Assembly: GCA_016777005.1 (NCBI GenBank)
Contig: JADHSF010000009.1
Span: 1 to 35,413 of the forward strand
Length of the DNA: 35,413 nt
Direction: 5' to 3'
Source: SAR86 cluster bacterium
GTDB taxonomy: Bacteria; Pseudomonadota; Gammaproteobacteria; Magnimaribacterales; Magnimaribacteraceae
Positions 1 through 35,413 of this stretch are shown piece by piece (the first letter of the stretch is position 1; each line of letters begins with the position of its first letter). The notes beneath the pieces are model-generated. The model ran no database searches and was not told the origin of the DNA. It worked only from the letters and a program-made list of their open reading frames with translations. Made by a program: the position numbers and the translations under genes.

Positions 1-514
1 CTTGAACTTCAGGCGATAAATTTAATAACCTTAGTAAGTTGGTAACTGCCGAGCGAGATTTTCCGACAGAGCCGGCCAGCTCTTCTTGGGAAAGATTAAA
101 TTCTCTTTGAAGCCTTAAAAGGCCTCTAGCCTGATCAAGTGCATTTAAATCTTCTCTTTGTAGGTTTTCAATTAGAGCTATTTTTGCTGTTTCGTCATTA
201 TTTAGGTCTCTTATAATTGCTGGAACAGTTGCAAGTCCTGCTAATTGGGCAGCACGCCAACGTCTCTCGCCTACTACTATCTCAAATCTACCAGAAGCCA
301 AGCGTCTTACAACCAGGGGCTGAAGAACGCCCTGCTCTTTAATGCTTTGTGACAGCTCTTCTAGGGTTGATTTGTGCATTTTCGTTCTAGGCTGATATTG
401 ACCAGGGGCCAAGTCATCAAGTGATATTTGGGTTACGGCTAGACCGTCAACTTTAGGCCGCTCACCCAAAAGAGAATCGAGGCCAGTGCCTAAACTAGAT
501 TTATCTTTGCTCAT
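1..514 (-). CDS. parB: Chromosome partitioning protein ParB (3' end outside window)
   Basis: ParB-family CTPase and DNA-binding protein that loads at parS sites near the origin and works with ParA to segregate the chromosome. Only the first 171 codons are visible; the gene runs off the left edge. I translated it from the ATG at 514. The N-terminus has a GLDSLLGE-type ParA-interaction motif. The N-terminal domain carries the [12 protein letters not shown] nucleotide-binding motif and ENLQREDLN, and the helix-turn-helix region starts around [20 protein letters not shown]. The ATG lies inside the 3' end of parA with a 14 bp overlap, so translation is probably coupled. A matching parS sequence occurs at 10663-10678. 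Identity is secure; the C-terminal dimerisation domain cannot be seen. Confidence 0.96.
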
Positions 515-1289
515 AGCTCGTGTCTGTATATTGTTCTTCCATTTTACCAATTAGTTCTCCTGCCAGGGCTAAATAAGCCAATGAACCTTTAGCATTAGGT
601 TCATACGATAGGGCTGATTTTCCAAAACTTGGCGCTTCTGCTAACTTAACATTTCTAGGAATGACAGTTGCATAAAGCTCTCCAGAAAAATGTTTTTGCA
701 ATTCTCCTGTCACTTGTTGTCCTAGCTTGTTTCTTGGATCAAACATTGTCCTGACAACTGCCTTTAATTTAAGGTTGTGACCTGTGCTGTTATTAAGCTG
801 GTTGACCGTCTCTAAAAGACCTGCAAGTCCTTCTAGTGCAAAATATTCACACTGCATAGGAACTAAGAGATCTTTTGCAGCCCTCAGGCCATTCAAGGTC
901 AATAAGTTCAATGATGGTGGGCAATCAATAATTATATAATCATAATCTTGCTCTATTTTTGCCAAGTAATTTAGGAGGGCTCTTTCTTTATCGCCCTCTC
1001 CTCGAAGGTAGGACTCAGCAGCTATAAGCTCTGACCCGGACGGCATCAAGTCATAACCAAGATTTGTTTTAAATACGACGGTTCCATTTGTTCCCATTAA
1101 GGCTGCGGCTGATCCTTCGGTTTGATCACACTTTTTTACTCCAGATCCTGTGGTGGCATTGGCTTGCGGGTCTAGGTCAACTAATAATACTTTTCGCTTC
1201 ATTGCACACAAAGAGGCGGCTAAATTAAGGGCGGTAGTTGTCTTACCTACTCCACCTTTTTGATTTGCTACTACTAGTGTATTGACCAT
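501..1289 (-). CDS. parA: Chromosome partitioning ATPase ParA (Soj family)
   Basis: Walker-type ATPase that binds nucleoid DNA and moves or positions ParB-parS complexes during chromosome segregation. The 262 aa protein is a normal length for chromosomal ParA/Soj. The deviant Walker A motif KGGVGKTT is at residues 11-18, DLDPQAN follows at about 39-45, and the Walker B-like [10 protein letters not shown] lies near residue 118. The short N-terminus without an HTH domain marks the chromosomal type rather than plasmid type Ia. The ATG is 1 bp beyond the rsmG stop codon, and the 3' end overlaps parB by 14 bp. The order rsmG-parA-parB next to the origin is the usual arrangement in many Proteobacteria. 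Confidence 0.97.
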
Positions 1290-1290
1290 T

Positions 1291-1866
1291 TTATCGTTCG
1301 ACTTCTATTGTAACCAAGATATGCGTCTTTTCCTTCGCTTTCGAGGGAAATTTATGAATTTCTTTTACTTTATAATTGATAGGTATTATCTCCTCGTCGA
1401 ATTGCTCAAATGTTTTCATTAATTTCAGCCTTACATCGCCGTGTTCTAGGTGTTTTTTTGAGATTTCTATGATTGTGCTTGAGCTACCCACTGCCCTGCA
1501 AACAATATCGTAAGAATTAGGAAGCTTAATAGGGTCGATGTCTTCCAATCTCTTGTTTATAACGGTTGTGTTTTCAAGATTTAAGCGTGATGTTACGTTA
1601 AGTAAAAAAGAAGACTTTTTGGTGTTGCTCTCTACTAAATAAATATTTTTTTCTGGGTAAGCTATTGCCAGGGGTATTCCGGGAAGACCTCCTCCACTTC
1701 CGAGATCTATAATGTCATTAGATAAGTATGGTCCAACTAGCAGGGAATCATCAACATGCTCTTTGATGTGTTTTGCTTGGTTTTTGGAAATGAGGTTGTG
1801 CGTTTTGTTCCACGAAATCAACTGTGACTGAAATTCTATAATTGTTTTTTGTTGATCGTTATCCAA
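1291..1866 (-). CDS. rsmG: 16S rRNA (guanine527-N7)-methyltransferase RsmG (GidB)
   Basis: SAM-dependent methyltransferase that modifies G527 of 16S rRNA in the 530 loop. The 191 aa product is slightly shorter than the E. coli enzyme (207 aa). The glycine-rich SAM motif [14 protein letters not shown] is at residues 54-67, and HNLIS near the N-terminus matches the family's conserved NLTS-type segment. The start is a TTG at 1866: an in-frame stop lies directly upstream at 1867-1869, and a purine-rich Shine-Dalgarno (AAGGAAGAAG) sits just before it, inside the end of mnmG. The gene overlaps mnmG by 8 bp and is followed 1 bp later by parA, so mnmG-rsmG-parA-parB looks like one transcription unit. 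Confidence 0.95.
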
Positions 1867-3721
1867 CTAATCTTCTTCCTTTTTTAATATGTACCATTAA
1901 TAGTGATATGGCTGCAGGAGTAATTCCTGGCAATCGAGATGCTCTTGCAAGGCTCTCAGGTCGTGCTTCTGATAACCTCTGTTTAACTTCATTGGATAAT
2001 CCAACGACATTCTTATAATCAATGGTTTCGGGGATAGGTGTATTTTCGTTTCTCTGTAGTTTGTCTATGTCCGCCTTCTGTCTCTTTATATAGCCTTCAT
2101 ATTTAACAGAGGCCTCTATCTCATCGATTACGTTTGTTGGCAATTCATCAGAGCCCTGGGGAAGGTGAGAATGGAACACTTTGGGCCTTTTTAACATCTC
2201 GAAAAGGCTAATATTATTAGAAATTTTCTCTCCGGACTGGTGTTCGATATATTCAGCCTCTATTGTATTTGGTTGAAGCTTTACCTTTTTGAGCCTTGTA
2301 AATTCTAGCGATGATTGCCTTTTTTTCTGAAGGTATTTTTCCCAAAGCTCGTCTGGAACTATACCGAGGTTTCTGCCTTTTTCTGTCAACCGCATATCGG
2401 CATTGTCTTCTCTTAAAATAAGGCGGTATTCAGCTCTGCTTGTAAACATTCGATATGGTTCTTTGGTTCCAAGACTTACAAGATCGTCAATGAGAACACC
2501 TGTGTAAGCTTCGTCTCTTTTTAAAACAAAGGCGTTTTGTTTTTTTGTCTTCAATGCAGCATTTATGCCTGCCATGAGGCCTTGAGCTGCTGCTTCTTCA
2601 TAACCGGTTGTTCCATTTATTTGACCGGCAAAGAAAAGACCCTCTATGGCTTTGGTTTCAAGTGAGTGTTTTAGTCCGGTGGGGTCAAAATAATCATACT
2701 CTATTGCATACCCTGGCCTGACAATTTCTGCGTTTTCAAAACCCTTGATAGATCTGATAAGGGCGGCTTGGGCTTTCAGGGGCAAGCTTGTTGATATACC
2801 GTTTGGATAAATTAGGTCAGATTCCAGACCTTCTGGTTCAGCAAAAATTTGGTGTGAATCTCTTTCCGAAAACCTCATCACTTTGTCTTCTATTGAAGGG
2901 CAATATCTTGGGCCCACTCCTTCAATGACACCTGAATACATGGGAGACTCATGCAAGTGATCCATAATAATTTGATGGGTTTCTTTGTTGGTTCTAGTCA
3001 TAAAACAGTCGAGCTGCTTAGGTCTTTCTTCTTTTTTTGACGTATAAGAAAGCAACGGTGTGGGGACATCTCCGGGTTGTGGAGTAAGAATTGACCAGTC
3101 TATTGTGTGTTTATTTAATCTAGGAGGTGTACCGGTTTTCAATCTTCCCACTGACAAGTTTAAGCTTCTTAGTTTTTTGGCTAATTTTTCGCTAGATGGA
3201 TCCCCTACTCTTCCTCCTGGAGATTGCTCCAATCCTGTATGCATTACCCCGCCTAAAAAAGTTCCTGTAGTTAGCACCACAGTTTCTGAAGAGAATTCTT
3301 CTCCTGATTCGATTAAGACAGCTTTAATCTGTGAATTCTTTATCTTAAAATCTATTACAGATCCTTCTATCACTGTAAGATTGTTTTCATTATTTACCAG
3401 CTCTTGAACTGCCGATTTATATAATTCTCTATCTGTTTGAACCCTTGTTGCTCTAACAGCCTGGCCTTTTGTTGAATTGAGAACACGGTAATGAATTCCA
3501 GCTTTATCTGCTGCTTTTGCCATCAATCCACCCATAGCATCAACTTCTTTTGCCAAGTGGCTTTTGCCTATACCACCAATAGCAGGGTTGCAGGACATCT
3601 CACCGATCTTTGAAGAATCGTGGGTAATTAAAGCTGTTTTCACCCCAAAGCGAGAAGCCACAGCGGCGGCTTCAACCCCTGCATGACCCCCTCCAATTAC
3701 TACAACGTCGTACTTATTCAC
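1859..3721 (-). CDS. mnmG: tRNA uridine-5-carboxymethylaminomethyl modification enzyme MnmG (GidA)
   Basis: FAD-dependent subunit of the MnmE-MnmG complex, which adds the carboxymethylaminomethyl group to wobble U34 of several tRNAs. At 620 aa it is close to the E. coli length (629). The FAD-binding GGGHAG motif is at residues 10-15, and SCNPAIGGIGKSHL follows at about 43-56. The C-terminal helical domain ends in a region like SRLPGITPAAISLL that contacts MnmE and tRNA. The start is GTG at 3721; it places the Rossmann motif at the expected distance, and I see no good Shine-Dalgarno before it. Its partner mnmE lies upstream on the same strand, separated by 231 bp containing a DnaA box and an AT-rich tract. 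Confidence 0.98.
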   Translation of the reverse strand: MNKYDVVVIGGGHAGVEAAAVASRFGVKTALITHDSSKIGEMSCNPAIGGIGKSHLAKEVDAMGGLMAKAADKAGIHYRVLNSTKGQAVRATRVQTDRELYKSAVQELVNNENNLTVIEGSVIDFKIKNSQIKAVLIESGEEFSSETVVLTTGTFLGGVMHTGLEQSPGGRVGDPSSEKLAKKLRSLNLSVGRLKTGTPPRLNKHTIDWSILTPQPGDVPTPLLSYTSKKEERPKQLDCFMTRTNKETHQIIMDHLHESPMYSGVIEGVGPRYCPSIEDKVMRFSERDSHQIFAEPEGLESDLIYPNGISTSLPLKAQAALIRSIKGFENAEIVRPGYAIEYDYFDPTGLKHSLETKAIEGLFFAGQINGTTGYEEAAAQGLMAGINAALKTKKQNAFVLKRDEAYTGVLIDDLVSLGTKEPYRMFTSRAEYRLILREDNADMRLTEKGRNLGIVPDELWEKYLQKKRQSSLEFTRLKKVKLQPNTIEAEYIEHQSGEKISNNISLFEMLKRPKVFHSHLPQGSDELPTNVIDEIEASVKYEGYIKRQKADIDKLQRNENTPIPETIDYKNVVGLSNEVKQRLSEARPESLARASRLPGITPAAISLLMVHIKKGRRLVG

Positions 3722-3807
3722 AATTTAAATAATATTTTAAGTTATTTACTTATATTTATCCTTTATATTAATTAGTTATTATTAAGGGCAACAATCTCTG
3801 TGGATAA
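3722..3807. other. Origin-like element: AT-rich tract plus perfect DnaA box
   Basis: In the mnmG-mnmE spacer (3722-3952), the first 65 or so bases next to the mnmG start are nearly all A and T. They are followed by a perfect 9-mer DnaA box, TGTGGATAA at 3799-3807, that is TTATCCACA on the minus strand. In E. coli, oriC lies next to mnmG, with the AT-rich unwinding region adjacent to mnmG and then box R1 in this same orientation. Only one perfect box is present here, so this may be a relic, an accessory origin part, or a DnaA-controlled mnmG promoter region. I do not claim that it is the active origin. Confidence 0.45.
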
Positions 3808-3895
3808 CTATGAAGACACATACTGCTGCTGATTGTTATGGAAACAAAACCCTGTTGGCGGTCGACCCATTAAACTTTTAATATTTTGTATCAAA

Positions 3896-3919
3896 TGTGG
3901 GCAAAATAAAGCGCCCACA
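3896..3919. other. Perfect 7 bp inverted repeat in mnmG-mnmE spacer
   Basis: TGTGGGC at 3896-3902 and GCCCACA at 3913-3919 form a perfect 7 bp stem with a 10 nt loop. It lies between the mnmE stop and the origin-like element. Neither strand has a clear T-run after the stem (minus strand continues ATTTGATAC), so it is at best a weak terminator of the yidC-mnmE transcript. The arms resemble degenerate DnaA boxes (7 of 9 for TTGCCCACA), so a protein-binding role is also possible. Confidence 0.35.
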
Positions 3920-3952
3920 AAACACGCACTTATCTTAACAGGTTCTTAACAC

Positions 3953-5269
3953 CTATTTACCTATGCAAAATTCAGAAAATATTTCTCCAAGCAAATCATC
4001 AGAACTCAAGGGTCTCAATATTTCACCCAATACTCTATGGGAATTTTTAAGGTTTTCAGCAACCAACTCAAGACCCTGACCCTCTTCCAGGGAGGTTAAG
4101 GACTCGTCAATTCTCAAACCACCCTCAGTTAAACAACTAACGTGCCTTTGTCTTGATAAAAAGGCTGTTTCTTGACCCTCATCAATATCAAGTTTATTCA
4201 CTAAGCCCTTTAACAACTCAGGAACACCCTGTCCTGTTGTTGCTGTGATGTAAAAAACCCCTTCACCATTCTTTTTTTGGCCACCATACAAATCACATTT
4301 ATTGTAAACAGAAATAAAATCTTCCATTCCAAAATCAAATTCAACAATCCTATTGGCGTCTTGCACAACAAGCGACAAATTAGATTTCTCTATAACTTCC
4401 CTTGATCTGTTGATACCCTCTTTCTCTATTTCGTTTTCTGGATTATCTCTCATGCCGGCAGTATCAATAAATTCTATCAACACACCATCGAGGTTGACCG
4501 GTACCTTCACGAGATCTCTTGTGGTACCAGGGATGTCAGAGGTAATGGCTACATTTTCTCTCGCTAATAAATTTAATAGTGTTGATTTGCCTGCATTCGG
4601 TGGGCCTACAATTGCAACACTATAACCGTCTCTTAACTTTACCCCCCCTACAGTAGAGCTGATTAGTTGAGTTGTCTGGTCTGAAAGACTCTTTAATCTA
4701 TCAACACAAGTATTTAGCAAAGATTTATCAACATCTTCCTCAGGGAAATCTATATTGGCCTCTACAAAAACCCTTATTGCAGTTAATTCATCAAGAATAT
4801 TGTTTATTGCATCGGAAAATTTACCCGTCAAAGAAGAATTAGCGGCTATGACAGCACTTTCACTTTGTGCATTTATCAAGTCTGCAACCGATTCTGCTTG
4901 AGCTAAATCGATTTTGTCATTTAAAAAGGCGGTTTTAGTGAATTCCCCGGGCTCTGCAACAACAGCCCCCAGCTTTATTGCAGTCTCTATAACCAAATTG
5001 ACAATAGTCGGATTTCCGTGACAGTGAAATTCTATGACATCATCACCGGTGTAAGAGTGAGGAGATTTAAAAAAAACCACCATACAGCTGTCTATAACCA
5101 AATTCTCTCCAGATCTTATCTCACACCTTTTAAAACGCCACGGATCGGCCAATTGACCACACATTTCTTGAGCAATGACCTCGGACCGAGGACCTGACAT
5201 CCTGATTACAGATATACCGCCCCTGCCAGAGGCTGTTGCAGGGGCAATTATTGTTTTCTTTTCGATCAA
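3953..5269 (-). CDS. mnmE: tRNA modification GTPase MnmE (TrmE)
   Basis: GTPase partner of MnmG in wobble-uridine modification; it binds a one-carbon folate and uses potassium-activated GTP hydrolysis. The protein is 438 aa (E. coli 454). The N-terminal folate-binding domain has SGRGGISVIRMSG and the FHCHGNP segment. The embedded G domain has Walker A GPPNAGKST at about 222-230, IPGTTRD at 246-252 and DTAG at 269-272. The C-terminus ends in FCIGK, whose cysteine is the family's conserved residue. The start is TTG at 5269, 7 bp after the yidC stop, with no clear Shine-Dalgarno, suggesting coupling to yidC. The start matches the homologue alignment, but a neighbouring non-canonical codon cannot be excluded. 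Confidence 0.97.
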   Translation of the reverse strand: MIEKKTIIAPATASGRGGISVIRMSGPRSEVIAQEMCGQLADPWRFKRCEIRSGENLVIDSCMVVFFKSPHSYTGDDVIEFHCHGNPTIVNLVIETAIKLGAVVAEPGEFTKTAFLNDKIDLAQAESVADLINAQSESAVIAANSSLTGKFSDAINNILDELTAIRVFVEANIDFPEEDVDKSLLNTCVDRLKSLSDQTTQLISSTVGGVKLRDGYSVAIVGPPNAGKSTLLNLLARENVAITSDIPGTTRDLVKVPVNLDGVLIEFIDTAGMRDNPENEIEKEGINRSREVIEKSNLSLVVQDANRIVEFDFGMEDFISVYNKCDLYGGQKKNGEGVFYITATTGQGVPELLKGLVNKLDIDEGQETAFLSRQRHVSCLTEGGLRIDESLTSLEEGQGLELVAENLKNSHRVLGEILRPLSSDDLLGEIFSEFCIGK

Positions 5270-5276
5270 TGGAGGC

Positions 5277-6932
5277 CTAAGCAGCTTGTCTTGAATACCA
5301 CCACTGCTGCAGAATCTGTATTGCCATATTCATAGTCCAATATAAAACCAGACCAGACGGGAACCAGGCAAACATAAAAGCAAATACCAGAGGAAACACT
5401 TTCATCATCTGAGCCTGCATGGGATCTGCATTTGGCGGTGTCGGTGTAAGTTTTTGAGAAAGGAACATGCCCGCAGCATTTAAAATAGGAAGTATAAAAT
5501 AAGGATCCATTGCTGATAAATCATCAATCCAAAACAGTGGTGAATGCCTGAGTTCAACCGTTTCGAGTAAAACCCAATAAAAAGCCAGGAAAAAGGGCAT
5601 TTGAAGAACCATTGGTAAGCAGCCACCCAGAGGATTTACGCCCTCTTTTTTGTATAATTCCATTAATTCTTGGCTCATGGCTTGTTTGTTGTCGCCATGC
5701 TTTTCTTGAAGAAGAGCCATTTTGGGCTGTAATTTTCTTAAATTTCCCATAGAGACATAGGCTTTTGCAGAAAGCGGCCATGTAAGCAACTTAATAACAA
5801 CAGTGAGAAATATTATTGCAAGGCCCCAATTATTAAATATAGAGTTTCCTAGGTCCAAAAGCCAATACATGGGCTTACCGAGCCACCATAAAAACCCATA
5901 ATCTACAGTTAAACTAAGGTTTTCCTGTATTTCAGTGAGTTGTTCTGGTAATTTCGGCCCAACATATAAAGTATTTTTATAAAATACACTACCTCCAGAC
6001 CTCAAAAGCTTCATTTCTCCAGTATATCCAACAGAATACCTGTCGTTGCTTGATGTGTACCTCCCCTGCAGCTTACTATCTTCTTGTTGCTCAGGAACCC
6101 ATGCAGCCAAAAAGTAGTGTTGGATAATGGCCACCCAACCCTCTTTTGATGTTTGTGAATAGGCATCATCTACCAAATCATCAAAGCCATATTTTTCATA
6201 CTTTTCTTCAGCAGTAGAAAAAACAGGACCATGGTATGCAAACCTTTCAGGGCTAAAAAAACCAAGATCCTTTTGTCGGGGCGCCTCTGTTTCAATTACC
6301 GCATAGGGAATCACATTCTTGTTCGGTTGATTATTGCTTGATGTTATTTTGTCTTCTACGATTATCTCGTAACCACTTCTCGCCAAAGTAATTTCTTTGG
6401 TTGTGAATAAACCATCATTTTCACCGGTTAAGGTGAACGTCGTAGATCCGTCATTATTAGAAGTAGAAAATGAGTTCGTAAAGTTGGGATAGATATAGGA
6501 GTTCTCCTCTTCATTAATAAATCCACTATTGGCAAAGTAAGAATTTTTTCCATCAGCTCCAAGCAAAGGCAAGGGACTTTCTGAACCCAAGGAGACCTTA
6601 ATGTCTTTAAACATAGACCTAAAAATCTTACCTGAAGTAGCATCAACCTCTAGAAAAATATCTTCATTTTCTATGGTAAATATCTCACCTTTGGGCTCAT
6701 CAATATTATCTTCCTTAGCCGCGCCAATCCTCGACATGGCACTTAGGCTTGGAGAGTCATTTAAAGAAGAAGCCGGTTTAGTTTGTAAATACTCACTATC
6801 ATTTATAGGTATTTCATTATTGGAATTATAATTTTCACTTATCTGATTTAGCGGCTCTTGAGGCCACTGCATAAGTAGATAATATGCAGTTATTGCAATA
6901 GCTATAATAAGCGAGGTTTTAATTACATCCAT
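5277..6932 (-). CDS. yidC: Membrane protein insertase YidC
   Basis: Inner-membrane insertase that inserts and folds membrane proteins alone or with SecYEG. I chose the ATG at 6932 (551 aa) over the one at 6953. A GGAG Shine-Dalgarno lies 6 nt upstream, and the protein then begins MDVIKTSL directly before the first membrane helix, as in E. coli. The order is an N-terminal helix, a large periplasmic domain (with [10 protein letters not shown] and [14 protein letters not shown] motifs), then the five-helix conserved core starting about [17 protein letters not shown], with [16 protein letters not shown] and the terminal [12 protein letters not shown]. The C-terminal tail is short. It overlaps yidD by 14 bp, and the rpmH-rnpA-yidD-yidC-mnmE order is the classic one. 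Confidence 0.97.
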
Positions 6933-7155
6933 GTCTTTCTCCGGTTGGCACATTGTCTATTCCGCTACCCCCCCAGGGGTTGCATCTGACTATCCTTTTT
7001 AAGGACAAAAATAGACCATAAAAAATACCATGAGCGTCTAAGGCCTCTATGGCGTATTGTGAACAAGTTGGGTGGAATCTACAGTTTTGTCCGAGCAAGG
7101 GACTCAAAAACTTTTGATAAGTTTTAATGGTTTTAATGAACATATTTTTTATCAT
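6919..7155 (-). CDS. yidD: Membrane protein insertion efficiency factor YidD
   Basis: Small membrane-associated protein thought to assist YidC-dependent insertion. The conserved core is present: [20 protein letters not shown], then [10 protein letters not shown] and KRIVRCNPW with the family's cysteines. The open frame extends to a TTG at 7167, but the ATG at 7155, two bases after the rnpA stop, gives [14 protein letters not shown] (78 aa), which fits the family N-terminus better. A third candidate ATG is at 7143. No Shine-Dalgarno stands out for any of them. The 3' end overlaps the start of yidC. Confidence 0.93.
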
Positions 7156-7157
7156 TT

Positions 7158-7487
7158 TTACTTGCAAAATTTATTCCAAATCATTTTAAGATCCTCTTTT
7201 AGATCTGGCTCTTTGTCATTTAGATTTCTCTTTACATAGACGACAAAATCTCTGTGAGGTAATTCTAAGACCTTTGACCTAAAACTTCCCTTTATTTTTC
7301 TTTTTATATTATTTCTATCTACTGCAAGTTTGGTGTCTTTTTTTCTTATCGCCACACCTATCCTTGCAAAACCTAAATTATTGCACTTGGAAAGTACGAG
7401 GATATTTTTTGTAGAGAATTTTTGATCTGGGGATGAGAAGATTTCTTTAAAACCTTCTTTTGAACCTATAGAGCGCTTGAGGCTCAT
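7158..7487 (-). CDS. rnpA: Ribonuclease P protein component
   Basis: Protein subunit of RNase P, which helps the catalytic RNA bind precursor tRNA 5' leaders. The 109 aa protein has the family signature around [29 protein letters not shown], including the RNxxKRxxR basic helix that contacts the RNA. The N-terminus ([15 protein letters not shown]) contains the usual central-cleft aromatic region. The ATG at 7487 follows the rpmH stop codon with no intervening base. The nearest purine-rich stretch (GGGGAGG) is about 15 to 20 nt upstream inside rpmH, so reinitiation or coupled translation is likely. Confidence 0.96.
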
Positions 7488-7622
7488 TTAAACCGTTAGA
7501 GAAAGCCTCCCCTTTTTCCTTCTACTGCTCAGTACTTTTTTTCCACCCAAGGTAGAATTTCTAGTGCGAAAACCATGTGTTCTGGCTCTTTTTATTTTGC
7601 TTGGTTGATATGTTCTTTTCAT
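7488..7622 (-). CDS. rpmH: 50S ribosomal protein L34
   Basis: The 44 aa ribosomal protein L34 begins [19 protein letters not shown] and continues with [20 protein letters not shown]. It matches L34 essentially along its whole length. I translated it directly from the minus strand, ATG at 7622 and TAA at 7488-7490. It is the first gene of the rpmH-rnpA-yidD-yidC-mnmE run. A promoter-like pair of hexamers is 28-56 bp upstream at 7650-7678. The stop codon abuts the rnpA ATG. Its position opposite dnaA is the standard marker for a Pseudomonas-type origin. Confidence 0.98.
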
Positions 7623-7649
7623 AGTACTTAAAAGGTAATTCGGTTGCGC

Positions 7650-7678
7650 ATGATAGAGTTTTTGCTAGATTAAGACAA
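7650..7678 (-). promoter_or_regulatory. Putative sigma-70 promoter of rpmH operon
   Basis: On the minus strand TTGTCT (7673-7678) and TATCAT (7650-7655) are separated by exactly 17 bp. The -10 hexamer has one mismatch to TATAAT. Predicted transcription start is near 7643, giving a leader of about 20 nt before rpmH. The assignment rests on sequence match only. Confidence 0.5.
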
Positions 7679-7699
7679 GCAAAAAGATTACTACAACAT

Positions 7700-7770
7700 A
7701 TTAACATGTTATCCACAATAAATATCTATTTTTATTCTGTGGATAACTTTCATAATTTATATATACTCTT
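7700..7770. other. Probable chromosomal origin (oriC) core: two inverted DnaA boxes
   Basis: The 153 bp rpmH-dnaA spacer contains two perfect DnaA boxes facing each other: TTATCCACA at 7709-7717 and TGTGGATAA at 7738-7746, with 20 bp of AT-rich sequence between them. An AT-only or nearly AT-only stretch follows to about 7765 and could be the unwinding element. A small palindrome TAACATGTTA overlaps the first box. Genes on the left (rpmH to parB) are minus strand and on the right (dnaA to gyrB) plus strand, as expected for leading-strand genes diverging from an origin. The element is much smaller than typical Pseudomonas origins. It also overlaps the dnaA promoter region, so DnaA autoregulation is likely. 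Confidence 0.65.
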
Positions 7771-7775
7771 GAGGT

Positions 7776-9143
7776 ATGACAGAACTACACTTTTGGGGAG
7801 AATGCAAAAAAACATTAGAAAGAGACCTGCCTGTAGAGGAGTATTCTACCTGGATAGCACCCTTAACGCTAGAACAGAATAATAGCTCAACACCGCTTTC
7901 TTACAGTGTTTTAGCACCAAATAAGTTTATTTCTGACTGGGTTGAGGACAACTATGGTCTAACTATAAAAGAAAGGATATCTGCTATAACAAGCAATAGA
8001 GACCTAAACCTGAATTTTGAAATCTTTATAGACTATCACGATAAGCCAAACGTAGCTGAAACTACAGATGTAAGCTCTAATTCCGCTCATCAAACTACTA
8101 AAGAAGAGCCCAGATCGCCTAAAAAAAGTAATCTAATTGAAGGATTTACTTTTGACGCTTTTGTTGAAGGCAAATCTAATAACATAGCACTTGCTGCTTC
8201 TAGGCAAATCGGGGATGGATTAAAGAATTCATACAATCCACTTTTTATATACGGTGGAGTAGGTTTGGGCAAAACCCATCTAATGCATGCTGTTGGAAAT
8301 GAACTTTTAAGAAAGGATCCTTCTAAGAAAATATCATATGTACATTCAGAGAAGTTCGTGAGTGATATGGTAAAATCACTTCAGTTAGGAGCAATTAGCG
8401 AATTTAAACAGTATTATAGATCTTTAGATGCATTGCTTATAGACGACATTCAATTCTTTGCCAAGAAAGAACAGTCTCAAGAAGAGCTTTTTCATACTTT
8501 TAATTCTTTATTAGAGCAGGGCAGTCAGATGATTCTCACTTGCGATAGGTATCCTAAGGAAATAGATGGTTTAGAAGACAGGTTGAAATCCAGGCTTGGG
8601 TGGGGTTTGCCGGTTGTAATTGAGCCTCCTGAATTAGAGACACGAGTCGCTATCTTGTTAAAAAAAGCTCAATCCATGAATCAGCAGCTAAATGATGAAT
8701 CAGCATTTTTTATAGCACAAAGGGTTAAATCCAACGTCAGAGAGCTAGAAGGTGCTCTGAAGAGAGTTATTGCTAATTCCAATTTTACGGGACGTCCTAT
8801 ATCTGTAGAGCTAATAAAAGACTCCTTAAAGGATTTACTGGCAATACAGGCCAGACAGGTAAGTGTTGATAACATCCAAAAAATTACAGCTGATTACTAC
8901 AATATTAAGTTAAGTGATATTCTTTCAAAAAGAAGAAGTAGATCGGTGGCAAGGCCGAGGCAAATGGCTATGTTCTTAGCCAAAGAACTTACAAACTACA
9001 GCTTACCCGAGATAGGTGAGTCTTTTGGGGGCAGAGACCACACCACCGTAATACACGCATGCAAAAAGATAAATGAGTTGAGAAGATCCAACCTGGACAT
9101 AGAAGAGGATTATAGAAAGCTTTTAAGGGTTTTAACTATATAA
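7776..9143 (+). CDS. dnaA: Chromosomal replication initiator protein DnaA
   Basis: AAA+ ATPase that binds DnaA boxes and melts the origin to load the replicative helicase. At 455 aa it is a normal length. Domain I is residues 1-85, followed by a short variable linker to about 120. The AAA+ domain has Walker [10 protein letters not shown] at 160-168 and Walker B LLIDDIQF at 220-227. Domain IV, the DNA-binding domain, ends with the DnaA signature [11 protein letters not shown] at 418-428. The ATG at 7776 has GAGG three bases before its T-spacer, a short but usable Shine-Dalgarno. Two perfect DnaA boxes lie within 70 bp upstream. dnaN follows after 7 bp. Confidence 0.99.
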
Positions 9144-9150
9144 TAGAACT

Positions 9151-10251
9151 ATGAAATTTATTACGGAAAAAGCGCAGATTGTTGATTCTCTTCAAAATGC
9201 TGCTGCTGTAGCTGAAAGAAGGCAGACTATACCTATTTTAGCAAACTTAAGACTCAAGATCGTTGATGGAAAACTAGAAGTAACGGCTACAGATCTTGAA
9301 ATTCAAATAAAAACTTACTCTGAATTAAAAGACATACAAGAAGAGGGCGAAACAACTGTATCTGCTAGAAAAATGTCTGAATTATGCAGATCTTTACCTG
9401 AAGGTGAGAATGTTAGTTTTTCTCTTGCTAACGGAAAATTAACAGTAAGCTCAAATAATTTCCATGCTGATTTCGCAACTATTTCTGCTGATGACTTCCC
9501 TGAGATTGAAATTAACGAAGAACAAACTCCTGTAACCATTCAATCCGGTGTGCTCAAAAGAATACTTTCAAAAACCTCGTTTTCTATGGCATCTCAAGAT
9601 GTTAGGTACTACTTAAATGGCATGTTACTAGAGCTTGAAGGTAATAAAATAAATGGTGTAGCAACAGATGGTCATAGGCTTGCTTATTCTTCTGCAAAAT
9701 CAAATGCCGGAGATCTAGATGTTAGAAATATTCTCCCCAGAAAGGCGGTTTTGGAATTATCTAAACTCCTATCTACAGGTGAAGACCCCGTAGAGCTTAT
9801 GATAGGACCGTCCTATGTTGACGTTAAAACACAGAATTTAAGCTTCTCCAGTAAGCTGATAGATGGAAAATACCCTGATTATGATAAAGTTTTCCCTACT
9901 GGAGAGCCACTGCCGCTTGAAATTAGCAAAGAACTTCTCCAATCGGCCCTTAGTAGAGCTTCTGTGCTCTCAAATGAAAAATATAGAGGAGTAAGATTTC
10001 AATTAAGTGAAGGTGAGCTGAAATTGACAGCAAATAATCCAGAACAGGAATCTGCCGAAGAAATTCTCAAGGTTGACTACAAGGGCATGGACCTTGAAGT
10101 TGGTTTCAATATAGGTTATTTGTTAGATGTACTTAATTCAATAGAAAGTGAAATAGTACATTTTGAATTTTATGGAGAGGACTCCAGTTGCATTATCAAA
10201 GAATCTAACTCAGAGGATGATGTTTACGTCATCATGCCCATGAGGCTCTAA
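9151..10251 (+). CDS. dnaN: DNA polymerase III beta subunit (sliding clamp)
   Basis: Ring-shaped dimeric clamp that tethers DNA polymerase III to the template and serves as a platform for other DNA-processing proteins. The 366 aa protein equals the E. coli length. The N-terminus MKFITEKAQIVDSLQNAA and the RRQTIPILANLRL segment are characteristic, as is GVATDGHRLAY in the middle domain and the C-terminal YVIMPMRL that forms the hydrophobic binding pocket edge. No clear Shine-Dalgarno is visible, but the gene begins 7 bp after dnaA. Its TAA shares its last A with the recF ATG. Confidence 0.99.
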   Translation: MKFITEKAQIVDSLQNAAAVAERRQTIPILANLRLKIVDGKLEVTATDLEIQIKTYSELKDIQEEGETTVSARKMSELCRSLPEGENVSFSLANGKLTVSSNNFHADFATISADDFPEIEINEEQTPVTIQSGVLKRILSKTSFSMASQDVRYYLNGMLLELEGNKINGVATDGHRLAYSSAKSNAGDLDVRNILPRKAVLELSKLLSTGEDPVELMIGPSYVDVKTQNLSFSSKLIDGKYPDYDKVFPTGEPLPLEISKELLQSALSRASVLSNEKYRGVRFQLSEGELKLTANNPEQESAEEILKVDYKGMDLEVGFNIGYLLDVLNSIESEIVHFEFYGEDSSCIIKESNSEDDVYVIMPMRL

Positions 10252-11321
10252 TGCCTCTTCAGAGGTTACAATTAAAAGATTTTAGGTTATTTCAAGAACA
10301 TTCTTTTGTCTTCACTGAAGGCACAAACTTAATTTTAGGTAAGAATGGTTCTGGAAAGACCACGCTATTAGAATCTCTAAATATATTATTAACGGGTAAG
10401 TCTTTCCGGGAAAAAGATACTAAAGACTGCATAAGGGACGATGAGAAGTCTTATTCTCTTTTAGCCAGGGGACTTCTTAGAGATAAAGAGCTCCACTTAA
10501 ATGCAACTAATAATCATGATGGAAGGCTTGTATCGAGTAGATCATTAGACAACAAGAAAGTAAAAAAAGAAGATCTTTTTTACCTTCAGGCTGTTCTTTC
10601 CAGGAATTTAAAGATGATCGATGGAGAGCCAGACATCAGAAGAGATTATTTTAATGAGTTAATGTTTCACGTGAAACCTGAAGCTCAAAAAATTTATACA
10701 AAATATCAAAAAGCTCTGAAACAGCGTAACCGATCCCTTAAAAATAAAAATGATAATTCGGCAATAGCTTTATGGACAAAAGAAGTCTCCGCAATTGGTT
10801 TGGATTTAAGCTTAATGCAATATGATTTTTTTAAATCATTTAAGAAATATGTAAAAATTTATATACAAGACTCCATTTCTGCAAAATCATTTCACTTTCT
10901 AGAGGGTTTGGATGTTAACTTCTCTAAAGGATGGGAAAGAACAAAAAAGCTTGATGAGTCTCTTCAGGGCTGCTTGGAGCGAGATATGGCTTTAGGGTAT
11001 ACCTCTAAAGGCCCACATAGAATGGACTTTACTTTCAATATAAATAATAAAAAAGCTTCATCTAATCTTTCTAGAGGCCAACTTAAGATATTGATTTTAT
11101 TAATATTTTTGTCTAATCATAGCTTGCTAAACGATCTTAAGAATACTGAAATTATTCTAATGGTAGACGACTTGGGCTCTGAATTAGATAACAAAAATCT
11201 CACACTGATTCTTGAAGAGATTCTCAAGATAAATAATCAAATAATCCTTACTGGAATTGAAGGCGATGAAATTCATAGTTCATTAAAGAAATTGACTAAC
11301 TTTACGCAGATTAATATCTAA
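10251..11321 (+). CDS. recF: DNA replication and repair protein RecF
   Basis: SMC-like ATPase that works with RecO and RecR to load RecA at single-strand gaps. The 356 aa protein (E. coli 357) has Walker A GKNGSGKTT at 30-38, the TSKGPHRMDF segment, the ABC signature-like SRGQLKIL, and Walker B MVDDLGSELD. The start codon overlaps the dnaN stop (TAATG), so the two are translationally coupled. A near-perfect parS palindrome at 10663-10678 is embedded in codons 138-143 (MFHVKP), so this protein segment may be partly dictated by the DNA site. Loss-of-function signs are absent. Confidence 0.97.
   Translation: MPLQRLQLKDFRLFQEHSFVFTEGTNLILGKNGSGKTTLLESLNILLTGKSFREKDTKDCIRDDEKSYSLLARGLLRDKELHLNATNNHDGRLVSSRSLDNKKVKKEDLFYLQAVLSRNLKMIDGEPDIRRDYFNELMFHVKPEAQKIYTKYQKALKQRNRSLKNKNDNSAIALWTKEVSAIGLDLSLMQYDFFKSFKKYVKIYIQDSISAKSFHFLEGLDVNFSKGWERTKKLDESLQGCLERDMALGYTSKGPHRMDFTFNINNKKASSNLSRGQLKILILLIFLSNHSLLNDLKNTEIILMVDDLGSELDNKNLTLILEEILKINNQIILTGIEGDEIHSSLKKLTNFTQINI
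10663..10678. other. parS centromere-like site inside recF
   Basis: The sequence TGTTTCACGTGAAACC matches the chromosomal parS consensus TGTTTCACGTGAAACA at 15 of 16 positions, with a perfect 14 bp palindromic core. Chromosomal parS sites usually cluster near the origin, and this one is about 2.9 kb from the dnaA-side DnaA boxes and in the same window as parA and parB. Chance occurrence of a 15/16 match here is very unlikely. It is the only good match I found by reading the window. Confidence 0.88.
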
Positions 11322-11332
11322 ATTTATATTAA

Positions 11333-13798
<2,466 letters not shown>

Positions 13799-13808
13799 AT
13801 GCAGTTAT

Positions 13809-14504
13809 CTAGGAACTAAGTTTTTTCTCTACCCACATTCTTACCTCGTTTGCAGACTTTTTGGAGTCTCTGACATAAAAAGCACTACCTATGTGAAGTT
13901 TTATTGTCCCAGGTTTTTTTATAAATTTATGGGCGGGCCAGCAGTCGCCTGAGTTATGACATAATGGAATCACCTTAACTTTGTTTTGTTTTGCTAGCTC
14001 AAATCCACTCCTCGCATATTTACCAACTCTTCCCGCTTGAACTCTAGTTCCTTCTGGAAAAAACAATACAAACATGCCATCGTTCAACCTATCAGATCCT
14101 TGCTCGAGAGTTTGAATCAGAGCGTCTTTAGGCCTGCTTCTATTAATGGCAATAGGATTTAACATCTTCATAGCCCAACCCCACAAAGGAATAAATAACA
14201 GTTCGCGCTTTAAAAGAGTACAAAGTGGATGAAATAAATACTGCATAGAAAAAGTTTCCCACTGTCCTTGATGATTGGAAACTATAACGCAGGGTTCATC
14301 AGGTAAGTTCTCTTGTCCTATTATCTCAACTTTTATATTGCAGGTTAACTGAAGGAACCAATTTGCAAATCTGGGCCAAAGAGAAAAAAGTTTTAATCTT
14401 TTGTTTAGACTTAAAAAAGGACCTATGAGGCAGGCAAGAATACTTGCAAGGACACCAGAACTTATATATCCCAAGTAAAAAATTCCAGATCTAAGATAGA
14501 TCAC
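13809..14504 (-). CDS. plsC: 1-acyl-sn-glycerol-3-phosphate acyltransferase (PlsC family)
   Basis: Membrane-bound acyltransferase that makes phosphatidic acid from lysophosphatidic acid, or a paralogue acting on a related lysolipid. The 231 aa protein has hydrophobic segments at the N-terminus, the catalytic NHQGQWE at 77-83 (an HX4E form rather than HX4D), and the substrate-binding FPEGTR at 149-154. The same HX4E form is known from the gyrB-adjacent acyltransferases of related gammaproteobacteria. The GTG start at 14504 overlaps the gmhB stop by 4 bp (GTGA), implying coupling. Whether it is the main cellular PlsC cannot be told from this window. Confidence 0.88.
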   Translation of the reverse strand: MIYLRSGIFYLGYISSGVLASILACLIGPFLSLNKRLKLFSLWPRFANWFLQLTCNIKVEIIGQENLPDEPCVIVSNHQGQWETFSMQYLFHPLCTLLKRELLFIPLWGWAMKMLNPIAINRSRPKDALIQTLEQGSDRLNDGMFVLFFPEGTRVQAGRVGKYARSGFELAKQNKVKVIPLCHNSGDCWPAHKFIKKPGTIKLHIGSAFYVRDSKKSANEVRMWVEKKLSS

Positions 14505-15046
14505 TGTTTATTTATAATGTATTTCGCTGCTTCCATTAAATTATCAAAGCAATTTTCTGGAGGAGGGCTGTTATTCGTGCCAACAACCTTTTCACCATAA
14601 CCACCCTTTTTAATTAAAAGAGGCACGCATCCGTAATTTCTTCCTGCAAGTATGTCTGATTCTTTATCTCCTATAAAATACTTGCCCTTCAGGGAAATAT
14701 TTAGAGAATCTTCTATCTCTTCAAGAAGACCTACTTCAGGTTTTCTGCATTTACAGAAACTCTCCGGAGAATGAGGACAATAGGCTATATAGTCTATTTC
14801 TCCACCAACTTTCCTTAAGAGGTCTTCCATATAATCATGAATTAACGATAAATCGGAGTCAGAAATTATTTCTTTCTCTATACAGGCCTGATTGGTAGCT
14901 ATGGCAATTCTGTAGCCTTTCTTATTTAAAAGCGCTATCGCATCCAAACTTTCCTTTATAGGTTCAAAATCTTCAGGTCGCGTTACATAGGTCATGAGAT
15001 CAACGTTTATGACGCCATCTCTATCTAAGACAACTATATCTTTCAT
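14501..15046 (-). CDS. gmhB: D-glycero-D-manno-heptose 1,7-bisphosphate 7-phosphatase
   Basis: HAD-family phosphatase in ADP-heptose synthesis for the lipopolysaccharide inner core. The 181 aa protein has the nucleophile motif DRDGVIN at 8-14, TNQA in motif II, the zinc-binding pattern CPHSPE...CKCRKP, and the acidic GDKESDILAG motif near the end. The zinc loop separates GmhB from histidinol-phosphatase relatives only partly, so the substrate is inferred from length and from gene context beside plsC and the glycyl-tRNA synthetase gene, the same neighbourhood as in Pseudomonas. The ATG at 15046 is 6 bp beyond the synthetase stop. Confidence 0.9.
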   Translation of the reverse strand: MKDIVVLDRDGVINVDLMTYVTRPEDFEPIKESLDAIALLNKKGYRIAIATNQACIEKEIISDSDLSLIHDYMEDLLRKVGGEIDYIAYCPHSPESFCKCRKPEVGLLEEIEDSLNISLKGKYFIGDKESDILAGRNYGCVPLLIKKGGYGEKVVGTNNSPPPENCFDNLMEAAKYIINKQ

Positions 15047-15052
15047 TTTCGT

Positions 15053-16414
15053 TTAAATAGAGTAATTTTCTGATAAAAAAGCGTTAACTTCTTCTAAATT
15101 GACTCTTTTTTGATCCATAGAATCTCTATCTCTAACTGTAATTGTTTTATCTTCAAGAGTCTGAAAATCGACGGTGATACAAGCAGGTGTACCTATTTCA
15201 TCGTGTTTTCTATAACTTTTACCGATATTACCTGTATTTTCTAGCAAGACTCTACCCGTCAAGGATCTCTGTAGTCTATTCTTCAATTCTATCGATTTAG
15301 CCACAATATCTTTGTCATTTCTTTTTAGGGGTATTACAGCTACTTTAATAGGAGAAATATGTGGTTTTAAGGCTAAAACAGTTCTTTCTTTACCATTTTC
15401 AAGCTCTTCCACACTATACGCATCATTTAAAAGGGCTAAAAACCCCCTATCAACTCCAGCGGACGGCTCTATGACGTATGGAACAACCCACTCTTTAGTT
15501 TCAAGATCTTGAATGGCTAATTTAGCGTTAGATCTCGTATTCTCCATCACATTAGAAGTTAAATTTAGGTCCTTTTGTCCTTTTGTATGTGATCCTAGAT
15601 CAAAATCAGTTCTATTGGCAATGCCTTCAAGTTCTTCTATACCGTGAGGATACTTATACATTATATCTACGGTTGCTTTTGAGTAATGAGACAGTTCATT
15701 TGAAGGAACGTGATAAAGCTCTAGATTTTCTCTTTTTATTCCTTGGTCCTGCCACCATTGAATTCTTATATCTATCCATTTTTTATGCCATTCTTCGTCT
15801 TCACCAGGTTTTACAAAGAACTCTAATTCCATTTGTTCAAATTCACGAACCCTAAATATGAAATTTCTTGGGGTAATTTCATTCCTAAAAGCTTTTCCCA
15901 TTTGAGCTATCCCAAAGGGAAGAGGGTGTGGAGTTGAGTCCAAGACATTTTTAAAATTAGTAAATATATTTTGGGCAGTTTCAGGTCTTAAATAGGCAAA
16001 AGAGTTGCCATCTTCAACCGGTCCAACACTTGTTTTAAACATTAAATTAAAAGGCCTAGGATCTGTTAAATCTGAAGACCCACATCCTGGACATTTGTTA
16101 TCACTTATGTGATCAGCTCTCCACCTTGCATTACAATCCCTACAATCTATTAATGGATCAGAAAATGTTTCCTCATGACCAGAATATTTTAGAACCATAG
16201 GATTAGTTAGTATTGAAGTATCGATCCCTTCAACATCCTCTCTGTCATAAATCATAGATTTCCACCAGGCACTTTTGAGATTATTTTTTAACTCAACGCC
16301 TAGAGGACCATAATCATAAAGCCCCTGAAGACCCCCATATATTTCATTAGATTGGAATATGAAACCTCTTCTCTTGCACAGAGAAACAAGGTCTTCCATA
16401 GTGTGATTATTCAT
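15053..16414 (-). CDS. glyQS: Glycyl-tRNA synthetase, single-chain alpha2 type
   Basis: Class II synthetase that charges tRNA-Gly. The 453 aa protein is the homodimeric type found in eukaryotes, archaea and some bacteria. Evidence includes [20 protein letters not shown] at the start, a Cys4 cluster (CRDC...CPGC, about residues 92-111), [10 protein letters not shown], motif 2 ([21 protein letters not shown]), [13 protein letters not shown], motif 3 ([13 protein letters not shown]) and a C-terminal anticodon-binding domain. Most gammaproteobacteria, including those with this same gene order, instead use a tetramer encoded by glyQ and glyS. The ATG at 16414 lacks an evident Shine-Dalgarno; a second ATG is at 16399. 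Confidence 0.95.
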
Positions 16415-16449
16415 AGAGTTAGTGAGTGCTTACTATTGTTAATTTACCT

Positions 16450-17322
16450 TTAATATATATATCTTGACTCAGTATTCTTAAATTTCTTATATTCCCAAGA
16501 ATATTGACCTGGTATCTTCATTATACATTTTTCAAACTCGCAATTCATTTTATCTACACCTTCTTGAAGATCTTCTGAGAGATCAATTTTATTTCCAAAA
16601 TGAATTATAAAACCTTCGCCATTTAGTTTTCTTTCACAATACATCAGGTGCGCAGAACAATCAGTTTTCTGCTGGAGTTTGGTTAACAGTGTCATCGAAA
16701 GACAGTCTTGGTTAAAAAACTTTGATAAAAGGCCGGCACCCTTTTTTGGTACTTGATCAGAGGCAATGGCAACTACGTTGCCCTCCCTTAGTGCCAACAA
16801 CATTTGCTTAATTCCTGAAACATTAGTATCAACCATGCTAACCCCGGCTCTATTTCTAGAGGCCTTCATTATCTTATCTAGTGATTTATTCTTTGGTCTT
16901 GTGTAGGGGACAGTGCAATTCGTAGTAGCACCAAGATGATTTATCAAAACCTCAATATTTCCAAGATGCGGAGTGAAAAGAAGGACACCCCGTCTTGACT
17001 CTAAAGATCTTTCAACTGATTGATAGTTAACTATTTCTATAAATTTATCCTGGTTCTTGAGTAATTTCTTCCCCCAGACCAACCCACTTTCTAGAAATGC
17101 CATAGAGCTATGGAAGAGGCTTTCTTTAAGCAATAGGCCAATCTCTTTTTTATCTTTAGTTGGAAAAACATGTCTTAGGTTAGCTAAGGTAATATTCTTG
17201 TGGTTGTTTGGAATCACATAAAGGATAAAGCTTAAACAAGCGCCTAAGAAAAACAGTATTTTATAGGGTGTAGTTTCTAGAATTTTAAGCAATAAGCTGT
17301 AAAGAACAAAGGAAAGTGACAT
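16450..17322 (-). CDS. Lipid A acyltransferase, LpxL/HtrB family
   Basis: Member of the lysophospholipid acyltransferase superfamily, HtrB/LpxL/LpxM branch, which adds secondary acyl chains to lipid A at the inner membrane. The 290 aa protein has an N-terminal hydrophobic anchor (residues about 5-37), the catalytic HLGNIE motif (H119, E124), SDQVPKKGAG near the middle, and PGQYSWEYKKFK near the C-terminus where the family has QYxWxxxRF. Which lipid A position or acyl chain is used cannot be judged. The ATG at 17322 is 7 bp after the trkH stop, so the gene probably shares the trkA-trkH transcript. Confidence 0.9.
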   Translation of the reverse strand: MSLSFVLYSLLLKILETTPYKILFFLGACLSFILYVIPNNHKNITLANLRHVFPTKDKKEIGLLLKESLFHSSMAFLESGLVWGKKLLKNQDKFIEIVNYQSVERSLESRRGVLLFTPHLGNIEVLINHLGATTNCTVPYTRPKNKSLDKIMKASRNRAGVSMVDTNVSGIKQMLLALREGNVVAIASDQVPKKGAGLLSKFFNQDCLSMTLLTKLQQKTDCSAHLMYCERKLNGEGFIIHFGNKIDLSEDLQEGVDKMNCEFEKCIMKIPGQYSWEYKKFKNTESRYIY

Positions 17323-17329
17323 ATGTTGC

Positions 17330-18778
17330 TTAACTTCTCCAGAAAGCAGGTGTAAAAATTAATAAAAGAGTAAAAATTTCTAGCCTACCAAGTAACATTG
17401 ATGCACATAATGCTATTTTTGAGATATCTGTAACATCTCGGTAATTCTCAGATACAGCCCCAAGGCCAGGCCCAAGGTTGTTTAAAGTTGCACCAGCAGC
17501 AGAGAATGCAGTTAAAAAATCATTATTTTGAGACAACAAGATCATAAGTAGTATCAAAAAAGTTGCAACATAAACAGCAAAAAAACCCCAAACCGACTCT
17601 GAAACTCTTGGATCTAATGTTTTTTTCCCAAATTTTATTGTTACAACAGCATTTGGATGGATTAATTTCGTAATTTCACTTGTGCCCTGTCTTATTAATA
17701 TTAAAGCACGGATTACTTTTATGCCTCCTCCCGTAGATCCAGCACAAGCACCAATAAATGCTACTGTTAATAACATAATAGGAACAAACAATGGCCAGTT
17801 TGAGTAGTTAGATGTAAGAAACCCTGTAGTTGTTCCAATAGATACCGCTTGAAAAATACTCTCAACAACCATGTTGTCATAGAAATTTTCGCTAAAATAG
17901 AGAGTTAAATATGTTATGAGTGCTGTAGTGGCAAGTAGCGATAGATAAAGTTTTACTTCTGAGTCATAAAAATAATGAAATAACCGTTTTTTTGTCCAAG
18001 CAAGATAGTGCAGGGCAAAATTTACTCCAGAAATTACCATAAATATAATCGCAATCCATCTTAGCGATGTACTTTCAAAGAAAGCAAAGCTCTCATCATG
18101 AGTAGAAAAACCTCCAATAGAAACTGTAGAAAATGCATGCGAAACAGCATCAAACCAATTCATACCGAAAATTTTATATAAAACTGCACATGCAAAAGTC
18201 ATCGTAAGATATACAAACCACAAGGCCTTTGCAGTTTCGGTTATTCTCGGCGTAAGTTTTGCATCTTTTAAAGGCCCGGGAGTCTCCGCCTTGTATAATT
18301 GCATACCCCCTACGCCAAGTAAGGGCAAGACAGCCACAGCCAGTACAATAATTCCCATTCCGCCAAGCCATTGTAGGGATTGTCTGTAGAATAATAGTGA
18401 TCTGGGCATTTCATCTAAGCCTATAAACACAGTAGCGCCAGTGGTAGTTAGGCCTGAAATGGACTCAAACAAAGAATCAATGTAGCTAATTCCGTCTAAG
18501 TTCGCTAAATAAAATGGAATTGATCCAAAAAATCCTAGTACTGTCCAGAAAAAAATTGTTATTATGAAACCATCTTTTGTTCTCAGGTCTCCATTTTTTT
18601 TTGAAGCAAAGAAAAAAAGAAGAAAGCCTATTGAGAAAGTTATGAAACCGGTTGTTATAAAGGCTTTTACTAGATCTTTTTCTTCAAAGAAATACGCAAG
18701 AAACCCAGGAAATAGCTGGGCAGCACTAAATAACATCAGGAGGGTTCCTAAAATCCTAGTGGTATAAGGGAGTTTCAT
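17330..18778 (-). CDS. trkH: Trk potassium uptake system membrane protein TrkH
   Basis: Channel-like potassium transporter subunit of the inner membrane, gated by the cytoplasmic TrkA ring. The 482 aa protein matches the E. coli length (483). Four selectivity-filter repeats are visible: SGLTTTGATVF, STVSIGGFSTH, SIGTTTGFLTS and ATLNNLGPGLG. Between them lie the paired membrane helices typical of the superfamily, and GSTGGGIKVIRALIL is in the gating-loop region. The ATG at 18778 is one base beyond the trkA stop (18780), so the two partners are translated together. In Pseudomonas trkH is not adjacent to trkA as I recall; here they are joined. Confidence 0.96.
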   Translation of the reverse strand: MKLPYTTRILGTLLMLFSAAQLFPGFLAYFFEEKDLVKAFITTGFITFSIGFLLFFFASKKNGDLRTKDGFIITIFFWTVLGFFGSIPFYLANLDGISYIDSLFESISGLTTTGATVFIGLDEMPRSLLFYRQSLQWLGGMGIIVLAVAVLPLLGVGGMQLYKAETPGPLKDAKLTPRITETAKALWFVYLTMTFACAVLYKIFGMNWFDAVSHAFSTVSIGGFSTHDESFAFFESTSLRWIAIIFMVISGVNFALHYLAWTKKRLFHYFYDSEVKLYLSLLATTALITYLTLYFSENFYDNMVVESIFQAVSIGTTTGFLTSNYSNWPLFVPIMLLTVAFIGACAGSTGGGIKVIRALILIRQGTSEITKLIHPNAVVTIKFGKKTLDPRVSESVWGFFAVYVATFLILLMILLSQNNDFLTAFSAAGATLNNLGPGLGAVSENYRDVTDISKIALCASMLLGRLEIFTLLLIFTPAFWRS

Positions 18779-18779
18779 G

Positions 18780-20147
18780 TTACGAGGGCGAAAAGATTTC
18801 TTTTACTTGTTTGATTGCAGTTTTATCTGTTAAAAATACTATAACATGATCGTTCTCCCTCAAATGCACATGATCATGCGCTATTTTCCCTTTATTATCT
18901 CTTATTAAGGCACCTATGGTTGCACCTTCGGGAAGGGATATTTCTCCAAGCTCTTTACCTATACTGCTTTGTTTGCCTGTTGGTGATTCCTTGGCAATTG
19001 TTTCTATGGCCTCAGCAGCTCCTCTTCTTAATGAGTGAACTTTAACTACATCCTTACCTTCAATCTCGGCTAGAAAAGTTCCTATTGTTATCAGAGAAGG
19101 TGTAATTGCTATATCTATACCCTTGTCTTGGACTAAATCTACATAAGCTGGATTATTGATTAATGCCACAACTTTGTGTGCACCCATGTCCTTTGCCAGG
19201 AGGCATGACATTACATTTGCTTCATCATCATTTGTTACAGCTGCAAATACATCTGTTCCTTCAATATTTTCATCATAGAGAAGATGTTTATCACACACGT
19301 TACCTTCAAGAACAATTGATTGTTCAAGTTTTTCAGATAATCTTTTTGCTCTTTCGTGATCTGATTCAATAATTTTTACTCTATGTACATTCTCAATTCT
19401 TCTGGCAAGTCTGCTGCCTATTTTTCCTCCTCCAGCAATCATTACACTCTTATAAGGCTCTTCTTTCTTTCTCATTTCATTGACTACTTTAGATGCTTCG
19501 CCTTTCTTCGAAATAAAGAAAACTTCATCCTCAGCCCTTATGGTCGTTTGCCCCGTAGGTATTATTGAGGTTCCTTCTCTAAAAATAGCCGCCACCCTGG
19601 AATCAACTTTAGGCATATGTTTTTTTAGATCACCTATCTCATGACCAATCATAGGACCTCCCTCAACAGCTTTCACTGCAACGAGATTTAATTGACCTTC
19701 CCCAAATTCCATTACTTGCAATGATCCTGGAACTTCAATTAATCCTTCAATATGATCAGTTATTAGTTGCTCTGGACTGATGTGAACATCTACAGGAATT
19801 TTGCCTGACTCCATCGCTTCTTTTGTTTTTCCTTTGAGATAGGAGATTTCTCTTACTCTCGCAATAGTCTTTACGGATTCATTTAGAACCTTGGAAATAA
19901 GACATGCCACCAAGTTGGTTTCATCGCTGCCTGTTACAGCAACGACCATATCGGCATCTTTAATGCCGGCATTAACAAGTATATTTGGATAAGAGGCACC
20001 GCCGAGAACAGTTCTTATGTCAGCCTCTTCTTCGAGTTTATGAAGTTTTACGGAATCGTTATCGATAATGGTAAGGTCATTTTCTTGAGACAACAGGTTA
20101 GCAAGCGTGCTACCTACAGCTCCGGCCCCCAAAATGACTATTTTCAA
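18780..20147 (-). CDS. trkA: Trk potassium uptake regulatory protein TrkA
   Basis: Peripheral nucleotide-binding protein that gates TrkH in response to NAD(H)/ATP. The 455 aa protein (E. coli 458) holds two tandem RCK units. The first begins MKIVILGAGAVGSTLANLL with the acidic IIDND end of the nucleotide fold, and the second begins near residue 232 with VMIAGGGKIGSRLARRIE and KIIESD. Each is followed by a TrkA-C domain. The start is TTG at 20147, immediately before the Rossmann fold. No Shine-Dalgarno is evident. A perfect TATAAT is present upstream at 20175-20180 on the same strand. In many gammaproteobacteria rsmB lies between trkA and fmt; it is absent here. Confidence 0.96.
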   Translation of the reverse strand: MKIVILGAGAVGSTLANLLSQENDLTIIDNDSVKLHKLEEEADIRTVLGGASYPNILVNAGIKDADMVVAVTGSDETNLVACLISKVLNESVKTIARVREISYLKGKTKEAMESGKIPVDVHISPEQLITDHIEGLIEVPGSLQVMEFGEGQLNLVAVKAVEGGPMIGHEIGDLKKHMPKVDSRVAAIFREGTSIIPTGQTTIRAEDEVFFISKKGEASKVVNEMRKKEEPYKSVMIAGGGKIGSRLARRIENVHRVKIIESDHERAKRLSEKLEQSIVLEGNVCDKHLLYDENIEGTDVFAAVTNDDEANVMSCLLAKDMGAHKVVALINNPAYVDLVQDKGIDIAITPSLITIGTFLAEIEGKDVVKVHSLRRGAAEAIETIAKESPTGKQSSIGKELGEISLPEGATIGALIRDNKGKIAHDHVHLRENDHVIVFLTDKTAIKQVKEIFSPS

Positions 20148-20174
20148 AAGTATATGTAAGACAATTTTTCTTTG

Positions 20175-20180
20175 ATTATA
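20175..20180 (-). promoter_or_regulatory. Possible -10 element for trkA-trkH
   Basis: TATAAT on the minus strand lies 28 bp upstream of the trkA TTG, within the 79 bp fmt-trkA gap. No convincing -35 hexamer is found at 16-18 bp spacing, so it is a weak call. The gap shows no terminator hairpin for fmt, so read-through from def-fmt is also possible. Confidence 0.25.
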
Positions 20181-20226
20181 GTCTTATTTTTCGAATAGAA
20201 AATAGTTATTGGAAGCTTAATTAAAT

Positions 20227-21153
20227 TTATTTGTTATCTTCAATAATGTCTCTGTAGGCAGATATGAACTCTTGTCCTGAAACAATATTCTTCCCTTCCA
20301 TTTGTATATCTTCAATTAATATAGCGCTACCTGCCCTACAAAAGATTATCATCCCATCATCAGTTGACTCTATATGACCCGGTTGTAGATTTTGATCTTG
20401 TTTATATTCTTTGGCCTTATGAATTTTTATTCTTTTATCACCAAGTAAGAAATAAGCACCATATTTAGAGTAGAAGGCATTTATTTTGCTGATAATTTTT
20501 TTTGCGTCTTCTGCCCAATCAATCTGGAGCATTTCTTTAGTTATCTTAGGAGCAAAGCTTGCTTCGTTATCGTTTTGATTTTTGGCTTCAATACTTTCAG
20601 ATTCTATAAGATTAAGAAATTCGCATAAATTCTTCTCACTTAAGCCTATGAGCTTTTCTTCAAGAGTTCTTAGATTATCTTGTATTTCAATTCCGCATTC
20701 ATGGATCTGATATACGGGACCTTCATCCAAACCTTCTGACATTTGCATGTAACTAATGCCAGATTTCTTGTCTCCATTTAGCAGACAATACTCCATAGGC
20801 GAAGCCCCTCTCCATTTAGGTAATATTGAAGCGTGAACATTAATGCAGCCATGTCTAGGAATATCTAATATATTTTTGGGAATTAAAAGGCCATATGCCA
20901 CAACCAAGACTAGATCTGGTTTTAATTTTTTAAGCATATTTAATGTACCTTCTTCTTTGAGATTGGCGGGCTGAAAAACTGGAATGTTTTTATGAAGGGC
21001 TAATTCTTTGACAGGCGAAAATTTAACTTTCTTACCTCTACCTGATTTTCTATCAGGCTGAGTTAATACACATGAAATCTCATGATGAGATCCTATTATC
21101 ATCTTTAGATGTTCTGTTGCAAAATCTGGCGTGCCAGCAAAAACAATTTTCAT
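20227..21153 (-). CDS. fmt: Methionyl-tRNA formyltransferase
   Basis: Transfers a formyl group from 10-formyl-tetrahydrofolate to initiator Met-tRNA. The 308 aa protein (E. coli 315) starts MKIVFAGTPDFA and has VVAYGLLIP, the catalytic INVHASILPKWRGASP (N105, H107) and D143 in EGLDEG. The C-terminal tRNA-binding domain follows from about residue 205. The ATG at 21153 is preceded by AAAGG, but with only two bases of spacing. def ends 6 bp upstream, the usual pair. Downstream comes trkA instead of the rsmB that normally follows fmt. Confidence 0.97.
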   Translation of the reverse strand: MKIVFAGTPDFATEHLKMIIGSHHEISCVLTQPDRKSGRGKKVKFSPVKELALHKNIPVFQPANLKEEGTLNMLKKLKPDLVLVVAYGLLIPKNILDIPRHGCINVHASILPKWRGASPMEYCLLNGDKKSGISYMQMSEGLDEGPVYQIHECGIEIQDNLRTLEEKLIGLSEKNLCEFLNLIESESIEAKNQNDNEASFAPKITKEMLQIDWAEDAKKIISKINAFYSKYGAYFLLGDKRIKIHKAKEYKQDQNLQPGHIESTDDGMIIFCRAGSAILIEDIQMEGKNIVSGQEFISAYRDIIEDNK

Positions 21154-21159
21154 GACCTT

Positions 21160-21663
21160 TTATATACCTTTAGCTTTATTGAGCTTTTTTCTAATCATCT
21201 CTCTTTTAATATTTGAAATGAAATCAACCATCATTTTTCCATCTAAGTGATCCATTTCATGTTGAATAACAACTGATAATAAATCATCCGTTATTATATT
21301 CATCTCTTCTCCTTCTAAATTAAATGCAGCTATCTCTACTGAGCGTGGTCTGGACAATTCTTCATAAAAACCGGGCACAGATAGACAGCCCTCAGAGTGG
21401 GATACCTTTTCAGAATCAACTATTTTTTTCAATTTGGGGTTAATTAAAATTAAAGGATTATCCTTATCCTCACTTATATCTATGACAATAATTCTTTTAT
21501 GAACATTCACTTGTGTTGCAGCTAAGCCTATTCCAGAACCCTCATACATGGTCTCCAGCATATCATTTGTTATTTGCTTAAGACTGTCATCAAATTGTGT
21601 AACAGGTTCTGCTACTGTTCTCAGTCTAGGATCAGGAAATAGTAAAACTTTTAATAATGCCAT
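21160..21663 (-). CDS. def: Peptide deformylase
   Basis: Metallo-hydrolase that removes the N-formyl group from nascent proteins. The 167 aa protein (E. coli 169) carries all three motifs: GIGLAATQ at 44-51, EGCLS with metal ligand C93, and HEMDHLDG with H135, E136 and H139. The iron or nickel type is implied by family. It is the first gene of the leftward def-fmt-trkA-trkH-lpxL-glyQS-gmhB-plsC run and is divergent from purE across 49 bp, so its promoter should be in that gap. No Shine-Dalgarno is evident. Confidence 0.98.
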   Translation of the reverse strand: MALLKVLLFPDPRLRTVAEPVTQFDDSLKQITNDMLETMYEGSGIGLAATQVNVHKRIIVIDISEDKDNPLILINPKLKKIVDSEKVSHSEGCLSVPGFYEELSRPRSVEIAAFNLEGEEMNIITDDLLSVVIQHEMDHLDGKMMVDFISNIKREMIRKKLNKAKGI

Positions 21664-21712
21664 GATTTAATTTTTGATATTTTAGTATACAATTTTTGTT
21701 TAGGAGGAAATT
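21664..21712. promoter_or_regulatory. Divergent def / purE promoter region
   Basis: This 49 bp AT-rich gap must hold leftward (def) and rightward (purE) promoters. TATACT occurs on the minus strand at 21684-21689, but no good partner -35 is visible. A strong Shine-Dalgarno AGGAGG (21702-21707) sits 5 nt before the purE GTG and decides that start. Confidence 0.35.
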
Positions 21713-22207
21713 GTGACTGTAACTGTATCAATACTAATAGGATCTGAATCAGACTTAACCTTAGCCAATAAAAGCTCTGAAACACTGGATTCTTTATCAA
21801 TATCTAATTCAATTCAGGTTCTCTCGGCTCATAGGACCCCTGAATTGCTTGAAACCCATGTTCGAGAATGTGAAGCGGGAGGAACTAAGGTTTTTATAGC
21901 GATGGCAGGTTTGGCTGCTCATTTAGCTGGAGCTGTAGCTTCTAAAACTGTGTTACCGGTTATTGGTGTTCCGGGAGACGGGGGACCTTTAAGCGGAATG
22001 GACGCTCTTCTATCTACTGTGCAAATGCCAAAAGGCATACCTGTTGCAACTGTTGCTATCGGGTCAGCAGGAGCAATAAATTCTGCTTACTTGGCAGCTC
22101 AGATACTGGGAGTTGAATCTGAATCAATTAGAAATAGTTTATTAAAAGTTAGAGAGGATGGTGTTGAGGCTATTAAAGCTTCAAACAAAAAATTGGCTGA
22201 TTCCTAG
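21713..22207 (+). CDS. purE: 5-(carboxyamino)imidazole ribonucleotide mutase PurE
   Basis: Purine biosynthesis enzyme that moves the carboxylate of N5-CAIR to make CAIR. The 164 aa protein has the nucleotide-binding GSESD at 10-14, the catalytic SAHRTPE starting at residue 38, and the LSTVQMPKGIPVATV segment. The GTG start at 21713 is fixed by a strong AGGAGG. The purK gene, normally next to purE, is absent and tsaC follows after 3 bp. In relatives with the same overall order this slot between def and tsaC is occupied by a LysM protein gene and dprA, so purE appears to have moved here. The sequence is of class I type by its SAHRTP and GVP-containing segments. Confidence 0.94.
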   Translation: MTVTVSILIGSESDLTLANKSSETLDSLSISNSIQVLSAHRTPELLETHVRECEAGGTKVFIAMAGLAAHLAGAVASKTVLPVIGVPGDGGPLSGMDALLSTVQMPKGIPVATVAIGSAGAINSAYLAAQILGVESESIRNSLLKVREDGVEAIKASNKKLADS

Positions 22208-22210
22208 GCC

Positions 22211-22744
22211 ATGTACTCGCTCGGTTCGATCATTGAACATTTAAAATCTGGAGAATTAATAGCCTACCCCACGGAAGGAGTTTGGGGTCTAGGATGTGAT
22301 CCCAATAATCTCGAAGCGGTAAAAAAGATACTCGATCTTAAGGAGCGATCCTCTAATAAAGGGCTGATTCTTCTGGGCTCGAGATTTGAACAATTTAATG
22401 AATATGCATTTGCTGAAGAATATAAAGCAAAATTAATGACCAAATGGCCTGGTCCTCATACTTGGCTGGTACCTTCTAAGCAAGGTGTAAGCACTCTAAT
22501 AATAGGATCTAATGATAAAGTGGCTTTAAGGCTAAGCAGTCATGAGATTGTTTGTGAACTGTGCGAGAGTTTTGGAGGAGCCATAATTTCTACTTCTGCT
22601 AATAAAGAAGGCCTGCCAACCCTTACAGGAGAGAGAGAAATCGCGGATGTTTTTCCAGATGTTAAGATATTAAAAGGACGCCTAGGTGACTTAAAGAGAC
22701 CGTCTACAATCCAGGATGTTGTTACAGATTTCATCGTGAGATAG
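22211..22744 (+). CDS. tsaC: Threonylcarbamoyl-AMP synthase TsaC (YrdC/Sua5 family)
   Basis: Makes threonylcarbamoyl-AMP from threonine, bicarbonate and ATP for t6A37 modification of ANN-decoding tRNAs. The 177 aa protein is the short single-domain TsaC form (E. coli 190 aa). Visible motifs are AYPTEGVWGLGCDP near the N-terminus, LKERSSNKGLILL, WPGPHTWLVP, VALRLSSH and ISTSANKEG. The ATG at 22211 is 3 bp after purE, and aroE begins 2 bp after its stop; the tsaC-aroE pair is widespread in gammaproteobacteria. Confidence 0.95.
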   Translation: MYSLGSIIEHLKSGELIAYPTEGVWGLGCDPNNLEAVKKILDLKERSSNKGLILLGSRFEQFNEYAFAEEYKAKLMTKWPGPHTWLVPSKQGVSTLIIGSNDKVALRLSSHEIVCELCESFGGAIISTSANKEGLPTLTGEREIADVFPDVKILKGRLGDLKRPSTIQDVVTDFIVR

Positions 22745-22746
22745 TT

Positions 22747-23562
22747 ATGAAAGAATTAAAAAAATTTGCTGTTATAGGAAGTCCAATCGAACACTCTCTA
22801 TCCCCAAAAATACATAGCCTGTTTGCAGAAAGCCTTGGAATAAAGATTAGCTATGAAGCCCTGAAAGTAGAAGAGGTGGAATTTACAACCAGAGTCAAAC
22901 AGTTATTTGACGAAGGGTATGATGGTCTGAATGTAACTCTGCCTCATAAGGAGTCCGCCTTCAAGTTTGCGGATTCTTTATCTGATGATTCAGTCTTATG
23001 TGAATCTGTTAATACGCTTTGGATGGAAGATGGATCAATATGTGCAGACACAACAGACGGAAGGGGTTTAATGAAAGACCTTTTAAATAAAGAGATAGAT
23101 GTCAAGGATGCCAAGATTCTCCTTTTAGGAGCGGGCGGGTCTGCAAAAGCAATAATTCCAGCTCTACTTAGAAATAATCCAGAGAGTATTACTATATCCA
23201 ACAGAACTCCTGAAAGAGCCGAGTACCTTGCAGATAGATTTTCTTCTCCCGGTAGGGTTATGAAATCCATTCCTTTATCGGCAGAAATAGACTTCGAGCC
23301 AGACTTGATTATTAACACCTCATCTGCAGGAGTCTTAGATCAAGGCATGAAATTACCACCTAATATCTTTTCCAGTCACCCAAGTGTCTATGATCTTTCT
23401 TATGCCACTTCAAATACTCCGTTCATGAATTTAGCTTTGTCCCGTGGTTCAAAAAATTGTTATGACGGTATTGGAATGTTAATAGAGCAGGCGGCCTTAA
23501 GCTTTCAAATATGGACAAAAGAAGTTCCTGATACTGATTTTGATATAGAGCTACTTTCATAA
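22747..23562 (+). CDS. aroE: Shikimate dehydrogenase (NADP+)
   Basis: Reduces 3-dehydroshikimate to shikimate in aromatic amino acid synthesis. The 271 aa protein (E. coli 272) shows the substrate site GSPIEHSLSPKIHS, the NVTLPHKE catalytic lysine region, the NADP-binding GAGGSAKAI, SNRTPERAE, and the late GIGMLIEQAALSFQIW. The ATG follows tsaC by 2 bp. The stop is at 23562, and 126 bp follow before coxB. Confidence 0.97.
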   Translation: MKELKKFAVIGSPIEHSLSPKIHSLFAESLGIKISYEALKVEEVEFTTRVKQLFDEGYDGLNVTLPHKESAFKFADSLSDDSVLCESVNTLWMEDGSICADTTDGRGLMKDLLNKEIDVKDAKILLLGAGGSAKAIIPALLRNNPESITISNRTPERAEYLADRFSSPGRVMKSIPLSAEIDFEPDLIINTSSAGVLDQGMKLPPNIFSSHPSVYDLSYATSNTPFMNLALSRGSKNCYDGIGMLIEQAALSFQIWTKEVPDTDFDIELLS

Positions 23563-23610
23563 CCTTATTTTGTAAGCAAAACCCTCTTTAATTTCTTTGT
23601 CTTTAAGCTA

Positions 23611-23639
23611 TTGTTTGAAGAAACTGATTAGTTTAAAAT
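23611..23639 (+). promoter_or_regulatory. Putative promoter of the cytochrome oxidase cluster
   Basis: TTGTTT (23611-23616) and TAAAAT (23634-23639) are spaced by exactly 17 bp. Predicted transcription start is near 23646, giving a leader of about 43 nt before coxB with a C-rich stretch. No terminator hairpin is seen after aroE. The call rests on consensus match only. Confidence 0.4.
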
Positions 23640-23688
23640 ACGCCCGCTGTTCCGGTTCGCCCACCTTAAAACAAATATATAAAATTTA

Positions 23689-24840
23689 ATGACTTATATT
23701 AAAAAAGTTTTCAAAAAGTTCATCTTTATGGTCATGCCTGTTATGTTTTCGTCACTTGTTTTTTCTGAAGACTCAGACTACAACATGAAAGTTGGCGTAA
23801 CAGAGGTAAGTCAAAGCATCTTTGAACTCCATATGCTCATATTCTGGATATGCGTGGGTATCGGAGTCATAGTTTTTTCAATAATGTTTTGGTCTCTATT
23901 TAAATACAGAAAATCGAAAGGAGCTGTCGCAGCAGATTTCGATGATAACTTCTGGCTTGAAATAGGTTGGACTGTAGCCGCAACATTGGTGCTGGTCTGG
24001 ATGGCTGTTCCTTCAACACAAGTCATGGTTAAGGCCTATGATGATGCAGAAGGAGAAATTAATATTCTTATTACCGGTCATCAATGGAAATGGCACTATA
24101 AATATTTAGAAGACGAAGTAGGTTTTTTCAGCAATTTAGCAACAAGCCAAGAACAAATAAATGGAGAAGTGCCTAAAGGAGAGTTTTATCTAAGAGAGGT
24201 TGATGAGCCTTTAGTCATACCAACAAATACAAGGATAAGATTTTTGATAACTGGTAATGATGTTATCCATTCTTGGTGGGTGCCTGATTTTGCTGTAAAG
24301 CAAGATGCGATACCAGGATTCATAAACACTGCATGGACAAATGTCCCAGAGCCAGGAATTTTTAGAGGTGCCTGTACAGAGCTGTGCGGTATTAAACATG
24401 CCTTTATGCCTGTTGTAGTTAGAGCAGTTGAAAGGGAAGAGTTTGATGCCTTCATCGCTACAAAGGTGGCTCTTGCTGAAGAAGAAAGGATGCTAACTTC
24501 TAAAGTCTGGACTAAAGAAGAGTTGATGGAAAGAGGTGAGGGTTTTTACGCTACAAATTGCTCTGCATGCCATCAAATTAATGGTAAAGGAATACCTCCT
24601 GTATTTCCAGCGCTAGATGGAAGTCAAATAGCTATGTTTGACAGTAAGAAGCATATAGAAATATTGATGGAAGGTGTGCAGGGTTCAGCTATGGCTGCTT
24701 TTGGAGACTCATATAGTGAAGTTGATATAGCATCGGTCATAACTTACACAAGGCAGGCTTGGTCGAACGGAGAAAATGGTGACGGTGTTATCGTCACTCC
24801 ACAAGACATTGTTGCTTACAAAAACAGAATAGATTTATAA
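23689..24840 (+). CDS. coxB: Cytochrome c oxidase subunit II with fused cytochrome c domain
   Basis: Subunit II of a haem-copper oxidase; it receives electrons at the CuA centre in the periplasm. The 383 aa protein has a signal peptide (to about residue 26), two membrane helices (about 47-70 and 92-108), and CuA ligands H194, C229, E231, C233, H237 and M240 in CTELCGIKHAFM. An extra C-terminal cytochrome c domain has CSACH (C291, C294, H295) and a probable axial M334. This fusion defines the caa3-like form. No Shine-Dalgarno is seen at the ATG. coxA follows after 14 bp. Confidence 0.97.
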   Translation: MTYIKKVFKKFIFMVMPVMFSSLVFSEDSDYNMKVGVTEVSQSIFELHMLIFWICVGIGVIVFSIMFWSLFKYRKSKGAVAADFDDNFWLEIGWTVAATLVLVWMAVPSTQVMVKAYDDAEGEINILITGHQWKWHYKYLEDEVGFFSNLATSQEQINGEVPKGEFYLREVDEPLVIPTNTRIRFLITGNDVIHSWWVPDFAVKQDAIPGFINTAWTNVPEPGIFRGACTELCGIKHAFMPVVVRAVEREEFDAFIATKVALAEEERMLTSKVWTKEELMERGEGFYATNCSACHQINGKGIPPVFPALDGSQIAMFDSKKHIEILMEGVQGSAMAAFGDSYSEVDIASVITYTRQAWSNGENGDGVIVTPQDIVAYKNRIDL

Positions 24841-24854
24841 AAAGGAATAAAATA

Positions 24855-26441
24855 ATGAGTACAGTAGTAGAAACACATGATCACGGACATCACGGACCAG
24901 CTAAGGGACTTTCTAGGTGGCTCTTTACAACAAATCATAAAGATATAGGAACACTTTATTTATGGTTTAGTTTCATCATGCTATTTATAGGTGGAGCCAT
25001 GGCTATGGTAATTAGAGCTGAACTATTCCAGCCAGGATTGCAAATTGTTCAACCTGAATTCTTTAATCAGATGACCACAAATCATGGTCTTATTATGGTG
25101 TTTGGGGTAATAATGCCTGCTTTTGTGGGTCTTGCAAACTGGATGTTACCAATGCAAATAGGAGCCCCTGATATGGCCTTGCCGAGACTGAATAATTTAA
25201 GTTTTTGGTTGCTGCCTATGGCCTTTGGAATTTTGCTTTCTACTTTATTTATGCCGGAAGGAGGACCAAATTTTGGTTGGACTTTCTATGCTCCTTTATC
25301 AACTACATATGCACCTAATACGGTTAACTTCTTTATTTTCTCAGTTCACGTTATGGGAGTTTCTTCAATTCTAGGTTCTATAAACATAATCACTACAATA
25401 TTTAATATGAGAGCTCCTGGGATGACCCTAATGAAAATGCCTCTATTTGTCTGGAGCTGGTTGATTACCGCTTATCTATTGATAGCTGTCATGCCTGTTC
25501 TCGCTGGTGTAGTTACTATGATGTTAATGGACATCAATTTTGGAACAAGTTTCTTCAATGCTGCTGGTGGTGGGGATCCTGTTTTATTTCAGCACGTATT
25601 TTGGTTCTTTGGTCACCCAGAAGTTTATATAATGATTTTGCCAGCCTTTGGTATTGTCTCCCATATAATTGAAACCTTCTCAAGAAAACCAATCTTTGGT
25701 TATTCTTCTATGGTGTATGCAATGGCCTCTATTGCTATTCTATCTTTTGTTGTATGGGCTCATCACATGTTTACAGTGGGCATGCCTCTAGCTGGTGAGT
25801 TATTTTTCATGTATTCAACTATGTTAATAGCTATTCCCACAGGCGTTAAAGTCTTCAACTGGGTAGCGACTATGTTTAGAGGTTCTATTACCTTTGAAAC
25901 ACCAATGCTTTTTTCAATAGCATTCGTTGCCTTATTTACTATTGGAGGTTTTTCAGGCTTGATGTTGGCGATTGTTCCGGCTGACTTCCAATATCATGAT
26001 ACTTATTTTGTTGTTGCTCACTTTCATTACGTTTTGGTTCCAGGCGCTCTCTTTGGAATCATAGCAGGAGCCTATTATTGGCTTCCTAAGTGGACTGGTA
26101 ACATGTATGACGAGACCCTTGGTAAATTACATTTTTGGCTAACTTTTATATCTGTAAATGTAACTTTTTTCCCGATGCACTTCGTAGGACTTGCAGGAAT
26201 GCCTAGAAGATACCCTGATTATGCATTGCAATTTGCTGATTTTAACGCTTTGATAAGTGTTGGCGCTTTTATGTTCGGACTAACACAACTTTTATTCTTA
26301 TTTATAGTTATTAAGACTATTAGAGCTGGAAAACAAGCCGAGCCTGAAGTTTGGGAAGGTGCAGGCGAATTAGGTCTCGAATGGACTTTAAGTTCTCCTC
26401 CTCCTTATCATTCATTTACTATTCAGCCACAAGTAAAATAG
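24855..26441 (+). CDS. coxA: Cytochrome c oxidase subunit I
   Basis: Catalytic subunit of the aa3-type oxidase, with 12 membrane helices, haem a, haem a3 and CuB. The 528 aa protein has haem a ligands H78 and H391, haem a3 ligand H389, and CuB ligands H254, H303 and H304. The GHPEVY motif supplies the His-Tyr crosslink and the A-family glutamate E256. The D-channel aspartate D106 in GAPDMALPR is present, so a proton-pumping A1-type enzyme is expected. The Shine-Dalgarno AAGGAA precedes the ATG. cox11 begins one base after the stop. Confidence 0.98.
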   Translation: MSTVVETHDHGHHGPAKGLSRWLFTTNHKDIGTLYLWFSFIMLFIGGAMAMVIRAELFQPGLQIVQPEFFNQMTTNHGLIMVFGVIMPAFVGLANWMLPMQIGAPDMALPRLNNLSFWLLPMAFGILLSTLFMPEGGPNFGWTFYAPLSTTYAPNTVNFFIFSVHVMGVSSILGSINIITTIFNMRAPGMTLMKMPLFVWSWLITAYLLIAVMPVLAGVVTMMLMDINFGTSFFNAAGGGDPVLFQHVFWFFGHPEVYIMILPAFGIVSHIIETFSRKPIFGYSSMVYAMASIAILSFVVWAHHMFTVGMPLAGELFFMYSTMLIAIPTGVKVFNWVATMFRGSITFETPMLFSIAFVALFTIGGFSGLMLAIVPADFQYHDTYFVVAHFHYVLVPGALFGIIAGAYYWLPKWTGNMYDETLGKLHFWLTFISVNVTFFPMHFVGLAGMPRRYPDYALQFADFNALISVGAFMFGLTQLLFLFIVIKTIRAGKQAEPEVWEGAGELGLEWTLSSPPPYHSFTIQPQVK

Positions 26442-26442
26442 T

Positions 26443-26991
26443 TTGGAAGCAAAGAAAACATTAAGAAATTTGACAGGCATCGTTGTAGGAATGTTTGCAT
26501 TCGGGTGGCTGCTTGTTCCAATGTATGACGTATTTTGTGAAATTACTGGATTAAATGGAAAGGTAACTGGCCCAAGTTCATTGAGTCAGGAATCATTGGC
26601 AATAACTGAACAAAGAGAATTGTTAGTCCAATTTATGACACATAACAATGAATCAATGCCATGGAAGTTTGATTCAGAAAAATCTCAAATGAGGGTTATT
26701 ACTGGCAATCAATATGAAGCAAACTTTGTTTTTTTCAATCCAACAAATAAAGAAATGGTAGGTCAGGTTATTCCTAGTGTCTCACCTGGTAGAGGTGCGG
26801 AATACTTCCATAAAACTGAATGTTTTTGTTTTGAGAGGCAGGTATTGGCAGCAGGAGAGAGCATAGAGCTGCCTGTTAGGTTCATAGTCGATCCAGCGCT
26901 TCCAAAAGAGATTGGATCTTTAAGTCTTGGCTATACTTTGTTTGATATTACAGACAGAGTTCAACCTAAAGAAGAATTAGCTAATTTATAA
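26443..26991 (+). CDS. ctaG: Cytochrome c oxidase assembly protein Cox11 (CtaG)
   Basis: Membrane-anchored periplasmic copper chaperone that delivers CuB to subunit I. The 182 aa protein has one N-terminal membrane helix (about 10-27), the conserved MYDVFCEITGLNGK segment with C32, and the copper-binding CFCF (C127, C129). The start is TTG at 26443, one base after the coxA stop, with no Shine-Dalgarno, so coupled translation is likely. Position between coxA and coxC is the normal one. Confidence 0.95.
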   Translation: MEAKKTLRNLTGIVVGMFAFGWLLVPMYDVFCEITGLNGKVTGPSSLSQESLAITEQRELLVQFMTHNNESMPWKFDSEKSQMRVITGNQYEANFVFFNPTNKEMVGQVIPSVSPGRGAEYFHKTECFCFERQVLAAGESIELPVRFIVDPALPKEIGSLSLGYTLFDITDRVQPKEELANL

Positions 26992-27002
26992 GAGGGGAGA
27001 AA

Positions 27003-27917
27003 ATGTCACAACAAGCCTATTACGTTCCAGAATCAAGTAAATTGCCATTTGCTATGGCAATTACAATGTTGGTCTTCATAATCGGAGCAGCCAATACAGT
27101 CATAGATATGGGGAAAGACTCTAACTCTTATCTTATTTTAATCGCTTCATTCATCATGATGTGGACCACAATGTACTTTTGGTTTAAGCAAGTAATTCAA
27201 GAAAATCAGGCAGGATTAAACAATCCTATGCTTAAAGATTCATATGTTTATGGTATGGCTTGGTTTATTTTCTCAGAAGTAATGTTTTTCTTTGCCTTCT
27301 TTTTTGCATTGGCATACATAAGAAATTTCGCAGTTCCGTGGCTGGGTGGTGAAGGTGAAAAAGGTCTTGCTAATATGCTTTGGCCAGGATTTGAAGCTAC
27401 TTGGCCTCTAATGATAACCCCTGATCAGGCCGTTTTTGCTGGACCTGAAAAAGATATGTCATTAGCTACAGCTTATGCCTCTGGAGGCTTGGGCGGAGTT
27501 TTGGGCTGGTTACCTTTGTGGAACACAGTATTGTTGCTGACTTCAAGTTTAACAGTTCACATAGCGCATCTAGGTCTCAAAAACGGAAATAGAAGGCAGT
27601 TTAATCTTTGGTTAGGTATTACCCTAGTTCTTGGTTATATGTTCGTTGTTGTTCAAGGTGTAGAGTATTACGAGGCTTATACGCACTATGGCTTGACCCT
27701 AAATACCGGTATTTATGGAACCACATTTTTTATGCTGACAGGATTTCATGGATTTCATGTCTGTTTAGGGGCAATTATTCTAACAATAATGCTTTTTAGA
27801 AGCCTTAAAGGACACTTTTCTGTAGATGACCATTTTGGCTTTGAAGCCGGCTCTTGGTACTGGCACTTTGTTGACGTTGTCTGGGTCTGCCTGGTTGCTT
27901 TTGTATACGTAATGTAA
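27003..27917 (+). CDS. coxC: Cytochrome c oxidase subunit III
   Basis: Seven-helix subunit III that stabilises the oxidase and its proton uptake. The 304 aa protein starts YYVPESSKLPF, has the conserved VYGMAWFIFSEVMFFFAFFFA, TVHIAHLGLKNGNRR, GVEYYEAYTHYGLTLNTGIYG and the terminal GFEAGSWYWHFVDVVWVCLVAFVY. The Shine-Dalgarno AGGGGAG precedes the ATG. Its stop is only 6 bp from the stop of the opposite-strand gene at 27924-28121, and a GC-rich hairpin lies there. Confidence 0.98.
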   Translation: MSQQAYYVPESSKLPFAMAITMLVFIIGAANTVIDMGKDSNSYLILIASFIMMWTTMYFWFKQVIQENQAGLNNPMLKDSYVYGMAWFIFSEVMFFFAFFFALAYIRNFAVPWLGGEGEKGLANMLWPGFEATWPLMITPDQAVFAGPEKDMSLATAYASGGLGGVLGWLPLWNTVLLLTSSLTVHIAHLGLKNGNRRQFNLWLGITLVLGYMFVVVQGVEYYEAYTHYGLTLNTGIYGTTFFMLTGFHGFHVCLGAIILTIMLFRSLKGHFSVDDHFGFEAGSWYWHFVDVVWVCLVAFVYVM

Positions 27918-27923
27918 TTAAGT

Positions 27924-28121
27924 TTAAACCCCCGGGCCAATTTGCCCGGTAACAAAACCATAAACTAGAGTTATAAAGAGAACGATCGCTATAGATACTC
28001 TGACGCCCAAACTGTGAACGGTTCTTTTAGATGAGCCTCCATCCTTAATAAGGAAAAAGGCGCCCCTAAATAGGCTAATAAACATTGCCACGATTAAGAA
28101 AATTATAAAGTATTTGATCAT
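27924..28121 (-). CDS. Small twin-transmembrane protein (DUF2909-like)
   Basis: A 65 aa protein with two predicted membrane helices (about residues 2-22 and 38-60) joined by a short basic loop (KDGGSSKRTVHSLGVRVS). I prefer the ATG at 28121, which starts MIKYFIIFL; an upstream GTG at 28145 would add eight residues. Small proteins of this shape, resembling DUF2909, are found on the opposite strand between coxC and SURF1 in Pseudomonas-type clusters, so its retention here suggests a role with the oxidase. The function is not known. Family assignment is from memory of size, topology and position. Confidence 0.75.
   Translation of the reverse strand: MIKYFIIFLIVAMFISLFRGAFFLIKDGGSSKRTVHSLGVRVSIAIVLFITLVYGFVTGQIGPGV
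27932..27949. other. GC-rich hairpin at the convergent coxC / DUF2909-like gene ends
   Basis: CCGGGC (27932-27937) and GCCCGG (27944-27949) form a perfect 6 bp stem with a 6 nt loop, covering the last codons of the small minus-strand gene. No T-run follows on the plus strand, so it is probably not a full terminator for coxC. It could slow polymerase or protect the coxC mRNA 3' end while allowing read-through into the assembly genes. Confidence 0.4.
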
Positions 28122-28163
28122 CTTGAAAGAATCAGCAGTATACACTTAGGTTAACAAAAAAAA

Positions 28164-28862
28164 ATGAGCAAATTTCGTCCAGGAAAATCAATGACCTTCT
28201 TTGTCTTATTTTTTTTCCCTATTTTAATCTTCTTAGGGTCTTGGCAGGTTATAAGGGGCATAGAAAAGACGGATATCGTTGAACAGCACTATATGAACAA
28301 ATCCTTACCGGTTATTAATGAAAAAGATATATCTCTAATAAATCAGGCTAATCTGAAATATCGCACAGTAAATCTCTATGGAGAATTTGGACAAGAGTCT
28401 TATCTTCTCGATAATAGGCTTTACAGGCAAGAGGCAGGTTATGAAATCTTTACGACATTCGAGACTTCTGAAAATAATCTTTTTTTAGTCAACAGAGGGT
28501 GGGTGTCCAAAGAAGGATTTAATTATGATGAAGATGTCCAAATAAAAGAACAACTAATTTCTATACAAGGCCTTCTTTCACCATTCACAAGATTTGGACT
28601 TAATTTGGTGAATCAAAATTACGAAGATACTTGGCCAAAATTAGTTCAGCAAATAGATTATGAAGCTGCCAAAAATGATCTGGGCCTAGATATAAATAAT
28701 TCAGTTATTCAATTGTCTGCAGGTTCAATCGGAGCTCTTGAGCCAATCTGGAAACCTGTTGATTTAAAACCCTCTAGGCATTACGGATATGCCCTACAGT
28801 GGTTTGGACTGGCATTAGTTTTAATTTGTTCATTTTTTTATTACGGATTTAAAAAGGATTGA
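28164..28862 (+). CDS. SURF1 family cytochrome oxidase biogenesis protein
   Basis: Inner-membrane assembly factor linked to haem a insertion into subunit I. The 232 aa protein has two membrane helices at the ends (about 9-27 and 207-228) and a periplasmic domain between them. Conserved segments are FLGSWQVIRGIEK, YRTVNLYGEF, LLDNRLYRQEAGYEIFTTF, VNRGWVS and the C-terminal SRHYGYALQWFGLA. Its stop TGA overlaps the possible TTG start of the next frame. It is the first plus-strand gene after the small reversed gene, so a promoter may lie in 28122-28163, although none stands out. Confidence 0.93.
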   Translation: MSKFRPGKSMTFFVLFFFPILIFLGSWQVIRGIEKTDIVEQHYMNKSLPVINEKDISLINQANLKYRTVNLYGEFGQESYLLDNRLYRQEAGYEIFTTFETSENNLFLVNRGWVSKEGFNYDEDVQIKEQLISIQGLLSPFTRFGLNLVNQNYEDTWPKLVQQIDYEAAKNDLGLDINNSVIQLSAGSIGALEPIWKPVDLKPSRHYGYALQWFGLALVLICSFFYYGFKKD

Positions 28863-28864
28863 TC

Positions 28865-29449
28865 ATGAAAATAAGTAAACAGAATTCTGGAAGAATAATA
28901 GCTTCTTTAATATTTTTAACCCCAATTATCGTTTTATTGTCTAGCTCAGCCATGTTTTACAGTGGCTATACGCCTGAAGGCACAGTAAACAAAGGCACCC
29001 TATTATCAGAGCCCATACAGCTAAGTGACTTAAGATTAGAAGTTACATCTGGGCCATTAGAAGACGAATTTCCCGGTAAGTGGTCTATTGTCCAGTTTGT
29101 TTCTGGGGACTGTATGGAGAAGTGCTGGGACACCTTGTACTCCTCTCGTCAAATAAATATAAGGCTGGCAAAGAATAGCGATAGAGTCGTTAGATATCTT
29201 ATTAATGTAGGAGAAAATAATTTATCTAATGAATCTTTAAATAAAATTAAAGATGAATATCCGCTACTCAATACGGGAGAAATTAATACAGATCTAGTTC
29301 CTTCCTCTATTTCTAATAAATTAAAAGATTCTCCTTACATTTTGTTTGACCCTTTGGGTAATGGAATACTCATTTATGATTCTACCTTGCCCAGTGGCGA
29401 ACTGCTTCAAGACATCAAAAAAGTTCTTCAGAACTCAAAAATAGGATAA
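28865..29449 (+). CDS. Membrane-anchored thioredoxin-fold protein, putative oxidase assembly factor
   Basis: A 194 aa protein with one N-terminal helix (about residues 10-30) and a periplasmic domain. The open frame can start at TTG 28859, but AAGGA lies 6 nt before the ATG at 28865, which I chose. The segment WSIVQFVSGDCMEKCWDTLYSSRQI places a CX3C pair (C83, C87) where SCO proteins have CPDIC, and YILFDPLGNGILIY resembles the late beta strands of that fold. No conserved SCO histidine is seen. A similar gene lies between SURF1 and ctaA in Pseudomonas. A copper or thiol role in CuA assembly is inferred. Confidence 0.7.
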   Translation: MKISKQNSGRIIASLIFLTPIIVLLSSSAMFYSGYTPEGTVNKGTLLSEPIQLSDLRLEVTSGPLEDEFPGKWSIVQFVSGDCMEKCWDTLYSSRQINIRLAKNSDRVVRYLINVGENNLSNESLNKIKDEYPLLNTGEINTDLVPSSISNKLKDSPYILFDPLGNGILIYDSTLPSGELLQDIKKVLQNSKIG

Positions 29450-29451
29450 GT

Positions 29452-30429
29452 ATGGAACGTATAAAGACACTTTCTCTTTGGTCAGGCATTCTTGGGTTCG
29501 TGGTAGTTGCCCTAGGCGCGTGGACAAGACTAGCCGATGCTGGCTTAGGTTGTCCTGATTGGCCCGGTTGTTATGGATTTGTTACGATCCCCGTTAGTCC
29601 TGATGAGATAGATCTGGCTAATTCTAAGTTTCCCGAAACACCTTATGAGGTTGCCAAGGCAATTCCAGAGGTCGTTCATAGATATTTTGCAGCTGCTCTT
29701 GGGTTCTTTATAGTTTGCATGGCTTTCATGGCCTATAAATATAAAGAAATTCCACTAAATATCAAAAAACTAAGCTACTTTCTTTTGGTGTGGGTAATAA
29801 TGCAGGGTACTTTTGGTTATCTAACAGTCAGCCTCAAGCTCTGGCCTCAAGTGGTCACCACTCATCTTATGTCAGGCTTCTTAACAACCGCTCTTGTTTG
29901 GCTTTTATATTTTAGGACTAAGGATCTTATTCAAGAAAGGAAATCATGGAACTTCCAGGAATCAACCAAGAAGCTATTTAGTGTATCCATAGTATTAGTT
30001 GCGATTCAGATATTTTTAGGCGCATGGACAAGCACCAACTATGCATCTTATTCGTGTACTGACTTGCCTTTATGTCAAGGTCAATTGCTTCCTGAGGCTA
30101 ACTTCAAAGAAGGTTTTAATTTCTTTCAAAGCATTGGTCCAAATTATTTAGGAGGACAGCTTGATCACGAATCTAGAGTTGCTATTCATTTAACACATAG
30201 GTTTGGTGCCATAGTAGTAACGCTCTTTCTATTATTTTTCAGTCTTCACTTATATAAAAGAAACTACAAAACCTTAGCTTATGGGTTGATAGCTTTTTTA
30301 ACATTGCAGATTTTATTAGGTATTTCTAATGTTATTTTTGCCTTACCTTTATTAATTGCTGTAGGTCATAATTTAGGTGGGTTATTATTGATCACTTATT
30401 TAGGTGTTCTACGATTAAGAGAACATTAA
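29452..30429 (+). CDS. ctaA: Haem A synthase (CtaA/Cox15)
   Basis: Eight-helix membrane enzyme that oxidises the C8 methyl of haem O to the formyl group of haem A. The 325 aa protein has the first-half GAWTRLADAGLGCPDWPGCYG with a cysteine pair, VVHRYFAA and THLMSGF. The second half repeats the pattern: GAWTSTNYASYSCTDLPLCQGQ, HLTHRFGA and GHNLGGLLL. These give the four haem-ligating histidines. AGGA precedes the ATG. It is 2 bp after the preceding gene and 3 bp before ctaB. Its presence confirms that the oxidase uses haem A. Confidence 0.96.
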   Translation: MERIKTLSLWSGILGFVVVALGAWTRLADAGLGCPDWPGCYGFVTIPVSPDEIDLANSKFPETPYEVAKAIPEVVHRYFAAALGFFIVCMAFMAYKYKEIPLNIKKLSYFLLVWVIMQGTFGYLTVSLKLWPQVVTTHLMSGFLTTALVWLLYFRTKDLIQERKSWNFQESTKKLFSVSIVLVAIQIFLGAWTSTNYASYSCTDLPLCQGQLLPEANFKEGFNFFQSIGPNYLGGQLDHESRVAIHLTHRFGAIVVTLFLLFFSLHLYKRNYKTLAYGLIAFLTLQILLGISNVIFALPLLIAVGHNLGGLLLITYLGVLRLREH

Positions 30430-30432
30430 TAC

Positions 30433-31308
30433 ATGATATCAATATTATCTAATTGGAGAGGTTATCTCGAGCTAACAAAGCCTGGTGTTCAGGCGTTGTT
30501 ATTTGTTTCTTGCGCTAGTGGAATGCTTATAGGATCAGATTTTAGCCCACCAGTATTAGTTTTTTTCTTTGGCTTAATAGGGATAAGTTTTCTTGCCGCC
30601 TCTTCGGCGGTCATCAATCACTTCTTTGATCAGAAAATTGACTCTAAGATGAACCGAACTTCAGAGAGGCCTTTGGTAATAGGCAAAATTTCTGATAAAC
30701 AGGCAATAATTTTTTCAATAATTCTTTATTTGTCTGGTTCTTGGATGCTTTTATTTTTTACAAACCTCTTGACCTGGATTCTTACGACTTTGACATTCAT
30801 ATTTTATGGATTTATTTATACTAAATATTTAAAGTTTATGACCAGTCAAAATATAGTTATAGGAGGTCTTGCGGGTGCCATGCCTCCACTTCTTGGTTGG
30901 GCTGCTATTTCTAACACAATCGAGCCTAATGCCCTCTTGCTTGTTTTAATAATTATGGTTTGGACCCCCCCACATTTCTGGGCTTTAGCTGTCCATAGAG
31001 TTGAAGATTATGCTGATGCGGAAGTCCCTATGTTGCCAGTGCAAAAAGGAGTTCCTTTTACGAAGCAGCACATACTGCTCTATACCTTCCTTTTATTGGC
31101 TACTACGCTGCTACCTTATGCAGTTCAGATGTTTGGAGAAATTTATCTCATTTCAGCATTAATTCTGGGTGGTATATTCTTAGTCTATTCATATAGGCTC
31201 TATAGAGATGATACTAATGCTCTGGCTATGCCAACTTTTGCTTATTCTATAATTTATTTAGCTGCTTTATTTGCTGCCATGCTTATAGATCATTTTATCT
31301 ATCTATGA
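30433..31308 (+). CDS. ctaB: Protohaem IX farnesyltransferase (haem O synthase)
   Basis: UbiA-family prenyltransferase that makes haem O from haem B, the step before CtaA. The 291 aa protein has the first aspartate-rich motif in NHFFDQKIDSKMNRTSERPL and the second region in HFWALAVHRVEDYADAEVPMLP. Several membrane helices are evident. Its TGA overlaps the start of the SCO gene by 4 bp (ATGA). Confidence 0.96.
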   Translation: MISILSNWRGYLELTKPGVQALLFVSCASGMLIGSDFSPPVLVFFFGLIGISFLAASSAVINHFFDQKIDSKMNRTSERPLVIGKISDKQAIIFSIILYLSGSWMLLFFTNLLTWILTTLTFIFYGFIYTKYLKFMTSQNIVIGGLAGAMPPLLGWAAISNTIEPNALLLVLIIMVWTPPHFWALAVHRVEDYADAEVPMLPVQKGVPFTKQHILLYTFLLLATTLLPYAVQMFGEIYLISALILGGIFLVYSYRLYRDDTNALAMPTFAYSIIYLAALFAAMLIDHFIYL

Positions 31309-31931
31309 ACAAAGGAATATTTATAACAGTTGCAGCCTGTTTGGGCTTTATGGCCTTGATACTGGCTTTATTCTTGTCGAGGTTTTATACACCTAGGGAA
31401 TTGACACTAGATGAATATAAAACGCTAGGAGCATACTTTATAGATCCGCCAAGACAGCTTACGGAGTTCAGGCTAATTGATGATTCTGGAGATATCTTCT
31501 TGCCCGAAGATTTTAAAGATAAATGGAATATTTTATTTTTTGGTTTTACCTATTGTCCTGATATATGCCCATTAACCATGAAACAAATGTCTGACATAAA
31601 GCAATCTTTAGGCGCAAAATCAGAAAAGATAAGGATTTTTCTTGTTTCTGTAGACCCAGATAGAGATAAACCCTCAAATTTAAGAATATATTTAGACAAT
31701 TTTGATACAGAATTTATAGGCCTTACAGGAGAGATAGACCAAATATATAAATTTTCAACTCAGGTTAATGCTCCATTTTTCCCAGTCGTTAATAGCAAGG
31801 AAGATAATTACACGGTAGATCACTCTGGTAGTCTTGTTTTAATCAGTCCTAAAGGACAATATGCCGGTTTCTTTAGGGCCCCTCATGAGACCCAAAAGAT
31901 ATTTAAAGCACTTGCCTCTCTTCTTAATTAG
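31305..31931 (+). CDS. SCO1/SenC family copper chaperone
   Basis: Membrane-anchored thioredoxin-fold protein that delivers copper to, or reduces, the CuA site of subunit II. The 208 aa protein has an N-terminal helix (about 5-26) and the metal-binding FTYCPDICPL (C84, C88) with the distal H173 in VDHSG, so all three copper ligands are present. VSVDPDRDKP is also typical. It overlaps ctaB by 4 bp and is followed 6 bp later by the small Cys/His protein gene. Confidence 0.95.
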   Translation: MNKGIFITVAACLGFMALILALFLSRFYTPRELTLDEYKTLGAYFIDPPRQLTEFRLIDDSGDIFLPEDFKDKWNILFFGFTYCPDICPLTMKQMSDIKQSLGAKSEKIRIFLVSVDPDRDKPSNLRIYLDNFDTEFIGLTGEIDQIYKFSTQVNAPFFPVVNSKEDNYTVDHSGSLVLISPKGQYAGFFRAPHETQKIFKALASLLN

Positions 31932-31937
31932 TCTAAT

Positions 31938-32222
31938 ATGCTCAACTCTATGCTGATTCATAAACATAAGTTTGCATTAATTCTTAGCCTATTCTTCGTG
32001 GTAGGCCTATCAGCTGATCCTATTCTTCACTCTCTAGAAGAAGATGACATTCATCATGAAGTTATTGAATGTCAGCTTTGTGAGGGCGAACAATTAAAAG
32101 CATATGATCATTATTTTTTAGAATCTTATGCTCTAAGTTCAATAACTTTATCTGGCCAAGAGAAGGAAATTTTTTCTGTTCTCTCTAAAGGCTTTAGTGC
32201 GAGGGCACCACCTAACTCTTAA
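31938..32222 (+). CDS. Small secreted Cys/His protein preceding metal receptor
   Basis: A 94 aa protein with a cleavable signal peptide, probably cut near GLSA-DP. The mature part is acidic and has a likely metal-binding stretch, HSLEEDDIHHEVIECQLCEG, with one CXXC and several histidines, and ends in ARAPPNS. It resembles the small DUF2946-like proteins that accompany metal TonB receptors and often end in R(A/G)PP; that family assignment is from memory and unverified. A second possible start is M5. It follows the SCO gene by 6 bp and precedes the TonB receptor by 40 bp, suggesting one transcript and a periplasmic role in metal handling. Confidence 0.72.
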   Translation: MLNSMLIHKHKFALILSLFFVVGLSADPILHSLEEDDIHHEVIECQLCEGEQLKAYDHYFLESYALSSITLSGQEKEIFSVLSKGFSARAPPNS

Positions 32223-32262
32223 ATTTACTTAAAACTTTTTTAATTTAAATTTAGGAGAAAAC

Positions 32263-34512
32263 ATGAAAGTTCACTTTTATGCGCTCATGGCGATGAGTTT
32301 AATTACTACGCAAATAAATGCCGATGAACCTGCAACGGACCCTGCTGAGAATGCAGATGAGATTGTTGTAACATCATCTATATTAAATCCTAGCAGGATT
32401 CTTAACCCGCTTTATGTCATTGACGGCGATGAAATAGAAAATAATGCTACTACTTCTTTAGGTGAAGCAGTGGACGGCTATTTAGGTGTTTCCATTGCTG
32501 ATTATGGCGCTGCCGTAGGACAACCTATTATTAGAGGAATGTCAGGACCAAGGGTAAAAATACTCAAAAACGGACTGGTAAACAGGGACGTGTCTGGCCT
32601 TGGAGCCGATCATTTAAACGATATCGATTTAAATGATCTACAGCAAGTAGAAATAATAAAAGGACCTTCGTCTTTGCTTTATGCCAACGGCACAAGTGGT
32701 GGAATCATTAATGTTGTTGATAATTGCATAGCCCCAGAAGATTTTACTACACAAGAATTTATTGCAGGGCTTGAAACACAATCTGTTAATGATGGTGATT
32801 CTCAGTTCTTTAACTACAAAGATAATTTAAATGGCTTTAATGTTAACGTTGGATACAAGAAGTCTGAATTTGGAAATTTTGATATTCCTAATGATGCAAT
32901 AATGCACGAAGAAGATCATGAAGGGCATGATGAGCACGAAGGAGAAGAAGAGCTCTCTTACATAGAAAATTCAGACCTTGAAATAGAGTCTACTAAATTC
33001 GGAATTTCTAGAGCTGGAGAATGGGGATATTTCGGAATTTCTGTTGATAATCATGAAAGTATGTACGGAATTCCTTACCATGGTGAGCATTCAGATGAGG
33101 AAGGTCACGATGATCATGACGAGCATGAAGGTGAAGATGATCATGAAGGTGAAGATGAACATGAAGGCGAAAGAATTTTTTCAACAACCGATCAAGAAAG
33201 CTTCACTATTAAAGGTTTGTATAATGTAAACGGTAATCTGATTAATTCAGTTACTTATAATTACAGAGATACAGACTATTCGTTGATTGAAGCTCATGCC
33301 GAAGAAGAAGGTCATGACGAACACGAAGATGAAGAGCACGAAGAACATGCTCCTACAGTATTTTCGAATGATGCAACAGAATACGGTGCCATATTTGACT
33401 TATCTAACGATAATTTTATACAAAAAATAGCACTAAACTTTGTTGATGAAGATTCTTCTATCGCAGGAGAAGAGGCATTCATGAATCCAGCTAATAATGA
33501 AGAATTTACAATAGGTTACTTTGTTAGCGCAGACCTAGATATGTTCTATTTAGATGCAGGATTTAGGTTGGATCAAATAGATCGAACAGGTAGTGTCACA
33601 GATGAAGACCATGGAGACATAGATAACTACAGTATAGATGACACCACAAATAGCTTTGCTCTTAGCTTAGGGAGAGACCTCAGCGATACTTTAGATGTAA
33701 ATTTTGGTTTTGCTAGCGTTGAAAGACTACCTTCAGTTATTGAGCTCTTTATGAATGGTCCTCATTTAGCCACAGGAAGGCTTGAGACAGGAAATCCAAA
33801 CCTGCAAAGCGAAACCTCAAATAATTTTGATATTACATTTAATTATGAGAGTGGTGATTTCTTTGCCTACGCAAGCTTCTATGTAAATGATGTAGATAAC
33901 TACATCACTCTTCAAGATGAGCTAGATGGTCATGATGATCACGATGATGATGACCATGGAGATGACCATGGAGATGAGCATGGAGACGATGACGATCATG
34001 GAGATGAGCATGGAGACGATGATCATGACGACCATGATGAATTCGCAAATCTTATACATGCTGATTACGTGCAAGAAGATGCAGAATTCAGAGGTTATGA
34101 GTTTGAATTTGGTAGAACTTTCCGTCTAGGATCTGGTGACTTGAGATTATCTTTTGGAAGAGATGATGTTAATGCAGAGTTTACTGATGGACATAATGTC
34201 CCAAGAATTAATCCTGCAAGAAATATCTACTCTCTATCTTATGTTGAAAACGATTGGGTATTTAAACTTAGTCTGAAAGACGTAGAGAGGCAAGATGATA
34301 TAGGTGAAGGCGAAACAGTTACTGATTCTTATCAAATGCTGAATACCAGATTAACAAAAACTTTTGATATCAGTGGAGCAGGTGATTTAAAAGTCTCTAT
34401 ATTTGGAAGTAACTTATTAGATGAAGCTGCAAGAAATCATTCTTCGTTTGTGAAGAAACAGGTTCCTTTGGCTGGAAGAAACTACGGAGCTAAGTTTGTT
34501 TATAACTTTTAA
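32263..34512 (+). CDS. TonB-dependent outer-membrane receptor with His/Asp/Glu-rich loops (zinc or copper)
   Basis: A 749 aa TonB-dependent transporter of ZnuD-like type. It has a signal peptide (residues 1-20), a TonB-box-like ADEIVVTSS near 32-40, a plug domain (IIRGMSGPRVKILKNG, VEIIKGPSSLLYANGTSGGIINV), and a 22-strand barrel ending in the aromatic YNF. Four long insertions rich in His, Asp and Glu lie at about residues 215-228, 273-302, 345-362 and 557-593. They are likely extracellular loops that capture divalent metal. AGGAG sits 5 to 6 nt before the ATG. No Zur-like operator was recognised upstream. Context directly after SCO and the oxidase assembly genes favours copper, whereas homology favours zinc; I cannot decide. 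Confidence 0.9.
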   Translation: MKVHFYALMAMSLITTQINADEPATDPAENADEIVVTSSILNPSRILNPLYVIDGDEIENNATTSLGEAVDGYLGVSIADYGAAVGQPIIRGMSGPRVKILKNGLVNRDVSGLGADHLNDIDLNDLQQVEIIKGPSSLLYANGTSGGIINVVDNCIAPEDFTTQEFIAGLETQSVNDGDSQFFNYKDNLNGFNVNVGYKKSEFGNFDIPNDAIMHEEDHEGHDEHEGEEELSYIENSDLEIESTKFGISRAGEWGYFGISVDNHESMYGIPYHGEHSDEEGHDDHDEHEGEDDHEGEDEHEGERIFSTTDQESFTIKGLYNVNGNLINSVTYNYRDTDYSLIEAHAEEEGHDEHEDEEHEEHAPTVFSNDATEYGAIFDLSNDNFIQKIALNFVDEDSSIAGEEAFMNPANNEEFTIGYFVSADLDMFYLDAGFRLDQIDRTGSVTDEDHGDIDNYSIDDTTNSFALSLGRDLSDTLDVNFGFASVERLPSVIELFMNGPHLATGRLETGNPNLQSETSNNFDITFNYESGDFFAYASFYVNDVDNYITLQDELDGHDDHDDDDHGDDHGDEHGDDDDHGDEHGDDDHDDHDEFANLIHADYVQEDAEFRGYEFEFGRTFRLGSGDLRLSFGRDDVNAEFTDGHNVPRINPARNIYSLSYVENDWVFKLSLKDVERQDDIGEGETVTDSYQMLNTRLTKTFDISGAGDLKVSIFGSNLLDEAARNHSSFVKKQVPLAGRNYGAKFVYNF
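33967..34022 (+). repeat. 30 bp tandem repeat in the receptor's fourth His-rich loop
   Basis: Two copies of a 26 nt identical block start at 33967 and 33997, a 30 bp period equal to ten codons. Shorter 12 bp units (GACCATGGAGAT type) precede them. Because the period is a multiple of three, copy-number changes keep the frame. They encode the HGDEHGDDD pattern. Confidence 0.85.
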
Positions 34513-34581
34513 ATAAGTTCCTTAACCTGACCTCGGTTGGGTATATATTGTCATACCTCCCCAAAGGCACGACGATAGGAA

Positions 34582-34612
34582 GGGATCAGGAATGGACTCC
34601 TGGTCCCTTTTT
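34582..34612 (+). terminator. Intrinsic terminator after the TonB receptor gene
   Basis: GGGATCAGGA (34582-34591) pairs with TCCTGGTCCC (34598-34607) over 10 bp with one G-U pair and a 6 nt loop. It is followed directly by TTTTT. This is a textbook rho-independent terminator on the plus strand, 69 nt past the receptor stop, and it probably ends the oxidase-receptor transcript. On the minus strand no T-run follows, though the hairpin could still shape the DoxX mRNA end. Confidence 0.9.
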
Positions 34613-34614
34613 AT

Positions 34615-35058
34615 TTATTTATTTCCTTTGATGGCAAAGTATATTCCTAATAGCAAAAGAAAGAGTTGTTCGCTTGCAAATAGAATCGATCCTCTTTCGC
34701 CAAAGAATATTCCCCAATCAGAGTGAGCAATTAATAAAGCAAAAATCATTATTACTCCTATGGCTCCTCCAGATATTCTAGTCATTAGATGACCTAGCTC
34801 ACTTATCGCATTGACAAGAAGGCCGCCGATAATTATTCCTAGACCGGCCAATATTTCTCCCCAAGCAACCATATATGCAGCAGTTTCAGCTATGGGCACA
34901 CCTTTAGAACCTAACCAGCCAACAAATCCATCCGATATAGGAAGCTTGCCATATCCATGAAGAAAGAAGGCAATACCTAGCCCTAGTCTTAACAGCCAAT
35001 TTGCAAGTCCATTTAAGGGTGATGCTATACGGTCAAAAAAATTATTTATTTGTTCCAT
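34615..35058 (-). CDS. DoxX family membrane protein
   Basis: A 147 aa protein with four membrane helices. It starts with an amphipathic FFDRIASPLNGLANWLLRLGLGIAFFLHG and has GKLP and the glycine-rich VAWGEILAGLGIIIGGLL typical of DoxX/SURF4-type proteins. Members have been linked to quinone-dependent oxidation or to redox homeostasis, but no substrate is evident here. GGAG lies about 9 nt before the ATG, giving a clear start. It ends next to the terminator of the TonB receptor gene (convergent). Upstream, 29 bp away on the same strand, is the dehydrogenase-like gene, and the two are probably co-transcribed. Confidence 0.8.
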   Translation of the reverse strand: MEQINNFFDRIASPLNGLANWLLRLGLGIAFFLHGYGKLPISDGFVGWLGSKGVPIAETAAYMVAWGEILAGLGIIIGGLLVNAISELGHLMTRISGGAIGVIMIFALLIAHSDWGIFFGERGSILFASEQLFLLLLGIYFAIKGNK

Positions 35059-35087
35059 TACTACTCTCCAAGTTTTATTTTATTTTA

Positions 35088-35413
35088 CTACCAGCTCCTA
35101 AAGATATTAATCATTTCCTGATCATTTGTATTATTTTCTTCATCTACATCTAGTAAATCACTAATGTTATTCAGCTCTCTAAAAAAATCATTTGGATTTA
35201 TGGCTCCTTCAGGAGCAAACACACCTTTTTGTAATATTTTCCCGTCAACTAAAAGCTTTAAGCCACATGCCAGAGGAATACCTGTAGCCTCCCCCATACT
35301 TATTAAGTCTGAGGCTCTAAACGTAGTGCCACAAGCAGCTTGTTTGCCGTCCTTCTTTCCTATGGCCAATGAATATATGGGCGGAGGCTCCATAGGATTA
35401 ATATTTTTCAGAT
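35088..35413 (-). CDS. Saccharopine-dehydrogenase-like protein, C-terminal part (5' end outside window)
   Basis: The reading frame continues without a stop to the right edge, so only the last 108 or so codons are visible and no start should be assigned. The visible part contains YSLAIGKKDGKQAACGTT, then GEATGIPLACGLKLLVDGKI and KGVFAPEGAINPNDFFREL. This last pattern (short linker, GV..PE, then F..EL) resembles the C-terminal region of saccharopine dehydrogenase/reductase family oxidoreductases. The substrate cannot be inferred. The tail after that is acidic and Asn-rich. A different NAD(P)-dependent enzyme with a similar C-terminus is possible. Confidence 0.5.
   Translation of the reverse strand, partial: LKNINPMEPPPIYSLAIGKKDGKQAACGTTFRASDLISMGEATGIPLACGLKLLVDGKILQKGVFAPEGAINPNDFFRELNNISDLLDVDEENNTNDQEMINIFRSW

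Follow-up and report, generated by a model that had tools for sequence, protein, structure and literature searches.

Introduction

Metal-sensing arrest-peptide upstream open reading frames (uORFs) are, in the literature we found, experimentally known for copper only, and among the open-licence papers searched none describes a zinc-type member of the CruR/CutF kind. CruR of Bordetella pertussis (bp2923, the uORF of crtA/bfrG) belongs to the DUF2946 family; copper bound to its CXXC motif relieves a translational arrest at RAPP, which shuts off the downstream TonB receptor (PMC9426467). In vitro, CruR has been shown to arrest with the P and A sites occupied by the two prolines of RAPP (PMC12992588). 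The receptor itself, CrtA (BfrG), is a copper TonB receptor under uORF control with ties to heme-copper oxidases, and ScoI genes are found in a few such operons (PMC12914433). The second characterised system is CutF of Rhodobacter capsulatus, which opens a stem-loop masking the Shine-Dalgarno sequence of the next gene (PMC9973294). Most Cys-type CutF-like genes lie near copper genes. As for receptors, ZnuD of Neisseria meningitidis (PDB 4rdr, 4rdt and 4rvw) binds zinc through the ligands D99, H100, E340 and H499 (PMC4557270).

Here we analyse a locus of a SAR86 cluster bacterium, contained in a stretch of 35,413 nucleotides (contig JADHSF010000009.1, positions 1 to 35,413), hereafter called the window. 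In this locus a short ORF resembling CruR and CutF precedes a receptor resembling ZnuD, directly behind the genes for cytochrome oxidase (cox) assembly. With reasonable rather than high confidence, we read the two genes as a zinc-acquisition cassette that is switched post-transcriptionally by a metal-sensing arrest peptide and that rides on the cox-assembly transcript.

Results and Discussion

A ZnuD-like receptor with four His/Asp/Glu-rich insertions

The ORF at positions 32263-34512 (+ strand) encodes a TonB-dependent receptor of 749 amino acids with Plug and TonB_dep_Rec Pfam domains, both scoring above their cut-offs. It is present as a single copy in its genome (1.2 Mb, 82.6% complete), and its closest matches in named genomes come from SAR86 cluster bacteria, the nearest being 80-83% identical over the full protein. 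The initial annotation had noted four insertions made up of little else than His, Asp, Glu and Gly, and this observation was confirmed. The four H/D/E/G-rich stretches have lengths of 20, 31, 20 and 42 residues and add up to 113 residues, where 2000 shuffles of the protein gave 7 on average and 53 at most. Insertion 1 comprises residues 211-230 (positions 32893-32952), insertion 2 residues 273-303 (33079-33171), insertion 3 residues 343-362 (33289-33348) and insertion 4 residues 552-593 (33916-34041), all on the + strand; the last one holds the longest run of pure H/D/E/G, which spans 39 residues (555-593). The AlphaFold2 model, with a moderate mean pLDDT of 67.8, has 22 barrel strands, and the insertions are placed at b3-b4, b5-b6, b7-b8 and b15-b16, each of them connecting an odd-numbered strand with the even-numbered one after it. 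By the standard topology of TonB receptors they are therefore probably the extracellular loops 2, 3, 4 and 8, so that the surface location proposed for them in the annotation agrees with the predicted structure.

The closest solved protein to this receptor is ZnuD, both by sequence (profile score of 205 bits, the next protein reaching 71 bits) and by fold (Foldseek ranks 1-4), with 4rdr as the best solved relative. The NCBIfam ZnuD model NF038289 is also its best family match, although the score of 219 bits lies well below the cut-off of 950. An OprC-type copper receptor was rejected as an alternative assignment on the basis of the family score (TIGR01778, 48.7 bits against a cut-off of 472). 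Like ZnuD, the receptor has 22 strands, counterparts of the zinc ligands and a His/Asp-rich extracellular loop 3, insertion 2 being located in the b5-b6 loop, with its start aligned to that of the metal cluster of ZnuD loop 3. In a profile alignment with checked numbering, D99, H100 and H499 of ZnuD (residues 113, 114 and 513 of the PDB chain, an offset of 14 for all three) align with D116, H117 and H501, the codons of which are located at 32608-32613 (D116-H117, plug apical loop) and 33763-33765 (H501) on the + strand. E340 of ZnuD falls outside the HMMER alignment and was assigned through a D-Y-x-x-x-E motif that the receptor has in common with Acinetobacter homologues; by this motif E343, the first residue of insertion 3, is its likely counterpart. 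The counterparts of all four residues, D116, H117, E343 and H501, are invariant in 70 receptors ranging from SAR86 to Acinetobacter. The two proteins are, however, only about 20% identical, and SAR86 receptors carry four to five long His-rich loops, whereas ZnuD has two clusters in loop 3. Moreover, unlike ZnuD, the SAR86 receptor is headed by a uORF.

The number and length of the loops differ among species, as would be expected of a bulk binder. It could accordingly be argued that the loops merely form a surface sink or buffer against toxic metal and are no antenna for import. We regard this as the least probable of the readings considered, since the plug, the barrel and the buried metal pocket are intact and conserved, and since the Zur-box-like sites and the ZigA linkage described below point to uptake under scarcity. 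In the zinc-import reading, the His/Asp/Glu-rich loops would gather metal at the cell surface and hand it to the buried pocket of D116, H117, E343 and H501 for TonB-dependent import.

A CruR/CutF-like uORF that accompanies the receptor

The ORF of 94 amino acids in front of the receptor (31938-32222, + strand) has a signal-like N-terminus (by eye, basic and then hydrophobic, ending in ...LSADP), His31, a CxxC motif and a C-terminal RAPP. The CxxC (CQLC, residues 45-48, codons at 32070-32081) is a putative metal-sensing site, and the RAPP arrest motif (residues 89-92, codons at 32202-32213) follows 40 residues later. The ORF itself gave nothing above threshold in Pfam or NCBIfam, and Pfam DUF2946 (PF11162, gathering score of 23.7 bits) had no match in 61 SAR86 genomes. 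The lead to its CruR/CutF likeness came from homologues outside SAR86; the uORF upstream of a Peristeroidobacter receptor reaches a DUF2946 score of 23.2 bits, just under the cut-off of 23.7. Among 23 SAR86 homologues, C45, C48, A90, P91 and P92 are invariant, and H31 and R89 are nearly so (R in more than 90%). In SAR86 cassettes that contain a CxxC and whose start is called correctly, the distance from the second Cys to the Arg is 41-43, and the spacing between CxxC and RAPP, 40 residues in the window, is 40-42 in SAR86 and up to about 45 in other relatives.

The likeness to CruR consists in the short length, the signal-like N-terminus, the CxxC, the C-terminal RAPP and the TonB receptor gene directly downstream. 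The differences are a distance between the motifs of 45 residues, plus or minus 1-2, in CruR against 40 in the window, the failure of SAR86 uORFs to reach the Pfam threshold, and a ZnuD-like rather than CrtA-like receptor as the linked gene. In addition, the spacer to the receptor gene is 162 nt in CruR and 40 nt in the window, and a short spacer favours masking of the Shine-Dalgarno sequence over purely Rho-type control. With its 94 amino acids (below 150), a PP at residues 91-92 (within the last 15) and a same-strand gene 40 nt downstream (below 1000 nt), the ORF also lies within the limits applied to CutF-like genes. CutF is an exported uORF product with a Cys metal site; the ORF of the window resembles it in its putative Cys metal site, its C-terminal PP motif and a downstream stem-loop masking the Shine-Dalgarno sequence, which in the window is a predicted one. 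Yet copper switches the target of CutF, a multicopper oxidase, on, whereas the logic of uptake needs the opposite sign. Both a ZnuD-like working of the receptor and a CruR/CutF-like working of the cassette are supported, although strict membership of the NCBIfam ZnuD and Pfam DUF2946 families is not reached.

In SAR86 genomes where the receptor is not linked to SCO, a homologue of the uORF is still found directly in front of the receptor, 36-54 nt upstream, behind unrelated genes and with SCO elsewhere. The uORF-receptor arrangement also occurs in relatives belonging to SAR92 and HTCC2207, in Woeseiaceae, PS1/Rhodobiaceae, Methylophilaceae and others. Grouping the small Cys/His protein with the cox-assembly genes, as had been done at first, was therefore not borne out: it is found with the receptor and not with SCO. 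Instead, the ORF would be a CruR/CutF-like regulatory uORF that belongs to the receptor and regulates it separately from the cox genes. Two records of the PS1 clade/Rhodobiaceae (L131 and L134, labelled alphaproteobacteria) contain the uORF together with a receptor that is 43-44% identical to that of the window, possibly as a result of horizontal transfer.

A predicted hairpin at the receptor Shine-Dalgarno sequence

The Shine-Dalgarno sequence of the receptor gene, AGGAG, is located at 32253-32257 (+ strand). In the window it is predicted to pair with the end of the uORF in a hairpin spanning 32216-32257 (+ strand), in which the Ser and stop codons just past RAPP (from 32216) form the 5' arm; the probability that the Shine-Dalgarno sequence is paired is 1.00. 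For some of the other genomes of SAR86, the predicted partner of the Shine-Dalgarno sequence is CCUCC within the RAPP codons themselves. Over 67 scorable SAR86 cassettes, which are related and thus do not represent independent data points, the mean pairing probability was 0.85, with 0.82 of it involving the uORF end. At 77 control starts, which belong to other genes of these loci, the total was 0.585, and pairing with the equivalent stretch upstream reached only 0.20. Pairing with the uORF end fell from 0.82 to 0.65 upon synonymous recoding of this end, and to 0.61 when ends were swapped with those of dissimilar cassettes, the native value being higher in 53 of the 67. Since synonymous recoding alone keeps 0.65, the RAPP codons and the AU-rich spacer as such account for some of the pairing. 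The reach of a stalled ribosome was estimated from its footprint size. If stalled with the first proline codon (32208) in its P site, it would extend to about 32224 and cover the 5' arm of the hairpin.

These features also bear on the view that the 94-residue protein is a periplasmic chaperone, passing on metal from the receptor, and no cis-acting regulator. The signal-like N-terminus, the His and CxxC, and the constant position next to the receptor would all suit a chaperone. However, beyond single positions, strong conservation is seen only at the CxxC and at the RAPP of the extreme C-terminus, which is proven to act as an arrest motif and has no obvious use in a chaperone; the spacing between uORF and receptor and the hairpin are conserved as well, and the CutF and CruR proteins are rapidly degraded or undetected. 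We therefore consider a chaperone very unlikely and favour a regulatory uORF.

Transcription and linkage to the cox-assembly genes

The genes upstream of the receptor are, in order, surf1, a PA_0111-like gene, ctaA, ctaB, SCO and the 94-residue uORF. The SCO/SenC copper chaperone gene (31305-31931, + strand; Pfam SCO1-SenC, 134.7 bits) is the last of the cox-assembly genes and the immediate upstream neighbour of the cassette. It ends at 31931, 6 nt before the uORF start at 31938, and the receptor gene starts 40 nt past the uORF. The PA_0111-like gene (28859-29449, + strand) encodes an SCO-like redox protein that scores below its family cut-off, and the cox cluster also includes a minus-strand gene for a DUF2909 protein (27924-28145). 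As annotated, the receptor gene stands directly behind SCO and the small ORF; a consensus scan of the + strand detected no terminator-like site from SCO to the receptor, and past the receptor it detected an intrinsic terminator-like stem of 18 pairs with a T-rich tail (34574-34615, + strand). A promoter scan of the SCO-receptor region as a whole gave 20 sigma-70-like sites against 25.5 in shuffles, hence no excess. In all linked genomes that were examined, no more than about 6-21 nt separate SCO from the uORF. With such tight packing, co-transcription of the receptor with the cox-assembly genes is plausible and, in our judgement, very probable.

An order-wide survey of 101 SAR86 genomes found the receptor in 88 and SCO in 95. 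The receptor follows SCO at about 330-350 nt in all 20 evaluable genomes of two genera, namely the genus of the window, g1 (15 genomes), and g4 (5 genomes). Elsewhere in the order this linkage is not seen: within the family of the window, genera g3, g5 and g7 have SCO and the receptor on different contigs and genus g2 has SCO without any match to the receptor, and in the three other families of the order the two genes are far apart or on different contigs. In the loci of genus g5, SCO faces DoxX with nothing between them, which represents an empty-site arrangement. The linkage is thus conserved, yet lineage-specific and confined to two related genera. The cassette probably moved to its place near copper-oxidase genes recently and in this lineage only; this neighbourhood is no proof that copper is collected. 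The initial annotation had tied the receptor to the cox genes, and this does not hold for the order, in most of which the receptor lies away from them.

The same annotation had suggested that the capture of copper is co-expressed with oxidase assembly. Co-transcription fits the tight packing of the genes; copper as the substrate is not supported, as the ZnuD-type ligands and the contexts with ZigA and Zur-box-like sites speak for zinc. A copper-acquisition unit would nonetheless have good precedents. In such a unit, a copper-sensing uORF of the CruR type would control a copper receptor feeding cytochrome oxidase, as CruR and CrtA do in Bordetella. The characterised CruR and CutF both sense copper, CrtA is itself linked to heme-copper oxidases with ScoI in a few operons, and in the two related genera the linkage to SCO was kept in 20 of 20 evaluable genomes. 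Like CrtA, the SAR86 receptor is headed by a uORF and located near oxidase genes. However, CrtA has only two conserved His residues, and PepSY_TM is the next gene in more than 75% of its loci, whereas SAR86 receptors have six invariant His residues (23 sequences) and ZnuD-type ligands, and the genes past them, part of which were domain-scanned, encode mainly a second TonB receptor, MerC, ZigA or unrelated proteins. The receptor is also nearer to ZnuD than to OprC (NCBIfam scores of 219 and 49 bits), the zinc-ligand counterparts are invariant, relatives show ZigA and Zur-box-like contexts, and linkage to the cox genes is absent from most of the order. A copper unit, although the main rival reading, is therefore judged unlikely, and zinc as the metal is favoured clearly over copper.

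Zinc-related contexts in SAR86 and relatives

ZigA, identified with a zinc GTPase model (702 bits, cut-off 600), follows the receptor in one SAR86 genus. ZigA homologues flank the receptor in Luminiphilus and Halieaceae, and one follows it in G225, a genome of the same class but another order. In G225 (L203:861-4867), a perfect Zur-box core, a CxxC/RAPP uORF, a ZnuD-like receptor and a ZigA homologue stand in a row, which possibly represents dual control by transcription and arrest peptide.

Most SAR86 genomes, including that of the window, have a single FUR-family protein. A clear second one was found in 3 of the 101 genomes, all belonging to genus g16; in the two that were scanned, its best NCBIfam match is Zur, at a score below the Zur cut-off. 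In these three genomes the cassette is preceded by Zur-box-like sites: TGTTATGTTATAACA in G056, TGTTATATTATATCA in G059 and TGTTACATTATCACA in G068. Within SAR86 such sites were found only in g16, the sole genus of the group found to have Zur. In G056, where the site is perfect, the uORF has been lost, and no other SAR86 receptor whose upstream region is intact was seen without a uORF. Upstream of the cassette in genera g1 and g4, no Zur-box site with fewer than 4 mismatches was detected. Hence, a Zur-controlled promoter before the receptor, which had been raised as an argument against co-expression with the cox genes, is not apparent as a Zur-box-like site in the genus of the window, although such sites do precede the cassette in the g16 relatives. 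A Zur-box-like site before the homologue in the Zur-bearing genus is a further likeness to ZnuD, and the lack of a detected one in the genus of the window a further difference from it.

As regards inner-membrane zinc importers, ZnuA was found in 1 and ZIP in none of the 101 SAR86 genomes. A MerC-family gene lies directly past the receptor in many SAR86 genomes (L074, L075, L109, L110, L112, L113, L115, L222-L224 and L232). Given the near absence of ZnuA and ZIP, MerC could serve SAR86 as its zinc importer in the inner membrane. In G056, the only other perfect Zur-box-like site stands directly before a diverged MerC-like gene elsewhere in the genome (L234:1117-1500). In many genomes of families f2 and f4, a second TonB receptor of about 860 residues directly follows the first (L073, L078-L080, L084-L086, L111-L116 and others).

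A proposed model for post-transcriptional control of zinc uptake

In the zinc-cassette reading, under metal scarcity RAPP would stall the ribosome at the uORF end. The stalled ribosome would cover the sequence that otherwise pairs with the Shine-Dalgarno sequence of the receptor gene, which would then be translated. Metal bound to the nascent chain by the CxxC, probably together with His31, would relieve the stalling, upon which the hairpin would form and receptor synthesis would fall. Rho termination may add to the shut-off, as in CruR. Since control of this kind would be post-transcriptional, the cassette could be carried by transcripts unrelated to it, which for genera g1 and g4 would be that of the cox-assembly operon. 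Such control would explain how the cassette can move between operons, including this one, without losing its control by metal.

A wider suggestion, with chances that we place close to even, is that SAR86 employs a nascent-chain zinc sensor in place of Zur. The stall site of the arrest peptide would overlap the anti-Shine-Dalgarno sequence of a ZnuD-like receptor. Zur, ZnuA and ZIP are missing from most of the order, and this device would have been kept throughout it; in the one Zur-bearing genus, control of the Zur-box type would be added to it or take its place. If true, a zinc version would show that the arrest-peptide device can be tuned to different metals. It would also explain how zinc uptake is controlled in a heterotroph that ranks among the most abundant of the ocean, and that has almost no Zur and, ZnuA in one genome aside, lacks the usual inner-membrane zinc importers covered by the search.

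History of the receptor copy in the genus of the window

The window receptor (32263-34512) was compared with those of L067-L075 and L101-L106. The body of the g1 receptors groups with the receptors of family f2 (support values of 100/100), whereas CtaB of the same g1 genomes groups with g4 and g5 (94/99). The signal peptide of the g1 receptors (MKVxFYALMAMSL) and their Shine-Dalgarno region resemble those of g4 and g5. The simplest reading of these comparisons suggests that the mature receptor was swapped by recombination just past the signal peptide, behind a resident leader. The g1 uORF is closest to that of one g4 genome (45%), but otherwise not clearly nearer to g4 and g5 than to f2. Downstream of the receptor, other genomes of the genus (L101, L102 and L106) have an ORF of 151-153 amino acids between the receptor gene and DoxX, which the window lacks at 34512-34615.
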